Source of the DNA: an uncultured Cohaesibacter sp.
GTDB lineage: Bacteria; Pseudomonadota; Alphaproteobacteria; Rhizobiales; Cohaesibacteraceae
Assembly (NCBI RefSeq): GCF_963676485.1
Contig: NZ_OY781114.1
Span: 4,046,501 to 4,110,500, forward strand
Direction: 5' to 3'
DNA length: 64,000 nucleotides
Shown here piece by piece: positions 1 to 64,000 of the stretch (position 1 is its first letter; every line of letters starts with the position of its first letter). The notes below the pieces were generated by a model. The model was not told where the DNA came from and did no database searches. It worked only from the letters and a program-made list of their open reading frames with translations. Position numbers and translations under genes: made by a program.

Positions 1-1
1 C

Positions 2-1525
2 ATCGCTATCGTGGCGCTCTATCGACCGGGGCCAATGGCCAACATTCCGGTTTATTGCGCGCGTAAACGTGGCGAGGAAAAACCGGACTATATGCATGAG
101 TTGCTTGAACCGGTTCTGAAAGAGACCTACGGCATCATCATCTATCAGGAACAGGTGATGCAGATCGCGCAGATCCTTTCCGGCTATACCCTCGGCCAAG
201 CTGATATGCTGCGCCGCGCCATGGGTAAGAAGATCCGTGAGGAGATGGAAAAGCAGCGGGTGTTCTTCTGCGATGGGGCTGAAGAGCGCGGCGTACCACG
301 CGAGCAGGCCTCCGAGATTTATGACCTTGTTGCCAAGTTTGCGGACTATGGCTTCAACAAGTCGCACGCTGCTGCATATGCTCTGGTGGCCTACCAGACC
401 GCCTATATGAAAGCCAACTATCCGGCGGAATTTCTTGCTGCCATCATGACGCTGGATATGAACAACACCGACAAGCTGTCGGAGTTCCGCCGTGATGCGA
501 TCCGGCTGGGCATTGAGGTGCGCCCGCCATCCATTAATGAATCCGGCGTTGAGTTTCTCGTCAAAGATGGCGCCATTATCTATTCCATGGCTGCGATCAA
601 GGGCGTCGGGCAGCCTGCCGCCGAGCATATCATGGAGGTGCGGGGGGATAAGCCGTTCAAAGATCTGGCTGATTTTGCCAAGCGTATCAGCCCGCGCGTG
701 ATCAACAAGCGCACGATTGAAAATTTGGCTGCGGCAGGAACCTTCGATGTGCTCAATCCCAATCGGGCACAGGTTGTTGGTTCCATCGATATCATTATGG
801 GCGAGGCAACCAGCCATTCGCGGGATGCATCATCGGGGCAGGGTGGCTTGTTTGGCGAAGAAGAAGCAGCGCCGCTGCCCTTGCCGGATGTAAGGCCATG
901 GACGAGCCAGGAGAAGCTGCAGCGCGAATATAGCGCTATTGGCTTCTATCTTTCTGCTCATCCCCTTGATGAATATATCCCGCAGCTTGAAAAGATGCGC
1001 ATTCAGCTTTGGCAGCAGTTCGAGCTGGCGGTCAAGCAGGGCGCGAGCGCGGGGCGTCTGGCTGGCACGATTACCGCAAAGCAGGAACGCAAGACCAAAA
1101 CCGGCAACCGCATGGGGATCATCACCGTTTCCGACCCGACCGGACAATATGAGGCAGTGCTCTTTTCCGAAGCATTGGCACGGTTTCGTGATGCGCTGGA
1201 GCCGGGCAACACGGTGATTCTCGAGGTCGGAGCGGATGAAAGGCCTGAAGGGGTTTCTGTGCGCATCAATAATGTGCGGCCGCTTGTCAGTGATGGCATG
1301 CGGCAGGCCATGCGTGTGTTTGTCAATGATCCCAAACCTCTGGTATCTCTGCAAAAGCAGCTGGATGATCGAGGGGATGGCGAGGTGTCTGTCATCGTGA
1401 TGCTGGATGAGGGCGAGTGCGAAGTCGAGATGCGCCTCAAGGGCAAATATTATGTCTCGCCGGAAGTGGGGCGCGCGTTGAAAGCCATTCCGGGGATTGT
1501 CGATGTGGAAGTCGGCGTGGCATAG
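2..1525 (+). CDS. dnaE: DNA polymerase III subunit alpha, C-terminal part
   Basis: This is the catalytic subunit of the replicative polymerase. The window opens inside the gene: the frame is already open at base 2, and the first residues (IAIVALYRPGPM) are the polymerase core just before the fingers. Visible parts are the YQEQVM segment, the helix-hairpin-helix region (FNKSHAAAYA... through the KGVG and INKRTIENL segments) and a C-terminal OB-fold region (about residues 350-440). About 507 residues are present, so the PHP domain and most of the palm are upstream of the window. The stop is at 1523-1525. No terminator is obvious downstream. Confidence 0.95.
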   Translation: MAIVALYRPGPMANIPVYCARKRGEEKPDYMHELLEPVLKETYGIIIYQEQVMQIAQILSGYTLGQADMLRRAMGKKIREEMEKQRVFFCDGAEERGVPREQASEIYDLVAKFADYGFNKSHAAAYALVAYQTAYMKANYPAEFLAAIMTLDMNNTDKLSEFRRDAIRLGIEVRPPSINESGVEFLVKDGAIIYSMAAIKGVGQPAAEHIMEVRGDKPFKDLADFAKRISPRVINKRTIENLAAAGTFDVLNPNRAQVVGSIDIIMGEATSHSRDASSGQGGLFGEEEAAPLPLPDVRPWTSQEKLQREYSAIGFYLSAHPLDEYIPQLEKMRIQLWQQFELAVKQGASAGRLAGTITAKQERKTKTGNRMGIITVSDPTGQYEAVLFSEALARFRDALEPGNTVILEVGADERPEGVSVRINNVRPLVSDGMRQAMRVFVNDPKPLVSLQKQLDDRGDGEVSVIVMLDEGECEVEMRLKGKYYVSPEVGRALKAIPGIVDVEVGVA

Positions 1526-1805
1526 GCTGGTGCCGTTTGAGGTGGGATTGGCGATGCCTAAGGACTGTATCCTGCTGGGTGCGGATTCTCAGGTCGTTGG
1601 TTTCTATTTGTAAAGGGGCCTCTCTCTACAAGACCGTCAAATGCCGCCGCAATGGGCGGGTGCGCATCGCACTTGAAAGGCGGTTGGAGAATATGGGAAC
1701 TTTGTCAGCCTTTTGGAAAAGGAGCCGCGCATAGGCTTGAAGCCTTGTACGCGACTCCGGGTTCCGTTGGCTGCTGGTCGGAGCGTTGGGGCTAGGTTTT
1801 TTGCC

Positions 1806-2741
1806 TTAGCTTGCCGTTGTGGCGGCTTTGTCGAGCTCGAGCTTGGGTGAGCTCGGAGGCGAACCATCATGCTTGGTCTTCTTTGGCGCAAACATGACGA
1901 TGTTGCCGGTCAGCGCCAGAACAAGCCCCAGTATGGAAGTCCAGTGCCACACATAGCCCTCGAACATGGTGGAGATGGCCAGCGCGATGATCGGAAACAG
2001 AACGGTCATGTAGGCAGCCTTGGCAGAACCAATGCGAGCGACCAGAATGAGATAGGTTGTAAAGGCGATGATGGAGCCGAAGATCGCCAGATAGAGCATG
2101 GCTCCCAGATAGATCGGGTCTGCTGGGGCAATGATCTCTGTGCCCGTGACTGTGATCAGGGCAAGAAGGATAAGAGCGCCGTAGCACATGCCCCATGCGT
2201 TGGCGGTAATCGGGGAGATGCCCATCTGACTATTGCGGCGGGAGACCATGTTGCCCAATGAGAAGAAGAGCGTGCCAAGCATGGCAAGGGCTACGCCGGT
2301 AAGCGCCCCCGTGCCGCCACTGGAAAAGATATCTCGCCCAAACAACAGGACGAGACCGCCGATGCCGAGGATGCTGGCAAGCACCACCTGTTTGGTGATC
2401 CTGTCGCCGTAGAAAATGCGGGCATTGATGGCATTGAAGATGGTTGCCATGGAAAAGATGACCGACTCCAACCCCGAGGGGATATAGCTGACCGCATAGT
2501 AGAAGCAGATGAAATTCAGGCTGAACAGGCAGAGCGCCTGAGCAATGAGCCATATTTGATGCTCCTTGCGGGGGAAGCGCAAGCGGCCGCACAGGGCCAG
2601 CCCGAACACAAACAGCACGCCAGCAACGCCGAAGCGATAGAAAACGGAAACGAGGGCCGGAACCGGTCCTGCTTGCAGGGCGATGGCGAACCAGGTCGTT
2701 CCCCATATCAATACGGTTGTGATGAAAAGAAACGGGATCAT
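1806..2741 (-). CDS. EamA/DMT-family transporter
   Basis: This is an inner-membrane permease of the drug/metabolite transporter superfamily, probably an exporter of an unknown small metabolite. The 311-residue protein has about ten hydrophobic segments arranged as two EamA repeats, starting MIPFLFITTV, with a short hydrophilic tail (KKTKHDGS...). The frame stays open to 2957, but the added 72 residues are hydrophilic and unlike the family. The ATG at 2741 places the first transmembrane helix at the N terminus, as is usual. It is divergent from the AraC regulator at 2919, which is therefore its likely controller. The substrate cannot be told from sequence. Confidence 0.82.
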   Translation of the reverse strand: MIPFLFITTVLIWGTTWFAIALQAGPVPALVSVFYRFGVAGVLFVFGLALCGRLRFPRKEHQIWLIAQALCLFSLNFICFYYAVSYIPSGLESVIFSMATIFNAINARIFYGDRITKQVVLASILGIGGLVLLFGRDIFSSGGTGALTGVALAMLGTLFFSLGNMVSRRNSQMGISPITANAWGMCYGALILLALITVTGTEIIAPADPIYLGAMLYLAIFGSIIAFTTYLILVARIGSAKAAYMTVLFPIIALAISTMFEGYVWHWTSILGLVLALTGNIVMFAPKKTKHDGSPPSSPKLELDKAATTAS

Positions 2742-2918
2742 GAGCGAAACCTTTTGTTGTTTGAGTTTCGGTCTAGCGGTTTCAAACGGTTTGCTTTTGC
2801 ATAATCTTGCGGTGAAGTGGCGCGCGCTGGGAATATGATGATTGTTGAAGGCGGAGGGCGGTGCTATAAATCGGCCCAACATCTCGGTTTTTGCTCTGTT
2901 TTTTCGGCTTTCATTTCC

Positions 2919-3782
2919 ATGCGTTCCAAGGATCATTCCGTTTTCGGATTTCTGCAAGATAGTTCAACTGCGATCAGGCATGGCAGCCTTGATCTCGGTT
3001 TCGGGCGGTCTTGCGCGATCTGGAGTAACCATCAGGATCATGTGACTTATGATGAGCTACACGGCCATGCCTTCAGCATGTATGTGCGAAAGGGAGAGGA
3101 TGTCTGGCGCGTGGATCAGAAGCCGGTGCGCGGCTGGCCTGGGGCTGTTTGCATTTTTCCGCAGGGGCAAAGCTCTGCATGGGAGGTCAATGGACCGCTT
3201 ACCATGATGCATCTCTATTTGCCTGACGAAGAATTGCGGCGTTGCTATAGCGAGATGATGGATCGGGATGGACGCCAGATTGCGCTGGCCGATGTCACTT
3301 ATGCCAAGCCGGAAGGCTTGATTGTGCCTTTTTCGCGTCTGTTTGGCGAAACCTGCGCCGGGAATGCACTGGGTGCCGAGGAAGCCATGGTTGATCTGAT
3401 TGCCGAGGTGCTCTCGCAAAAGCGCTTTCACGGTGAGCAGGTCAAGGCGATCCGTGGTGGCCTTTCCATGCCTGTGAAGCGCAAGCTGACGGATTTCATC
3501 GAAGACAATCTTGATGAGGCGATACGGCTTCGGGATCTTGCGAATATTGCGGATTTGAGCGAGTTTCATCTGCAAAGAAGCTTTAAACAGACATGCGGGG
3601 TTTCGCCCAGTCTCTTTGTTGCGCATCGTCGTGTAGAGCGGGCAAAGATGCTTATGCGAGCAGGAGAGCCCTTGGTGCAAGTCGCCGATGCTTGTGGCTT
3701 TTCCAGTCAGAGCCACTTTACGCGCAGCTTCAAGGCTGGAACGGGGATGACGCCCACAGCTTTCCGGAAGGCTGTTGTTTAA
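2919..3782 (+). CDS. AraC-family transcriptional regulator
   Basis: This is a one-component regulator. Residues 1-170 form a cupin-like sensing domain (HGSLDLGFGRSCAIWSNH onward), and the last 100 residues hold two helix-turn-helix units of the AraC/XylS type (LRDLANIADLSEFHLQRSFK, then VADACGFSSQSHFTRSFK). The frame is open from a GTG at 2817. I chose the ATG at 2919 because related regulators begin about ten residues before the GFLQDSS segment, but the ATG at 2835, which has a GGGA-like ribosome site, is also possible. It is transcribed away from the EamA transporter, suggesting local control. The ligand is unknown. Confidence 0.8.
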   Translation: MRSKDHSVFGFLQDSSTAIRHGSLDLGFGRSCAIWSNHQDHVTYDELHGHAFSMYVRKGEDVWRVDQKPVRGWPGAVCIFPQGQSSAWEVNGPLTMMHLYLPDEELRRCYSEMMDRDGRQIALADVTYAKPEGLIVPFSRLFGETCAGNALGAEEAMVDLIAEVLSQKRFHGEQVKAIRGGLSMPVKRKLTDFIEDNLDEAIRLRDLANIADLSEFHLQRSFKQTCGVSPSLFVAHRRVERAKMLMRAGEPLVQVADACGFSSQSHFTRSFKAGTGMTPTAFRKAVV

Positions 3783-3975
3783 GGCACGGGCTGTTCTTGT
3801 GGGGCTTTCACTGGTCGGCTCCAGCCGTCGCAAAGAGACTTGCGAAGAACCGGCTTCGCCAGATATCCTTCAGTCTGGTAAGGTGGTTGCGATTTTGTGC
3901 AAGTATCAAGACCCATGTCTTGTTTCTCTGTTGCTTGATAATGCACGCATTCCCCAGAAAAGGCGGCTTTGTCGC

Positions 3976-4004
3976 TTGCATTCCTGAAAGTGAGCGCCTA
4001 TAAG
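3976..4004 (+). promoter_or_regulatory. Candidate sigma-70 promoter for rpsB-tsf
   Basis: TTGCAT (3976-3981), a 17-base spacer and TATAAG (3999-4004) lie about 115 bases before the rpsB start, in a 338-base gap after the AraC regulator. This implies a leader of about 110 bases, long enough for S2 autoregulation, although I see no specific RNA motif. The rest of the gap shows nothing recognisable. Confidence 0.5.
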
Positions 4005-4120
4005 CACCTTCGAATCCACATGCGGGAGCAGGGTGGCAGCATGGAGAAATGTGCTGACATCCATCCGGTGCCCATTTTGGCCACATCCCGCAGAGGTTAA
4101 ACCGGTAAAGGAAATTTTAC

Positions 4121-4930
4121 ATGGCACTTCCTGAAGTATCCATGCGCTCACTGCTTGAAGCAGGTGTGCATTTTGGTCACCAGACCCACCGCTGGAACCC
4201 GAAAATGGGCAAATACATTTTCGGCGCTCGCAACAACATCCATATCATCGACCTGTCCCAGACCGTTCCTCTGATGAACGAAGCTCTGAAAGCTGTGTCT
4301 GATACCGTTGCTCGTGGCGGTCGCGTTCTGATCGTTGGCACCAAGCGCCAGGCTTCCGGCCCGGTTGCTGAAGCTGCAAAAGCTGCTGCCCAGTATTATG
4401 TGAACTCCCGTTGGCTCGGCGGCATGCTGACCAACTGGAAAACCATCACCCAGTCCATCCAGCGTCTGCGCAAGCTCGACGAGCTGCTTGACGGGGAAGC
4501 ACAGGGCTTCACCAAGAAAGAACGCCTGACGCTTACTCGCGAACGCGATAAACTGGAGCGCGCTCTGGGTGGTATCAAGGATATGGGCGGCGTGCCTGAC
4601 CTGATCTTCGTGATCGATACCAACAAAGAAGACATTGCCATTCACGAAGCCCGTCGTCTGGGTATTCCTGTTGCAGCTGTCGTTGATACCAACTGCGATC
4701 CTGATGGCATCGACTTCCCGGTTCCGGGTAACGATGACGCTTCCCGCGCTATCTCTCTTTACTGCGACATGATCGTTGCTGCTGCCATTGACGGTATCTC
4801 CCGTTCTGCTGGCGATGTTGGCATTGATCTTGGCGAATCTGAAGAGGGCTTGCTTGAAGCCGCTCTCGACGATGAAGCTACTGAAGAAGCTGCAGCTCCT
4901 GAAGCCGCTGCTGAAGAAAAAGCTGAATAG
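4121..4930 (+). CDS. rpsB: 30S ribosomal protein S2
   Basis: This is a structural protein of the small ribosomal subunit. The start [20 protein letters not shown] and the [14 protein letters not shown] segment are diagnostic. At 269 residues it is longer than the 241-residue E. coli protein because of an acidic, Ala/Glu-rich tail (about residues 240-269), common in alphaproteobacteria. It heads the rpsB-tsf-pyrH-frr block. A GGAAA-type ribosome site precedes the ATG. A hairpin at 5050-5073 separates it from tsf. Confidence 0.97.
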
Positions 4931-5049
4931 GCATCTGCCGAAAGGCGAAAGCGCTTACATATTCCTGTCTTGAAAGCCTGAAAGCTTTCTGGGAAGTCGA
5001 GTGCTTCTGAAATGCGATTCGAGGGCTTTGCTCTCATGTGATTGAAATG

Positions 5050-5073
5050 GCCGCCCGGGATCCTTCGGGCGGC
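5050..5073 (+). terminator. rpsB-tsf intercistronic hairpin (attenuator-like)
   Basis: A perfect 8-bp stem GCCGCCCG / CGGGCGGC with an 8-base loop is followed by TTCTGGCTTGTTT, a weak T-rich tail. It lies 35 bases before tsf. A partial terminator here would let S2 be made in different amounts from EF-Ts. Confidence 0.5.
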
Positions 5074-5107
5074 TTCTGGCTTGTTTGATAAAGGACGTGA
5101 GGCTGCA

Positions 5108-6028
5108 ATGGCGATTACAGCATCAATGGTTAAAGAGCTCCGCGAAGTTTCCGGCGCGGGCATGATGGACTGCAAAAAGGCCCTGGGTGAAACCGACGGT
5201 GATATGGAAGCCGCAATCGACTGGTTGCGCACCAAGGGGCTGGCGAAAGCTGCGAAGAAATCCGGTCGTGTTGCCGCTGAAGGGCTGATTGCTATTGCTG
5301 GTGAAGGCAATAAAGCTGCTCTTGCAGAGGTTAATGCCGAAACCGACTTCGTTTCCCGTAACGAACAGTTCCAGGAACTGGCACGCAACATCGCTTCTGT
5401 TGTTGTTGAGGCTGGCGACAAACTGGAAGACATTCTGGCTGCAGAATATCCTGGCGGTGGCACGGTTGAAGAAACCATCACCAACGCTGTTGCTACCATC
5501 GGCGAAAACATGAACCTGCGTCGCGGTCAAGTTCTGAGCGTAGACAAAGGCGTTGTTGCTTCCTACATGCACTCCGCAACGGCTCCTGGCCTTGGACGTC
5601 TCGGCGTTCTGGTGGCTCTGGAATCCGAAGGCGATGCAGAGAAGCTCGAAGCTCTTGGCAAGCAGATTGCTATGCATATTGCTGCGACCAACCCGCTGGC
5701 TGCAACCACCGAAGAAGTTGATCCTGCTGCTATCGAACGCGAAAAGGCTGTGTTCTCTGAACAGGCTAAAGCGTCTGGCAAGCCTGACAATATCATCGAA
5801 AAGATGGTTGAAGGTCGTATGCGCAAATTCTTCGAAGAAGTTGTTCTGCTCAAGCAGACCTTCGTTATCGATGGAGAAAACACCGTTGAGCAGGCTATTA
5901 AAAACGCTGAGAAAGAAGTCGGCGCGCCTATCAAGCTGGTTGCTTTCGCTCGCTTCGCTCTTGGCGAAGGCATCGAGAAGAAAGAAGAAGACTTCGCTGC
6001 TGAAGTTGCCGCTGCTGCTGGTAACTAA
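5108..6028 (+). CDS. tsf: Elongation factor Ts
   Basis: This is the guanine-nucleotide exchange factor for EF-Tu. The start [20 protein letters not shown] and the following DCKKAL are the conserved N-terminal UBA-like domain, and the core contains the TDFV segment ([11 protein letters not shown]). The length is 306 residues, normal for alphaproteobacteria. The frame extends upstream to 5042, but through the intercistronic hairpin, so the ATG at 5108 is the true start. It is followed by a strong hairpin at 6080-6113. Confidence 0.97.
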
Positions 6029-6079
6029 TTTGCAAGTGAGCTTTTTTGCCTTGTAACAGGGTTGAAAAAGATGAAATTT

Positions 6080-6113
6080 GAAGGGCGCTGGGGATGACGA
6101 ACCAGCGCCCTTC
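6080..6113 (+). terminator. Hairpin downstream of tsf
   Basis: A perfect 12-bp inverted repeat, GAAGGGCGCTGG / CCAGCGCCCTTC, has a 10-base loop and no long T run after it. It lies in the 215-base gap between tsf and pyrH. It may be a terminator, or a processing or stability element. Confidence 0.6.
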
Positions 6114-6243
6114 GTGTATGCAAAGACAGCTTTTCTTCCGGCCTGTAGATCCTGCTCGCCGGGTGCTCCTTTTTCAACGCGCAGTCAATGGCGTTTATCT
6201 TGTCTGCTGCCAGAGGAGTTTACTACGCGAGGTGTCTGACAAA

Positions 6244-6960
6244 ATGGGTGATTTAAAATATAAGCGTGTCTTGCTGAAGGTATCCGGCGAAGCGCTGATG
6301 GGTGAACAATCCTTCGGGATCGATCAGGCAATGGTGGCTCGCGTCGCGCAGGAAATCGCAGATGTGCGGGCGCTTGGGACCGAGGTTGGCGTTGTTATTG
6401 GCGGCGGTAACATTTTTCGCGGTGTGTCTGTTGCCGCCAAGGGTGGCGATCGGGTGCGTGGCGACCATATGGGCATGCTGGCAACGGTTATGAATGTGTT
6501 GGCTATGGCCAACGCGCTGGAGAGCATTGATGTTCCTGTGGTTGCGATGTCTGCAATTGCGATGGATGAAATCTGCGAGCAGTTTACCCAACGCGCTGCC
6601 AAGGCCTATCTGGCTGAAGGCAAGATCGTGCTTTTTGCTGCCGGTACCGGCAATCCTTTCGTTACGACAGATTCGGGTGCAGCGTTGCGCGCGGCCGAAA
6701 TGCAGTGTGATGCGGTATTTAAAGGCACTCAGGTTGACGGGGTTTACTCTGCTGATCCACTGAAAAACCCTGATGCTATCCGTTATGATGAGATCAGTTA
6801 TACAGAAGTCCTCAAACAAGGGCTCAAGGTTATGGATGCAGCTGCGATTGCGCTTGCTCAAGAAGCAAATATCCCGATAATTGTTTATTCATTGCACGAA
6901 CCGAACGGGATTGTCGAAATTCTGCAGGGCCGTGGGCGTGCTACGGTCGTTTCCGGCTAA
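6244..6960 (+). CDS. pyrH: UMP kinase
   Basis: It phosphorylates UMP to UDP with ATP in pyrimidine nucleotide synthesis, in the cytoplasm as a hexamer. The 238-residue protein has the amino-acid-kinase fold: KVSGEALMG (phosphate binding), VIGGGNIFRG, and GTGNPFVTTDSGAALRA near residue 135. The frame opens further upstream, but the ATG at 6244 gives the family-typical MGDLKYKRVLLKVSGEAL start. It follows tsf after a hairpin and precedes frr by 180 bases, the usual order in Rhizobiales. Confidence 0.96.
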   Translation: MGDLKYKRVLLKVSGEALMGEQSFGIDQAMVARVAQEIADVRALGTEVGVVIGGGNIFRGVSVAAKGGDRVRGDHMGMLATVMNVLAMANALESIDVPVVAMSAIAMDEICEQFTQRAAKAYLAEGKIVLFAAGTGNPFVTTDSGAALRAAEMQCDAVFKGTQVDGVYSADPLKNPDAIRYDEISYTEVLKQGLKVMDAAAIALAQEANIPIIVYSLHEPNGIVEILQGRGRATVVSG

Positions 6961-7140
6961 TGCAACCAGGCGCAATTCTTCAAGATTACGCCTGATGAGA
7001 GACTTTCGATCTGCGGGCTGAACGGGATGAAGACTGCAGATCACGCAAGGGGGAAACAGCTCAGGGGAGCCTCATTGAGGGGCGTGAGCTATAAATAGAC
7101 CCGGAATGAAAACCGAACTAGAAAACAAGAGGCTTATACC

Positions 7141-7701
7141 ATGTCTGCCGAAGAACTGGATCTTGATGACCTTGAACGCCGCATGAAGGGGGCAGTCGCT
7201 GTTCTTAAAACAGAATTGTCCGGGCTGAGAACCGGACGTGCATCTATGGCTCTTCTGGACCCGATCACGGTGGAAGCCTACGGGCAGACCATGCCGATCA
7301 ATCAGGTTGGTACGGTTTCCGTGCCCGAGCCGCGCATGCTGTCGATCCAGGTATGGGACAAGGGAATGGTTGGCGCCGTTGAAAAGGCGATCCGTGAATC
7401 CAATATCGGCATCAATCCGGTAACGGATGGCCAGCTGCTTCGTCTTCCCATTCCTGAGCTTAATCAGGAACGCCGTCAGGAAATGGTCAAAATTGCCCAT
7501 TCTTATGCTGAGAATGCAAAGGTGTCCGTGCGTCATGTGCGTCGTGATGGCATGGATATGTGCAAGAAGGCAGAAAAAGACGGTATGAGTGAGGATGATG
7601 CCCGTCTTTACAATGACGAGATTCAGGAACTGACCAACAAATATGTTGCAGAGATCGAAACGATGGCTTCGGGTAAGGAAGCCGAGATCATGCAGGTTTA
7701 G
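7141..7701 (+). CDS. frr: Ribosome recycling factor
   Basis: Together with EF-G it splits post-termination ribosomes. The 186-residue length is standard. Characteristic segments are [34 protein letters not shown] and the C-terminal triple-helix part ([20 protein letters not shown]). The ATG at 7141 follows a purine-rich AACAAGAGG. It is the fourth gene of the translation block, with the usual neighbour uppS downstream. Confidence 0.97.
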
Positions 7702-7896
7702 GGAATTCTAGCGGTCGTCGGTGCGTGCTCTTTTTGGGAAAGACTATCATGCGCTGGCGCTGTCGAATTCTGGCAGGGCGCCTTTTAAGGCTGTTAAAAC
7801 CTCTGCGCCATATTGAAGGTCAAGAATCGGCCCGGCGATGCAATCATGATTCATGAAGCATGTCGGGCTGTTGTAAAACCAAGGGGACGGGAATTT

Positions 7897-8688
7897 ATGG
7901 TTGGCCAAATGCGTTATGCGGACACTTCTGTTGCAGGAAATATGGCCATACCTCGCCATTTGGCAGTCATTATGGACGGGAATGGGCGTTGGGCAAAGGA
8001 GCGCAAGCTGACCCGCACGCATGGCCATCGCCAAGGTGTCGTCGCTGTTCGTGAAATTGTTTCCAATGCCATCGAACTCAATATCGAATATCTGACTCTA
8101 TTCGCCTTCAGTTCGGAAAACTGGTCTCGCCCTCAATCTGAAGTTCGCGACCTGTTGGGGTTGCTTAAGCTCTTCATCAACAAGGATCTGGCTACCTTGC
8201 ACAAACAGAATGTGCGGGTGCTGGTCATTGGCAGCCGACAAGGGCTTGAAAGGGACATTGCTGCGCTCCTGGAAAAGGCCCAGCTGCGCACGCGCGATAA
8301 CACCGGCCTTACCCTACAAATTGCCTTCAATTACGGGGCTCGTCAGGAAATCGTGGATATGGTGAAATCTTTGGCCCGAGAGGTCGAAGAAGGGTGCTTG
8401 GCTGCTGATTCCATTGATGAAGCCCTTGTTTCTCGATCTCTATATACCGGTGAGGTGCCTGATCCTGACGTGATCTTGCGTACCAGTGGCGAGAAGCGGT
8501 TGAGTAATTTTCTCCTCTGGCAGGCTGCCTATTCGGAGTTTATTTTCGTGGATTGTTATTGGCCGGATTTTAATCGACAGCAGCTTGAACTGGCGCTCGT
8601 GGAATATGGTCGGCGCAATCGTCGTTTTGGTCAGGTCGCCGTTGACGATGTGGACCTCAATCAGACTGTGCTCGTCTCTGGCGGGTAG
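7897..8688 (+). CDS. uppS: Isoprenyl transferase (undecaprenyl diphosphate synthase)
   Basis: It condenses isopentenyl diphosphate units onto farnesyl diphosphate to make the C55 carrier lipid for peptidoglycan and LPS synthesis. The cis-prenyltransferase signature VIMDGNGRWAKER sits at about residues 25-37; TLFAFSSENWSRP and the C-terminal ILRTSGEKRLSNFLLWQ segment are also present. I chose the ATG at 7897 because GGGACGGGAA lies just upstream; the frame is open to 7813. The resulting 263 residues fit the family. Confidence 0.95.
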   Translation: MVGQMRYADTSVAGNMAIPRHLAVIMDGNGRWAKERKLTRTHGHRQGVVAVREIVSNAIELNIEYLTLFAFSSENWSRPQSEVRDLLGLLKLFINKDLATLHKQNVRVLVIGSRQGLERDIAALLEKAQLRTRDNTGLTLQIAFNYGARQEIVDMVKSLAREVEEGCLAADSIDEALVSRSLYTGEVPDPDVILRTSGEKRLSNFLLWQAAYSEFIFVDCYWPDFNRQQLELALVEYGRRNRRFGQVAVDDVDLNQTVLVSGG

Positions 8689-8711
8689 AACCATGCGTAT
8701 TACGCAGGTTC

Positions 8712-9608
8712 ATGAAATATACGGGAGAAGCTGTTCTGGACTCTTTAAAGAAACCCGCAGGGGAGGCTGAGAACAAGACGCAAAAAAAGAGCCTCTGGTC
8801 TGATCTGATGGTCAGGCTTGCGTCGGGTGTTGTTCTTGCAGCGGCTGCTTTCGCTGTCACTTGGTGGGGCGGCATTGCCTTTGCATTGTTTTTTGGTGCA
8901 GTTACCGTCTTGATCTATCGCGAATGGCTGGGCATGGTCGGCGAAGCGCCTTTCCAAACGCCCGCCATGACGGGATATATCGTGATCATAGGCTCTCTCT
9001 TCTGTTTCTATTTCAAGGATTGGGAGGCCGGACTGGCGATACCCGCCTTCGGGGCGGGGTATCTGTTTTTTGCACGCTGTTCTTATCGGATGGCGCGTTG
9101 GTGTGGTCTGGGCATCCTTTATGCGGCAGCGTTCGGCGGTGCCATTTTCCTCCTTCGTCAAGATCCCGACTATGGTTTGCACGCCATTCTGGTTTTGTTT
9201 GCGCTGGTTTGGGGCACGGACGTTTCGGCCTATTTCGTTGGCAAATATGTCGGCGGGCCGAAGCTCTGGAAGCGAGTCTCTCCCAAGAAGACATGGTCAG
9301 GCTCTGTGGGTGGCCTTGTTCTGGGGTCAGGATTTGCCGTTTTCGTGGCTGTTCTTCTTGGTATTGATCCGAATGTCAGGTTGATTGCAATGCTCGGTGG
9401 ACTTTCTGTGCTCTCGCAATTGGGGGATCTTGCGGAGTCACAAATGAAGCGTATGTTTGACGTCAAGGATTCCGGTACTCTCATTCCCGGTCATGGCGGT
9501 GTCATGGATCGGGTGGATGGTTTGCTTTTTGCCGTTGTGGCTGCGGCCCTGATCGGTGTGGTTTTTGGTGATGTTCATTCTGTGGCAACCGGTTTTCTGA
9601 TCCAGTAG
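8712..9608 (+). CDS. cdsA: Phosphatidate cytidylyltransferase
   Basis: It makes CDP-diacylglycerol from phosphatidate and CTP at the inner membrane. The 298-residue protein has about seven or eight hydrophobic helices after a 35-residue hydrophilic N terminus. The CDS signature is visible near the C terminus (QMKRMFDVKDSGTLIPGHGG followed by VMDRVDG), and GTDVSAYFVGKYVGGPKLW is also typical. It begins 23 bases after uppS and is followed by dxr. Confidence 0.94.
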   Translation: MKYTGEAVLDSLKKPAGEAENKTQKKSLWSDLMVRLASGVVLAAAAFAVTWWGGIAFALFFGAVTVLIYREWLGMVGEAPFQTPAMTGYIVIIGSLFCFYFKDWEAGLAIPAFGAGYLFFARCSYRMARWCGLGILYAAAFGGAIFLLRQDPDYGLHAILVLFALVWGTDVSAYFVGKYVGGPKLWKRVSPKKTWSGSVGGLVLGSGFAVFVAVLLGIDPNVRLIAMLGGLSVLSQLGDLAESQMKRMFDVKDSGTLIPGHGGVMDRVDGLLFAVVAAALIGVVFGDVHSVATGFLIQ

Positions 9609-9663
9609 GACATGGGCACGTTCCCGGTCCTAATCTTTATTTTGATCTAAATATGAGTAGGTT

Positions 9664-10872
9664 ATGTCCAAGACTTCATCCGTTGGCTCCTCCGCGCAAG
9701 GCCATGAAGGCGCACCGAAAACCATTTCTGTGCTGGGGGCGAGCGGATCAGTTGGGGATTCTGCTCTCGATATCATTGCCGGCTCGCCTGATCGTTATCG
9801 TGTCAATGCGCTGACAGCCAACCGCAATGTTGACAAGCTTGCCCGTGCCGCCATCAAGGCCGGAGCTCGGTTTGCTGTTGTTGCTGATGAAGGTTTTTAT
9901 GCCGATCTGAAGGATGCCTTGTCTGGTCACGACATCGAAGTTGGCGCAGGCCAGAGCGCCGTTGAGGAAGCTGCGGGCCGTCCGGCGGATATTGTTATCG
10001 GAGCCATCGTTGGCGCGGCAGGCATCTGCCCCACAATGGCGGCTCTGCAAGCGGGTAATCAGGTTGCTTTGGCCAATAAGGAAGCTCTGGTATGCGCTGG
10101 CGATCTGGTGATGGCGCAAGCTGAACGATTGGGTAAGCCGATTCTGCCGGTCGATTCAGAGCATAGCGCCGTGTTTCAGGTCTATGAGCGCGCTAACCGC
10201 GAAGAAATTGCCAAGATCGTGCTGACCGCTTCGGGCGGACCTTTTCGGACCTGGGATAAGGATGCCATTGCCAATGCGTCGATTGAGCAGGCTTTGGCCC
10301 ATCCCAATTTCTCGATGGGCAATAAGATCACGATAGACAGTGCGTCGATGATGAATAAGGGGCTGGAATTGATCGAAGCTCATCATCTTTATGGCGTGTC
10401 TGCGGACAAACTGAAGGTCGTTGTGCATCCCCAACAGATCATTCATGGCATGGTGGCCTATAGCGACGGCTCTTTGTTGGCGCAGCTTGGGGCGCCTGAC
10501 ATGCGCATCCCCGTTGCGCATTGCCTCGCATGGCCAGAGCGGGCGCCTGCCAAGACGGACCGTATCTCTCTGGTTGAGATTGGGCAATTCACCTTTGAAG
10601 CCCCTGACTATGAACGCTTTCCCTGCTTGCGTCTTGCCAAAGAGGCGCTCGAAAGAGGGGATAGCCTGCCCAATATCCTGAATGCCGCAAACGAGATCGC
10701 TGTGGCGGCTTTTCTTGCCGGAGATATCGCGTTTGGCGGCATTGCCGAGCTTGTCGAAAAGGTCATGGCGGACTTTGTCCGGCGGGGTGAGGTTGGTGCT
10801 GCGCGTGACGTCAATGACGTGCTGGCGCTCGATCATGCGGCCCGGGGTGTTGCGCGGCAGATGTTGCGCTGA
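9664..10872 (+). CDS. dxr: 1-deoxy-D-xylulose 5-phosphate reductoisomerase
   Basis: It is the committed step of the non-mevalonate isoprenoid pathway, converting DXP to MEP with NADPH. The 402-residue protein shows the nucleotide-binding loop GASGSVGDSALDII (about residue 24), NKEALVCAG, the metal/substrate segment DSEHSAVFQ, SGGPFR and ASMMNKGLELIEAH. Its placement beside uppS links precursor supply to undecaprenyl synthesis. The ATG at 9664 follows a GTAGGTT spacer. Confidence 0.96.
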   Translation: MSKTSSVGSSAQGHEGAPKTISVLGASGSVGDSALDIIAGSPDRYRVNALTANRNVDKLARAAIKAGARFAVVADEGFYADLKDALSGHDIEVGAGQSAVEEAAGRPADIVIGAIVGAAGICPTMAALQAGNQVALANKEALVCAGDLVMAQAERLGKPILPVDSEHSAVFQVYERANREEIAKIVLTASGGPFRTWDKDAIANASIEQALAHPNFSMGNKITIDSASMMNKGLELIEAHHLYGVSADKLKVVVHPQQIIHGMVAYSDGSLLAQLGAPDMRIPVAHCLAWPERAPAKTDRISLVEIGQFTFEAPDYERFPCLRLAKEALERGDSLPNILNAANEIAVAAFLAGDIAFGGIAELVEKVMADFVRRGEVGAARDVNDVLALDHAARGVARQMLR

Positions 10873-10991
10873 TTGGTGCACTTTGCGTGTCGGCCGTGAG
10901 CCGACCTAGATTTTGCCTCAAGGCAAAGCTGTTTTGAAACGGATATTTCGTGTCTTCCCTATGGGACTATGCAAAAGACGGAGTCATTGTG

Positions 10992-11909
10992 ATGGTTGGT
11001 AAACCCGATAAAGCCTTGCTGGATTATGTTGCGCGCTTTTCCTATATCCCTGACCCGGATGCCAATGAGCCTCTGGAGGTCATCCGCGAGAAATCCACCG
11101 AAGTGCGCCGATCGCTTGTTGGGCGCCATAACGATAAAGTCACGATTATCGATACTGACTTCGGTCGACGGTTTACCCCTGAAACGATCAAGGGCGGACC
11201 ACGCAAGCTGATCCTCTATATTCATGGCGGAGGTTGGCGCAATTGCAATGTCATCACCCATTCAAGTGTTATGGCAGACATGGCTGTTCTTTCTGAGCGA
11301 GAAGTGTTTGGCCTCAGTTATCCGTTGGCGCCAGAACAAACGCATCCTGCGGCCATTGATGCAGTGTGCGCAAAGATCGAGAAGATTGCGGCTGAAGAGA
11401 AGTGCGAGATTGCCTTGGCCGGCGATAGCGCCGGAGCCAATCTGGCCTTGGCTGCAGCTCTGCGATTGCGAGACGAGAAGAAGCCTGTGCGCATTTTTGC
11501 GCTGCTTCTATATTATGGTTGCTACCGTCGCCTTTATGATACGCGTTCACATAATGCCTACGGCGATGGCAGCAACGGGCTTGCCACCGCATGGATGCGG
11601 GATTTGTGGAATTTCTATCTGCCGGATGATGTTGATCCTGCCTATGCGGATCTGAGTGAAGCCGAAATGTGGAATCTACCACCGGTCTATTTGTGCGAAG
11701 CAGAGTGCGATTGTCTGGCCGATGATAGCCGCTGGCTTGCGGGCAAGCTGATGGAAGCGGGTGTGAAGCACTATTACGATGTCTATGAAGGCGCCGTGCA
11801 TGGCTTTATTCATTTCAGCCAATATTATGACCCCAGCTATAAGGCGCTAGGGTCCGCAGGGCGGTTTCTTGTAATGCTTGATGACCAAGAGCGTATGCTT
11901 CAGCCATGA
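10992..11909 (+). CDS. Alpha/beta hydrolase (HSL/BD-FAE-like esterase)
   Basis: A serine hydrolase with an oxyanion HGGG motif (LYIHGGGWRNC) and nucleophile elbow GDSAGAN; a late His (GAVHGFIHFS) completes a plausible triad with an Asp near ECDCLADD. These are features of the hormone-sensitive-lipase / formamidase-like family; the substrate is unknown. The frame also opens at a GTG at 10950, but GGAG eight bases before the ATG at 10992 favours the latter (305 residues). It sits between dxr and rseP, where related genomes usually have no extra gene, so it looks like an insertion. Confidence 0.82.
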   Translation: MVGKPDKALLDYVARFSYIPDPDANEPLEVIREKSTEVRRSLVGRHNDKVTIIDTDFGRRFTPETIKGGPRKLILYIHGGGWRNCNVITHSSVMADMAVLSEREVFGLSYPLAPEQTHPAAIDAVCAKIEKIAAEEKCEIALAGDSAGANLALAAALRLRDEKKPVRIFALLLYYGCYRRLYDTRSHNAYGDGSNGLATAWMRDLWNFYLPDDVDPAYADLSEAEMWNLPPVYLCEAECDCLADDSRWLAGKLMEAGVKHYYDVYEGAVHGFIHFSQYYDPSYKALGSAGRFLVMLDDQERMLQP

Positions 11910-12021
11910 TAGTGAGAGACAGGTCTAGGCAGACCTGTTGATCTCTCCATATTTTCACCCTATTTAAGCCTTCTTTAGAAGATCACCGCTACGCTAGCGC
12001 CCAGGAAATGTGGAGACTTTA

Positions 12022-13170
12022 ATGGAAATCTTTCAGAGCATCTTTTCTGCCGGTACAGGCTTGCTCGGCTATGTCATTCCTGCGCTTTTCGTGCTTATGA
12101 TTGTCGTGTTCTTTCATGAGCTTGGCCACTTCATGGTGGCCCGTTGGTGTGGCGTTACCATCAGCGAGTTCTCAATTGGCTTTGGTAAAGAGCTGTTCGG
12201 TTTTTATGACAAGCACGGCACCCGCTGGAAGATTTCGGCGATCCCTTTGGGGGGATTCGTGAAATTTCTTGGTGACGAAAATGCGGCAAGCGTGCCGGAT
12301 CAAGAGGCTATGGAGAATGGTGGCCAGGATGACAGGGAAGGCTCCCTGCATTCCAAATCCTTGTGGGCGCGGGCAGCCATCGTGGCGGCCGGGCCTTTCG
12401 CCAATTTCCTGCTCTCCATCGTTATCTTCGGAATGCTGCTGTTTCTTTATGGCAAACCCATTACCCCGGCGCGGGTGGATTCCATCGTACCGGAAAGCGC
12501 CGCGGCGGAAGCCGGGTTTGAAGTCGGCGATATCATGCTGTCCATTGATGGACAGAAGATCAAGTCTTTCGCTGATGTGCAGGGCATTGTGGCCATGAGC
12601 TCCGGTGACGCGCTCGATATTGTGGTTGATCGGAACGGGGAACGTGTTTCCCTGATGACGACACCGAGACGCACCGAAGTGACCGATCAATTTGGCAACA
12701 AGCAGAAAATCGGCGTTCTGGGTATCCGTCACGAAGCGCGCGCAGAAGATGTTGTGCGCAAGGAATATGGTCCCTTGCAGGCTGCCTGGGGTGGTGTCAC
12801 CGAGACCTATTCAATTATTGATCGCACGCTTGGCTATGTCGGGCGGATCTTTGTTGGCAAGGAAGATGCAGACCAGTTGGGCGGTCCGATCCGCGTTGCG
12901 CAGGTTTCCGGACAGGTGGCAACCTTGGGAATCGTCGCCTTGTTCAATCTTGCCGCGATCCTTTCGGTCAGCATCGGATTGCTCAATTTGTTCCCGATCC
13001 CGATGTTGGACGGGGGGCATCTTGTCTACTATGCGCTGGAAGGTATTCGGGGCAAGCCACTGTCGCCAAAAAGTCAGGAGCTTGGGTTCCGTATCGGGCT
13101 GGCGCTGGTCTTCTCATTGATGATATTTGCCACCTTCAATGACATCACTCATATCTTCCTGTCGAATTAG
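12022..13170 (+). CDS. rseP: Site-2 intramembrane metalloprotease RseP
   Basis: An inner-membrane zinc protease that cleaves anti-sigma factors within the membrane. The zinc motif HELGHF lies in the first transmembrane segment, one PDZ domain follows (about residues 150-235, SIVPESAAAEAGFEVGDI), and the C-terminal NLFPIPMLDGGHL motif supplies the third ligand. The ATG at 12022 has GGAG ten bases upstream; the in-frame GTG at 12010 has no good ribosome site. The 382-residue length is normal. bamA follows after 200 bases, linking envelope stress to outer-membrane assembly. Confidence 0.95.
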   Translation: MEIFQSIFSAGTGLLGYVIPALFVLMIVVFFHELGHFMVARWCGVTISEFSIGFGKELFGFYDKHGTRWKISAIPLGGFVKFLGDENAASVPDQEAMENGGQDDREGSLHSKSLWARAAIVAAGPFANFLLSIVIFGMLLFLYGKPITPARVDSIVPESAAAEAGFEVGDIMLSIDGQKIKSFADVQGIVAMSSGDALDIVVDRNGERVSLMTTPRRTEVTDQFGNKQKIGVLGIRHEARAEDVVRKEYGPLQAAWGGVTETYSIIDRTLGYVGRIFVGKEDADQLGGPIRVAQVSGQVATLGIVALFNLAAILSVSIGLLNLFPIPMLDGGHLVYYALEGIRGKPLSPKSQELGFRIGLALVFSLMIFATFNDITHIFLSN

Positions 13171-13389
13171 GAATGTAGATAGTTTTCCTCGGGAAAAATA
13201 ATTATAGTGATTTTCGCAGAAATTTGTGGCTTATGGGCAACTGAATGTTATCTTTATTGAAGTTAGGTGTGATCGGGGGTTGATCCTTAAACGATTCAAG
13301 GTAAAACCTTCTTAGGCATAAAGATTCCATTTCATGGGCAGTTTGTGTCCAGATCGAATTTGATGATTTAGAAAAGAGTGTTGGGGCTG

Positions 13390-15711
13390 ATGAAGAAAAT
13401 TAAGACCATCGCATGGAAAGCGGCACTAGCAACCGTTATGTGTGCGGGAGCGCAGCTCGGTCCTGTAGATATTTTTGCAATCAGTCCGGCCTTTGCACAA
13501 ACGGTCAGTCAAGTCGTTGTAAGAGGCAATGCGCGCGTATCGGATGACACCATCCGGTCTTACGTCGTGATCAAGCCGGGGCAACGATCCAGCGCTTATG
13601 ACATTGATGAATCGCTTAAAGCACTCTATCAGACAGGCCTTTTCAAAGACGTCGATATTCGCATGAGTGGTTCTTCGCTGGTTGTTGATGTCACGGAAAA
13701 TGCGGTGATCAACCGCATTTCCTTTGAAGGCAACAAGCGCGTTAAAGACAAACAGCTAGAAACTGTCGTGACCTCCAAGAGCCGCGGCATTCTTAGCGAG
13801 AACCGTATTCAGACAGACGTTCAGCGTATTCTGGAAGCATATCGTCGCGCTGGGCGCTTTGGCGCTCGTGTCGAGCCCAAGGTTATTGATTTGGGGCGCA
13901 ATCGCGCAGACCTTGTGTTCGAGATCACCGAAGGCGCAAAGACCTCCGTTGCCAAGGTTTCCATTCTTGGCAACAAGGCTTTTGGCGACTCCCGTTTGCA
14001 GAATGTTCTGACGACAAAAGAATCCGGCTGGCTGAGCTGGTTGCTGACCGACGACGTTTACGATGCTGATCGCCTGGCTGCCGACGAAGAGCGCCTGCGT
14101 CAGTTTTATCTCAATCATGGTTATGCGGACTTCCGCGTTGTTTCCTCGGTTGCCGATTTGGACCGTGAGCGGAACAAATTCTTTGTGACCATCACCGTCG
14201 ACGAAGGCGAGCAGTATCGCATTGGTGACGTTGAAGTGGATAGCGCTGTTCCTGAAGTGGATGGTGAATCGCTGCGCAGTCAGGTTCATACTGATGCCGG
14301 TGATGTTTACAGCGTCGATGCTGTCTCCAAGTCTCTTGAAGACATGACAATCGAGATTTCCAAATCCGGTTATGCTTTCGCTCGTGTTACACCGCGCGCT
14401 GATCGCGACTATGAAAATAAGATCATCAATCTTGTTTATCAGGTTGATGAGGGCAATCGCGCTTATGTTGAGCGGATTAATATCCGTGGCAACACCCGTA
14501 CGCGCGATTATGTCATTCGCCGTGAATTCGATATGGCAGAAGGGGATGCATTCAATCGCGTCCTTCTTGATCGTGCCAAGCGGCGTCTGGACGCTCTGGG
14601 ATTCTTTGAAAAGGTCGCGATTACCACTTCTCCTGGCACAAGCGCTGACCGCGTTGTTCTCAATGTCGATGTGACCGAAAAGGGCACCGGCGCTGTTACC
14701 TTGGGTGGTGGTTATTCTACCAGCGATGGCTTCATTGCTGATGTGTCCGTGTCTGAAAAGAACTTCATGGGCCGTGGGCAGTATTTGAAAGTATCCGCTT
14801 CGGGCGGTGCTTCCAAGCAGTCTTACACATTGTCCTTCACCGAGCCATATTTCTTGGGTCGTCGGTTGGCAGCAGGCTTTGACCTGTTCCATTCAACCTA
14901 TGAAGACAATGACTATCGCGATTATGATTATAAGCGTGATGGTGGTACCATCCGGTTTGGTTTGCCGATCACTGAAGAGATCTCCTTCAATCCATACTAT
15001 ACGTTTGAACAGAAAGAGATTTCGAATTACTCCGCTTATAGTTCTCCAACGGCTTCTCCCGGCATTAAACAGGCTCAGGATGAAGGCGCGACCATCAAGT
15101 CTGCAATCGGTTATAGCTTGGTCTATAATTCGCTTGACAGCATGACGGCTCCTACCAGCGGTATCTATGGCAAGTTTAGTCAGGAATTCGCTGGTTTGGG
15201 TGGTGATGTTCGCTTCATCAAGTCGACCGTTGATGCCCGTTACTATCACGAGCTTTACCCTGCATGGAGCCTTGTTGGCATGTTGCGCGTTGGCGCTGGT
15301 CATATTCAGGGCTTTGGTGGCGATGACGTTCGTCTGCTTGACTCCTTCAGTCAGGGCGGTGAAACGATCCGTGGTTTTGCTTCTTATGGCTTCGGTCCGC
15401 GTGATGCGACTTCCGGTGAAGGTTTGGGCGGTAAGACCTACTTTAACGCAACTGCCGAAATGCAGTTCCCGCTGCCTTATCTGGACAGCGTCGGGTTGAG
15501 TGGGGCGGTCTTTGCTGATGCAGGAACGCTGTTTGGATCTGATGCAACTGGTTCCATCAAAGATGAACGCAGCATCCGCTCTTCCATTGGCGCTGGCGTC
15601 ATTTGGGCTAGCCCGTTCGGCAGACTGCGTCTTGACTATGGTTACGCTCTGACCAAAGAAGATTATGATGAAACGCAGATTATCCGCTTCGGCGCTGCGT
15701 CTTCCTTCTAA
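13390..15711 (+). CDS. bamA: Outer membrane protein assembly factor BamA
   Basis: The essential insertase for outer-membrane beta-barrels. It has a signal peptide (MKKIKTIAWKAALATVMCAG, cleavage near AFAQ), five POTRA domains (about residues 40-420; the repeated IRGN-type starts such as VVRGNARVSDDTI and INIRGNTRTRDYVI are visible), and a C-terminal 16-strand barrel containing the QGGETIRGF loop-6 (V/IRGF) motif. It ends in Phe, as barrel proteins do. An in-frame GTG at 13378 is possible, but the ATG at 13390 gives the cleaner signal peptide. A terminator follows at 15734-15767. Confidence 0.96.
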   Translation: MKKIKTIAWKAALATVMCAGAQLGPVDIFAISPAFAQTVSQVVVRGNARVSDDTIRSYVVIKPGQRSSAYDIDESLKALYQTGLFKDVDIRMSGSSLVVDVTENAVINRISFEGNKRVKDKQLETVVTSKSRGILSENRIQTDVQRILEAYRRAGRFGARVEPKVIDLGRNRADLVFEITEGAKTSVAKVSILGNKAFGDSRLQNVLTTKESGWLSWLLTDDVYDADRLAADEERLRQFYLNHGYADFRVVSSVADLDRERNKFFVTITVDEGEQYRIGDVEVDSAVPEVDGESLRSQVHTDAGDVYSVDAVSKSLEDMTIEISKSGYAFARVTPRADRDYENKIINLVYQVDEGNRAYVERINIRGNTRTRDYVIRREFDMAEGDAFNRVLLDRAKRRLDALGFFEKVAITTSPGTSADRVVLNVDVTEKGTGAVTLGGGYSTSDGFIADVSVSEKNFMGRGQYLKVSASGGASKQSYTLSFTEPYFLGRRLAAGFDLFHSTYEDNDYRDYDYKRDGGTIRFGLPITEEISFNPYYTFEQKEISNYSAYSSPTASPGIKQAQDEGATIKSAIGYSLVYNSLDSMTAPTSGIYGKFSQEFAGLGGDVRFIKSTVDARYYHELYPAWSLVGMLRVGAGHIQGFGGDDVRLLDSFSQGGETIRGFASYGFGPRDATSGEGLGGKTYFNATAEMQFPLPYLDSVGLSGAVFADAGTLFGSDATGSIKDERSIRSSIGAGVIWASPFGRLRLDYGYALTKEDYDETQIIRFGAASSF

Positions 15712-15733
15712 GACTGAATAGAAACACAGTATA

Positions 15734-15767
15734 AAGCCGCTGCTCTTATGGGCGGCGGCTTTTTTTT
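15734..15767 (+). terminator. Rho-independent terminator after bamA
   Basis: The inverted repeat AAGCCGCTGCTC / GGGCGGCGGCTT has a 4-base loop and runs directly into eight T residues. It lies in the short gap before lpxD, so lpxD may need its own promoter or read-through. Confidence 0.85.
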
Positions 15768-15777
15768 GAAAGCTACC

Positions 15778-16818
15778 ATGACCGACGCTGCTTTTTTTTC
15801 CAAAGTTGAAACCCTTTCCCTTGGCGCAATCGCAAAGCTGATTGGGGCTGAATTGCCTGACGGTGCCGATGGCGAAATGCAAATTTGCGATGTTGCCCCG
15901 ATCGACACAGCTGCCGAGGGGCATGTCACTTTTCTTGATAATCCCAAATATGTGGGACAGTTGGGAAAGACGACGGCAAGCGCTGTGATTTGCGCCAAGC
16001 GCTATCACGAGAGAGTGCCCGAAGGGGTTGTGGTGTTGGAGTCGAAAGATCCTTACAGAGCTTTCTCGGAAGTTTCAGCGGCTTTCTACCCGGAAGCTGC
16101 CGTGCCAATGGCCTATTTCGAAACGGACGGGGGCATTTCTCAGGCAGCGTATATCCATCCATCAGCCAAGGTTGAACCAGGTGTCTGTATCGAACCTGGC
16201 GTCAGCGTTGGGGCGAACGCCGAGATTGGGGCTGGCACCACAATTGGGGCTGGCGCCGTTGTCGGGCAGGGGGTTCGGGTTGGTCGCAATTGCCATATTG
16301 GCGCGAATTGTGTGCTGCAACATACGCTTGTCGGCGACAGTGTGATCATTCATCCGGGTGTTTGCAGTGGACAGGATGGCTTCGGCTTCTCCATGAGTGC
16401 GACCGGCCACCAAAAAGTGCCGCAAATCGGGCGTGTTATCATTCAGGATCGCGTTGAAATCGGTGCCAACAGCACGATCGATCGTGGAGCCAACCGCGAT
16501 ACCATCATCGGCGAAGGCACCAAGATCGACAATCAGGTCCAGATTGGGCACAATGTGGAAGTTGGTCGTCACTGTGTTCTTGTTTCACAGGTTGGCCTTT
16601 CCGGTTCTTCCAAACTTGAAGATTTTGTCGCCATTGGTGGACAAACCGGTGTTGCTGGTCATATCACCATTGGTATGGGGGCTCAAATTGCCGCTGTTAG
16701 TGTGGTTAAGGATGACGTACCGGCCGGTGGTCGCTATGGTGGCGTACCAGCAAAGCCGGTAAAACAGTGGTTCCGCGAAATGACGGCACTGAGCCGTCTC
16801 GCTGAGAAAAACAAATAG
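15778..16818 (+). CDS. lpxD: UDP-3-O-(3-hydroxyacyl)glucosamine N-acyltransferase
   Basis: The third step of lipid A synthesis: N-acylation of UDP-3-O-acylglucosamine from acyl-ACP. The 346-residue protein has an N-terminal uridine-binding domain (VTFLDNPKY) and a C-terminal left-handed beta-helix of hexapeptide repeats (ANAEIGAGTTIGAGAVVGQG), with the catalytic His region IGHNVEVGRHC. The start is the ATG at 15778, just after the bamA terminator; the open frame upstream runs through that hairpin and is rejected. Confidence 0.95.
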   Translation: MTDAAFFSKVETLSLGAIAKLIGAELPDGADGEMQICDVAPIDTAAEGHVTFLDNPKYVGQLGKTTASAVICAKRYHERVPEGVVVLESKDPYRAFSEVSAAFYPEAAVPMAYFETDGGISQAAYIHPSAKVEPGVCIEPGVSVGANAEIGAGTTIGAGAVVGQGVRVGRNCHIGANCVLQHTLVGDSVIIHPGVCSGQDGFGFSMSATGHQKVPQIGRVIIQDRVEIGANSTIDRGANRDTIIGEGTKIDNQVQIGHNVEVGRHCVLVSQVGLSGSSKLEDFVAIGGQTGVAGHITIGMGAQIAAVSVVKDDVPAGGRYGGVPAKPVKQWFREMTALSRLAEKNK

Positions 16819-16940
16819 TTTCACGATTACAAAGCGAGCCGATCTTTATCCATATCGGGTGGAGTGTCAGGATCAGAGCTCTCGCAGAGGTCTTTCATCT
16901 TGGGCAAAAGATCTCATAAGGTGTTGAAGGGAAATGAATC

Positions 16941-17408
16941 ATGAGTGAAAAACAGACCCTTGATAGTGCAGATATCATGCGCGTTCTGGAGCTGCTGCCG
17001 CATCGCTATCCGTTCTTGATGATTGATCGCATCATTGACATGGACGGTGACGACAGCTGTATTGGCGTGAAAAATGTCACCATCAATGAGCCACATTTTC
17101 AGGGGCATTTCCCTGTTCAGCCTGTTATGCCGGGTGTATTGATCATCGAAGCGATGGCCCAGACAGCTGGCGCGCTTTGTGTGAACAGCCGCAAAGATCT
17201 TGGCTCTCCCAGCCTTGTCTATTTCATGACGATCGAAAAGGCCAAATTCCGCAAGCCTGTCGTGCCGGGAGACGTTCTTCATATTCACGTCCAAAAGGTC
17301 AAGAACCGCGCCAATATCTGGAAATTTGCTTGTGTTGCCAAGGTAGATGACGCAAAAGTCGCTGAGGCAGAAGTGAGTGCGATGTTGATCGGAGAAGAAC
17401 AGAAATAA
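16941..17408 (+). CDS. fabZ: 3-hydroxyacyl-ACP dehydratase FabZ
   Basis: It dehydrates 3-hydroxyacyl-ACP in fatty-acid elongation, at the branch point with lipid A. The hot-dog fold is recognisable from [14 protein letters not shown], the catalytic His in [14 protein letters not shown] and the Glu in [11 protein letters not shown]. The 155-residue length is standard. Its stop overlaps the lpxA start by one base (TAATG), so the two are translationally coupled. Confidence 0.97.
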
Positions 17409-18205
17409 TGGCGAATATTCATCCAACCGCAATTGTTGCCGATGGTGCGCAACTCGCCGATGATATCGAAATCGGCCCTTATAGCGTCATCGGTGCGAAT
17501 GTTGTCATTGGAGAAGGTGGCAAGGTACATTCTCATGTGGTGATCGAAGGGAATACCAAGATCGGCAAGAATGTCGAGATTTTCCCCTTTGCATCGGTTG
17601 GAACCATTCCCCAGGATCTGAAGTTTGAAGGCGAGAATGTCGGCTGCGAGATTGGCGACAATGTCAATATTCGCGAATATGTGACCATCAATCCCGGGAC
17701 ACAGGGCGGTGGTGGCCTGACCAGGGTGGGCAACAATTGTCACCTTATGGTCGGCGCACACATTGCCCATGACTGCATGATCGGCAATGACGTCATTCTG
17801 GTGAACCATGCGACCATTGCTGGCCATTGCGAAATTGGTGATCATGCGATTGTCGCCGGGCTTTCGGCGGTTATCCAGTTCGCGCGCGTCGGTGAGCATG
17901 CCTTTGTGGGCGGCATGTCCGGTGTCGAGAATGATGTGATCCCGTTTGGTTCGGTTATCGGCAATCGGGCGCATTTGGGGGGCTTGAATATTGTCGGCCT
18001 CAAGCGCCGTGGATTCTCGCGCGATACCATCCATAATCTGCGCCATGCCTACCAGATGTTGTTCGATGCTGAGGGTACATTGACTGAGCGCGTGGACAAG
18101 GTGGCTGTTGCCTTTGGTGAAGACGAGAATGTCATGAAGATCGTGGACTTCATTCGCAAGGATTCCAAGAAGTCTCTTTGCACCCCACGCAGCAACAAGG
18201 ATTGA
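17408..18205 (+). CDS. lpxA: Acyl-ACP--UDP-N-acetylglucosamine O-acyltransferase
   Basis: The first step of lipid A synthesis. The 265-residue protein has a left-handed beta-helix of hexapeptide repeats starting IHPTAIVADGAQLADDIEIG, the catalytic His region AHIAHDCMIGND, and the C-terminal helical domain (LKRRGFSRDTIHNLRHAY). It is coupled to fabZ by a one-base overlap and followed by lpxI after 3 bases. Confidence 0.97.
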   Translation: MANIHPTAIVADGAQLADDIEIGPYSVIGANVVIGEGGKVHSHVVIEGNTKIGKNVEIFPFASVGTIPQDLKFEGENVGCEIGDNVNIREYVTINPGTQGGGGLTRVGNNCHLMVGAHIAHDCMIGNDVILVNHATIAGHCEIGDHAIVAGLSAVIQFARVGEHAFVGGMSGVENDVIPFGSVIGNRAHLGGLNIVGLKRRGFSRDTIHNLRHAYQMLFDAEGTLTERVDKVAVAFGEDENVMKIVDFIRKDSKKSLCTPRSNKD

Positions 18206-18208
18206 TCG

Positions 18209-19078
18209 ATGGTGTCTTGCGGTGATGGGCCGGTGGGCATCATCGCCGGCGGACAGGATCTTCCTTTTGAAGTGATCGATGCTCTGCAGGCAGCCGGGCG
18301 TCCGTATTTCATCTTCGGAATTGTCGGCGAAGCTGATGCGCGTATTGAGGACCATCCTCACCACTGGATCAAGTGGGGCGAAATCGGCCTGCTTTTCAAA
18401 CTCATAGAACAGAATGCCATCCTAGAGCTGCTATGCATTGGCTCTATTCGGTCGCGTCCGGATTTCAGCAATATACGTCTTGATCTTGGCGCCATGAAGG
18501 CTCTGCCTGCAATTTTGCGCATCATGGCGGCAGGTGGTGATGAAGGTGTGTTGCAAGGGGTGGCTGGCTTCTTTGAAAAGCGCGGGGTTCGGCTGGTTTC
18601 CGTGCCCGAAGTAGCGCCGAGGCTTGTCGTTGGCTCGGAGCTCAGTGTCGGCGCGAAAGCTGCTGAGACCAACAGGTGCGATATTGCTCTTGCCGCACGG
18701 GCTGCCGGTGTCATCGGCGCACTGGATGCCGGGCAAGGGGTTGTCGTTGCAGCAGGGCGCATTCTGGCAATGGAAGGGCCGGAAGGGACCGACCAGATGT
18801 TGACCCGCGTTGTGCAGATCCGCCAGGAGAAACGCGCGCGTTGGAATGAGGGCAAACAGGGTGTGCTGCTCAAGCGCGCAAGGCCCGGTCAGGACCTGCG
18901 TTTTGATATGCCCACCATTGGCCCCCGGACGATTGAGAATGCCCGGAAAGCGGGGCTGGCGGGTATTGTTTGTGCGCAAGGGGAAGTGCTCTGCGCCAAT
19001 CGGGAACAGAGCCTTGATGTGGCGCGCTCAACCGGACTTTTTCTCGTTTCTCGCAAGCTTGAAGACTTTTCTCTTTGA
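18209..19078 (+). CDS. lpxI: UDP-2,3-diacylglucosamine pyrophosphatase LpxI
   Basis: It hydrolyses UDP-2,3-diacylglucosamine to lipid X in alphaproteobacteria, replacing the unrelated LpxH. The family (formerly DUF1009) is recognised by GIIAGGQDLPFEVIDA at the N terminus and the C-terminal block DMPTIGPRTIENARKAGLAG. The ATG at 18209 begins three bases after the lpxA stop, and lpxB follows, so all soluble lipid A steps after LpxC are adjacent. Confidence 0.94.
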   Translation: MVSCGDGPVGIIAGGQDLPFEVIDALQAAGRPYFIFGIVGEADARIEDHPHHWIKWGEIGLLFKLIEQNAILELLCIGSIRSRPDFSNIRLDLGAMKALPAILRIMAAGGDEGVLQGVAGFFEKRGVRLVSVPEVAPRLVVGSELSVGAKAAETNRCDIALAARAAGVIGALDAGQGVVVAAGRILAMEGPEGTDQMLTRVVQIRQEKRARWNEGKQGVLLKRARPGQDLRFDMPTIGPRTIENARKAGLAGIVCAQGEVLCANREQSLDVARSTGLFLVSRKLEDFSL

Positions 19079-19120
19079 ATATTTGATCATCCGCATCAAA
19101 CGGCTTCCATGGAGTGCGTC

Positions 19121-20287
19121 ATGAGTAAAGAAGTTCCTCTGATCTATATCGTTATTGGCGAAGAATCCGGCGATCAGCTTGGGGCACGTGCCATGAGGGC
19201 AATCAAACAGGCTTGTGGTGGCCATGTGCGCTTTGCCGGGCTAGCAGGTGCGCGGATGCAAGCCGAAGGGCTTACTTCCCTCTTTCCCCTCTCAGAGATC
19301 GCCGTGATGGGCATCATCAACATCATCAAGCAATATCCGTCGCTCTATCGTAGGGGCATGGAAGTGGTCGATGATGTGCTTGCCAAAAATCCCGACCTGC
19401 TGCTTATAATCGACAGTCCGGAATTCACCCATGCTGTTGCCAAACGGGTGCGCAAGAGGCGGCCGGATTTGCCCATCATTGACTATGTGTCTCCCAGCGT
19501 GTGGGCCTGGCGTCCCGGTCGGGCGCGCAAGATGGCGCGTTATGTGGATCATGTGCTGGCATTGCTGCCGTTCGAAGTGGAAGCACATAAGCGCTTGCAA
19601 GGGCCTCCTTGCAGCTATGTGGGCCATCCTCTTATCGAACGTCTGGATGTTCTGCGTCCCGCTGCAGGGGAGCGTGGGAGCCTGGATGCGCCGGTGCTGT
19701 TGGTTCTGCCGGGCTCGCGCCGCAGTGAAGTGTCGCGCTTGCTTGCTGAATTTGGTGCTGTTGTCAAACTGGCCAAGGAGGGACACCCGAATTTGCGGGT
19801 CATTCTGCCTGCCGTCGCGCATCTGAAAGAGCTGATTGATGAAGGGCTGAAGGATTGGCCTGTCCAGCCTGAGGTTGTTCTGGGGGAAGAGGCCAAATTC
19901 GCGGCCTTCAGACAAGCGCATGCTGCGCTGGCAGCATCAGGCACAGTGACACTGGAGATCGGTTTGGCGGGCATACCGATGGTTGTCGCCTACAAGGTTG
20001 ATTGGATCGTGCGGCAGTTCAAATGGTTACTGACGGCCCATTCCATCGTACTGACCAATCTGGTGCTAGGTTACAATGCCATTCCGGAATTTCTGGATGA
20101 AGAGGCGAATGCACAGAATTTGGCCAATCATCTGCTGCCTTTGCTTGAGGCCAGTGCGGAGCGGGCGGCTCAGGAGGCTGCGTTGAGCGAGCTCGATGAA
20201 AAAATGACCTTGCCCGATGAAACCCCAAGCGAGCGGGTGGCGCGCATCGTGCTCAAGGCACTACCGTCGTCCTCATCTCTTGGCTAA
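19121..20287 (+). CDS. lpxB: Lipid-A-disaccharide synthase
   Basis: A family-19 glycosyltransferase joining lipid X and UDP-2,3-diacylglucosamine. Conserved segments are IVIGEESGDQLGARAM, FPLSEIAVMGI, DSPEFTHAVAKRVRK, YVSPSVWAWRPGRARKMARY and LPGSRRSEVSRL. I chose the ATG at 19121, which has GGAG seven bases upstream, over the in-frame ATG at 19109. A bidirectional terminator separates it from convergent gltA. Confidence 0.95.
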   Translation: MSKEVPLIYIVIGEESGDQLGARAMRAIKQACGGHVRFAGLAGARMQAEGLTSLFPLSEIAVMGIINIIKQYPSLYRRGMEVVDDVLAKNPDLLLIIDSPEFTHAVAKRVRKRRPDLPIIDYVSPSVWAWRPGRARKMARYVDHVLALLPFEVEAHKRLQGPPCSYVGHPLIERLDVLRPAAGERGSLDAPVLLVLPGSRRSEVSRLLAEFGAVVKLAKEGHPNLRVILPAVAHLKELIDEGLKDWPVQPEVVLGEEAKFAAFRQAHAALAASGTVTLEIGLAGIPMVVAYKVDWIVRQFKWLLTAHSIVLTNLVLGYNAIPEFLDEEANAQNLANHLLPLLEASAERAAQEAALSELDEKMTLPDETPSERVARIVLKALPSSSSLG

Positions 20288-20327
20288 GTGAATGGTCACT
20301 TGTTTGACGCAAGGCGCAGGTCGGAAA

Positions 20328-20353
20328 AAAAGGCTCCCATCGGGGAGCCTTTC
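20328..20353. terminator. Bidirectional terminator between lpxB and gltA
   Basis: AAAGGCTCCC and GGGAGCCTTT form a 10-bp stem around a short loop, with A residues on the left and T residues on the right, so it can work for both convergent genes. Confidence 0.8.
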
Positions 20354-20383
20354 TCGTATGTGAGCCAAATGATGGGTGCGATC

Positions 20384-21673
20384 TTAACGATCGTCCATTT
20401 CGACATAGTCGCGCATAGGGGCGCCATTGAACAGCTGACGCGGACGACCGATGCGCTGGGAGGGATCTTCCACCATTTCTTTCCACTGGGCAATCCAGCC
20501 AACACTACGGGCCATCGCGAAGAGCACAGTGAACATTTCAGCCGGGAAGCCCAATGCACGCAGGGTGATACCGGAATAGAAGTCGATGTTGGGATAGAGT
20601 TTCTTCTCGATGAAATACTCATCGTTAAGAGCAATCTTTTCCAGTTCCATCGCGACCTGAAGGGTCGGGTCGTCCCCATGGCCGAGCTCGTTGAGCACTT
20701 CATGACAGGTCTGCTGCATAATGCGCGCGCGCGGGTCATAGTTTTTATAAACGCGGTGACCGAAGCCCATCAGACGGAACGGATCATCCTTGTCTTTCGC
20801 TCTGGCAACATATTCTGCCACACGATCAACTGTGCCGATTTCATGCAGCATGTTGAGAGCTGCTTCGTTGGCACCACCATGAGCTGGGCCCCAGAGACAA
20901 GCGATACCGGCAGCAATACAGCCGAACGGGTTTGCCCCGGAAGAACCGGCAAGACGCACGGTGGAGGTCGATGCATTTTGTTCGTGGTCGGCATGGAGGA
21001 TGAAGATGCGATCCATGGCGCGCGCCAGAACAGGGTTCACTTCATATGGCTCGGCAGGAACCGAGAAGCACATATGCAGGAAGTTTGCTGCATAGTCGAG
21101 GTCGTTGCGTGGATACACAAATGGCTGACCGATGGAGTATTTATAGGCCATAGCAGCCATGGTCGGCATCTTCGCGATCATGCGGAGGGACGCAACCATG
21201 CGCTGATGTGGGTCGGCAATATCGGTGGAGTCATGATAGAAGGCAGACAGACCACCAACGATGCCAACCATGACAGCCATAGGATGGGAGTCACGACGAT
21301 AGCCGGTGTAGAATTTGCTCATCTGCTCGTGAACCATGGTATGGCGGGTCACGCGCGTGTCAAAATCGCGTTTTTCTTCAGGGGTAGGCAGGTGTCCATA
21401 CAGCAGCAGATAACATGTTTCCAGAAAGTCTCCATGCTCAGCCAACTGTTCGATCGGGTAGCCACGATAAAGCAGCACACCTTTTTCGCCATCGATATAA
21501 GTGATTTCTGACTCACAAGATGCCGTAGAGGTAAAGCCAGGGTCGTAGGTGAACATTCCGGTTTCTTTATAGAGGGACCCGATGTCGATGACGTCAGGCC
21601 CGATAGACCCGCTTCGCACGGGAAACTCCCAGGTCTGGTCACCAACAGTCAAAGTTGCTTTTTTATCACTCAT
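20384..21673 (-). CDS. gltA: Citrate synthase (type II)
   Basis: It condenses acetyl-CoA and oxaloacetate in the TCA cycle. The catalytic segments are all present: [14 protein letters not shown] with the active His, [14 protein letters not shown], and the upstream [11 protein letters not shown]. The ATG at 21673 gives MSDKKATL and 429 residues, matching the hexameric Gram-negative form, and has GGGAG seven bases upstream. The longer open frame to 21715 lacks family similarity. Confidence 0.96.
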
Positions 21674-22090
21674 TCGGATACTCCCAATTTTTGAAAACGA
21701 TTTGCTGTTGTTCACGGAGCCAGCGCCTCATGCGTGGGTACACAAAACGGTCCCTGACAACATAGGAATTGCGCTTTCGGTATCTGATTTTTTGCATTGC
21801 TGCAAGCAGTCTTAGGACTGAATATAAGGGTGCGATAGTAAAATATATAGGATTTTCAGTGCCTTATCCTACAAAAGTATGATCGCATCAGTCGAAAAAC
21901 ATTCATATTGCGCGAAACAATTATCGCGATAAGACTATGCTTATTCTACTGGAATTTGGCAAGGGTAGAATCACGTTTATGTTTGTTGCGCAATCGTGCG
22001 AAAATCTTGTCGATTATATTCAAGATACGTAAAAAGCCGGTCGTGAGACCGGCTTTTACTCAATTCTTCCTCAGAGCCTGTGTAAAAGCC
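21674..22090. other. 417-base gap between gltA start and gltX end
   Basis: It holds the leader and promoter region of gltA (minus strand) and the gltX terminator at its right end. The middle part (about 21830-22030) is AT-rich. I see no credible coding frame and no clear -35/-10 pair. Confidence 0.5.
22031..22057 (-). terminator. Terminator downstream of gltX
   Basis: AAAAGCCGGTC / GACCGGCTTTT is a near-perfect stem with a 4-base loop flanked by A and T runs, 34 bases past the gltX stop. Confidence 0.85.
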
Positions 22091-23512
22091 CTATTGGGTC
22101 TGATCCTTAAGACGGGCGATCGATTCATCTTTGCCCAAAATGATCAAGACGTCGAAGATGCCCGGCGATGTGGCGCGGCCTGTCATCGCCGCCCGAAGGG
22201 GCTGTGCGACTTTGCCAAGCTTGAGGTCTTTCTCCTCGGCAAACGCCCTGATGAGCGCATCGGTGCTTTCAAGGCTCCATTCTTCCAGCGCTTCAAGGCG
22301 TGGCAGCAACTCGGAAAGCATGGCACGGGTTTCATCCGTCAGATGCTTGGCTGCTTTGTCTTCCATCGCTAGTGGGCGCGTATCGAACAGGAAGGCCAAA
22401 CCCGCTTTCAGGTCGAGCAAGGTTTTGGCGCGTTCTTTCACGCTCGGCATCGCCAGCATGATCTGTGCCTTTTTGGCTTCATCGATCAGATCCAGCATTG
22501 CCTGACCATCTTCAAGGTGCGGCAGGAGCGTGACGAGCTGGTTATACAAATCGTCATCATCGGCATGGCGCATGTGCACGCCGTTCAGATTCTCCAGCTT
22601 CTTGAAGTCAAAGCGGGCGGCAGCCTTGTTCATGCCGTCGAAGCCGAACCACTCGATCATCTGTTCGGTGGTCATCACCTCGTCGTCACCATGGGCCCAG
22701 CCGAGGCGCACAAGATAGTTGCGCATGGCCACCGGCAGATAGCCCATGTCGCGGTAGGCTTCAACACCAAGTGCGCCATGGCGTTTGGAGAGCTTGGCGC
22801 CATCCGGACCATGAATCAGCGGAATGTGTGCCATGGTGGGAACATCCCAGCCCATAGCCTGATAGACAAGTGTCTGGCGGGCTGCATTGGTCAGATGGTC
22901 ATCGCCGCGCATGATATGTGTCACGCCCATGTCATGGTCGTCCACAACCACAGCAAGATTGTAGGTCGGGTTGCCATCAGAGCGCATGATGATCATGTCA
23001 TCGAGGTCTTTATTCGGGAATGTCACTGTGCCCTGAACCTGATCTTCGATCACGGTCGTGCCTTCCTGCGGCGCTTTCAGGCGGATGGCCGGCTTGACCC
23101 CTTCAGGCGCTTCAGACGGATCGCGATCCCGCCAGGTGCCATCATAGCGCGGCGGGCGCTTTTCTGCGCGCGCCTTTTCGCGCATTTCGGTCAATTCTTC
23201 CGGCGTGCAATAACAACGATAGGCTTTGCCAGTGGCAAGAAGCTGCTCAACCACTTCGCGATGACGGTCAACGCGCGAATATTGCGAGATCGGGTCACCG
23301 TCATAAGACAGCCCCATCCACTCCATTCCAGCGATAATCGCATCAATAGCGGCATCGGTGGAACGTTCGCGGTCCGTATCTTCGATGCGGAGCAGCATTT
23401 TGCCGCCATTGGCTTTGGCATAGAGCCAGTTGAAGAGAGCGGTGCGCGCCCCGCCGATATGGAGAAAACCTGTCGGGGAGGGGGCAAAGCGCGTTACGAC
23501 CTGTGAACACAT
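22091..23512 (-). CDS. gltX: Glutamate--tRNA ligase
   Basis: A class I aminoacyl-tRNA synthetase. The HIGH-type motif is in [18 protein letters not shown] near residue 10-25 and the KMSKS-type motif in [13 protein letters not shown]. The 473-residue length is normal, with a helical anticodon-binding C-terminal part. The ATG at 23512 precedes the family start directly. Whether it is discriminating or not cannot be said. Confidence 0.96.
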
Positions 23513-23568
23513 AATGCTATCAGTAACCTGTTATTCGGGATATAGTACACCGGAAGTTGAGGCAGCGT

Positions 23569-23685
23569 GTGTCTACGGATCCCATTAGGGACTCACAACA
23601 TGCTCTGCTTCAGGAACCGGCGATTAAAGTTGCCAAGGATCTAGCACAGCTTGCGCCCAAGGCGAAAGACCTCATGACCGTCTGA
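23569..23685 (+). CDS. Possible 38-residue small protein
   Basis: A short frame with a GTG start, GAGG six bases upstream, and a helix-favouring product (QHALLQEPAIKVAKDLAQL...). It fills most of the gap between the divergent gltX and comEC. I recognise no family. The ribosome site and amphipathic sequence are the only support, and the frame stays open upstream to a stop at 23524-23526, so the start is uncertain. It could equally be leader sequence of comEC. Confidence 0.25.
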   Translation: MSTDPIRDSQHALLQEPAIKVAKDLAQLAPKAKDLMTV

Positions 23686-23719
23686 CAGTCGAAAAAGAGG
23701 TGCATAAGGACCAAATGTG

Positions 23720-26146
23720 ATGGAAAGGGCATCCCATCCCGCAGATAGCACAGACCGGAGTGATCTCCCGGCTATGCCACGGGTCCATTCCGACACCTAT
23801 GATTGGCAGGGGCTTGCCGATAATCCCGGCCTTTGGAAGCGCTTCGCCTTTCGGCTGGAAGCGCTGTGGCAGGTGATCGAAAAGAATTGGCAGGATGATT
23901 GTTCAGCCCAGAATGCCCGTTTTCTCTGGGTGGCTGTTTTCATGGGGTTTGGTGCCGCTCTTTATTACATTTTGCCCGATGAACCCAGTTTCTGGGGGCT
24001 TCTTGTCGCTTCGGTTGGGTTGTGTGGCTGGGCCTATCATCGCGCACGCAAGGGGCTTGTGGTTTTTCCGCTTCTGCTGGTAACTGCCGTTGTGGTCGGG
24101 GTGTGTGCTGCCAGTGAACATGGATATTTTTCAACGAGTCCGGTGTTGGCCAATAGCTTTTCCAGTCCGGTTGTCGGGCGCCTGGTGCGCGTGGAGCATA
24201 GAGGCTCCGCCAAAAGCCCGCAGGAGCGATGGACTGTTGCCGTTGAGACTATTGAAAAGCTCCGACCAGAGCGCACCCCTAAAAGGCTCTTGCTCATTCG
24301 TCGCGGCGCAGGGGAAAGCTTTCGCGTGGGAACAAGGCTCAAAATGTGGGTCCATCTGACGCCTTTGCAGCAACCGGTCTATCCGGGCGGTTTTGACTAT
24401 GGGCGCTACCTGTGGTCTCGTTCTATCGGTGGCCAAGGCTATTTAAGCAATAGCATTGAGCGATTGCCAGAAAAGGCCCGGTCGGGGTGGCATGGGGTGC
24501 TGCATGATATGCGCGATAGTATCGAGCGCACCAGACAAGCCGTGGCTGCCTATATTCTTCATCGGGTGCATGGTAAGGCCGGAGGGCTTGCTGTCGCGCT
24601 TGCTGTGGGGAAGCGCGACTTTCTGGCAGATGATGTCGAAACCGCACTAAGACGCAGTGGGTTGGCACACATTCTGGCGATCTCAGGATTGCATATGGCG
24701 CTGGTCGCAATGGCGGTATTCTGGGGCGTGCGCGGACTTCTGGCCCTTTTGCCCCAATTGTCCTTGCACTATCCAATCAAACAATGGGCGGCAGGGATGG
24801 CTCTATTCTGCGCTGCGGCTTATCTGGTCTTTTCCGGTGCTTCGGTTGCCACCATCCGTGCCTTTTGCATGACGGCAATCTTTCTGGTGGCGATTCTGGC
24901 CGGTCGCCCTGCGGTAACCATGCATAATCTGGGGATCGTCATGGTGCTGCTTATTCTCATGCAGCCCTACGGGGTTGTTGAGGCGGGCATGCAAATGTCC
25001 TTTGCGGCGACGGCTGCTCTGATCGCCTCCTATGACCGTCTGACCCGCCTTCGCTTGCGCAAAAATGGTGCGCTAGATCCTTCTGAGTATGGATTTTTCG
25101 TTGACTCAGCGCTTCATGCGGGGCGATGGATTTTGGGGATAGGGCTCACATCGCTGATCGCAAGTTTGGCAGTGTTGCCCTTGTCTGTGGCGCATTTTCA
25201 GCAGATGGCTCCTTTCGGGCTTGTTACCAATCTGCTTGCCATGCCGGTGATCAGTCTGGTCGTGATGCCGATGGGACTGGTCTCTGTGTTCATGACGCCA
25301 TTCGGTCTTCAATCCTGGCCGCTGCAACTGGCGGAATGGGGCCTCGACTGGGTCATTTCGATGGCGACAATGGTGTCTCATTGGGGGGATGCCGACTATC
25401 TTGTCGTCAAGGCAGGGGGAGATTTCCTACCCTTTGCTCTCGTGGCGCTCGCAGTCTATACCATTCACCGCAAGTGGCTCTCATGGTTGGCTATTGTTCC
25501 GTTGTCTCTTGCCATCGTCATCTGGTGGTTCGCGCCGCAGCCTGATATCTGGATTTCGCAGCAAGGAACCCGTATCGCTAGCCGCGATGGGCAAGGGCAT
25601 TGGCAAAGGACCGGAGGCCGCAGGATGACGCTCGACTATCGTTCTGTCCTGAGAGCCGATGGGGACGCCCGTGCATTGGGAAATGAGACAAAAGAAGAGA
25701 CGAAAGGAACTGGCCTCCCAGCAAGCCCTGTTCTGGCGCAAGCCAGGGCTTGCGACAAACAAGCCTGCTTCGTTACGCCTCTCTATTCTGTAACGGCAGG
25801 GCTTGGCGGAATGTCTCTGGCGATCGTCAATAAAGCCTCGGCTTTTGCTGAGGAATGTGCACTTAGGGATATCATTGTTTCACGCCTGCCTGTGCCACAA
25901 AGCTGCAAGGAGCCGAGAAACATAATCGGGGCCGACCGATTGGCGCAATACGGCGCGCAGTTTCTGTATCTTCACAAGGGGGATGAACAAGGTCTGTTTG
26001 GGCGACTGAAACAGTATTATTTTGACATTGTCGAGACTGTCGATACCGAAGCTGCATCCGGGCAGGGGGGAAATCCACAATGGTGGATTGAAGCGAATGC
26101 GGCTTTGCCTGTCGGCAAGCGGCCATGGATGCCAGAGCGCCGCTAG
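23720..26146 (+). CDS. comEC: ComEC/Rec2-family DNA uptake channel protein
   Basis: A polytopic inner-membrane protein related to the channel for transforming single-stranded DNA. About 800 residues: an N-terminal hydrophobic hairpin and soluble DUF4131-like domain (about residues 60-260), then the ComEC core with its hallmark GLAVALAVGKRDFL and LAHILAISGLHMALVAM, followed by many transmembrane helices. The C-terminal 230 residues are soluble but lack the metallo-beta-lactamase motif HxHxDH, as is common in alphaproteobacteria. AAGGA lies nine bases before the ATG at 23720; the adjacent GTG at 23717 is an alternative. Confidence 0.88.
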   Translation: MERASHPADSTDRSDLPAMPRVHSDTYDWQGLADNPGLWKRFAFRLEALWQVIEKNWQDDCSAQNARFLWVAVFMGFGAALYYILPDEPSFWGLLVASVGLCGWAYHRARKGLVVFPLLLVTAVVVGVCAASEHGYFSTSPVLANSFSSPVVGRLVRVEHRGSAKSPQERWTVAVETIEKLRPERTPKRLLLIRRGAGESFRVGTRLKMWVHLTPLQQPVYPGGFDYGRYLWSRSIGGQGYLSNSIERLPEKARSGWHGVLHDMRDSIERTRQAVAAYILHRVHGKAGGLAVALAVGKRDFLADDVETALRRSGLAHILAISGLHMALVAMAVFWGVRGLLALLPQLSLHYPIKQWAAGMALFCAAAYLVFSGASVATIRAFCMTAIFLVAILAGRPAVTMHNLGIVMVLLILMQPYGVVEAGMQMSFAATAALIASYDRLTRLRLRKNGALDPSEYGFFVDSALHAGRWILGIGLTSLIASLAVLPLSVAHFQQMAPFGLVTNLLAMPVISLVVMPMGLVSVFMTPFGLQSWPLQLAEWGLDWVISMATMVSHWGDADYLVVKAGGDFLPFALVALAVYTIHRKWLSWLAIVPLSLAIVIWWFAPQPDIWISQQGTRIASRDGQGHWQRTGGRRMTLDYRSVLRADGDARALGNETKEETKGTGLPASPVLAQARACDKQACFVTPLYSVTAGLGGMSLAIVNKASAFAEECALRDIIVSRLPVPQSCKEPRNIIGADRLAQYGAQFLYLHKGDEQGLFGRLKQYYFDIVETVDTEAASGQGGNPQWWIEANAALPVGKRPWMPERR

Positions 26147-26273
26147 AAAAGGCTTGCCACGGGGAATCTGGCTTGGAGGACATTGGCTAGTGCCCTAGAG
26201 CCACAAATAAGGAGGTTCGGGAATCTGGAGCCGCTCTCTTAAGCCCCGCCCTCTAGCTGTCTCCACTTATGAA

Positions 26274-26296
26274 AAATGCGCCGTGAAGGCGCATTT
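26274..26296. terminator. Bidirectional terminator between comEC and lexA
   Basis: AAATGCGCC / GGCGCATTT is a perfect 9-bp stem with a 5-base loop, flanked by A and T runs, between the convergent comEC and lexA. Confidence 0.75.
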
Positions 26297-26332
26297 CGCT
26301 GATTTGCCACCGCGTAAACGCTCACTGCATTC

Positions 26333-27046
26333 TCAATATTGACGCATAAGCCCAACAAGCTTGCCCTGTACACGCACTCTATCAGGGCCGAAAATGCGGG
26401 TCTCGTAGGCCGGATTGGCAGCTTCCAGTGCTATGGAGGCGCCCTTTTTGCGGATGCGCTTCAGCGTGGCTTCTTCATCATCGACCAGAGCGACAACAAT
26501 ATCGCCAGACACGGCATCATCGGACTTTTTGATCACCACAGTGTCGCCATCCAGGATGCCAGCTTCAATCATTGAGTCCCCACGCACTTCAAGCGCAAAA
26601 TGTTCGCCGCCGCGCAGCATTTCCACGGGGACAGACACACTGTGGGATTGGTGCTGAATGGCAGAAATAGGAACACCGGCCGCAATGCGCCCCATAACCG
26701 GGATCGACACGCCGGAAACCTCGGTGGTCTTTTCCGCTTCAACGGGTTCGCTCGGGCGCGATTTGCCAAGGCCACCTTCTACAACACTGGGCGAAAAACC
26801 GCGCGTTGGTGTGTTGAGCGTGGGTTTGTGTGCTTCGGGGAGCTTGAGAACTTCCAGCGCTCTGGCGCGGTTGGGAAGACGGCGAATGAAACCGCGCTCT
26901 TCCAGCGCGGTGATCAAGCGATGAATGCCCGACTTGGAGCGCAAGTCCAAAGCATCTTTCATTTCGTCAAAGGAGGGGGGAACGCCGGATTCCTTGATGC
27001 GTTCATGGATGAACATTAGCAGCTCATGCTGTTTGCGTGTAAGCAT
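26333..27046 (-). CDS. lexA: SOS repressor LexA
   Basis: A repressor of the DNA-damage regulon, inactivated by RecA-stimulated self-cleavage. The N-terminal winged helix starts [20 protein letters not shown]. The cleavage site Ala-Gly is in RIAAGVPI, the catalytic Ser in [10 protein letters not shown] and the Lys in [18 protein letters not shown]. The 237-residue length is typical of alphaproteobacteria. The frame is open another 141 residues upstream, but that part runs through the promoter and SOS box, so the ATG at 27046 is right. Confidence 0.96.
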
Positions 27047-27124
27047 TACCCTCTCCAAATTCCGCGTTCGCTTTGTTCTCGTAAGCGAAACAACAGTGGC
27101 ACAAATCACGAACAAACTATACAT

Positions 27125-27139
27125 GTTCTCGCTGTGTTC
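27125..27139. promoter_or_regulatory. Alphaproteobacterial LexA (SOS) box
   Basis: GTTC-TCGCTGT-GTTC matches the alphaproteobacterial SOS box GTTC-N7-GTTC exactly. It lies 78 bases upstream of the lexA start, as expected for autoregulation. A second GTTC-N5-GTTC with the wrong spacing is nearer the gene (about 27065). Confidence 0.8.
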
Positions 27140-27271
27140 TGCAAGCGCGAAAAAGACCTGTTTTGTCAATGTGAAGGGGAGTTCGATGGATGCGCTGTGT
27201 CTTATAGCGCATGGGCATCGGTGTTTCGAATGGTCTGGTTTACGCCATGATTCTCCGCCTCCAGTCAAACG

Positions 27272-27303
27272 AAAGGCGCGGAGGAAATACTCTCCACGCC
27301 TTA
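27272..27303 (-). terminator. Probable terminator after the divergent membrane protein
   Basis: AAGGCG-C-GGAG and CTCC-A-CGCCTT pair with a single mismatch around an 8-base loop, 34 bases beyond the stop of the membrane protein at 27337. Confidence 0.55.
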
Positions 27304-27336
27304 GATCTGCATGTTCGCGCGTCGGCTGATCCGTGA

Positions 27337-28278
27337 TCAGATTGGCAGAGGGATCGCAGCCCAGAAGCCAAGCGCGGTAAGACCATTCAAAACGAAGGTC
27401 ATGATTGCAATGGCCGTTGCCGGTGGGTCGATATGCGTGTCGCCATGAACAAGGAACAAACGGGCACATAATTCACCCAGAAAGGCACAAATGATGCCGA
27501 CAACCAGCGCCCAGAGCATACTGCCTGAAGCAAAGCCTGCAATGGCTGACGGAAGCGCAATGTGATGCGTTACAGGCACGGAAAGCCCCAGAGAGAGCAG
27601 GATCAGGCTGGCGGCTGCAAAACCGAATGCCAGCAATGTGCCGGTGCCGCCATATGTGATGCCGAGCCAACCGCCCAGAAGGCCCACGCCCGCGCCGATC
27701 AGGGCAATCTGTGCCTTGGTGCTCTGGAAGGGAAGCCACTTGATGGCATCGCTTGGATCGAAGAATGCGCGGCCTTCCTCTGCTTTGCCGAACAGGCCCG
27801 TTTTACCCCAGATGAGACGGGCAATGACGGCGGAAAGGAAAACACAAATGCCCGGATAGTCCGTCCAGGCGAGGCCCGGTCCGAAGTCTGGAATTAGCTG
27901 TATCAGGCTGCAGAGCAGATAGCCAACGACACCAAAGATGCCGCCAACGAGCAAGACGTCCGGTTTGTTGAGGCCCATGCCTGCTGTCACAATGTCACGC
28001 CCGTTTTCCATATAGCCCTTGTTGGCTGCATAAGCTGCGGCGGCAACGCCGGAAGCAAAACCACCCACATGCGGCCCAAAGGCGCCAAACGGCAGCCCGC
28101 CGAAATAGCCTGCAGCGCCTTGGGCAACGCTGGTTGCATCAGGGGCAATGCCCAATGTCAAGGCAACTCCGATCAGGGTTAGAAAACCGACAAATGCAAA
28201 GGCTGAAAGCGCGCCTAACGCTGCGCCGAAGATCCCGCCGCCGAAGGCGACAAGGAGACCGATTATTGTAGCCGTCAT
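27337..28278 (-). CDS. Polytopic membrane protein divergent from the BMC operon
   Basis: A 313-residue, Gly/Ala-rich inner-membrane protein with about nine hydrophobic segments, starting [20 protein letters not shown]. Glycine-zipper-like stretches and conserved-looking loops ([32 protein letters not shown]) suggest a channel or permease. I do not recognise the family with confidence. Its position, divergent from a 1,2-propanediol/glycerol BMC operon, suggests movement of substrate or product, but that is inference. Its ATG overlaps the stop of a tiny upstream ORF (ATGA), and GGGAG lies six bases before it. Confidence 0.7.
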
Positions 28279-28418
28279 ATTTTACTCCCTATAGCTTCCC
28301 TTAGTTGATGCCGACCAAGGGTCACCATCGCGCAGCGGATGTCCGCTTCCACCTCCTCGTTGAAAGAAGAAGGCCGATTGGCCTTCGTAATCTTGGGACT
28401 ATTCAAAAGATCGGACAT
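28275..28418 (-). CDS. Small ORF (47 residues) overlapping the membrane protein start
   Basis: This frame runs MSDLLNSPKITKANRPSS... to ...[11 protein letters not shown] and stops at a TGA that shares two bases with the ATG of the membrane protein (ATGA overlap), the classic arrangement for translational coupling. The product is hydrophilic with no recognised motif. A further in-frame ATG at 28430 would add MCQR. No strong ribosome site precedes either start, so it may be a leader peptide or a real small protein; the four-base overlap is the main support. Confidence 0.4.
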   Translation of the reverse strand: MSDLLNSPKITKANRPSSFNEEVEADIRCAMVTLGRHQLREAIGSKI

Positions 28419-28444
28419 GCGCTGGCACATTTGGCCATTTGGAA

Positions 28445-28470
28445 GAATTCAAATAATGATGATTGAATTC
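28445..28470. promoter_or_regulatory. Inverted repeat in the BMC intergenic region
   Basis: GAATTCAA and TTGAATTC form a perfect 8-bp dyad with a 10-base spacer, just upstream of the small ORF and membrane-protein unit. The size suits a dimeric regulator. The factor is unknown. Confidence 0.35.
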
Positions 28471-29040
28471 ATGTTTAATTACTTTGTATTTGTGATTTGA
28501 AATATACAAATACTTTTAAAGTCATATTTTTAGTTACGGGTTTTGGTCAATTCGATTATTTTTACAAAAGGAGGGAATTTTTTGTCACCGCTGTTTGGGC
28601 ACGTGATAGGATTTTATGGGGCTTTTATTCATTTTAATTATAGTAATTGCAATTTGTTTAAATAACATATTTATATCATATAGTTACAAGATTTTTTCTG
28701 TCGAATTTTCGAGCGTCTCGGTCTGCTCATGCTGTTTGATGCTCGGGCCGAAATTTTTGCCAACCATTCTTTTCAAGGACTGTTGTTGATCGGTCTTAGG
28801 TTAAAAATTTACCTCGGAACACTCATTTACTATTTGACTTTTGACTTACGTAAAATCCTAAGTCATTGAATTTATGATGATATATTGTGCTGCAAAAAGC
28901 TTGTCAAACAATGTCAATTCTTTACCCCTCAATGACAAGCCTCTCCATTGATAGACGCTCGGGCAGAGGACTAATGTTTTGGCACAAGTCGGTTCTGGAT
29001 CGGCGGGAGGCATTGGTTTTGTTTGGAGGGGCAGCCTGTA
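28471..29040. other. AT-rich intergenic control region of the BMC locus
   Basis: About 570 bases without a credible gene separate the divergent membrane protein from the BMC operon. It is much richer in A and T than its surroundings (notably 28480-28720). It contains an isolated AAAAGGAGGGA (about 28566) that leads only to a 29-codon frame, and the direct/inverted repeat cluster at 28833-28864. The promoter of the operon should lie here; I could not fix a convincing -35/-10 pair. Confidence 0.5.
28833..28864. promoter_or_regulatory. Candidate operator upstream of the BMC operon
   Basis: A tandem TTTGACT-TTTGACT (28833-28846) runs into the dyad GACTTA-N10-TAAGTC (28843-28864). It lies about 180 bases before the first gene. 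Direct repeats suit AraC-type output domains such as that of the response regulator at 44302. Inference only. Confidence 0.35.
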
Positions 29041-29610
29041 ATGAAAAGTATACTCATTATAGCTGGTGACTATTCTGAAGATTATGAAGTCATAGTTCCT
29101 TACCAGGCACTGTTAATGCTTGGCTTTTCAGTTGATGTCGTTTGCCCGAACAAGCGCAAGGGCGACTTCATTCGCACGGCAATTCATGATTTCGAGGGGG
29201 ATCAGACCTACTCGGAAAAACCGGGCCATCTGTTTTGTCTCAATGCCTCTTTTTCGTTGATCGAACCGGACCGTTATGACGGGCTTTATCTGGCCGGAGG
29301 AAGAGCATGCGAGTATCTGCGACTGGATGAGCAGATCCTTTCCATTTGCCGCAGCTTCATGCAGCGCAACGCGCCGCTGGCCGCCATTTGCCATGGCATT
29401 CAGATTTTAACCGCCGCCGACCTTGTTCGCGGACGCAAGCTGACGGCCTATCGGGCGGTTGCGCCGGAAGTCGTTATGGCTGGCGGAGAATTTATCAAAG
29501 TTGAACCGGATGAATCCGTAGTGGACGGAAATCTCGTGACCTCGCCAGCCTGGCCCGGCCACCCCGCCTTGCTGCGCAGCTTTGTCAGTTTAATCGGTTC
29601 TCAAACATAG
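29041..29610 (+). CDS. DJ-1/PfpI-family protein
   Basis: The first gene of the BMC operon. The 189-residue protein has the DJ-1/PfpI fold: ILIIAGDYSEDYEVIVPYQA at the N terminus, YDGLYLAGGRACEYLR, and the nucleophile-elbow Cys in PLAAICHGIQIL. Members include glyoxalase/deglycase-like and chaperone-like enzymes, so protection of cargo or removal of reactive aldehydes is plausible, but unproven. The ATG at 29041 has GGAGGGG nine bases upstream. It ends 16 bases before the dehydratase. No encapsulation helix is seen. Confidence 0.85.
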   Translation: MKSILIIAGDYSEDYEVIVPYQALLMLGFSVDVVCPNKRKGDFIRTAIHDFEGDQTYSEKPGHLFCLNASFSLIEPDRYDGLYLAGGRACEYLRLDEQILSICRSFMQRNAPLAAICHGIQILTAADLVRGRKLTAYRAVAPEVVMAGGEFIKVEPDESVVDGNLVTSPAWPGHPALLRSFVSLIGSQT

Positions 29611-29626
29611 CACTAAGGAAAAGGCG

Positions 29627-32230
29627 ATGCCGTTTGCGACAGAAAATGCAAGCGCGGTCGTATCCTGCAGCCTGGAGGAAGTAATGATAGAGAAGGGCTT
29701 TTCTCAACCAACCGAACGAATTGTGCGGTTGAAAAACCAGATTCTGAACGCGACGCCTTATGTTGAGTCCGAGCGTGCAGTTCTGGCTACTGAGGCCTAC
29801 AAGGAAAGTGAACATCTTTCCCCGATCATGCGTCGCGCCAAGGTGGCCGAAAAGATTTTCAATAATCTGCCGGTTACCATCCGTGATGACGAACTGATCG
29901 TCGGTGCCATCACCAAAAATCCGCGTTCAACGGAAATCTGCCCGGAATTCTCCTATGACTGGGTAGAAGCCGAATTTGAAACCATGGCAACCCGCATGGC
30001 TGACCCTTTCGAAATTCCGAAAGAAACAGCTGCCGAGCTGCATGAAGCCTTCAAATACTGGCCGAACAAAACCACTAGTTCCTATGCTGACTCCCTGATG
30101 TCATCGGAGACCAAGGACTGCATCTCCAACGGCGTCTTCACCGTTGGCAACTATTTCTATGGCGGTGTTGGTCACGTTTGTGTCGACTATGGCAAGATCA
30201 TGAAGATCGGCTTCCGCGGCATCATCGAAGAAGCCGTCAAAGCCATGGATGCGATGGACAAGAATGATCCATCCTACATCAAAAAACGCCAGTTCTACGA
30301 AGCCATCATCATTACCTACAATGCTGCGATCAACTTCGCACATCGGTATGCTGACAAGGCTTTGGAACTCTCCAGGGCGGAAAGCAACCCGACCCGCAAG
30401 GCCGAGTTGGAACAGATTGCCAAAAACTGCGCACGCGTTCCAGAATATCCTGCTTCCAACTTCTGGGAAGCTTGCCAGATCTTCTGGTTCATCCAGTCTC
30501 TGATGCAGATTGAATCCTCTGGCCACTCCATTTCTCCGGGCCGCTTCGACCAGTATATGAACGACTATCTGCAGGCCGATACGTCCATCGACCGTGCTTT
30601 CGCTCAGGAGCTGATCGACTGCATCTGGATCAAGCTGAACGACGTTAACAAGACCCGCGATGAAGTGTCCGCTCAGGCCTTTGCCGGCTATGCCGTTTTC
30701 CAGAATCTGTGCGTTGGTGGCCAGACTTCTGACGGTCTGGATGCAACGAATGACGTGTCCTACATGTGCATGGAAGCTGTCTCTCACGTTCGTTTGCCAG
30801 CGCCTTCCTTCTCCATTCGTGTGTGGCAGGGTACGCCTGATGAATTCCTCTTCCGTGCTACGGAAGTTGTTCGTCTGGGTCTTGGTGTTCCGGCCATGTA
30901 TAATGATGAAGTGATCGTGCCGGCGCTTCAGAACCGCGGTGTTTCGCTTGCGGATGCTCGTGACTACGGCATTGTCGGGTGCGTTGAACCGCAGCCAATC
31001 CATAAAGCGGAAGGCTGGCACGACGCTGCCTTCTTCAACGTTGCCAAGATCCTCGAAATCACGCTTCACGGCGGCAAGGTTGGCGAAACCCCGGGGACCA
31101 TTGGCAACAAGCAGCTTGGTCCGGTTACCCCAGATGTATCGCAGTGGAAGTCTCTTGATGATTTCTACGATGCTTTCGAAAAACAGATGGCTTATTTCGT
31201 CTATCATCTGGTGGAAGCTGACAACTGCGTTGACATTGCACACGCCGAAATGGCTCCGCTGCCGTTCCAGTCTGCAATGGTTGATGATTGCCTTGGTCGC
31301 GGCATGTCCGTGCAGGAAGGCGGCGCATTGTACAACTTCACCGGCCCGCAGGCCTTCGGCGTAGCGGATACCGGCGACTCTGTCTATGCGATGAAGAAAT
31401 TCGTCTTTGACGAAAAGAAAATCAGCCCGGCAGAACTCAAGGAAGCTCTGGTCAACAACTTCGGTCAGCCGGTTGGCGGTGCAGCTCCTGCTACTGCTGA
31501 ACTGTCTGAAGATCAGGTTTACGCTGCTGTTCGCAAGGTTCTTGCCAACAACAACTCCATGGATGTTTCCGCTCTGAAAGATCAGGTCTATCAGACCCTT
31601 GGATCTTCCAACGCTGCACCGAGCGGCAAATATGCTGACATTCACCGCATGCTCGACAGCGCTGAATGCTTCGGTAACGACATCGATGAAGTCGATCTGA
31701 TCGCTCGCAAATGCGCTGAGATCTATTGCAAGGAAGTCGAAAAATACACCAACCCGCGCGGCGGTCAGTTCCAGGCTGGTATCTATCCTGTGTCTGCCAA
31801 CGTGCTGTTCGGTAAAGATGTTGCTGCGTTGCCTGACGGACGTCTGGCCAAAGCACCTCTTGCAGACGGAGTATCACCTCGTCAGGGCAAGGACGTCAAT
31901 GGTCCGACCGCTGCGGCAAACTCGGTTGCCAAGCTCAACCACTTCATTGCCTCCAACGGCACCCTTTATAACCAGAAGTTCCTGCCATCCGCCCTTGCTG
32001 GTGACAATGGCATCCTGAACTTCACTTCGGTTGTTCGTTCCTACTTCGATCACAAGGGCATGCATGTCCAGTTCAACGTCGTGGACAGAAAGGTCTTGCT
32101 CGAAGCCCAGCGTGAGCCGGAAAAACACAAGGATCTCGTGGTCCGCGTGGCTGGTTATAGCGCCCAGTGGGTCGTGCTCGCCAAGGAAGTGCAGGACGAC
32201 ATCATCAGCCGTACCGAGCAAAGCCTCTAG
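29627..32230 (+). CDS. Glycyl-radical diol dehydratase (B12-independent 1,2-propanediol/glycerol type)
   Basis: The signature enzyme of the microcompartment: radical dehydration of 1,2-propanediol (or glycerol) to the aldehyde. Residues equivalent to the Clostridium butyricum glycerol dehydratase set, as I recall it, are all present at a constant offset of 19: His183, His300, Ser301, Cys452 and Glu454 (in GCVEPQ) and Asp466; the radical Gly843 is in RVAGYS. The context GCVEPQPIHKAEGWHD differs from choline lyase CutC. At 867 residues it is about 80 longer than the clostridial enzyme: 19 at the N terminus and about 61 inserted at residues 613-668, where an amphipathic helix (SEDQVYAAVRKVLANN) resembles an encapsulation peptide. 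AAGGAAAAGG precedes the ATG. 1,2-propanediol is the likelier substrate given the PocR sensor. Confidence 0.92.
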   Translation: MPFATENASAVVSCSLEEVMIEKGFSQPTERIVRLKNQILNATPYVESERAVLATEAYKESEHLSPIMRRAKVAEKIFNNLPVTIRDDELIVGAITKNPRSTEICPEFSYDWVEAEFETMATRMADPFEIPKETAAELHEAFKYWPNKTTSSYADSLMSSETKDCISNGVFTVGNYFYGGVGHVCVDYGKIMKIGFRGIIEEAVKAMDAMDKNDPSYIKKRQFYEAIIITYNAAINFAHRYADKALELSRAESNPTRKAELEQIAKNCARVPEYPASNFWEACQIFWFIQSLMQIESSGHSISPGRFDQYMNDYLQADTSIDRAFAQELIDCIWIKLNDVNKTRDEVSAQAFAGYAVFQNLCVGGQTSDGLDATNDVSYMCMEAVSHVRLPAPSFSIRVWQGTPDEFLFRATEVVRLGLGVPAMYNDEVIVPALQNRGVSLADARDYGIVGCVEPQPIHKAEGWHDAAFFNVAKILEITLHGGKVGETPGTIGNKQLGPVTPDVSQWKSLDDFYDAFEKQMAYFVYHLVEADNCVDIAHAEMAPLPFQSAMVDDCLGRGMSVQEGGALYNFTGPQAFGVADTGDSVYAMKKFVFDEKKISPAELKEALVNNFGQPVGGAAPATAELSEDQVYAAVRKVLANNNSMDVSALKDQVYQTLGSSNAAPSGKYADIHRMLDSAECFGNDIDEVDLIARKCAEIYCKEVEKYTNPRGGQFQAGIYPVSANVLFGKDVAALPDGRLAKAPLADGVSPRQGKDVNGPTAAANSVAKLNHFIASNGTLYNQKFLPSALAGDNGILNFTSVVRSYFDHKGMHVQFNVVDRKVLLEAQREPEKHKDLVVRVAGYSAQWVVLAKEVQDDIISRTEQSL

Positions 32231-32240
32231 GAGATTGGCC

Positions 32241-32271
32241 GACCTGCCAAGGCCTATGGCTCTGGCAGGTC
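32241..32271 (+). other. Intercistronic hairpin after the dehydratase gene
   Basis: GACCTGCCA / TGGCAGGTC form a 9-bp stem 10 bases past the dehydratase stop, with no T run. It probably protects the 3' end of the upstream message or tunes expression of the alcohol dehydrogenase, which starts 88 bases further on. Confidence 0.5.
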
Positions 32272-32358
32272 AGCTAGGTGCGAAAGGCTGTCGGGGGCTT
32301 TTGAGGTTTCTCTCTCCGGCAGCTCACAATTGCTCTAAGTGTCAAGGATTTCTGTTTT

Positions 32359-33498
32359 ATGTCTCGTTATCAGAGCTTCTTTTCAAAAACTGAAGTTGTT
32401 TTTGGAACCGGGATGCTGGACCGGCTGAACGCCTATCGCGGTCAGAAGGTTGCCATCGTCACCGATGCCTTTATGGCAAAATCCGGTGCTCTGGACAGGG
32501 TGCGGGCGCATCTCAGTGGATCTGATTGTTTTGTCTATGATGAAGCGATCCCGGAGCCACCTATTGAAACAGTGTCCAAGGGAGCTGGCCTTCTTGCCGA
32601 TTTCGAGCCGGATGCGATCGTTGCGCTGGGTGGCGGTTCTGCCATTGATGCTGCGAAAGCCATTCTGGCTGTCGTTCGAGAAGTCAAACCCCAACTCACT
32701 ATCCAGTTTGTCGCCATTCCCACCACTTCGGGAACCGGATCAGAGGTAACGTCTTATGCCGTGATCTCCGACCCGGCAAGCAATCGCAAATTTCCATTGG
32801 TGTCCAACTCGCTGATACCGGATGTTGCGATCCTTGATCCCGAATTTGTCCGCACGGCTCCGGCCAATGTAACCGCGGATACCGGAATGGACGTCATAAC
32901 CCATGCCATCGAGGCGCTCGCCTCTTCACGCTCTTCCTATTGCTCCGACGCTTTGGCTGCCAAGGCCTTGACTTTGGCTTTTGAAAGCTTGCCGGTTGCC
33001 TTCAGGAATGGCGATGATCTGGAGGCCCGTGCTGAGATGCATCAGGCTTCTTGTATGGCGGGCATAGCGTTCAACTCGGCAGGTCTTGGTCTGAACCACG
33101 GAATGGCCCATGCCATCGGCGGACAGTTTCATGTTGCCCACGGTCGTCTCAATGCCATGCTGCTGCCTCTGGTCATTGAATATAACGCCGGCCTTAGCGA
33201 AGGCGCTGCCTTCTGCGAAAAGACGGCGGACGTCTATGCCAAGGCTGCGACCAGCCTGGGCCTGCGATTCCCGAGCATAAAGATGGGTGTCTGGGCGCTC
33301 ATTCACGCGATCGAACGCCTGAATGCGCAGTTCAATATTCCCGCAACGCTCCGCGGGCAGGGGATCGACATGAATGCATATTCCCACAGTGAACAAACCC
33401 TTGTGAAAGCGATTTTTTCGGATGCGTGCACGGCCACCAATCCCAGAAAACCGGTCGCGCAGGATCTGGTCCGTTTGCTGCGGCGCCTTGGTGGATAG
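32359..33498 (+). CDS. Iron-containing alcohol dehydrogenase
   Basis: It reduces the aldehyde made by the dehydratase to the alcohol (propanol or similar) and so recycles NADH inside the compartment. The 379-residue protein has the GGGSAIDAAKAI nucleotide loop, TTSGTGSEVT, and Fe ligands in NHGMAHAIGGQFHVAHGRLN and the earlier TADTGMDVITHAIEA. No N-terminal targeting helix is visible, so it may enter by association with another cargo. It follows the dehydratase after a 128-base gap with a hairpin. Confidence 0.92.
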   Translation: MSRYQSFFSKTEVVFGTGMLDRLNAYRGQKVAIVTDAFMAKSGALDRVRAHLSGSDCFVYDEAIPEPPIETVSKGAGLLADFEPDAIVALGGGSAIDAAKAILAVVREVKPQLTIQFVAIPTTSGTGSEVTSYAVISDPASNRKFPLVSNSLIPDVAILDPEFVRTAPANVTADTGMDVITHAIEALASSRSSYCSDALAAKALTLAFESLPVAFRNGDDLEARAEMHQASCMAGIAFNSAGLGLNHGMAHAIGGQFHVAHGRLNAMLLPLVIEYNAGLSEGAAFCEKTADVYAKAATSLGLRFPSIKMGVWALIHAIERLNAQFNIPATLRGQGIDMNAYSHSEQTLVKAIFSDACTATNPRKPVAQDLVRLLRRLGG

Positions 33499-33586
33499 GA
33501 GATGAGGGAGGACACCAATCAAACTACTTAAAAACTTGACGCCTCGAAAGGGCACATTCTGAACATCAAGAAAACTGGAGAGAAAA

Positions 33587-33868
33587 ATGCAACAAGAAGC
33601 ATTGGGTATGGTTGAAACCAAAGGCCTCGTAGGCGCAATCGAAGCAGCTGATGCGATGGTCAAATCCGCAAATGTCGGCCTGATCGGCTACGAAAAAATC
33701 GGATCCGGCTTCGTGACTGTCATGGTTCGTGGTGATGTTGGTGCAGTGAAGGCTGCTACCGATGCGGGCGCAGTGGCTGCCGAGAAAGTTGGCACCGTGG
33801 TTTCCGTCCATGTCATCCCGCGCCCACATACCGAAGTTGAAAAAATCCTGCCGAAAAGCGCGGAATAA
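33587..33868 (+). CDS. BMC-H shell protein (PduA/PduJ-like hexamer)
   Basis: A 93-residue single BMC domain ([20 protein letters not shown]... VARGD-like [17 protein letters not shown]... [19 protein letters not shown]). It should form the main facet tile with a small central pore for diol and aldehyde passage. The ATG has GGAGAG seven bases upstream. It is the first of the three consecutive shell genes. Confidence 0.95.
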
Positions 33869-33893
33869 CCCCTGATCAAAAGGAGTATCGACA

Positions 33894-34718
33894 ATGAATA
33901 ACGATCTTGTCGAACAGATCATGGGCGAGGTTATGCGCAAAATGGGATCGGAAGCATCTTCCGCTCCCGCACAACCTGCAGCCCCTGCAGCCCAAAGCTG
34001 CGCAGCCAAACTGCCTGCAGCTTGCGGCCTGACCGAGTTTGTCGGAACTGCAATCGGCCACACTATCGGTCTGGTGATTGCAAACGTAGACTCTTCCCTG
34101 CATGAGCAGATGAAAATCGACAAGAAATACCGCTCCATTGGTATTCTTGGTGCTCGTACCGGTGCTGGTCCGCACATCTTTGCTGCTGACGAAGCCGTCA
34201 AGGCAACCAACAGTGAAATTATCCTGATCGAACTGCCTCGCGATACTGAAGGTGGCGCTGGTCATGGTTCTTTGATCTTGTTCGGTGCTGAAGATGTTTC
34301 CGATGCCCGCCGCGCAGTTGAAGTCGCCTTGAGCGAAGTGGAACGCACCTTTGGTGATGTCTATGGCAACTCTGCCGGTCATCTGGAATTCCAGTATACC
34401 GCTCGTGCCAGCACGGCTCTTCAAAAAGCCTTTGGCGCACCGCTTGGTCAATCGTTCGGTATCACCGTCGGTGGCCCGGCTGCCATTGGCGTTCTTCTGG
34501 CTGATACGGCTGCCAAAGCGGCAACCGTCGATGCGGTTGGCTATTCTTCACCAGGCAATGGCGGAACCAGCTTCTCGAACGAAGTCATCTTCGCTTTCAG
34601 CGGTGACTCTGGCGCTGTGCGTCAGGCGATCATTGCTGCACGTGAAGTGGGCAAGCAGGTTCTCAAAGCCATGGAACCTGATGAAGATCTTCCTTCCAGC
34701 TCAACCCCTTACATTTGA
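33894..34718 (+). CDS. pduB: BMC-T shell protein (PduB-like)
   Basis: A 274-residue tandem-domain trimer-forming shell protein. LTEFVGTAIGHTIGLVIANVD, YRSIGILGARTGAGPHIFAADEA and QSFGITVGGPAAIGVLLADTA are PduB/EutL-class segments. The N terminus (NNDLVEQIMGEVMRKMGSEA) is an amphipathic helix of the kind that joins shell to core in PduB, followed by an Ala/Pro linker. It sits between two BMC-H genes with short gaps, each with its own ribosome site (AAAAGGAG). Confidence 0.92.
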   Translation: MNNDLVEQIMGEVMRKMGSEASSAPAQPAAPAAQSCAAKLPAACGLTEFVGTAIGHTIGLVIANVDSSLHEQMKIDKKYRSIGILGARTGAGPHIFAADEAVKATNSEIILIELPRDTEGGAGHGSLILFGAEDVSDARRAVEVALSEVERTFGDVYGNSAGHLEFQYTARASTALQKAFGAPLGQSFGITVGGPAAIGVLLADTAAKAATVDAVGYSSPGNGGTSFSNEVIFAFSGDSGAVRQAIIAAREVGKQVLKAMEPDEDLPSSSTPYI

Positions 34719-34739
34719 TCGTAGGAAAGGAGGATCGTC

Positions 34740-35354
34740 ATGTCGCAGAAAAGCCTCGGTTTGATTGAAACGACAGGGCTGACTGCTGCCATTGAAGCGG
34801 CGGACGCTGCCGTGAAATCCGCAAATGTCGAGCTTGTCGGCTACGAACTGGCCAAGGGAGGTGGCATGACGGTTGTCAAGCTCTATGGCGAAGTCGGTGC
34901 AGTCAATGCTGCCGTGGCAGCGGCAACCGCCGCTGCTGCCAAAATCAACGCGGTTGTGTCCACGAAAGTGATCGCACGGCCTGCTGATGGCATGGAATGC
35001 ATGGTCATCTCCGAAGAAACGGTTGGTGCTGACCTCCCAAAGCCACCTGAGCCTCCTGAACCGACACCACCAACAGGTGGGGGAGACGGACCGAAATCCG
35101 GTCCTGACGATTCCGGTAATGGCGGCTCGGAAAAAGGTTCTGAAGCCACTGGCAACGAGACCGGGGCGGATGCTCCGGTCCCCGAGCAGACTGAAGGCAA
35201 GGCCAATGCTGCTCCCGAAGAAGCGAAATCTGAGGAACTGGATCTCCAACCGGTTTCTGAGGTCAAGCCCATCGAGAGCGCCAAACCTGCAGAGTCTGCC
35301 ACCAAGCCAGCTACGACACGGAAGACCGGCCGAGGTAGACGCAGACGCGCCTGA
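34740..35354 (+). CDS. BMC-H shell protein with long Pro/Glu-rich, Arg-ended extension
   Basis: Residues 1-90 are a standard BMC domain (SLGLIETTGLTAAIEAADAA...). Then follow about 110 residues of low-complexity sequence: a Pro-rich hinge (PPEPPEPTPPTGGG), a Gly/Ser/Glu/Ala-rich acidic stretch, and a strongly basic end (TRKTGRGRRRRA). PduK and EutK also carry C-terminal extensions, but with different folded domains; here the tail looks disordered. It may bind nucleic acid, cargo or the inner face of the shell. GGAAAGGAGG precedes the ATG. Confidence 0.88.
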   Translation: MSQKSLGLIETTGLTAAIEAADAAVKSANVELVGYELAKGGGMTVVKLYGEVGAVNAAVAAATAAAAKINAVVSTKVIARPADGMECMVISEETVGADLPKPPEPPEPTPPTGGGDGPKSGPDDSGNGGSEKGSEATGNETGADAPVPEQTEGKANAAPEEAKSEELDLQPVSEVKPIESAKPAESATKPATTRKTGRGRRRRA

Positions 35355-35440
35355 CCGGTTTGCCTTCCGACCCCGACAGACTTTCATCCCGCGGCTTGTC
35401 TGAGCTGCGGGGTGACAAAGAGAGAGCAAAGAAAAGAGCC

Positions 35441-36097
35441 ATGCAACTGACTGAGCAAATGATCGAAAAGGTTGTCGCCGATATTCTGGCAAAGGCAACA
35501 AGCGGTGCAGCGTTACAGAGCGATCCTGCCTTGGTTCCGGTTGGTGTGTCGAACCGCCATATCCACCTGTCCAGAGAAGACATGGAGATGCTGTTTGGCC
35601 CGGGGCAAAATCTGACCCGCATGAAGGCCATGAAGCAGCCCGGACAATATGCGGCGGAAGAAACAGTTACATTGAAAGGCCCCAAAGGCGAGCTACGGCG
35701 CGTTCGGGTTCTTGGGCCATTTCGCAAGCAAACACAGGTCGAGATCTCCGTATCAGATGGTTTTGCGCTGGGCATCAAGGCCCCGATGCGCATGTCCGGT
35801 GATCTGGACGAGAGCGCGGGTCTGGAAATCCTCGGCCCGCTTGGTTCGGTCAAGCTGGAGCAGGGCGTAATCGTTGCGCAGCGTCACATCCATATGCATC
35901 CAGAGGACGCCAAGAAGGCGGGTGTCAGCAATGGCGACATCGTCAATGTGGAAGCGCAAGGAATGCGCGGTGGCATTCTCAAGAATGTCGCGGTGCGCGT
36001 GTCCGAGGCTTCCGCTCTGGAAATTCATATCGATGTCGAAGAAGCCAACGCTCTTGGCCTCAAAAACAATGATCAGGTGCGGATTTGCAAATCCTGA
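35441..36097 (+). CDS. pduL: Phosphate propanoyltransferase PduL
   Basis: It converts acyl-CoA (propionyl- or acetyl-CoA) and phosphate to acyl-phosphate and recycles CoA inside the compartment. The zinc-site segments are visible: VGVSNRHIHLSREDMEMLFG, RVLGPFRKQTQVEIS and IVAQRHIHMHPEDAKKAG. The N-terminal 20 residues (QLTEQMIEKVVADILAKATS) form an encapsulation-type amphipathic helix. The start at 35441 gives 218 residues; the longer open frame from 35360 starts within the spacer. Confidence 0.94.
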   Translation: MQLTEQMIEKVVADILAKATSGAALQSDPALVPVGVSNRHIHLSREDMEMLFGPGQNLTRMKAMKQPGQYAAEETVTLKGPKGELRRVRVLGPFRKQTQVEISVSDGFALGIKAPMRMSGDLDESAGLEILGPLGSVKLEQGVIVAQRHIHMHPEDAKKAGVSNGDIVNVEAQGMRGGILKNVAVRVSEASALEIHIDVEEANALGLKNNDQVRICKS

Positions 36098-36152
36098 CGT
36101 CGCAAATCTGTCTCAAACCCGAATGTCAAAAGCCAACTGAAGAATAGTCACC

Positions 36153-37013
36153 ATGCGCAGTCCCGACGAACTATTGCACGACTTTGCAGACCTGATCAGA
36201 CAGGAGGCAATTCTGCCCAAATCTGAATGGGCAGAAGGCCCGCTGAAGGTCGGTGTCGATCTGGGTACGGCCAATATCGTGCTGTCTGTTGTTGATGCGC
36301 AAAACCGGCCCGTTGCAGGGGCAAGCTATCGCTCGACGGTCGTTCGCGATGGCATTGTGGTTGACTATGTTGGTGCTGTTCAGGCTGTCCGGTCTCTCAA
36401 GACGACCATTGAGGAGCGTCTGGGCCAGCGGCTTGTTCGGGCTGCAACTGCCATTCCCCCGGGTATCCATGCCGGCAACGCCAAGGCCATTGGCAATGTG
36501 GTTGAGGCTGCCGACATGGAGCTTGTTGAGATTGTCGATGAACCGACAGCTGCATCGCGCGTATTGATGGTGAGCGATGGTGCCGTCGTTGACGTGGGCG
36601 GCGGCACCACTGGCATCAGCATTCTCAAAGACGGCAAGGTGCTGGGCTCCTTTGATGAAGCAACCGGCGGAACGCACATGACGCTTGTTCTGGCCGGTGC
36701 CTATGGCATGAGCTTTGATGAAGCCGAGGACCATAAGCTCAATGTTGCCAATGACAAGGATGTATTTCCTGTCGTACGGCCGGTGGTCGATAAGATGGCG
36801 AGTATCGTATCCAGATTTCTGGATGGCCGAGATGTTGATGACATCTATGTGGTCGGTGGCGCTTGCACTTTTTCCGGGTTCGAAAAAGCCTTTGAAAAGC
36901 AGACGGGCAAGAGAGTGATCAAACCTGCCGAACCCTTGCTGGTGACGCCCCTTGGCATTGCCATGTATGAGCAAGACGCCGGCCAGACTGCAAAGGCAGG
37001 GAGAGTGCAATGA
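36153..37013 (+). CDS. eutJ: EutJ-like actin-fold ATPase
   Basis: A putative chaperone or reactivase of the HSP70/actin superfamily found in ethanolamine and other BMC loci. The phosphate-binding motifs are KVGVDLGTANIVLSVVD, DEPTAASRVLM and VVDVGGGTTGISIL, and the adenosine motif is VVGGACTFSGFEKAF. The 286-residue length agrees with EutJ. Its exact role is unproven in any system. The stop overlaps the next start by four bases (ATGA), so the two are coupled. Confidence 0.88.
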   Translation: MRSPDELLHDFADLIRQEAILPKSEWAEGPLKVGVDLGTANIVLSVVDAQNRPVAGASYRSTVVRDGIVVDYVGAVQAVRSLKTTIEERLGQRLVRAATAIPPGIHAGNAKAIGNVVEAADMELVEIVDEPTAASRVLMVSDGAVVDVGGGTTGISILKDGKVLGSFDEATGGTHMTLVLAGAYGMSFDEAEDHKLNVANDKDVFPVVRPVVDKMASIVSRFLDGRDVDDIYVVGGACTFSGFEKAFEKQTGKRVIKPAEPLLVTPLGIAMYEQDAGQTAKAGRVQ

Positions 37014-37843
37014 CGCCAGATATCTCCCGTATCATTCAGACTGTTCTGGTAGAGATTATTTCAGACAAGATTGTCGAGCGACTGGAAGCAACGAAGCGCA
37101 AAGCGCTGGTTTTGCTGGATATGTCGGACGCCGGGATTGGAGATGCCTTTCAGGAACTGAACAAGCTGTATCGCGACAGTTGGTCACTTGATGTCGCCGC
37201 CTCGCGCGAAGTGTTTGACGCCAGACCCTCCATCTTCCCTGGTCAGGCACTCGCGATACCCCAAACGGCTTGGACCATTCTTGATGTGGCATCTCCAATG
37301 ACCGGCATCTCGTCGCTTCTGGCCGATAAAAGCATGCTCATTGTGCCCAATATGAGCATGGCGCTGGCAGGCAAGGTGGCTTATGGCATCAGCGATGATA
37401 CCCCTTCCAGACTTATGGCAGCGGCGCTGGAAACAGGCAAACTGGTTGTGGCGGTGAAAGATGCCTGCTGCCCGGTCTGTCGCGATCAGGATGAACGGCT
37501 CTTTGTGGCCAATGATGCCTATCGGGCGATGATGATCGCCAATCTTGCAGCGCTGGACAGCTTCGGGGTTCGCCTATGTCGCGCGCCAAAGCTTTCGCAG
37601 GCCGTATCGCGGGCTTTGCAGCCATTTGTGCCGGACAATGGCACGCCCAAGCCAAGACAGAATACGGCTTTCATCACACCTCACGCCCTGACAAGTCTCT
37701 CCGCCGATAGCAAAGGCGTATTCGGCTGGCAAGACGCCAAGCTTGCCAGCGGCTCAACAGTTAACATCGCCAAGGGTGTTGTGGTCACGCCACTCGCTCT
37801 TGAAGAACTGAGGGCACGCAATATCAGCGTCATCAGGCATTGA
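37010..37843 (+). CDS. BMC-associated flavoprotein-like protein
   Basis: A 277-residue protein with SLLADKSMLIVPNMSMALAG and GKLVVAVKDACCPVCR, resembling the flavoprotein (decarboxylase-fold) proteins that recur in glycyl-radical BMC loci. The last 50 residues (ALTSLS... VNIAKGVVVTPLALEELRAR) carry the short VTPLA motif common to several BMC-locus proteins. A CPVC motif could bind metal. The N terminus (TPDISRIIQTVLVEIISDKI) is another amphipathic helix. Function is unknown; a role in flavin or activase reduction is only a guess. Confidence 0.7.
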   Translation: MTPDISRIIQTVLVEIISDKIVERLEATKRKALVLLDMSDAGIGDAFQELNKLYRDSWSLDVAASREVFDARPSIFPGQALAIPQTAWTILDVASPMTGISSLLADKSMLIVPNMSMALAGKVAYGISDDTPSRLMAAALETGKLVVAVKDACCPVCRDQDERLFVANDAYRAMMIANLAALDSFGVRLCRAPKLSQAVSRALQPFVPDNGTPKPRQNTAFITPHALTSLSADSKGVFGWQDAKLASGSTVNIAKGVVVTPLALEELRARNISVIRH

Positions 37844-37855
37844 AAGGTCAGGATC

Positions 37856-38131
37856 ATGTATTTGGCTAAAGTCATCGGAACCGTTGTTTCCACCAGCAAG
37901 GATCCGTCCCTGTCCGGATCCAAGCTGCTGATCGTGGCGAAGCTCAACGAAAAGCAGGAACCGATCGGAGAGACGGAGATTGCTGTCGATACGGTCGGGG
38001 CAGGCAATGACGAGGTGGTGATCGTTACCCGCAACAGTTCGGCGCGAAAGGCGGCGACGCAGGAAAACTCGGTCACTGATGCTGCCATCGTTGGCATCGT
38101 GGATGCCGTTGAGACCAAGCATAACTGGTAA
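37856..38131 (+). CDS. eutN: BMC-P pentameric vertex protein (EutN/CcmL-like)
   Basis: A 91-residue single-domain pentamer that caps the vertices of the shell. MYLAKVIGTVVSTSKDPSL, LLIVAKLNE and AVDTVGAGNDEVVIV are the family hallmarks. It lies 12 bases after the flavoprotein gene and 11 before the GlcG-like gene, with a GGTCAGGATC site. Confidence 0.95.
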   Translation: MYLAKVIGTVVSTSKDPSLSGSKLLIVAKLNEKQEPIGETEIAVDTVGAGNDEVVIVTRNSSARKAATQENSVTDAAIVGIVDAVETKHNW

Positions 38132-38142
38132 GGACATGGTCG

Positions 38143-38667
38143 ATGCTGACAGCAGAAAACAGGGAGCAGATTTCAGAGCTGATCAATCGCGAGATCGCGC
38201 GATTGAACCCTGGTTACCTGAACCAGACCCTGAGCTTGAAGGAAGCCAAGCGCCTGGCGGACCTTGCGCAGAGGGAGGCTTTGAGGATTGGTGTGCCAAT
38301 TGCTGTTTCGATTGCCGATCCGCATGGGCAGCAGATCCTGTTTCATCGGATGGAAAACAGTCTTCCGGTAAGCGCACAGCTGGCAACCGACAAGGCGCAG
38401 ACAGCTGCGACATTTCGCATGACGACCGAAGACCTGGGCAAGCTGGCTCAGCCGGGTGAAATGCTTTTTGGCGTGCAGGCCAATATGGGCGGGCACGTCG
38501 TGATTTTCGGCGGCGGCATTCCATGCTGTCGCGATGGCGCGGTTATCGGCGCCATCGGAGTGAGTGGAGGCACTGCGTATCAAGACGCGCAAATTGCCGA
38601 ACGCGCTCTAGACCTTTTTTCGGAAAAACCAGAGCCAGTCTCTGAGGAAGGAAGAAACCGTGAATGA
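38143..38667 (+). CDS. GlcG/HbpS/PduO-C-type (DUF336) protein
   Basis: A 174-residue protein of the GlcG/HbpS family, which also forms the C-terminal domain of PduO. LKEAKRLADLAQREALRIGVPIAVSIAD and GGGIPCCRDGAVIGAIGVSGG are typical. HbpS binds heme and PduO-C binds heme as well, but the BMC role is unsettled. The N terminus (ENREQISELINREIARLN) is a helix that could target it to the lumen. Its end overlaps the aldehyde dehydrogenase start by 8 bases. Confidence 0.82.
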   Translation: MLTAENREQISELINREIARLNPGYLNQTLSLKEAKRLADLAQREALRIGVPIAVSIADPHGQQILFHRMENSLPVSAQLATDKAQTAATFRMTTEDLGKLAQPGEMLFGVQANMGGHVVIFGGGIPCCRDGAVIGAIGVSGGTAYQDAQIAERALDLFSEKPEPVSEEGRNRE

Positions 38668-40363
38668 TCAACAGATCTCCGAAGCTGTGACAAGAGTTCT
38701 CAGCAGCTTTGGCGGAGCAAGCGCCGCGCCTGCGGTTCCCGCTCCGGTCAAGAATAAAGCGGTGGCAAAAAACACCCCTGCAGAGGATCAAGTGGCCAGT
38801 CTCGTGTCCCAGATCCTTGGTGAAAGCAAATCCGGTCGTTCCAAGGCAAAGCCAGACTATGTACCCAGCCCGACCAAATGCGGCTGGGAACGTGCGCAAA
38901 AGGGTGCTGCGTGTGATGATGCCATGGTCTCCGATGTCATCGCTAGGGTGCTTTCGGAATCCATGGGGAGAGCCCCCTCAACACCTTCAAAGCCTGCGTC
39001 TTCCTGTGCCTCCATTGACGTTTCTGATGCAGAAGCAACGGAACTGGGGGATGGTGTCTTTGCTACCATGGATGAGGCGGTTGAGGCTGCGGCTGCGGCG
39101 CAACGCCAGTATCTCTTCTGTTCCATGGAAGAACGGCAGTCCTTTGTCGATGGCATTCGCGAAGTGATCTTGCAGCCTCAGACGCTGGACCGGATTTCCC
39201 ATATGGGTGCCGAGCAGACCGGCATGGGCAAGTATGAACACAAGATCATCAAGAACCGTCTGGCTGCGGAAAAAACGCCGGGTACCGAAGACCTGACGAC
39301 AGAAGCCTGCAGCGGCGACGGCGGCCTGACACTGGTGGAATATTCCGCTTATGGCGTTATTGGCTCCATCACGCCGACGACGAACCCGACTGAGACCATC
39401 ATCTGCAATTCCATCGGAATGCTGGCTGCTGGCAACTCGGTGGTCTATAGCCCTCATCCGCGCGCGCGCGTCGTCTCCCTTTTGACCATCAAGCTGATCA
39501 ACCGCAAGCTGGCTACGCTTGGAGCGCCTGCCAACCTGATCACCACGGTGCAGGAGCCGTCCATCGACAATACCAACGCCATGATGCAGCATCCGAAGAT
39601 CCGCATGCTGGTAGCAACCGGCGGCCCAGGTATCGTCAAGACGGTCATGTCTACCGGCAAGAAAGCCATCGGGGCAGGGGCTGGTAATCCGCCGGTGGTT
39701 GTTGATGAAACCGCCGACATTGAAAAGGCTGCCGTTGATATCATCAATGGCTGCAGCTTCGACAACAATCTGCCGTGCATCGCCGAGAAGGAAATCGTCG
39801 CTGTCAACCAGATTGCGGACTATCTCATTTCCTGCATGAACAAATGTGGCGCCTATCTGGTAGAAGATCCAGCTGTCGTTAAGAAGCTCGAAGCGCTGGT
39901 GATCAACGACAAGGGCGGGCCGCAGACCTCTTGCGTTGGCAAAAGCGCGGTCTATCTGCTCGACAAGGTCGGCATCAAGGTCGGGGATGATATCAAGGTT
40001 ATCCTGATCGATTTGCCCAAAGACCATGTCTTCGTTCAGGAAGAGCTGATGATGCCGATCCTGCCGCTGGTTCGTGTTCCTGATGTTGATGAGGCCATCG
40101 ATTTCGCCGTTGAGGTCGAGCATGGCAACCGTCACACGGCAATGATGCATTCCACGAATGTGCGCAAACTGACCAAGATGGCCAAGCTCATCCAGACGAC
40201 CATTTTCGTCAAGAATGGCCCATCCTATGCGGGCATTGGTGTTGGCGGTGAAGGCTATACCACCTTCACGATTGCTGGTCCGACTGGCGAAGGGCTCACA
40301 GGCCCGAAAGCCTTTGCGCGCAAACGCAGATGCGTGATGGTTGAGTCGCTGAATGTGAGATAG
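38660..40363 (+). CDS. CoA-acylating aldehyde dehydrogenase (PduP/EutE-like)
   Basis: It oxidises the aldehyde to acyl-CoA with NAD+. The catalytic Cys373 is in NNLPCIAEKE, and the NAD/CoA region includes GVIGSITPTTNPTET and ATGGPGIVKTVM. At 567 residues it is about 100 longer than PduP, all at the N terminus: three amphipathic, encapsulation-like helices (about residues 4-17, 42-56 and 86-103), each of the form I/V-xx-V-L, joined by Ala/Pro or Ser-rich linkers. The start is GTG at 38660 with GGAAGGAAG upstream; it overlaps the previous gene by 8 bases. Confidence 0.93.
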   Translation: MNDQQISEAVTRVLSSFGGASAAPAVPAPVKNKAVAKNTPAEDQVASLVSQILGESKSGRSKAKPDYVPSPTKCGWERAQKGAACDDAMVSDVIARVLSESMGRAPSTPSKPASSCASIDVSDAEATELGDGVFATMDEAVEAAAAAQRQYLFCSMEERQSFVDGIREVILQPQTLDRISHMGAEQTGMGKYEHKIIKNRLAAEKTPGTEDLTTEACSGDGGLTLVEYSAYGVIGSITPTTNPTETIICNSIGMLAAGNSVVYSPHPRARVVSLLTIKLINRKLATLGAPANLITTVQEPSIDNTNAMMQHPKIRMLVATGGPGIVKTVMSTGKKAIGAGAGNPPVVVDETADIEKAAVDIINGCSFDNNLPCIAEKEIVAVNQIADYLISCMNKCGAYLVEDPAVVKKLEALVINDKGGPQTSCVGKSAVYLLDKVGIKVGDDIKVILIDLPKDHVFVQEELMMPILPLVRVPDVDEAIDFAVEVEHGNRHTAMMHSTNVRKLTKMAKLIQTTIFVKNGPSYAGIGVGGEGYTTFTIAGPTGEGLTGPKAFARKRRCVMVESLNVR

Positions 40364-40392
40364 AGCGGCATCCCCTTTGCTGCTCTCCAAGG

Positions 40393-40412
40393 GTCAGGCG
40401 CTTGCGCCTGGC
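40393..40412 (+). other. Intercistronic hairpin after the aldehyde dehydrogenase
   Basis: CAGGCG-CTTG-CGCCTG is a 6-bp GC stem with a tetraloop, extended by one or two weaker pairs, in the 124-base gap before the next shell gene. There is no T run, so it is more likely a stability or processing element. Confidence 0.35.
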
Positions 40413-40487
40413 CTCCCTGAACAAAGGCTCTGTTTTCTCCAACGGCAGAGCGAAAATCAGAATGAAATCTGAGGGAGGGACCGCGTA

Positions 40488-40790
40488 ATGAATGCAAGGA
40501 TCATCAATGCTCCGCAACCGGATGTGTTGCTGATGCTCCAACGTCGCATGCCCCCGCATGGCCGAACATGGGTCAAGGACCATAGTGTCGGATCTATCGG
40601 TCTTATACAGGCAAGTGTGACGGACCTGTTCTTCTTCTCGGATCTTGCCTTGAAGGCTGCCGACGTATTCACCGTCGAGATCTATGGCACATGCCCTCAG
40701 CATGTAACGACATTGGCAATTCTGGGTGAAACCTCCGCGGTAAAAGCGGCTATGGAATCGATCGAGATTGCAGGACAAAACAGCTTCTGA
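40488..40790 (+). CDS. BMC-H shell protein, EutS/PduU-like permuted type
   Basis: A 100-residue shell protein. The order of elements, with an N-terminal strand region (IINAPQPDVLLMLQRRM) before HSVGSIGLIQASVTDLFFFSDLALKAADV and VKAAMESIEIAG at the end, fits the circularly permuted EutS/PduU class. Such proteins form bent or plugged hexamers. GGAGGGACC precedes the ATG. It stands apart from the other shell genes, next to the activase gene. Confidence 0.8.
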   Translation: MNARIINAPQPDVLLMLQRRMPPHGRTWVKDHSVGSIGLIQASVTDLFFFSDLALKAADVFTVEIYGTCPQHVTTLAILGETSAVKAAMESIEIAGQNSF

Positions 40791-40829
40791 CCGGGATCGA
40801 GGCACAAAAGGACTAAGCGGGAAAGAAAA

Positions 40830-41750
40830 ATGGCCCCAATTAAATACGATCAGGAAGGTGTCGTCTTCGACATCCAGCGCTACTCAATCCATGATGGCCC
40901 CGGCGTGAGGACAATTGTCTTTCTCAAGGGATGTCCGTTGCGGTGCCGGTGGTGCAGCAATCCAGAATCCCAAGACCCCAAGCCCGAGCTTTTCTACAAG
41001 GATTCCAGCTGCATCCACTGTGGCAAATGCCTTCCGGTTTGTCCGGTGTCTGCCTTGTCTCGTGACAATCCGGGATTTGTAGATCGAGACAAATGCATCC
41101 GCTGTGGCGCCTGTGCCGAGATTTGTCCGACCGATGCCCTGACCCGCTCGGGCAAGCTGATGACTGTCAATCAGGTCATTCAGGAGGTCCGCAAGGATGC
41201 GACCCATTATCGCCGGTCTGGCGGCGGGATCACACTCTCCGGTGGTGAGCCTTTGATGCAGAGTGATTTTGCGCGTGAGTTGCTCAAGGCCTGTCATGAA
41301 CAGGGCTGGAATACAGCAATGGAGACCACGGGCTTTACGACGCCTGAAGTCATTGCCGATGTCATGCCTCACGTCGATCATGCGCTGCTGGATATCAAGT
41401 CGATTGATCCCGCAGTGCATATGGCCAACACCGGCGTTGATAACCGCATCATTCTTGAAAATGCCATCCGAACCGCCATGACGAGCAAGTCTGTTGTCGT
41501 GCGTGTCCCTGTTGTGCCCGGCGTCAATGACAGTGAACAGGTGATTGCAGATATCGGCAATTTTGCAAAGATGTTGCCCGGTGTCGAGACGGTTCATTTG
41601 CTGGGCTATCACTCCTATGGTGAAAATAAATACGGGCTGTTGAACAGGGACTATCCCATGGGCAATACGCCTGATCTGCCCAAGGATGCTTTGCCACCGC
41701 TGGTAAAGGTCATAGAGTCTCTTGGTTTGAAATGCATGATCGGCGGCTAG
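40830..41750 (+). CDS. Glycyl-radical enzyme activating enzyme (radical SAM)
   Basis: It installs the radical on Gly843 of the dehydratase using S-adenosylmethionine and a [4Fe-4S] cluster. The radical-SAM motif CPLRCRWC (CxxxCxxC) sits near residue 32; two ferredoxin-type clusters follow (CIHCGKCLPVCPVSALS and CIRCGACAEICPTDAL), then the SAM-binding GGGITLSGGEPL. The 306-residue length fits this GRE-activase subfamily. It lies 39 bases before metK, which makes its co-substrate. Confidence 0.95.
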   Translation: MAPIKYDQEGVVFDIQRYSIHDGPGVRTIVFLKGCPLRCRWCSNPESQDPKPELFYKDSSCIHCGKCLPVCPVSALSRDNPGFVDRDKCIRCGACAEICPTDALTRSGKLMTVNQVIQEVRKDATHYRRSGGGITLSGGEPLMQSDFARELLKACHEQGWNTAMETTGFTTPEVIADVMPHVDHALLDIKSIDPAVHMANTGVDNRIILENAIRTAMTSKSVVVRVPVVPGVNDSEQVIADIGNFAKMLPGVETVHLLGYHSYGENKYGLLNRDYPMGNTPDLPKDALPPLVKVIESLGLKCMIGG

Positions 41751-41789
41751 GCCGGGATCAACAAGACGAAAGAAGGGCAGGGTAACGCC

Positions 41790-42938
41790 ATGCGTAAAAG
41801 TCTCGTCAGCGCGGAATCGGTAACAGAGGGGCATCCGGATAAAGTATGTGACCAGATCTCGGATGCCATTCTCGATGCCTATCTGAGCGTCGACAAGGAT
41901 GCCCGCGTTGCCGCCGAGACCGTCGTTGCCGGAGATACCGTGTTTCTGGCTGGCGAGATCACATCCAGACAGCGGCTCAATGTCGAGCCGACTGTTCGGC
42001 AAACCATTCGCGAGATCGGCTATACCGACCCGGCGCTTGGCTTTGATGCTGATAATTGCTTCCTGATCACGGATCTGCGCGAACAGTCGCCAGATATCGC
42101 GCAAGGGGTTTCTCGCGCAGGTGAACTCGGGGCCGGTGATCAGGGCGTTTTCTACGGTTTTGCCACAGATGAAACGCCAAGTTATATGCCTGCTCCGATC
42201 CATTTTGCCCATAAGCTCACCAAGGCTTTGGCAGATGCACGCCATAACGGCGTGCTGGATTGGCTGCGCCCAGATGGCAAGGCTCAAGTGACCTTCGTCT
42301 ATGATGAAGATGGCTTGCCAAAACAGCTCAGCAGCATAGTTGTTTCGACTCAGCACGCCCCTGAAGTTGATCAAAAAATGCTGGTTCGCGGGGTGCTGGA
42401 GCAGGTGATTTGTCCACATTTGCAGCAATGGATACGATCCGATACCCGGGTGCACATAAATCCCACTGGACGTTTTGTGGAAGGTGGACCAAAAGCCGAT
42501 ACAGGCTTGACCGGACGTAAGCTGATGGTTGATACTTACGGTGGAATTGCCAGACACGGAGGCGGTGCATTCTCTGGCAAAGATCCAACTAAAGTTGATA
42601 GGTCAGCCGCCTATTATGCCCGTTATATCGCAAAGAATATTGTGGCTGCTGGCCTGGCAAAAAAATGCGAAGTTTCTCTAGCTTTTGCTATTGGGCAGAC
42701 AGAGCCTGAGATGGTTGATGTGAACACATTCGAAACATCAACCGTCGATCCGGACAAACTGGTTCACGCCGTAAGGGAGCTCTTTCCGCTGACGGTGTCG
42801 GGAATGATCGACACGCTTAATTTGCGTCGACCAATTTATAAGCAAACTGCTGCCTATGGCCATTTTGGCAGGGAAACTGGTGTGTTTCCATGGGAGGGAA
42901 TGGAACGTGCAGCAATCTTACGAAGGTTCTGCCAATAA
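41790..42938 (+). CDS. metK: S-adenosylmethionine synthetase embedded in the BMC operon
   Basis: It makes S-adenosylmethionine from methionine and ATP. All signatures are present (GHPDKVCDQISDAILDA, GAGDQG, GGGAFSGKDPTKVDRSAAY) in a full-length 382-residue protein, so it should be active. Its place directly after the activase suggests a dedicated supply of S-adenosylmethionine for radical generation. Whether the genome has a second, housekeeping metK cannot be seen here. Its 3' end overlaps the probable start of the histidine kinase. Confidence 0.95.
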   Translation: MRKSLVSAESVTEGHPDKVCDQISDAILDAYLSVDKDARVAAETVVAGDTVFLAGEITSRQRLNVEPTVRQTIREIGYTDPALGFDADNCFLITDLREQSPDIAQGVSRAGELGAGDQGVFYGFATDETPSYMPAPIHFAHKLTKALADARHNGVLDWLRPDGKAQVTFVYDEDGLPKQLSSIVVSTQHAPEVDQKMLVRGVLEQVICPHLQQWIRSDTRVHINPTGRFVEGGPKADTGLTGRKLMVDTYGGIARHGGGAFSGKDPTKVDRSAAYYARYIAKNIVAAGLAKKCEVSLAFAIGQTEPEMVDVNTFETSTVDPDKLVHAVRELFPLTVSGMIDTLNLRRPIYKQTAAYGHFGRETGVFPWEGMERAAILRRFCQ

Positions 42939-44265
42939 GGAGATAATCGGTTGGGGAGGAAGGCAAGAAAAACCTTCAGGGAAGAATAGTAGAGACGCGC
43001 ATGTCGCTCGCAAGAAATTGTCCGATCTGATCAGTGTGGAGGTGCTGCAGAAGGTTCAGGATGATTTCAGCGCAGCTGTTGGTGTTGCGATTGTTATTGT
43101 TGATCCTGACGGGGTTCCCGTTACTCAGCCAAGTGGTTTTACTCCTTTTTGCAAGACTGTTCGCCAAATGGACAAATTGCGCGAACGGTGTTTTCACTGT
43201 GATGCCGTAGGTGGGCGCATTGCGCTATCAACCGGCGAACCGTCCATTTATAAATGTCATTGTGGGCTTGTGGATTTTGCCGCACCTATCATCATGAAAG
43301 ATCAGTATCTTGGCGCAGTTGTCGGTGGACAGGTGCATCTGACGGATCTGCGTGAAGGCGCGGATCTGGAAGACATGTCCAACCTGTTTGCGTCGGGGGA
43401 TTCCTGGGACGTCGACAAGCAACTGGTCGAGCTGCATGAAGGCGCCTGGCAATTGCCTTACGACCGCCTAAAGAGCGCGGCCTATTCACTGCTCAATATT
43501 GCTTCGCATCTGGCAGAGGAAAGCTATTCCAATACGGTTTCCCAGGAGCTCTATGTGAAGAATATGCGCCTGATGGAGGAATCCAAAAAGCGGGCCGAGT
43601 TGGAGCGTTCCCTGCGGGAAGCCGAATTGCAGGCCTTGTCCTATCAGGTCAATCCGCATTTTCTTTTCAATGTCCTCAATACGATTTCCCGTTTGGCGCT
43701 GATCGAAGATGCAGGCGAGACGGAAAAGACAGTCCACGCCTTTGCTGACATGATGCGCTACATCCTGAAGAAGAGCGGAAACCAGTTTGCGCCCATGGGT
43801 ACTGAAGTGGAGCATGTGAAAAACTATCTTTATCTTCAGAAGCTCCGGTTGGGAGACCGGTTTGATGTGTCGCTCGACGTGCCCGAAGAATTCAATGAAG
43901 TTCTTTGTCCTTTCATGATCTTGCAGCCCATCGTCGAGAATTGCATCAACTACGCTGTTGAACCCAGAGAAAGCGATGGTTTCATCAAGATCAATGCCTA
44001 CTCGGATGGGCAGGACCTGATCGTCGATATCGAGGATAATGGCGAAGGCATTTCGCAAAAACGAAAGCAGTCGGTTCTCAAAGGGGAATCTGAACATGGG
44101 TCCCGTAAAAGCATAGGCATTTTCAATGTCGGTAGTCGCTTGCAGCATTTCTTCGGTGAAGAATATGCTCTGGAGATTGTGAGCCCTTATCGTCAGGGAA
44201 AGGGAACCCTTGTGCGCATCAGGCTACCACTGGAGTTTGATCCTTGCTCTTTCCAGATCAAGTAA
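42907..44265 (+). CDS. PocR-domain LytS-type histidine kinase
   Basis: The sensor of the BMC two-component pair. The N-terminal PocR domain (about residues 38-205; LSDLISVEVLQKVQDDFSAA, FCKTV, RCFHCD and YKCHCGLVDFAAPI with conserved Cys) is the 1,2-propanediol-responsive domain named for the Salmonella pdu/cob activator PocR. A coiled coil follows, then the LytS/YesM-type phosphoacceptor (SYQVNPHFLFNVLNTISR) and an HATPase (DNGEGI). No transmembrane segment is seen, so it is cytosolic. I chose a GTG at 42907 behind GGAGGGA, inside the metK end; the start is uncertain. Confidence 0.85.
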   Translation: MQQSYEGSANKEIIGWGGRQEKPSGKNSRDAHVARKKLSDLISVEVLQKVQDDFSAAVGVAIVIVDPDGVPVTQPSGFTPFCKTVRQMDKLRERCFHCDAVGGRIALSTGEPSIYKCHCGLVDFAAPIIMKDQYLGAVVGGQVHLTDLREGADLEDMSNLFASGDSWDVDKQLVELHEGAWQLPYDRLKSAAYSLLNIASHLAEESYSNTVSQELYVKNMRLMEESKKRAELERSLREAELQALSYQVNPHFLFNVLNTISRLALIEDAGETEKTVHAFADMMRYILKKSGNQFAPMGTEVEHVKNYLYLQKLRLGDRFDVSLDVPEEFNEVLCPFMILQPIVENCINYAVEPRESDGFIKINAYSDGQDLIVDIEDNGEGISQKRKQSVLKGESEHGSRKSIGIFNVGSRLQHFFGEEYALEIVSPYRQGKGTLVRIRLPLEFDPCSFQIK

Positions 44266-44301
44266 GGGGCCTGTTTTCGAGGCGGTTGAGGAGTTTGAAA
44301 C

Positions 44302-45327
44302 ATGTATGATGTTGCTATCGTGGAAGACGAAGAATTGGAGCGGCGAGCCTTGCGCACCATTCTCAGCAACAAGGTTGACGGCATCAATATCGTTGGTGAG
44401 GCCCGCAATGGCGTAGAAGCCATGGATCTGATCAATAACAATGCTATCGATCTCATCCTTGTCGACATCAACATACCCAAACCCAACGGCCTTGAAATCA
44501 TCCAGTCTTTGAGACAGAAGAATATGAAGACCAAGGTCGTTATTCTCACTGCCTATGACTATTTTGAAATCATGCAGAAAGCGATCCATCTCAAGGCGGA
44601 CAGCTTTCTGCTAAAGCCTGTAAAAACAGAAGAATTACTCCGTGTCGTCAATGAGTGTCTGGGGGATTTGGGGGCAAGCCGTACCCACAACGAGATTGCC
44701 GACCAGATCTGGACATTGCTGGAGAAGCGTTCTTACAGGGAATGTCTGTCGCTGGTGCGTAAGCATCTTGAGGGCATTTATGCCAGCAAGGACAAGGTGC
44801 CCCGGCAGGCCATTCTGGAATTTTCCGATGAGCTTTTCGCGCTGTCCGAGAAGCGCAAGGTTGCGATGCCTGATGATATTCTGGAGCAGATCGTTAATTT
44901 GCGAAAGGAGCGGTTGGATGCGCGTAGCCGAAACCGGATACATGGACTATTTTGTCAGATCGTGGATGCCCTGTTTCAGGTGACAGAGGAGCATTTCGGC
45001 CGGTCGCCGGAGCGCATGCAGAATGTGTTGAATTATATCGAGCGCAATCTGAATAAGGAAATTACGCTGGAAGATGCAGCCAACTGCGCCAGCGTCAGCC
45101 CATGCTATTTCTCGCGTTTGTTTAAAAAGTCGATGGGGGAAACCTTCGTGGCTTATGTCAAGCACAGGCGCATCAATCATGCGAAAGATCTGCTTGAGGG
45201 CAGCGATTTGCCGATCATGAATATTGCGCTTGATCTCTCCTTCAACGACATCAACTATTTTGCCAAGGTATTCAAGAAGGAGGTCGGCGTGACGCCAAGT
45301 GAGTTCAGGCGTCAATGCCGCTCCTGA
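44302..45327 (+). CDS. Response regulator with AraC-type DNA-binding domain
   Basis: Partner of the upstream kinase. The receiver domain holds the acidic pair EDEE and phospho-acceptor Asp55 (LILVDINIPKPNG), TAYDYFE and the late Lys (LLKPVK). A 110-residue helical linker follows, and the last 100 residues are an AraC double helix-turn-helix (LEDAANCASVSPCYFSRLFK, IALDLSFNDINYFAKVFKKE). The 341-residue YesN-like architecture suits activation of the BMC operon in response to diol. The gap to the convergent ugpQ is only 12 bases. Confidence 0.93.
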   Translation: MYDVAIVEDEELERRALRTILSNKVDGINIVGEARNGVEAMDLINNNAIDLILVDINIPKPNGLEIIQSLRQKNMKTKVVILTAYDYFEIMQKAIHLKADSFLLKPVKTEELLRVVNECLGDLGASRTHNEIADQIWTLLEKRSYRECLSLVRKHLEGIYASKDKVPRQAILEFSDELFALSEKRKVAMPDDILEQIVNLRKERLDARSRNRIHGLFCQIVDALFQVTEEHFGRSPERMQNVLNYIERNLNKEITLEDAANCASVSPCYFSRLFKKSMGETFVAYVKHRRINHAKDLLEGSDLPIMNIALDLSFNDINYFAKVFKKEVGVTPSEFRRQCRS

Positions 45328-45339
45328 TTTTTCGTAAAG

Positions 45340-46290
45340 TCAGTTACCTACCCAATGCATTTGATGGGCAAGAAGCCTTCGCTGCACTCTTGCGGGATAG
45401 TCCGAGATGATGGCATCGACGCCCAGATCGATCATCCGGTCGATGTCTTCTGTCTCGTTGACGGTCCAGGTATAAAGGCCGATACCGAGGGCTCTTGCTT
45501 CGGAGACGGTCTCATCGCTGAGATCTCTATAAAAACTGGACCAATTGTCGCCACCGGCCTTCTTGATCAGTGCGGGGATGCTTTCATCATCCGAAAGACA
45601 TTGGGTTCTTCCAAGCCATGGGGAGCCCTTATAGACAGTGGCATTTTCTCCATTCTTGGCGGCGATCGTCAGATACGAGCGCTTCAAATGGAAGGCCTTG
45701 TCTTGCACAAAGTCAAGGATGGCCCAGTCGAAGGACTGGATGATGACTTTGTCGGCATAGGCGTGCTTTTCTATGAGGGCCAGCAGGACATCGACAGTCT
45801 TTTCTGCCCGCTCGCTATGGCGCGGACGGGTCGGATCTGATTTAACTTCAATATTAAGCGTAGCAGCCTTTGAGGCCGTGTTGGCCTCATGATCGCGGCA
45901 TAAGATCATGACCTCTTCAAGGGTCGGGATCGTTACGCCATCAAGGAAGGCCTGATCGGGAAATTTCGCGCCATATGAGCAGCCCGCCTTCAGTCCGCCA
46001 ATGTCATAGCGTTTCAGTTCAGCTGCGGTGAGCTCTATGACTTCTGGCCCGGTATCGGTCAGCCAGTTGCCATCCCCGTCTCTTGTCTGCGCAGTGGAGA
46101 GCGTGAAGTCATGGGTTGCGACGAGTATGTCATCGGCTGTCAGCTGGACATCCAGCTCCAGCGCGTGGATGCCCGTGGACAGGGCGTAGGCATAGCCTTC
46201 AAGCGTATTCTCGGGGAAGAGTCCTCTCGCCCCGCGGTGGCCATGAATGTCGATCACGCGGCTCTGCAAGCGCGATTGTGTAGTAGGCAT
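45340..46290 (-). CDS. ugpQ: Glycerophosphodiester phosphodiesterase
   Basis: It hydrolyses glycerophosphodiesters to glycerol-3-phosphate and an alcohol. The 316-residue GDPD barrel begins DIHGHRGARGLFPENTLEGY, with ELDVQLTADDILVATHDFTL holding the metal ligands. There is no signal peptide, so it acts in the cytoplasm on imported glycerophosphodiesters, as UgpQ does. It is the last gene of the ugp operon, 15 bases after ugpC. Confidence 0.9.
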   Translation of the reverse strand: MPTTQSRLQSRVIDIHGHRGARGLFPENTLEGYAYALSTGIHALELDVQLTADDILVATHDFTLSTAQTRDGDGNWLTDTGPEVIELTAAELKRYDIGGLKAGCSYGAKFPDQAFLDGVTIPTLEEVMILCRDHEANTASKAATLNIEVKSDPTRPRHSERAEKTVDVLLALIEKHAYADKVIIQSFDWAILDFVQDKAFHLKRSYLTIAAKNGENATVYKGSPWLGRTQCLSDDESIPALIKKAGGDNWSSFYRDLSDETVSEARALGIGLYTWTVNETEDIDRMIDLGVDAIISDYPARVQRRLLAHQMHWVGN

Positions 46291-46305
46291 TGAATTCCTC
46301 TTGGT

Positions 46306-47382
46306 CTAGTTGATGCGCTTTCCGCTTTCGGGGGCAAAAACATGCAGATTCTCGGGGTCGATGGCAAAGCTGAATTGTGTTCCGCTGCGCACGCGGTGGA
46401 TTCCGTCCAGTCGCACGGCCATACTGCTGGTGGCTTGGTCAAAGTCGGCATGAATGATCGTATCGGCGCCCAGTTCCTCGATGACATCGGATGTGAGGGA
46501 GAATTGGGCGTTTCCATTGTTGGCCAAACGAATATGCTCCGGCCGCATGCCGAGCTTGACCGGCGCACCCGGTTGCGCGTTAAGGCGCAGGCCCAGCGGG
46601 ATGACTTCGCCCATGGGCAGAACCACCGAAGAGGCGTCTTCGCTTAGGGTACCGTTGAGAATATTCATGGCCGGAGAGCCGATGAAGGTGGCCACAAACA
46701 GGGTGGCCGGCTTGTCATAAAGGTCGATCGGCGTGCCGAATTGCTCGACATTGCCCGCATTGAGCACCATCAGCCGATGGCCCAGCGTCATGGCCTCAAC
46801 CTGATCATGGGTGACATAGACTGAGGTGATGCCGAGCCGCTCCTGCAGTTTCTTGATTTCCAGCCGCATTTGAACGCGCAATTTGGCATCCAGATTGGAA
46901 AGCGGTTCGTCGAACAGGAAGACGTCAGGCTCACGGACGATGGCACGTCCCATGGCAACGCGCTGACGCTGTCCGCCGGAAAGCTGGCGGGGCGAACGCG
47001 TGAGGTAAGGCGTGAGTTCGAGAATTTCGGCGGTTTCTTCCACGCGGCGGCGAATTTCCTCTTTGGGCACTTTCCTGATCTTAAGCCCGTAGGACATGTT
47101 GTCGAACACGCTCATATGGGGATAGAGCGCATAGTTCTGAAAAACCATGGCGATATTGCGTTGGGCCGGTTCCAGCTTGTTGACGACGCGTTTGCCGATC
47201 TGGATTTCGCCGCCAGAAATGCTTTCCAGCCCGGCAATCATACGCAGCAATGTTGATTTTCCGCAGCCAGAAGGGCCGACGATGACGACAAACTCGCCCT
47301 GATTGATGGAGCCGCTGATGCCGTGAATGACTTCATTGGGACCATAGGATTTGCGGACATAGTCAAGAGAAATATTGGACAT
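46306..47382 (-). CDS. ugpC: sn-glycerol-3-phosphate ABC transporter ATPase
   Basis: The ATPase that drives glycerol-3-phosphate uptake. Walker A is [11 protein letters not shown], the signature motif is [15 protein letters not shown], Walker B is [14 protein letters not shown]; the C-terminal 120 residues form the MalK-type OB/TOBE regulatory domain. The ATG at 47382 gives 358 residues; the frame upstream to 47511 is spurious. Confidence 0.92.
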
Positions 47383-47402
47383 GATTTTACCTGTCGATCC
47401 CG

Positions 47403-48254
47403 TTATTTGTCTGTTTCCGTCAAACCTTTGACGAAGAGATTCTGCATGCTGACGATGACCAGAATGGGAGGCAGCATGGCGAGCAATGCGGTCATCATGA
47501 TGGTGTTCCATTCAGGGGTACGCTCAGCGGAGTCCAGCATTTCCTTGATGCTGACAACAACCGTTGAAAGCGAAGAATCCGTTGTGATCAGGAGAGGCCA
47601 CATATATTGGTTCCAGCCATAAATGAAGAGAATGACGAATAGCGCTGCAATGTTGGTGCGTGAGAGCGGCAGCAGCATGTCAAAGAAGAAACGCACGGGG
47701 CCAGCGCCATCGATGCGTGCGCTCTCGAGCATTTCGTCGGGAATGGTCAGGAATACCTGCCTGAACATGAAAGTTGCCGTCGCTGAAGCAATGAGTGGCA
47801 CCGTCAGGCCCAGATAGCTGTTGAGCATGCCAAGAGACGCAACCACCTCGAAGGTGGGCAGAATGCGCACTTCCACCGGCAGCATGAGCGTAATGAAAAT
47901 CATCCAGAAAAAGCCCATGCGGAAAGGGAAATCGAAATAGACGATGGCATAGGCCGAGAGGATCGAGATGAAGATTTTGCCGATGGCGATCATCAGAGCC
48001 ATGACCAGCGAATTGACCATCATCTTCCAGACCGGGAGAATGTCTACGCCCGCAACGACCTTGCCTTCCAGCGCCAGCTTGAGATTTTCAAAAAAATGGG
48101 TGCCCGGCCAAATGGGGATTGGCGCCTGAGACATGCGGGCGAGATCGTGAGTGGCTGCGACAAAGGTAATCCATATCGGAAAAGCGATGAGGATGATGCC
48201 AAGGATCAGGACGATATGCGTGAGCGTATCGAAAAAGGGACGGTTCTCAACCAT
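47403..48254 (-). CDS. ugpE: sn-glycerol-3-phosphate ABC transporter permease UgpE
   Basis: Inner-membrane permease with about six transmembrane helices and the EAA-like loop ([24 protein letters not shown]) that contacts the ATPase. The 283-residue length matches the family. Its start overlaps the ugpA stop by one base (TAATG). Confidence 0.92.
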
Positions 48255-49135
48255 TAGTATTCAACCCTTCTCTCGACGAAGCGGAACTGGATGACCGTGA
48301 GTGTGATAACCATGACCATCAGGATGACGGACTGAGCAGCTGAGCCACCTAGGTCCAGCCCGATGAAGCCATCGCTATAAACCTTGTAAACAAGCGTCAC
48401 AGTCGAGTTGGCCGGGCCGCCCTCGGTAACGGCATGGATGATGCCGAAGGTATCGAAGAAGGCGTAGACGATGTTGATGATCAGTAGGAAAAATGTGGTC
48501 GGGGAGACCAGCGGAAAGATGATGGTCCAGAAACGTCTGGCCGGGCCAGCGCCATCAATGGCAGCCGCTTCGATCATCGATTTGGGGATCGCCTGCATGG
48601 CTGCCAGATAGAACAGGAAATTATAGGCGATTTGCTTCCAGCTGGCCGCGAATATGATTAGCGCCATGGCTTGGCCACCATTAAGCAGATGGTTCCACTC
48701 CACGCCGACAAGATCCAGCCAATAGGCGATGATGCCGACGGATGGATTGAACATGAAGACCCAGAGGGCGCCTGCAAGCACGGGTGCGACAGCATAGGGC
48801 CAGATGAGCAGCGTTCGATAAATGGTTGCCCCCCTGACAACGCGGTCTGCAAAACCGGCGAGAATGAGAGACAAGACCATCGACAGTGCGGCCACCATGG
48901 CCGAGAAGAAAATTGTCCGCCCAAAGGCCTCCAGATAGAGGGGATCTTCCCAAAGCATCTGGAAATTCTCGAACCAGACGAATTCACGGCCAAAGCCAAA
49001 CGCATCCTCGATAAGAAAGGATTGATACATCGCCTGACCGGCAGGCCAGATGAAGAAGACAATCGTGATGGCTATTTGTGGCGCTACCAGAAGGTAAGGC
49101 AGGGGGGAAGCTGGAAAATGAACACGCTTGATCAT
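48254..49135 (-). CDS. ugpA: sn-glycerol-3-phosphate ABC transporter permease UgpA
   Basis: The partner permease, with six transmembrane helices and the EAA loop [21 protein letters not shown] chose the ATG at 49135 ([20 protein letters not shown], 293 residues), which agrees with the E. coli length; the frame is open to 49237 but that part contains the intercistronic hairpin. Confidence 0.92.
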
Positions 49136-49166
49136 GTCATCGGGGTCCTCGGGGCTTGCCGTAAAG

Positions 49167-49191
49167 CCATGCCGCCCGGTAGGCGGCATGG
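49167..49191 (-). other. ugpB-ugpA intercistronic hairpin
   Basis: CCATGCCGCC and GGCGGCATGG form a perfect 10-bp stem with a 5-base loop in the 82-base gap. There is no strong T run. As with malE-malF, it likely stabilises the ugpB message or partly stops transcription so that the binding protein is made in excess. Confidence 0.6.
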
Positions 49192-49217
49192 AAATTGGTT
49201 TCTTCAAGCCAAAGGCT

Positions 49218-50522
49218 TTATTTGGCGCTGCGTTCAAACTTGCGCAGGAGTGTGTTGCCGCGTTTCACAGCATCGTCCATTGCGGTCTTGGCGTCTTTTT
49301 CGCCAGCCCACAAAGCTTCCATTTCTTCGTTGATCACGTCACGCACCTGAACCATGTTGCCATAGCGAATGCCGCGAGAATTCGGGGTAGGGGTGTTCAG
49401 GCTGAGCTGCTTGATGGCGGTGTCTGTGCCCGGGTTCTCTTTGTAGTAACCCTGTTCTTTGGAGAGCTCATATGCGGCAGTTGTGATTGGCACATAGCCT
49501 GTGGTCTGGTGCCATTTGGCCTGAATTTCCGGAGTGGAGATATATTTCAGGAATTTGGCAACGCCTTTATATTGTTCGCTCTTATGGCCCCGAAGAACCC
49601 AGAGGGTCGCGCCGCCGATAATGGAGTTCTGGGGTTTGTCAGCAACATCAGTATCCAGTGGCAGCATGGTCTGGCCGAAGTTGAATTTGACGTCCTTGAC
49701 GAAGCCACCATAGTAAGCCGAAGAGTTCATCCAGAGGCCACATTCGCCATTGACGAACATAGGGCGAGATGCGCCAGTGCGGCCGCCATATTTGAACAGG
49801 CCTTTTTTACCATCGTCCGCGATCCTCTGCAGGCGATTGATGACAGCGTCATTGTTGAACGTGAATTCGGTGTCGAAACCGCCAAAGCCGTTTTCTTTGG
49901 TGCCTGATGGAATATTGTGCCATGCGGAATAGTTCTCGATCATGACCCAGGATTGCCAACCGAAGGAATAGCCACAATCCATACCGCTATCGACCAGTTT
50001 CTGCGCGGCTTCTTCCACTTCGTTCCAAGTGGTCGGAACCTTGGCGCCAGCCTTGTCCAGAGCGTCTTTGTTGTACCACATAACAGGAGAGGAGCTGTTG
50101 AATGGCAAGGAGAGCAGATCGCCTTCAGGAGACTGGTAGTAGGAGATGACAGCTGGCAGGTAAGCGGACTGGTCGAACTCTTCGCCGGTGTCTTTCATCA
50201 GCTGGCTAACCGGATAGATGGCGCCTTTGGCTGCCATCATGGTGGCGGTACCAACTTCATAAACCTGAACGATGGCTGGCTGCTCTTTCGCGCGGAATGC
50301 TGCGATAGCGGCCGTCATGGTATCGGCATAGCCACCCTTATAGACAGGAACGACTTTATAATCGGACTGGGAAGCGTTGAACTTCTCGGCCATTTCATTG
50401 ACGAGTTCACCGTTGACACCACCCATGGCGTGCCACCACTGAATTTCCGTTGCAGCCATTGCCGGTGCAGTCAGACCAGCAATGATTGTTGCCGCCAAAA
50501 GGGCTTTGCGTGACAGTTTCAT
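49218..50522 (-). CDS. ugpB: sn-glycerol-3-phosphate ABC transporter substrate-binding protein
   Basis: A periplasmic binding protein for glycerol-3-phosphate and glycerophosphodiesters. It has a signal peptide ([20 protein letters not shown], cleavage after AMAA), then the mature start [20 protein letters not shown], typical of UgpB. The 434-residue length is normal. First gene of the operon, divergent from the LysR regulator. Confidence 0.93.
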
Positions 50523-50747
50523 TTGAGTTTTCCCTTGCTCAAAATAGAGACAATATGAATTCGTTCCTCCAAGTCCTCAGCTTCCTATGCAAGGAAGTGG
50601 CTTCTTCTTCTCTTATGGAGGAGGGAAGCCGTCCGGCCTTTTGGTCGCCCCGACGCCAAAGCGTTATGCGGCCTGACCGGTCCGTTTGGACTTGAGCAAA
50701 ATGAGACGTGCGAGGGGATAATTCAAATGAAGTTTTTTCTTAAATGT

Positions 50748-50764
50748 CATAACATGATGTTATG
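50748..50764. promoter_or_regulatory. 17-bp palindrome between ugpB and the LysR gene
   Basis: CATAACAT-G-ATGTTATG is a perfect dyad 58 bases before the LysR start and 226 before ugpB. It contains T-N11-A, the LysR-type box pattern. It is the likely site of autoregulation. No convincing Pho box is seen nearby. The rest of the 299-base gap holds nothing else recognisable. Confidence 0.5.
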
Positions 50765-50821
50765 ATATTCAGTGGCAGGCATGGTGGGTCATGCCTGAGG
50801 CACAGAAAGAACGAGACGCAA

Positions 50822-51736
50822 ATGATACAGTTGAGACAATTGGAAGCTTTTCGGGCTGTTGCGACCACCGGGACTGTAACAAGCGCAGCAAAGATGCTGA
50901 ATGTTTCGCAGCCGGCAGTTTCCCGATTGATCGCGAGTTTGACCCAGCGCGTGGGCTTTGAGATTTTCATGCGCGACGGCGGGCGGCTCGTTCCAACGCA
51001 GGAGGCACGGTTCCTTTTGGGGGAGGTGGATCGAGTGCTGGCAGGCCTTGGCAATATCGAAAAGCTCGTTGAAGAAATACATGATTTGCAGGTCGGGCAT
51101 TTGCGCATTACCTGCCTGCCGGGCTTTGCCACGACCCATTTGCCGAGAGTTGTTGCCGATTTTGTGAAGGAGCGCCCCGGGGTGACAATGGCCATCGAGC
51201 CGGATAGACCGGAGCATATTCTGGACTGGATCATCTCGCATCAATATGATGTGGGCATCTCTTCTCACCATGAGCCGCATCCCGCGCTTGAGATCATTCC
51301 GATCATGATGCGCAGCGTGTGCATTTTGCCGCAGGGGCATCGCCTCAAGGATAAGGATCATATCACGCCGCAGGATCTGGACAATGAGCCCTTTATTCAT
51401 ACCAGACGTGGCAGTGATTATTTCAATTTGGTGAATGCAGCCTTCGAGGCGAGCGGCGCACGGCTCAATCCGCTTATAGAATCACGCCAGTTCGGCCTGG
51501 CATGCCGCATTGTGGCTGGTGGTGTTGGCGTGAGTGTCGTGAGCATCATCGATGCGTTGGAATATGAGAAAGATGGCTTGATCATCAAGCCCTTCAAGCC
51601 TGTGGTGCCGCACAGGCTCAGCATTCTCTTTCCAACCCATACGCCCAGATCCGTCATCACGATGGAGTTTATCGACAAATTCATGAAGAGTTTGGAGCCA
51701 TATCAGATGAAAAGTCGAGCGCAGGCTTACGGATAG
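50822..51736 (+). CDS. LysR-family transcriptional regulator
   Basis: A 304-residue one-component regulator. The winged helix-turn-helix is at residues 1-60 (QLRQLEAFRAVATTGTVTSA, SQPAVSRLIASLTQRVG), followed by a two-lobe substrate-binding domain. The start at 50822 gives the family-typical MIQLRQLEAF; the open frame from 50762 runs through the palindrome region. Divergent from ugpB, so control of the ugp operon is possible. The effector is unknown. Confidence 0.9.
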   Translation: MIQLRQLEAFRAVATTGTVTSAAKMLNVSQPAVSRLIASLTQRVGFEIFMRDGGRLVPTQEARFLLGEVDRVLAGLGNIEKLVEEIHDLQVGHLRITCLPGFATTHLPRVVADFVKERPGVTMAIEPDRPEHILDWIISHQYDVGISSHHEPHPALEIIPIMMRSVCILPQGHRLKDKDHITPQDLDNEPFIHTRRGSDYFNLVNAAFEASGARLNPLIESRQFGLACRIVAGGVGVSVVSIIDALEYEKDGLIIKPFKPVVPHRLSILFPTHTPRSVITMEFIDKFMKSLEPYQMKSRAQAYG

Positions 51737-51765
51737 GCAGAATGCACCGCAATTGTGAAGAACCT

Positions 51766-51800
51766 CTCCCGCCTGTTGCCGCAAGCGTCGGTGGCGGGAG
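51766..51800 (+). terminator. Probable terminator after the LysR gene
   Basis: CTCCCGCC / GGCGGGAG is an 8-bp stem with a structured loop, 30 bases past the LysR stop, followed by GGCTCTTTG. Confidence 0.55.
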
Positions 51801-51855
51801 GGCTCTTTGTCATTCACTTTGACCACTTTGTTACTTGGCCAGTTCTGAGATTTTC

Positions 51856-52581
51856 TCAGGAGCATCCATTCTTGAAGGTGATGATGGGCCACCGCTGCTG
51901 GCGTACCGTCTGCTTCTTGATCCATGCATCGCCATTTTCGGTTTTGACCTTACACCAAAGGCCATCGGATGCCACGGTGCAGACTATAGCGCTGACACAG
52001 GCTTTGGGCTTCAAAACCGTCTGTATTGTCGCGTTGTTGCGTGGTTCTATTCTGGCATTGAGATTGACCAGAATTTGCACCGGAGATGGCGAGCTGATGC
52101 TGGCGGCCGGAGGCGCAAAATCGCGCGGAGAGGCGCATTTCTGGCTATAGCCAATGTAGGAGCATTGGATCGATTTTCGCGCTTTCTCGATCTTCTGGGC
52201 GATTTCCAGTCTTTCAATAATGATCGGGAGTTTGCTCTGAAGGATTGTTCCGCTCAATCGCTCCTGATTGCCTCCGACCAGAGCGATTGCGCTATTGGCG
52301 TTGGACATGAACACCAGTTGGTTGTTCTGAATGCGCCAGCCTGCAATATCCGCCAAGGCGCCGCTGCAGCCTTTTTTCGTTATGGGATAAAGGTCACCTG
52401 TCTTTTGGGCCGAAAAGGATAGCACGCAGCTTTTCTCGTCTGCGAAATTTCTATCATAAGTAATCCAGCGGCCAGCGAAGGCCTTGGCAACCGCTTCGTT
52501 AGACTGGGCTTGGGCAGAATTTTGAGCGAAAAGGCCCAGACAAAATATACTTGATAGAAATAGAGCAAATAATCTGATCAT
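51856..52581 (-). CDS. Secreted protease-inhibitor-like (Inh) protein with SH3-like domain
   Basis: A 241-residue exported protein. It has a signal peptide (MIRLFALFLSSIFCLGLFAQ, cleavage after SAQA), then an AprI/Inh-type eight-stranded domain (AGRWITYDRNFADEKSCVLS... GCSGALADIAGWRIQNNQLV... GGNQERLSGTI), and a C-terminal bacterial SH3-like domain (VNLNARIEPRNNATIQTVL... DGLWCKVKTENGDAWIKKQ) with paired Cys. It is the last gene of the curli cluster, so protection of the fibre or its secretion apparatus from proteases is a reasonable guess. Confidence 0.65.
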   Translation of the reverse strand: MIRLFALFLSSIFCLGLFAQNSAQAQSNEAVAKAFAGRWITYDRNFADEKSCVLSFSAQKTGDLYPITKKGCSGALADIAGWRIQNNQLVFMSNANSAIALVGGNQERLSGTILQSKLPIIIERLEIAQKIEKARKSIQCSYIGYSQKCASPRDFAPPAASISSPSPVQILVNLNARIEPRNNATIQTVLKPKACVSAIVCTVASDGLWCKVKTENGDAWIKKQTVRQQRWPIITFKNGCS

Positions 52582-52606
52582 GGAAGTCACCGGTATAAGA
52601 TATTGA

Positions 52607-53020
52607 TCATAAATGATTATGTGTGTCCGGCGCAGGCGCGTCGAACGTATAGTTGCGGGTGGTGGTCACCAACAGACTGTCTTTGGAGAAGAGGCTGAGC
52701 TTTGCTTCGATATGGTCTCCATGGCCAAGAACCAGATGCATGTGGCTGGTCTGGTAGACATGGTCTGCCTCGCCCTTGATGCTGTTGCCCTGATGGGTGG
52801 TGGCTCTGCCGCTTTTCCCCGTTTTGCGCACTTCGAGCTGGACCTTGTAATCGCCATCTTCCGGTATCCAAATCTCATCTTCGATTGAAAGATGATTGCC
52901 TATCAAATGCAGGATTATGTCTGCCTTTGGAGGTTGGGCTTGAGCCATGGTCGAGGTGCCAATCAAGAGTGGGAGAGCCAGAGCAGCCAAGCGCTTTAAT
53001 AAGGATATCAGGTGCGGCAT
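52607..53020 (-). CDS. CsgC/CsgH-like periplasmic curli protein
   Basis: A 137-residue exported protein: signal peptide to about AQAQ, then an all-beta Ig-like domain (DYKVQLEVRKTGKSGRATTH, QGNSIKG, YTFDAP). Position and fold suggest CsgH, the alphaproteobacterial counterpart of the CsgC amyloid inhibitor, which keeps curlin soluble in the periplasm. There is no CxC motif. The ATG at 53020 has GGAG six bases upstream; the TTG at 53032 is less likely. Confidence 0.6.
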   Translation of the reverse strand: MPHLISLLKRLAALALPLLIGTSTMAQAQPPKADIILHLIGNHLSIEDEIWIPEDGDYKVQLEVRKTGKSGRATTHQGNSIKGEADHVYQTSHMHLVLGHGDHIEAKLSLFSKDSLLVTTTRNYTFDAPAPDTHNHL

Positions 53021-53072
53021 GGCCGTCTCCAAGGCAGTCGCGTGGCCGGTGAGCCACCAAGGGCTTGTGAAG

Positions 53073-53801
53073 CTAGAATTGGGTTTGCGAAATGCTCACC
53101 GAGGCGCCGTTGGTTGTCACCGTCACTGGCTGTGTCGTAGTCACGCCATTGGCGTAGAGCGTATAGCTCACGTTGGCTCCATCAACGCCGGTGGCTGAAG
53201 TGGATGATCCTTGCGCAACCAACTGGCTGTCATTGTCCGAACCAACCTGCGTCAGCGATGCGGTAACATTGTTGCCATCCACATTGATCGAGCCCTGATT
53301 GTTCGATCCATTCTGCAAGATTGTGCCATTGGACAGGCTGCCGTTGATGCTGACGGCTGCGTTATTCCCCGCACCGTTTTGCACGACGGCCGCAAAGGAA
53401 GGGGCAGCCGTGCCCGAATTGACATAAATGTCAGCATTGTTGCCCGTCGCTTGCCCCTGACTATTCTGGTTGAGATAGGCCACATCGTCATCCCCTTCTA
53501 TGGTGATGGCGGCGCTGTTTCCGTCCCCTTGCTGCAAAACCGGGTTTTGAAGCCCTTCGGTGATTTGCAAGGGATTAGACATGTCCATCACCTCGAATTC
53601 GGATGCTTCAAGCGGGGTGGCTTCTATGAAATTGACGCCACCGACCTGACTGCCTGTTGCCTTCTGTTGGTCGATTGAAATCGTATTGGCCGCACCGTCC
53701 TGTTGCAAAAACAGAATATTCTGATCTCCCGCCTGTGCTGTCGAGAGAGAAGATCCCGCCAATGCCATAGCGAGAAGTCCCAAGGGTAAAGCTTTGTTCA
53801 T
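53073..53801 (-). CDS. Curlin-repeat protein 5
   Basis: A 242-residue exported curlin-like protein. It has a signal peptide (MNKALPLGLLAMALAGSSLS, cleavage near AQAG), then degenerate Q-x4-N repeats (NGAGNNAAVSINGS, NGSNNQGSINVDGN, QVGSDNDSQLVAQG). It ends SVSISQTQF, resembling the end of the neighbouring protein. The first 90 residues are less regular, so it may nucleate rather than build the fibre. GAGGAG lies upstream of the ATG. Confidence 0.8.
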   Translation of the reverse strand: MNKALPLGLLAMALAGSSLSTAQAGDQNILFLQQDGAANTISIDQQKATGSQVGGVNFIEATPLEASEFEVMDMSNPLQITEGLQNPVLQQGDGNSAAITIEGDDDVAYLNQNSQGQATGNNADIYVNSGTAAPSFAAVVQNGAGNNAAVSINGSLSNGTILQNGSNNQGSINVDGNNVTASLTQVGSDNDSQLVAQGSSTSATGVDGANVSYTLYANGVTTTQPVTVTTNGASVSISQTQF

Positions 53802-53836
53802 GTGCCAGTCTCCTCATTCATTGGCACAGAATAATC

Positions 53837-54346
53837 CTAGAAAGACCGTTGCGAGATGCTGATGCTGTTATTGCTTCCCATCTGGCTAAAGCTGACGTGA
53901 TTATTCTGTCCATATTGCTGCACAGCGGCCTGATTACCTGTGCCCTCAATTGAGGCTTGGAGCGTGTTTTGGCTCCCGTTTTGCAGGAAGGCAAACAGAT
54001 TGCTTGTGCCGCTTACATTGACAATCATGCTGTTGTTAAACCCTTCCTGAACCAAATTTCCCGGTTGCAGACCGCTTTCAAGCGCAGCGCCTGTGAAGCT
54101 TGCCCCTTCCGGCCCACCGTTGTTATTGCCATCTATTGAGATATCCATCAGGTTCTGGCCGTCGGCCCCAAAAGCGTAGCTTTGAGAGATATTGAGACCG
54201 TTGCCGTTGCCCGTGATATTCAACTCGATGAAGTTTCCTTCTGTGTCTGCGTCATCCAGTAATTCGATGACGTTGGTGTCTGCTTTTGCCTGTGATGCTG
54301 CGCTCATCAAAAGGATCGCAGCGATAGCTGTTAGGTGTTTTTGCAT
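53837..54346 (-). CDS. Curlin-repeat protein 4
   Basis: A 169-residue exported curlin-like protein, close in size to CsgA/CsgB. It has a signal peptide (cleavage near QAKA), then about five repeat units (NITGNGNGLNISQSYAFG, QEGFNNSMIVNVSGTSN, QNGSQNTLQASIEGTGN, QYGQNNHVSFSQMGSNN) and the end SISISQRSF. By size and C terminus it is a candidate nucleator (CsgB-like) or minor subunit. AGGAACAGGG precedes the ATG. Confidence 0.82.
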   Translation of the reverse strand: MQKHLTAIAAILLMSAASQAKADTNVIELLDDADTEGNFIELNITGNGNGLNISQSYAFGADGQNLMDISIDGNNNGGPEGASFTGAALESGLQPGNLVQEGFNNSMIVNVSGTSNLFAFLQNGSQNTLQASIEGTGNQAAVQQYGQNNHVSFSQMGSNNSISISQRSF

Positions 54347-54508
54347 GTCCCTGTTCCTTTGCTTTGGTTTAAAGCGATTAGAACAGGGATTTCTTTAATC
54401 AGATTTTATGGCGCCCTATCAAATGGCTGATTGAAGCCATTTCTTGAGATTGAAGTGAATCTTGAGTTAAATCCTATGGTAGAGTGATTAAAAAAATACA
54501 ACCTAATT

Positions 54509-56062
54509 CTACTGCAGGATGATAAGTTGGTTGTAATTCCCCGTTTGCCGGAAATATGCGTAATTTTCACCGTTGGCCTGTGTGACGGCAGATTGGTTCG
54601 ATATTCCGGCTATGGCACCGTCAATCATGTTTTGATCTCCCGCTTGCGAGAAGGCGAATTTGTTGAAACTGCCGCCATGAACACGGATAGAGGCAACGTT
54701 AAGGTCACCGGTCTGAATGGCCTGTCCGGGCGTCAGGGTGCCAGATGAAGCGAGCACAAGATCTGTGAAGCCGCCAAGAGCCGCATCGTTGGTTTGGTCG
54801 CTGCGGGAGAGGGGGGTGACATCCCCGTCAAAAGAGACGGTCATGCTATTCTCATCCCCGGTCTGTTTCGCATTCAGCTCGTTGTCCTTGCCCTTATAGG
54901 TCACGGCCATGCTATTGCGATCACCCATTTGCACGAAGTTGAGCCGGTTGCCGTCGCCGATCTGGGAAGAGGCTACCTCATTTTCGATTCCGTCTGTGGT
55001 GCCGCTTAGCCAGTTGCCGTCCCCATCTTGCACAAAGCCGAAAGCTGTCATTGTAGAAGCATCGGTGGTTACCATGTTGAGCGTATTGTGGTCGCCCAAC
55101 TGTTTGACCTCACCTTGCGATACCTGCAGCTGCTTGGTGTTTTCCTTGGTGAACTGGCCCAAGCCGCCGAACCCGTCGCCTCCATTGTCATCACCTTCAA
55201 GGGTAATGGTGGCAAGGTTGCCCGTTACGCTGACAAGGTCGTTATTCTGGATCAGAGACCAGAGCATGTTGCGCGAGCCAATCATGGCAACAGATGATCT
55301 GTTGAAGCTGCCAGCCTGGTCAAACTGCGCTATGCGGTTTTCCGTTCCGGAATGCTGGAAGATTGTCGCCTCGTTGGATTGGCCATATTGGCGGAAGGTG
55401 TTGAGAATATTGCCGCGATATTGTTGCGTCACGTTGGCAATGTTGCCGCTGCCATTTTGAAGGAGCCAGCCAATCCTGTTGCCATCATACGCATCCTCTG
55501 CGCCGTCAAATTGCCTCAGGACAGCAATGTTTCTGGCGCCATTGGCATTCGTCTGGATCTGTCGGACCTCGCCAATCGTGTGGTTGCCTTGTCCGTCTCC
55601 GGAGCCAGCTGTTCCATCGATCGCATTCTGAGACTGGATGATCGTAAGGCTGTTGCTCACACTGGCTGCATAGGTGGCTGGCGACTCTTGCGAGATGGCA
55701 CCAATGCGGTTCATTCCAAGGGCATTGTCATTTTGCTGGGTTATGTCGAGTATATTCTGGCTACCTGTCTGGTAAAGTCCCTGAAGCCCCAAGGCTCCTG
55801 TTGGAGCGCTTGCTCCGGCTTCGTTGGCATAGCCTGTCTGTGCAATGGCTATCTCATTGCTTGTGCCCAGCTGAGAGATGAATATCGCGGTATCGTTTGC
55901 GCCAACCTTGTTCGAATTGCCTACCTGATCGATATCGATGACGTTGGTAACACCGGTCTGTCCGAGATAGATCTCGTTTTCATCAGCCAGCGCCGATGGT
56001 CCATAAGCAGCCATGATCAGGGTCAGAACAGGCGCCAGCGAATAGGAACTGAAATGTTTCAT
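54509..56062 (-). CDS. Curlin-repeat protein 3
   Basis: A 517-residue exported protein: signal peptide MKHFSSYSLAPVLTLIMAAY (cleavage near ALAD), then curlin repeats of the Q-x-G-x-x-N kind throughout (QTGVTNVIDIDQVGNSNKVG, QNGSGNIANVTQQYRGN, QMGDRNSMAVTYKGKDN), ending in YFRQTGNYNQLIILQ. It is about three times the size of CsgA, so it should form a long amyloid beta-solenoid or a multi-layer subunit. The ribosome site is weak. Confidence 0.85.
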   Translation of the reverse strand: MKHFSSYSLAPVLTLIMAAYGPSALADENEIYLGQTGVTNVIDIDQVGNSNKVGANDTAIFISQLGTSNEIAIAQTGYANEAGASAPTGALGLQGLYQTGSQNILDITQQNDNALGMNRIGAISQESPATYAASVSNSLTIIQSQNAIDGTAGSGDGQGNHTIGEVRQIQTNANGARNIAVLRQFDGAEDAYDGNRIGWLLQNGSGNIANVTQQYRGNILNTFRQYGQSNEATIFQHSGTENRIAQFDQAGSFNRSSVAMIGSRNMLWSLIQNNDLVSVTGNLATITLEGDDNGGDGFGGLGQFTKENTKQLQVSQGEVKQLGDHNTLNMVTTDASTMTAFGFVQDGDGNWLSGTTDGIENEVASSQIGDGNRLNFVQMGDRNSMAVTYKGKDNELNAKQTGDENSMTVSFDGDVTPLSRSDQTNDAALGGFTDLVLASSGTLTPGQAIQTGDLNVASIRVHGGSFNKFAFSQAGDQNMIDGAIAGISNQSAVTQANGENYAYFRQTGNYNQLIILQ

Positions 56063-56163
56063 GAGACTGCCTTTTGGCTATCAATTTGCTTTTGAACCGA
56101 TGATGAATGGGCGAGTGCTCGCCCATTCTAGCTATGTGTTCCCATCAGGTTGCATCAAGCGCT

Positions 56164-57948
56164 TTACTGTCTGATGCCAACGATGTTGGAAGAGCCAACC
56201 TGATTGACGACCGAGATGTTGCCATTGCCTTGCTGGCTGATGGCCACTTCGTTGAAGCTGCCGTCAGAGATGCTGACATCAATAGAGTTGCCATCGCCAT
56301 TCTGCAGGGCAGCAACGAGGTTGTTGGAGCTGTCCAGCGATGCCGACCCGATGGAGATATCCATCATGTTGTTCGATCCGGACTGCTCCAGCTCACCACT
56401 GGTAAGGCCAACATCTGCGGCTGCGCTGCCCAGAGACCACGCGCCCTTGCCATTGTTGTCACCATAGATGGTGACCATCATCATGTCGGAGTTGCTTGCC
56501 AACTGAGTGGTATCGAATTGGTTGCCATCACCGAAAGCTTTGACGTCAATCAAACTGGCGGTTGAGCCTCGCTGGACTGATTTGAAAATGTTGCTATCGC
56601 CTTCCATATAGAAGGTGGCATCGTTATAGCCAGAGCGAATACCGGTTTGATGGCTATCGACACGGTTCTGGTTGCCCAAAATAGTGACTGTTTCGGTGTT
56701 GTTGGTGCTGAATGAGTTCTGGTTGGTTTTATTGTAGTTGTTATCGCCGGTGATGGTGATGGTGGCTTCGTTATAGTTGGCTGCCTGATTGACATAGGAA
56801 GTGTTATAGTCACCAACCACTGTTGTCTTGGCGACATCGCCGTTATTGGCCTGACGAATGGACAGAACGTTGTTTGTTGCCACAGCATTAGAAGAAGTGA
56901 CTGTGATTTCTGCGTTGTTGTCGACCGTGGAAGCCCCACTCTGGCCGATCGTCATGCGGTTGAAATCACCTGTGGTAATGGTCATCTTGGCGGTCGCGCC
57001 ATTTTTCTGGGTCAGGCGCGCCCAGTTGTTATCGCTGTCAGCGCCCAGGTCAATCGTGCCAGTGTTGCTGCCAAAGCCCTCTTGGCGGACGCCTATCTTA
57101 TTGCTGTTGCCGATGACTTTCTCAATGGTGAGGTCGTTGGTATCAGTGGCAGAGTGAGCCGTTTGGGAAACGCCGATTTCGTTCAGGTCGCCAACCACGT
57201 CCAGCGTTTTCAGGATATTGGTTCCGCCGGTATCGTTGGTCTGGGCCACACCGAACTGGTTGCTATTGCCCGTGATGGTTAGCTCGATGGTGTTGTCCGT
57301 GCCCGACTGACTGATTTCACTGCTGCTGACATCTGCGTTGGAGGCATAATAGGTCAGTCTGTCGGCCGTGCCATTGTCGTCACCGGTGATAGAAACCGTA
57401 ATCGCGTTGGTGCCTGCACCATTGTTGAATTGGCTAAGGGATTTCAGGCGGTTGCCCGCACCATTCTGCGTGATATCGGAGCTATTGGTACCATTGGCCG
57501 TGGTTTCCTGAGACACTGCGGTTACAAGGTTCGAGGCTCCACCCTTTTGGGTGATGGTGAGCGCATTTGTACCGGTCGCGCCCGCTGCGGTGCTTTCCGC
57601 CTGCTGAACGGAGCCTATGATATTGCTGCTAGAAGATTGAAGGGCTTCAAAATCGTTGCCATCGCCCAGCTGATCCACGCCGCTATCCTGCAGGCCGATC
57701 TGGTTGCCGTCTCCGCTCTGGATGACGTCCAGCGTGTTCTGGCTTCCATCCTGCAGAACAACATTGGTGTTGCTGCCCAGCTTGTTGTCTTGTGTTTCAG
57801 CGCTGGCATTTGTCTGGTTTACTGAAGCGGTGTTGCTATTGCCGTTTTGTTCAACAAAGGCATCGTTGTTGGCTGCGAAAGCCAGACCTGTGGCGGCAAT
57901 TGCACCGGTTGCGGCGGTTGCAAGCAATGCCAAACGGACTTTATGCAT
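56164..57948 (-). CDS. Curlin-repeat protein 2
   Basis: A 594-residue exported protein, the largest curlin-like subunit here. It has a signal peptide (MHKVRLALLATAATGAIAAT, cleavage near AFAA), then curlin repeats along the whole length (EQNGNSNTASVNQTNAS, QSGDGNQIGLQDSG, QEGFGSNTGTIDLG) and the end QVGSSNIVGIRQ. The N and C termini closely resemble those of the gene upstream (58104-59638), so the two are tandem paralogues. GGAGAGAG precedes the ATG. Confidence 0.87.
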   Translation of the reverse strand: MHKVRLALLATAATGAIAATGLAFAANNDAFVEQNGNSNTASVNQTNASAETQDNKLGSNTNVVLQDGSQNTLDVIQSGDGNQIGLQDSGVDQLGDGNDFEALQSSSSNIIGSVQQAESTAAGATGTNALTITQKGGASNLVTAVSQETTANGTNSSDITQNGAGNRLKSLSQFNNGAGTNAITVSITGDDNGTADRLTYYASNADVSSSEISQSGTDNTIELTITGNSNQFGVAQTNDTGGTNILKTLDVVGDLNEIGVSQTAHSATDTNDLTIEKVIGNSNKIGVRQEGFGSNTGTIDLGADSDNNWARLTQKNGATAKMTITTGDFNRMTIGQSGASTVDNNAEITVTSSNAVATNNVLSIRQANNGDVAKTTVVGDYNTSYVNQAANYNEATITITGDNNYNKTNQNSFSTNNTETVTILGNQNRVDSHQTGIRSGYNDATFYMEGDSNIFKSVQRGSTASLIDVKAFGDGNQFDTTQLASNSDMMMVTIYGDNNGKGAWSLGSAAADVGLTSGELEQSGSNNMMDISIGSASLDSSNNLVAALQNGDGNSIDVSISDGSFNEVAISQQGNGNISVVNQVGSSNIVGIRQ

Positions 57949-58103
57949 TTTGCTCTCTCCAAAAAGAATGACTTCGAACGGTTGTCACTGATACACGTTT
58001 GCTGGCTCGTTTGGTGACATAAGAAATGGACTTGCGGATCGGGCCACATTGGGTTGGAGGGGCGGGAGCCGTCCCTCCAGTATGTATCCTTTTGGAATGC
58101 GCC

Positions 58104-59638
58104 TTACTGAGCGATACCAACCACGTTGGAAGAACCGGTCTGGGTAACGCTTGAATGGTTTGCATTGCCACTCTGTAGTACGGCTACCTGATTGTCATTG
58201 CCGCCAGAAACGGAGATGGTTGCTTCGTTGAGATTGCCCAACTGGCTCAGTGCGAAGGAGTTGTTGTTGCTGTCAGCGGATGAGTCCCCAACGGAAATGG
58301 TTGCGTTGTTGCCATATCCCGTCTGGATGAGTTCTCCAGCTGTCAGGCCAGTGGCGGCCGCTGCATTCGGTGTCGAGAAATCAGACTGGTTGTTGCTTGA
58401 ACCGAAGATATCGACAGACAGAATATTTTCGGTGCCAGTTGCAGATGCGGTCTGCATGGTCTTCAGGATGTTGGAACTGCCGGTTGCCGTGATGGTCAAC
58501 TGGTTGTTGTCTTCCTGCAAAGCATCAAAATCGTTACTGTCACCTGACGTGATGGTGATGGTGGCCGTGTTGTCCCGGTCTGGGAAAGGCCGATCAGGTT
58601 GCTGTTGCTGGTTGATTTCAGATCGATGAGGCCATAGTTGCCGCCAATCTGCTTCACACCAATATTGTTGCTGGAGCCATCAATTTCGCTGATTGTCAGC
58701 TGATTGTGGTTGCCTGTGCCACGATCTGCATCCTGCAAGACGCCCAATTCGTTATCGCTGCCGGTGATCTTCAGAGCCGAGAGCGTATTGCTTCCGCCCC
58801 CAAAGTTGTTTTGGGTCACACCGAAGGCGTTGGCGTTGCCATCAATATTAAGGGTAATGCTGTTGTCTTCGCCCATCTGGTTCAATTCGCTGGTTTTAGC
58901 GCCAGAGGCCAAAGCTTTGCCAGACAGAGCGGCGGTGCCGTTGCTGTCGCCGTTGATGGTGGCCGTGATGCTATTCACATTGCTTGAAGAGCTTGGGACA
59001 TTGAGGCCAATCTGGTTGACAGCATTGATCACGTTGCCAGACCCATTCTGGGTGATGGTGGCCGTGTTTTCCGATCCCTGAGCAACCGCCTGCAAGGCCT
59101 GTTTGACTTGGTTGCCAGTCCCGCCATCCTGTTTGATTTCAAGTACGTTCTTCTGCGTCGGGGTTGCGCCACGGCTAGAGCTGAACTGAACCACACCACC
59201 GACGACGTTTGATCTAAATGTCTGGATTACGTCGAAGCTGTTATTGTCACCGATTTGAGCGACACCACTTGTTGCATCTGTGTCATAGTCAACGGCTGGT
59301 ACGCCCCAGGCACCGCGATTAACGCCAGTATGACCGATTGCCATGGTAACGGCACCGATCGTATTGAACTGGTTGTCGGTAAGGCCGACTGCGTTCCCTG
59401 ATCCGCTCTGTACTGCGGTGATGGAGTTGCTGTTGCCATCCTGGAAAGCAGCGCTTGTGTCTCCCGGGCCAGTGTTGTTGAACTGGTTGTCGGTGCCTGC
59501 ACTCTGATTGATAGAGGCTACGTTAGCGTCGCCATTCTGTCGAATAGCGGCGTCGTTGCCGCCTGCTGCATATGCGTATCCGCCGCCGATAACACCGGAA
59601 GCTACTGCGGCTAGAAGTGCCAAACGAATTTTGGTCAT
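58104..59638 (-). pseudogene. Curlin-repeat protein 1, interrupted by a one-base frameshift
   Basis: The first frame starts at the ATG at 59638 (MTKIRLALLAAVASGVIGGG signal peptide, GGAGAC upstream), runs through curlin repeats, then at about 58575 turns into non-curlin sequence and stops at 58496. The next frame down resumes the repeats (ATITITSGDSN, then QEDNNQLTITATGSSN) and ends QTGSSNVVGIAQ at 58104. Adding one C to the CCC at 58574-58576 (G on the coding strand, restoring T-G-D-N-T-A-T-I) joins them into one 511-residue protein paralogous to curlin protein 2. It may be a true mutation, a phase-variable tract, or a read error. Confidence 0.8.
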
Positions 59639-59935
59639 TTGATGTCTCCAATATGAATCACGTTTTTTTAAACTTGCCACCACCTGAGCAACTGATGCTC
59701 GCCCCCATGCATGGGTGTCATGCAACTTGTGATGATATATTGGCGGCAGTACAACCTATTTACCTCTTCTTAACTTTGGAAGTCAATATGGAATAATGAA
59801 TTTAATTAAAAGTGTAATTGATTTGTAATTCTATGTTTAATTCAGATGGTTAATCAGTAAAGGACAATAAAAATAGAGCTGAAAACTATGGATGTTTTCA
59901 GCTCTATACAACTCAATACAACTTTTAAGGATATT
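59639..59935. promoter_or_regulatory. csgG to curlin-1 intergenic region with TACAAC repeats
   Basis: 297 bases, AT-rich near csgG. It holds the promoter of the curlin-1 gene (minus strand). TACAAC occurs at 59907-59912 and 59917-59922, exactly 10 bases apart, and TACAACC occurs at 59750-59756. The same element in the other orientation, GTTGTA, appears upstream of csgF. Confidence 0.5.
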
Positions 59936-61000
59936 TTAACCCAAAGGATCTTCATTATTAGAATAGGGCGGCGGTAGTCTTCTTGTCGTTTGCCGTACTT
60001 CCGGCTTGGGCCGAACAGCTCTGCTTACAACCAGTTTGGGCACTGTAGCCGAAATCGCGGTCGCATTTTTTGTTTCCGGTGCGGCCATGGGCGTAGGAGC
60101 CGCTTTGTCGGCTGCCTTATATTGTTCGGATTGCAGGGTCTGCACATATGAAGAACCATATTGCGGATCTTTGAACTGCCAGATATCCAGCTCAACCCCT
60201 TCGACAATCAACGCCTCAACCGCTTTTTCGACGGCTGACTCCAGAGCAATCTGACTTGGTTCATTGTTGGTGAAGCCGCCTTCTGCCTGAAGTAGCTCAT
60301 CCAGTTTCACGTAGCGGAAGACAGATGCTTGCAGTCCGACGGAAACAACCGTCTTTCTGGCTGTGACTGTGGTGAGCACTTCGCCCGTTTTGGTCGAGAT
60401 TGCACGCAAGGAAACCGTGATCTCGTCCTTGGAATACTTGCTGTCGCCCGTTATGCCCAGATAGGAGGCGCCCAAGCCACCGGTCTGCACATTGTGGTTA
60501 TAGCCGATGATCCCGCCTTCAATGATGATGGCTGCATGTTTAAGTGGGGGCAGGGCCTTGGCGTTGATCTTTTCTTCGCCGCGATAAAGACGGCGCATTT
60601 CCGTGATGATCTGGCGTTCCTTGAGCAGGTTGGCCAGCTTGTTACGTTCCATCACGGTAAACCAGCGACGATTGCCAGCATCCTGCAAGGCCTTGATGAG
60701 AATGGATACGCCGCCTTGCGTCACTGCGCGTGAAAGCTGCTGGTAATTCTGGGCTTCGCGATATTGTCCGGTTTCATCGCGGAAGTCATAGACTGCAACA
60801 GGGATGCGGTGTTTCGGTGCCGGAATATTTCTGAGGCGCAAGTTGACTTTGCTGACCTCTGCCACCCGTGGTGCCTCGGTCATCAGGGTTTTGTTGGTGG
60901 CGCATCCCGCCAGCGTCATCAGGGAGATCAAGAGAGGAGCAGCCAGGGTGCGCCGGGATGCTATTCTTGCTCTGGAACGGAGTTGGATAGAATTATTCAT
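59936..61000 (-). CDS. csgG: Curli secretion channel lipoprotein CsgG
   Basis: The outer-membrane pore that exports curlin. It has a lipoprotein signal with lipobox LAGC near residue 33, then the CsgG domain (PVAVYDFRDETGQYRE, FTVMERNKLANLLKERQII, IIEGGIIGYNHNVQTGGLGA, ISTKTGEVL). The 354-residue length exceeds E. coli CsgG (277) because of a C-terminal tail of about 75 residues rich in Pro, Ala and Arg. It starts 15 bases after csgF. Confidence 0.92.
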   Translation of the reverse strand: MNNSIQLRSRARIASRRTLAAPLLISLMTLAGCATNKTLMTEAPRVAEVSKVNLRLRNIPAPKHRIPVAVYDFRDETGQYREAQNYQQLSRAVTQGGVSILIKALQDAGNRRWFTVMERNKLANLLKERQIITEMRRLYRGEEKINAKALPPLKHAAIIIEGGIIGYNHNVQTGGLGASYLGITGDSKYSKDEITVSLRAISTKTGEVLTTVTARKTVVSVGLQASVFRYVKLDELLQAEGGFTNNEPSQIALESAVEKAVEALIVEGVELDIWQFKDPQYGSSYVQTLQSEQYKAADKAAPTPMAAPETKNATAISATVPKLVVSRAVRPKPEVRQTTRRLPPPYSNNEDPLG

Positions 61001-61015
61001 TGTGATCGCCAGAAA

Positions 61016-61462
61016 TCAGTCGGTTACTAATTGAGGAACTTCAATATGAGTCACGGTTCCGTCGGTGAAATCGGTGATGGTCAGCGCGATGGAATTTCCC
61101 GTCTGATCAAATGTGATTTCTGTATCGCCAAAAGTAATGGTTCCGCTGTCTTGCGGATCGTCTCCAAAGATTGCCTCAGTAACCTGACTTGCCAGAGCGG
61201 ATAGCAATCGGCTTTGCAACTGACTGACGAAAAGGTCTGCAGTTGTGTTGTCATTTGTTGTGCCGCTGCCGCTCCCCGTCGCGCCGCTGCTTTTGGCGTC
61301 GGATGCTGTGGCGGATCTCTGCGTGCTCGCAATGGACAAAAGGTGAGATGAGTTATACGGGCTGCCGCCAAAAGTGGGGTTTACCGGCGTATAGACAAGT
61401 TCTGATGCATGGGCCGCACTTGCTACGAGCATCAGGCTGGCCAGTGTAATCGCTATTCTCAA
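61016..61462 (-). CDS. csgF: Curli assembly factor CsgF
   Basis: An exported accessory protein that binds CsgG and anchors nucleation. After the signal peptide (RIAITLASLMLVASAAHA) comes ELVYTPVNPTFGGSPYNSSH, the CsgG-binding N-terminal peptide characteristic of CsgF. No ATG lies in the right place: the ATG of the open frame at 61603 would add 47 unrelated residues, whereas a TTG at 61462 with GGAGAG six bases upstream gives a clean signal peptide and 148 residues. It is first in the curli operon. Confidence 0.88.
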   Translation of the reverse strand: MRIAITLASLMLVASAAHASELVYTPVNPTFGGSPYNSSHLLSIASTQRSATASDAKSSGATGSGSGTTNDNTTADLFVSQLQSRLLSALASQVTEAIFGDDPQDSGTITFGDTEITFDQTGNSIALTITDFTDGTVTHIEVPQLVTD

Positions 61463-62477
61463 TTCAATCTCTCCTGAGCCATGGCCTGGCACCACAAGTG
61501 TCGTGTGACGACAAACAGTAGCCAAGCGGAAAGCAACCAATGAGTGTTTTGATCTATATATTGCAATCAATGATTTATTATTGAATAAGATTGTAATAGT
61601 CAATACCGCAACAAGAGGTTGTAATTGGTTGTAGCACTGACGGTTCCGTTTGGAGAATGTGGATCTATTTTAGAGGGAAATTGCTATGACTTTGAAATAT
61701 TTCGCTTTTCTGGAGCCCATGGGCGGTGATTAACCAGCAATATCTCTTTGATGACCAAGTTTGCTGATAATGGCCTTGTCAGGTTTGACAGGACGCCTAG
61801 CCAACTCTTGGAAGTGAAAGGCCCGAAGAGTCGCAAAATTGCGTGTTTTCGTTTGGAGATTTAACTGGCAGTCTTCTGTATAACATATTGAAATAGTTTA
61901 TAATCAGAGGTGTTTATCTATGAGGCTGATGTCGCTCTGGAGATTCAGTAAAGATCTTCAATTAAGTTGTGTTGTAAAATTACAACATCTTAAAATTGAA
62001 TCGAATTTATCCAAAAATCAGTGGAAACCCTCTTGGTTGAAACCGTTTGTGGTTAACACTGGGCCTTGCAATAGGCCGGATAGGTTTGAAGCAAGGATAA
62101 TGCCGGGCGCTGTGCATGGCTCTTGATCCCAGCTCTTGCGCTCTCTGGCAAAGATCTCACTTTAGAAAGTCCTGATAGCGGAAAAGGATTGCAGCAACGG
62201 CCTCACAGTCTTACGCATCATGAATGTTCAAAACTGGGTCATGTTGCACCAATTTTGAAAATGTCAGGGTGACGGGGCAGATGAATAGTCGTTAGAATGG
62301 CCCTAATTGCGTAGACAGCCCTTGAATGGCCTTTTGTTTTCAGATCGACATGATATAAAAGCCTGATTTCGTCTTGAGCCGGTTTTCATAGGAAGCGGTT
62401 CGCGTAGGGGATCGCTAGGGCAAGGCCTGTCCTGTATCTTGTTGGGATATGGCCGGAATAACTTGAAGGAGTAAGCA
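61463..62477. promoter_or_regulatory. 1-kb intergenic control region of the curli locus and fpr
   Basis: About 1,015 bases without a credible gene lie between divergent csgF and fpr. GTTGTA elements cluster here: a direct repeat with 10-base period at 61617-61633 (GGTTGTAATT then GGTTGTA), and the dyad GTTGTA-AAAT-TACAAC at 61971-61986. The stretch 61550-61700 and 61860-62010 is AT-rich. The 62030-62470 part shows nothing recognisable apart from GAAGGAG ahead of fpr. Confidence 0.5.
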
Positions 62478-63314
62478 ATGACGCAGCCAAATGAGACTTC
62501 TCAAGCTAGCGCCAGTGCCGCCAGTAAATCGGCCTTTCCGATTCCGGCGAATGTGTTTGCAGAAACCGTAACAGAAGTGAAGCATTATACGGATCGGCTG
62601 TTCAAGTTCAGAATCACTCGCCCGGCAAGTTTCCGTTTTCGTTCTGGTGAATTTGTGATGATCGGCCTGCCCAATGCCGAGCGCCCAGTGTTTCGTGCCT
62701 ATTCCGTGGCTAGCCCTTCCTGGGATGAAGAGGTCGAATTCTATTCGATCAAGGTGCCGGATGGTCCGCTGACAGAGCATCTTCAGAAGATCAAGGTAGG
62801 CGACACCATTCTTATGCGCAAAAAGCCGACCGGAACGCTGGTCAATGATGCGCTTATTCCGGGCAAGCGGGTCTATATGTTTTCTACGGGCACCGGCATT
62901 GCACCTTTTGCGTCGCTTATTCGTGACCCGGAAACATATGAAAAATTCGATCAGGTGATTCTGACCCATACCTGTCGTGAGATTGACGAGCTTAAATATG
63001 GCGAGGAGCTTGTCGAGATTTGTAACAATGACCCGCTGGTGGGCGAGTTCGCCAAGGGGCGGCTCATTCATTATACGTCGGTTACCCGCGAGGATTTCCC
63101 GCGTATGGGGCGCATCACCGATCTGATGGAGTCAGGCAAGCTGTTCGAGGATCTCGGTGTGCCGCCGATCAATCCGGAAGAAGACCGCGCCATGATTTGC
63201 GGTTCCATGGCAATGCTCAATGACACCAAGGATATGTTGGAAAAATTCAATCTTGTCGAAGGGTCCAATGCGCGCCCGGCAAGCTATGTTGTCGAGCGGG
63301 CGTTTGTTGACTGA
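62478..63314 (+). CDS. fpr: Ferredoxin--NADP(+) reductase
   Basis: It moves electrons between NADPH and ferredoxin or flavodoxin through FAD. The FAD motif RAYSVASP and the NADP motif STGTGIAPFASLIRDP are visible, and it ends in VVERAFVD, as in the bacterial subclass. The 278-residue length includes a short Ser/Ala-rich start. GAAGGAG lies before the ATG. A terminator follows. Confidence 0.93.
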   Translation: MTQPNETSQASASAASKSAFPIPANVFAETVTEVKHYTDRLFKFRITRPASFRFRSGEFVMIGLPNAERPVFRAYSVASPSWDEEVEFYSIKVPDGPLTEHLQKIKVGDTILMRKKPTGTLVNDALIPGKRVYMFSTGTGIAPFASLIRDPETYEKFDQVILTHTCREIDELKYGEELVEICNNDPLVGEFAKGRLIHYTSVTREDFPRMGRITDLMESGKLFEDLGVPPINPEEDRAMICGSMAMLNDTKDMLEKFNLVEGSNARPASYVVERAFVD

Positions 63315-63356
63315 CCGCTTACACAGTTGGATGCAACATACCAAGCAGAAAGCTTA

Positions 63357-63388
63357 AAAAGCCTGCTCCCCAAAGGGAGCAGGCTTTT
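63357..63388. terminator. Bidirectional terminator between fpr and moeA
   Basis: AAAAGCCTGCTCCC / GGGAGCAGGCTTTT is a 14-bp stem with a short loop and flanking A and T runs, between the convergent fpr and moeA. Confidence 0.88.
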
Positions 63389-63392
63389 GTTT

Positions 63393-64000
63393 TTAAAGCG
63401 TGATGATCTTGCAGAGGGCTCCGGCCTCACTGGCTGGCGTATTGGGTGGGCGAACGATCACGCAATCAGCCTGAGCAAAGCTGGCCAGTTTGGAGCTATC
63501 CTGATCGGAATAAGTCGAAGCCACCGTGCGGCCCTTCTCATCGATATGTGTTTGGGCACGCATATAGCTTTGGCGATAGTCATTTTCTGGCAGTGCATTG
63601 CCCAGCACTGCATCCATGATTTGGTATGGTCCCTTTTTGCCAAGCATCTTGCGGATGATCGGCTGCAGGAAGAGCAGGGCACATGTCATGGATGATACCG
63701 GGTTCCCCGGTAGGCCCAGCACCTGCGTTTTGCCAAGTTTGCCAGCCAGAAGGGGCTTGCCTGGGCGCATGGCGATACGCCAGAATTTAAGCTCCATGCC
63801 TGCGCCCTTCAGTGCCTCTTGAACCAGATCATGATCGCCTACGGAGACGCCACCAATGGTGATGAGGCAGTCGACTTCGGCAGCGACGGCTTTCTTTATG
63901 GTGGTCGAGATCTCTGTCATGTCATCGCGGGCAATGCCCAGATCCATGATGTCGGCGCCGATGGTTTGGGCTAGGGATGCAATGGCGAAGTTGTTGGCGG
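63393..64000 (-). CDS. moeA: Molybdopterin molybdenumtransferase, C-terminal part
   Basis: It inserts molybdate into adenylylated molybdopterin. The gene is cut by the window edge: the frame stays open through 64000 (ANNFAIASLAQTIGADIMDL). Present are LGIARDD, the MoCF-domain motifs TIGGVSVGDHDLVQEAL and MRPGKPLLAGKL, the LGLPGNPVSS substrate loop, and the C-terminal beta-barrel domain. At least 200 residues, about half the protein, are seen. Confidence 0.93.
   Translation of the reverse strand, partial: ANNFAIASLAQTIGADIMDLGIARDDMTEISTTIKKAVAAEVDCLITIGGVSVGDHDLVQEALKGAGMELKFWRIAMRPGKPLLAGKLGKTQVLGLPGNPVSSMTCALLFLQPIIRKMLGKKGPYQIMDAVLGNALPENDYRQSYMRAQTHIDEKGRTVASTYSDQDSSKLASFAQADCVIVRPPNTPASEAGALCKIITL

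Follow-up and report, generated by a model that had tools for sequence, protein, structure and literature searches.

A two-helix insert in a Cohaesibacter glycyl-radical dehydratase is probably an intramolecular encapsulation peptide

The glycyl-radical dehydratase encoded in the 64,000-nucleotide stretch of DNA that we analysed (the window), from a marine bacterium of the genus Cohaesibacter, carries an internal segment that we believe, with a probability of about 0.85, to be an intramolecular encapsulation peptide packing the enzyme into a GRM3-type compartment. This reading accounts best for the data: it goes with the association between the insert and shell genes, with the structure of a close relative solved without the insert, and with a helix-turn-helix model of the segment. 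According to the mechanism that we propose, a pair of short helices linked through a turn would hang on flexible linkers between the dehydratase body and its C-terminal part; presumably exposed at the surface of the window enzyme, they would bind shell proteins and/or the equivalent helices of other cargo in the core, and the dehydratase, together with the activating enzyme bound to it, would end inside the GRM3-type compartment. The idea of an internal targeting helix, put forward in a first-pass annotation of this DNA, is right but was already in print (Zarzycki 2017, Ferlez 2019 and Kalnins 2020, in the sections drawn on here). Since a built-in packing tag was described in this enzyme family in 2017, the find is mostly an ordinary one: a member of a described kind, for which we provide a corrected anatomy and some extra comparative evidence.

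The enzyme, a glycyl-radical 1,2-propanediol dehydratase of the GrpM type, is encoded at 29684..32230 (848 residues from the likely ATG at 29684; all window features given here are on the forward strand), within a longer open reading frame at 29627..32230 whose 867 residues provide the numbering used below. Both a PFL-like and a glycine-radical domain are present (Pfam PF02901 and PF01228). It is 71% identical to PDB entry 9rco, whose title reads 1,2-propanediol dehydratase (identities to 9rco and 5i2a were obtained with VIA-align 2 run on Foldseek's matches, which falls short of a full PDB search), and this identity, together with the locus, suggests that the window enzyme dehydrates 1,2-propanediol. 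Its nearest named relative among the best 80 of 356 matches is the dehydratase of Cohaesibacter marisflavi, which is 98% identical. Met20 stands directly ahead of the conserved enzyme body and, as read from the sequence, its ATG is preceded by a Shine-Dalgarno-like GGAGGAA (29674..29680); of 46 aligned genes, 38 likewise have a motif of this kind ahead of the corresponding start. Translation thus likely begins at ATG 29684, but no firmer statement is warranted because ATG 29627 is itself preceded by a Shine-Dalgarno-like AAGGA (29615-29619). An N-terminal peptide on the window dehydratase, which we also considered, seems unlikely given the likely start at Met20, although the AAGGA ahead of ATG 29627 leaves some room for one.

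The first-pass annotation had placed the segment at 31463-31630, which corresponds exactly to residues 613-668, and the helix that it had singled out, SEDQVYAAVRKVLANN, is found at residues 627-642. Its size estimate of about 61 residues came from offsets of 19 and 80 relative to the clostridial enzyme. The offset is indeed 19 early in the chain and 80 from residue 671, but it already reaches 26 before residue 613. The initial 19 likely reflects the over-long reading frame, as judged from the GGAGGAA ahead of Met20 and from the 38 similarly preceded starts. As for the remainder, a single 61-residue insert is ruled out: a separate 7-residue loop, ETPGTIG (residues 487-493, 31085..31105), and a net 54 residues at 614-670 together make up the 61. 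In the phmmer alignment, Clostridium butyricum glycerol dehydratase (1r8w) covers residues 20-613 and 671-865 and has three residues of its own between the two aligned blocks, where the window enzyme has 57, hence the net 54; the insert therefore occupies 31466..31636. In alignments of dehydratases, the ETPGTIG loop occurs in rows of the same genus only, and not in every one of them (L020 is without it). The GC content of the insert (0.526, versus 0.531 for the whole gene) gives no sign of a recent foreign insertion, a possibility that we dropped.

Among the genome_contigs relatives, 78 of 80 carry an insert at this one site, with 66-113 residues spanned by the anchors G613 and F682; the remaining two, L102 and L109, have 35 and 44 residues between the anchors (the 80 loci are the best of 356 matches, more distant relatives being outside the set). 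The first-pass annotation had described one helix in the insert, whereas the alignment of six enzymes and the AlphaFold2 model place two there: helix 1 at residues 628-641 (31508..31549; AlphaFold2 model, conservation and pN/pS) and helix 2 at residues 647-660 (31565..31606; AlphaFold2 model and pN/pS). The Ala/Gly/Ser linkers that it had described were found again on the N-side (residues 614-627, 31466..31507), where the linker is rich in these residues and of variable length among relatives; the C-side linker spans residues 661-670 (31607..31636; alignment, pN/pS and pLDDT). Alignments of 6 and of 46 enzymes (in the larger one the window enzyme is set beside those of 45 of the 80 loci, every row insert-bearing) contain two conserved blocks within the insert, with linkers that vary in length and sequence. 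Columns 631, 635, 638, 639, 650 and 654 are hydrophobic in all 46 sequences; within helix 1, columns 631, 634, 635, 638 and 639 are hydrophobic in 98-100% and column 632 in 93% (n=46), and the columns between hydrophobic positions are mostly polar, 634 being an exception.

Selection distinguishes the same parts. Pooled pN/pS amounts to 0.16 for the core, 0.21 for helix 1 (627-642) and 0.22 for helix 2 (645-658), versus 0.63 for the linkers (617-625 and 660-667); these are uncorrected Nei-Gojobori values for the window against 17 alphaproteobacterial relatives, so that all 17 pairs share the window, and pS is high among the more distant pairs. Both helices are thus under purifying selection close to the level of the core and the linkers are not, which is the pattern expected for two functional helices on free tethers. 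The wide range of lengths between the anchors in the 78 loci would fit a neutral surface expansion devoid of function, but the low helix values and the association with shell genes described below lead us to disfavour this reading so strongly that we regard it as the least credible one.

In the AlphaFold2 model (mean pLDDT 75.2, pTM 0.77), the insert forms a helix-turn-helix (pLDDT about 73 and 65 for the two helices) flanked by low-confidence linkers, with pLDDT below 50 at 617-625 and 661-665. Values below 50 occur in parts of the C-terminal core as well, which makes the low values of the linkers a weak sign of flexibility. The structure prediction that the first-pass annotation had proposed as a check returns paired helices on low-confidence tethers. 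Two traits can be recognized here: the poorly conserved, flexible linker of encapsulation peptides (from the pN/pS of linker versus core and the pLDDT below 50), and the internal insertion of GRM3/4/5 1,2-propanediol dehydratases, made of two helices of ~15 residues, a short loop and linkers, with no counterpart in glycerol dehydratase. Encapsulation peptides are amphipathic helices of 15-20 residues; here a helix is predicted, but amphipathicity of the single sequence fails as proof of a peptide, since 34% of shuffles equal helix 1 in hydrophobic moment. For the 46-sequence profile the result is borderline, with p 0.04-0.07, varying with the chosen ends.

The gene lies in a microcompartment locus of the kind expected for this class, in which the dehydratase is encoded alongside BMC shell proteins, an aldehyde dehydrogenase, PduL and an activating enzyme. 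Downstream of the dehydratase are a BMC-H shell protein (33587..33868; PF00936), a PduB-type BMC-T shell protein (33894..34718; TIGR04501 and NF011944 above cut-off), a BMC-H protein with a long C-terminal extension (34740..35354; PF00936 at residues 5-81 of 204), a PduL phosphotransacylase (35360..36097; PF06130 and NF011652), a BMC-P vertex protein (37856..38131; PF03319), an acylating aldehyde dehydrogenase (AldDH; 38660..40363; NF011927), a further BMC-H protein (40488..40790; PF00936) and a radical-SAM activating enzyme (40830..41750; PF04055 plus 4Fe-4S domains). The locus also encodes an iron alcohol dehydrogenase, a SAM synthetase and a PocR-type sensor and response regulator. We named the last BMC-H protein GrpU because its GTCPQH motif fits the GrpU motif GXCPQ(N/H) (PMC6325248). 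With GrpU present, and neither PduS nor PduT found among the locus genes scanned with domain and family profiles, the locus fits subtype GRM3b, from which the latter two are mostly absent. At about 3.62 Mb on G000:C1, some 456 kb away from the main locus, a PduT-like BMC-T gene (L149:7704-8258) adjoins a PduS-like flavoprotein gene (8319-9761) in the vicinity of ABC-transporter genes; this distant satellite pair could feed electrons to the compartment.

The first-pass annotation had found the insert much like the N-terminal helices of other cargo, a likeness that stands only weakly: when the insert profile was run against the window reading frames, the best non-self match was the N-terminus of AldDH, over its first and second peptide-like helices, but with an E-value of only 0.95. 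Extended to the 15042 reading frames of the window and the 80 loci, of which 91 are AldDH, the comparison yielded 7 AldDH among the top 50 matches outside the glycyl-radical enzymes (hypergeometric 1.9e-8), and the six AldDH matches printed are all at the N-terminus. We give this enrichment little weight, since EutJ is equally enriched (6 of the same top 50, for 43 of the 15042 reading frames) through a stretch that is internal and no targeting peptide, and since conserved kinship alone can produce enrichment. The resemblance of the insert to other cargo peptides is slight. By eye, the window AldDH has three N-terminal helices resembling encapsulation peptides, QQISEAVTRVLSSFG, EDQVASLVSQILGES and AMVSDVIARVLSES (38660-39000); two such helices have been described for its GRM3 counterpart (PMC5311937). 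Short N-terminal stretches that may be encapsulation peptides are also seen in the EutJ-like protein (36153-37010), in a protein without family matches (37010-37840) and in an HbpS-like protein (38143-38664).

The presence of the insert follows that of shell genes across relatives. Among loci at least 50% identical, near-duplicates counted, shell genes were present in the fetched stretch of all 82 insert-bearing members, versus one of nine distinct insert-free enzymes, the other eight being without (the nine are L102, L109, L127, L128, L129, L130, L131, L137 and L138; stretches reached up to about 10 kb per side, the contigs of L129 and L130 measuring 7.9 and 12.1 kb). Fisher's test gives 1e-10 if kinship is ignored. 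On the tree, which was built by a quick search, which left out 12 duplicates or near-duplicates (L029, L036, L041, L042, L044, L056, L060, L083, L104, L106, L132 and L133) and from which L137 and L138, fetched later, are absent, only three independent pairs can be formed; shells are distributed as expected in 2.8 of the 3 on average and never in the opposite way, with a median p of 0.25.

Two insert-free members deserve comment. L102 (Erwinia mallotivora) is nested in well-supported insert-bearing groups, which makes a loss of the insert most likely. L109 (Commensalibacter intestini) falls within a 73-row group that is insert-bearing apart from L102 and L109; its long branch and poorly supported place make a loss probable only. 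L102 and L109 retain the dehydratase and the activating enzyme, their fetched stretches being without shell genes. Whole-genome checks, which cover these two of the nine insert-free members, detected no BMC domain in the Commensalibacter genome (G418) and four in that of E. mallotivora (G417), on another contig and beside a 1152-residue CutC-like enzyme. Around Commensalibacter, 200 genomes were searched for further relatives at E 1e-200, and none turned up.

A close relative folds without the insert. The chain deposited for Raoultella planticola as 9rco, 9rcp, 9rcq and 9rcr is identical to the L079 product in residues 2-588 and 645-846, two residues standing in place of the 56 between; unlike that product, it is without the insert. 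Since a relative this close to the window enzyme was solved in that form, the fold does not need the insert (our literature search found no publication on 9rco). In Rhodopseudomonas palustris, removal of the insert left a dehydratase that was more soluble, still active and still bound by its activating enzyme (PMC5311937). From the position of the insert, just ahead of the C-terminal part that bears the radical glycine, one could imagine that the activating enzyme or an electron donor docks there, but such a role is very improbable: the truncated R. palustris enzyme retains this binding, and an activating-enzyme gene is present in the fetched stretches of all nine distinct insert-free relatives.

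The one insert-free enzyme found in a shell locus, L130 (L130:6836-9322 of G783:C108, in a genome from the phylum of Clostridium intestinale), is a dehydratase-like glycyl-radical enzyme whose gene neighbours encode BMC-H, BMC-T, an activating enzyme and an aldehyde dehydrogenase. Its N-terminus reads MAIDERLIEDTIKEVLRKIQKNSSSIGSQS; the start, MAIDERLIEDTIKEVLRKIQKNSSSIGSQSIGQGK, is built like a classical N-terminal peptide, and the moment of this helix is equalled by 1.4% of shuffles. L130 may therefore be an exception to the rule that GRM3-5 dehydratases have no N-terminal peptide, if its locus belongs there. A search for its relatives in four genomes of its order (E 1e-200) returned only enzymes from the same genome, 45-48% identical, and a search in 26 genomes of its class (E 1e-240) returned one, 49% identical. 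We see about an even chance that the peptide is a mobile unit, not tied to one position in the chain: within one family of dehydratases it would be internal in most members, missing where no shell genes are nearby, or N-terminal as in L130, a single case. Were this so, position would be irrelevant to targeting and a tethered helix would suffice. This apparent swap of an internal for an N-terminal peptide, the only bolder point of our analysis, comes from one locus.

These comparisons also bear on whether the insert could instead be an oligomerisation or core-aggregation module that glues dehydratase dimers and cargo together with no shell contact. In favour of such a module, the insert of the Roseburia inulinivorans enzyme is reported to belong to an oligomer interface, and the R. 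palustris enzyme comes out of solution when complete, whereas its truncated form stays soluble for longer (PMC5311937). Against it, the insert tracks shell genes, and the insert-free L130 enzyme, itself encoded in a shell locus, carries a peptide-like extension at its N-terminus; both observations are nevertheless compatible with a pure core role. We consider a module of this kind possible though rather unlikely in its strict form, and it overlaps with the encapsulation peptide that we favour, which allows contacts with shell and core alike. Internal tags suggest that cargo with busy termini could be packed into engineered compartments. To this, our analysis adds a natural comparison, namely relatives without the insert and without nearby shell genes, one relative being seemingly tagged at its N-terminus instead; such natural pairs suit experiments on the need for the helices and on the role of their position.

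The window insert closely resembles described systems. Zarzycki (2017) named an 'intramolecular encapsulation peptide' in the GRM3 1,2-propanediol dehydratase of R. palustris BisB18, and the description in PMC5311937 agrees with ours in the type of enzyme, the two helices of ~15 residues, the short loop, the poorly conserved linkers and the absence of the insert from C. butyricum glycerol dehydratase; the two differ in species and in the extra 7-residue loop of Cohaesibacter, and were likened by description, not by sequence. Size and proposed role also match the '~60-amino-acid insertion' that Ferlez (2019) reports for GRM3, GRM4 and GRM5 dehydratases, which in that review's account are without an N-terminal peptide (PMC6325248), and Kalnins (2020) gives 'inside the flexible surface loops' as one of the locations of such peptides (PMC6971018). 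The portions of PMC5311937, PMC6325248 and PMC6971018 relied on here contain no direct test of targeting by such an insert. In the grp locus of Escherichia coli, GrpM (L028) has an insert at the same place and is encoded with a comparable set of shell and pathway genes, but the gene order differs and the locus includes genes for a propionate kinase and a permease, for which no counterpart was seen among the window cluster genes scanned. The diol dehydratase of R. inulinivorans (5i2a; GRM5) has extra residues at the same place, through which phmmer aligns straight; it is more distant, being about 50% identical to the window enzyme, and its insert has diverged in sequence.
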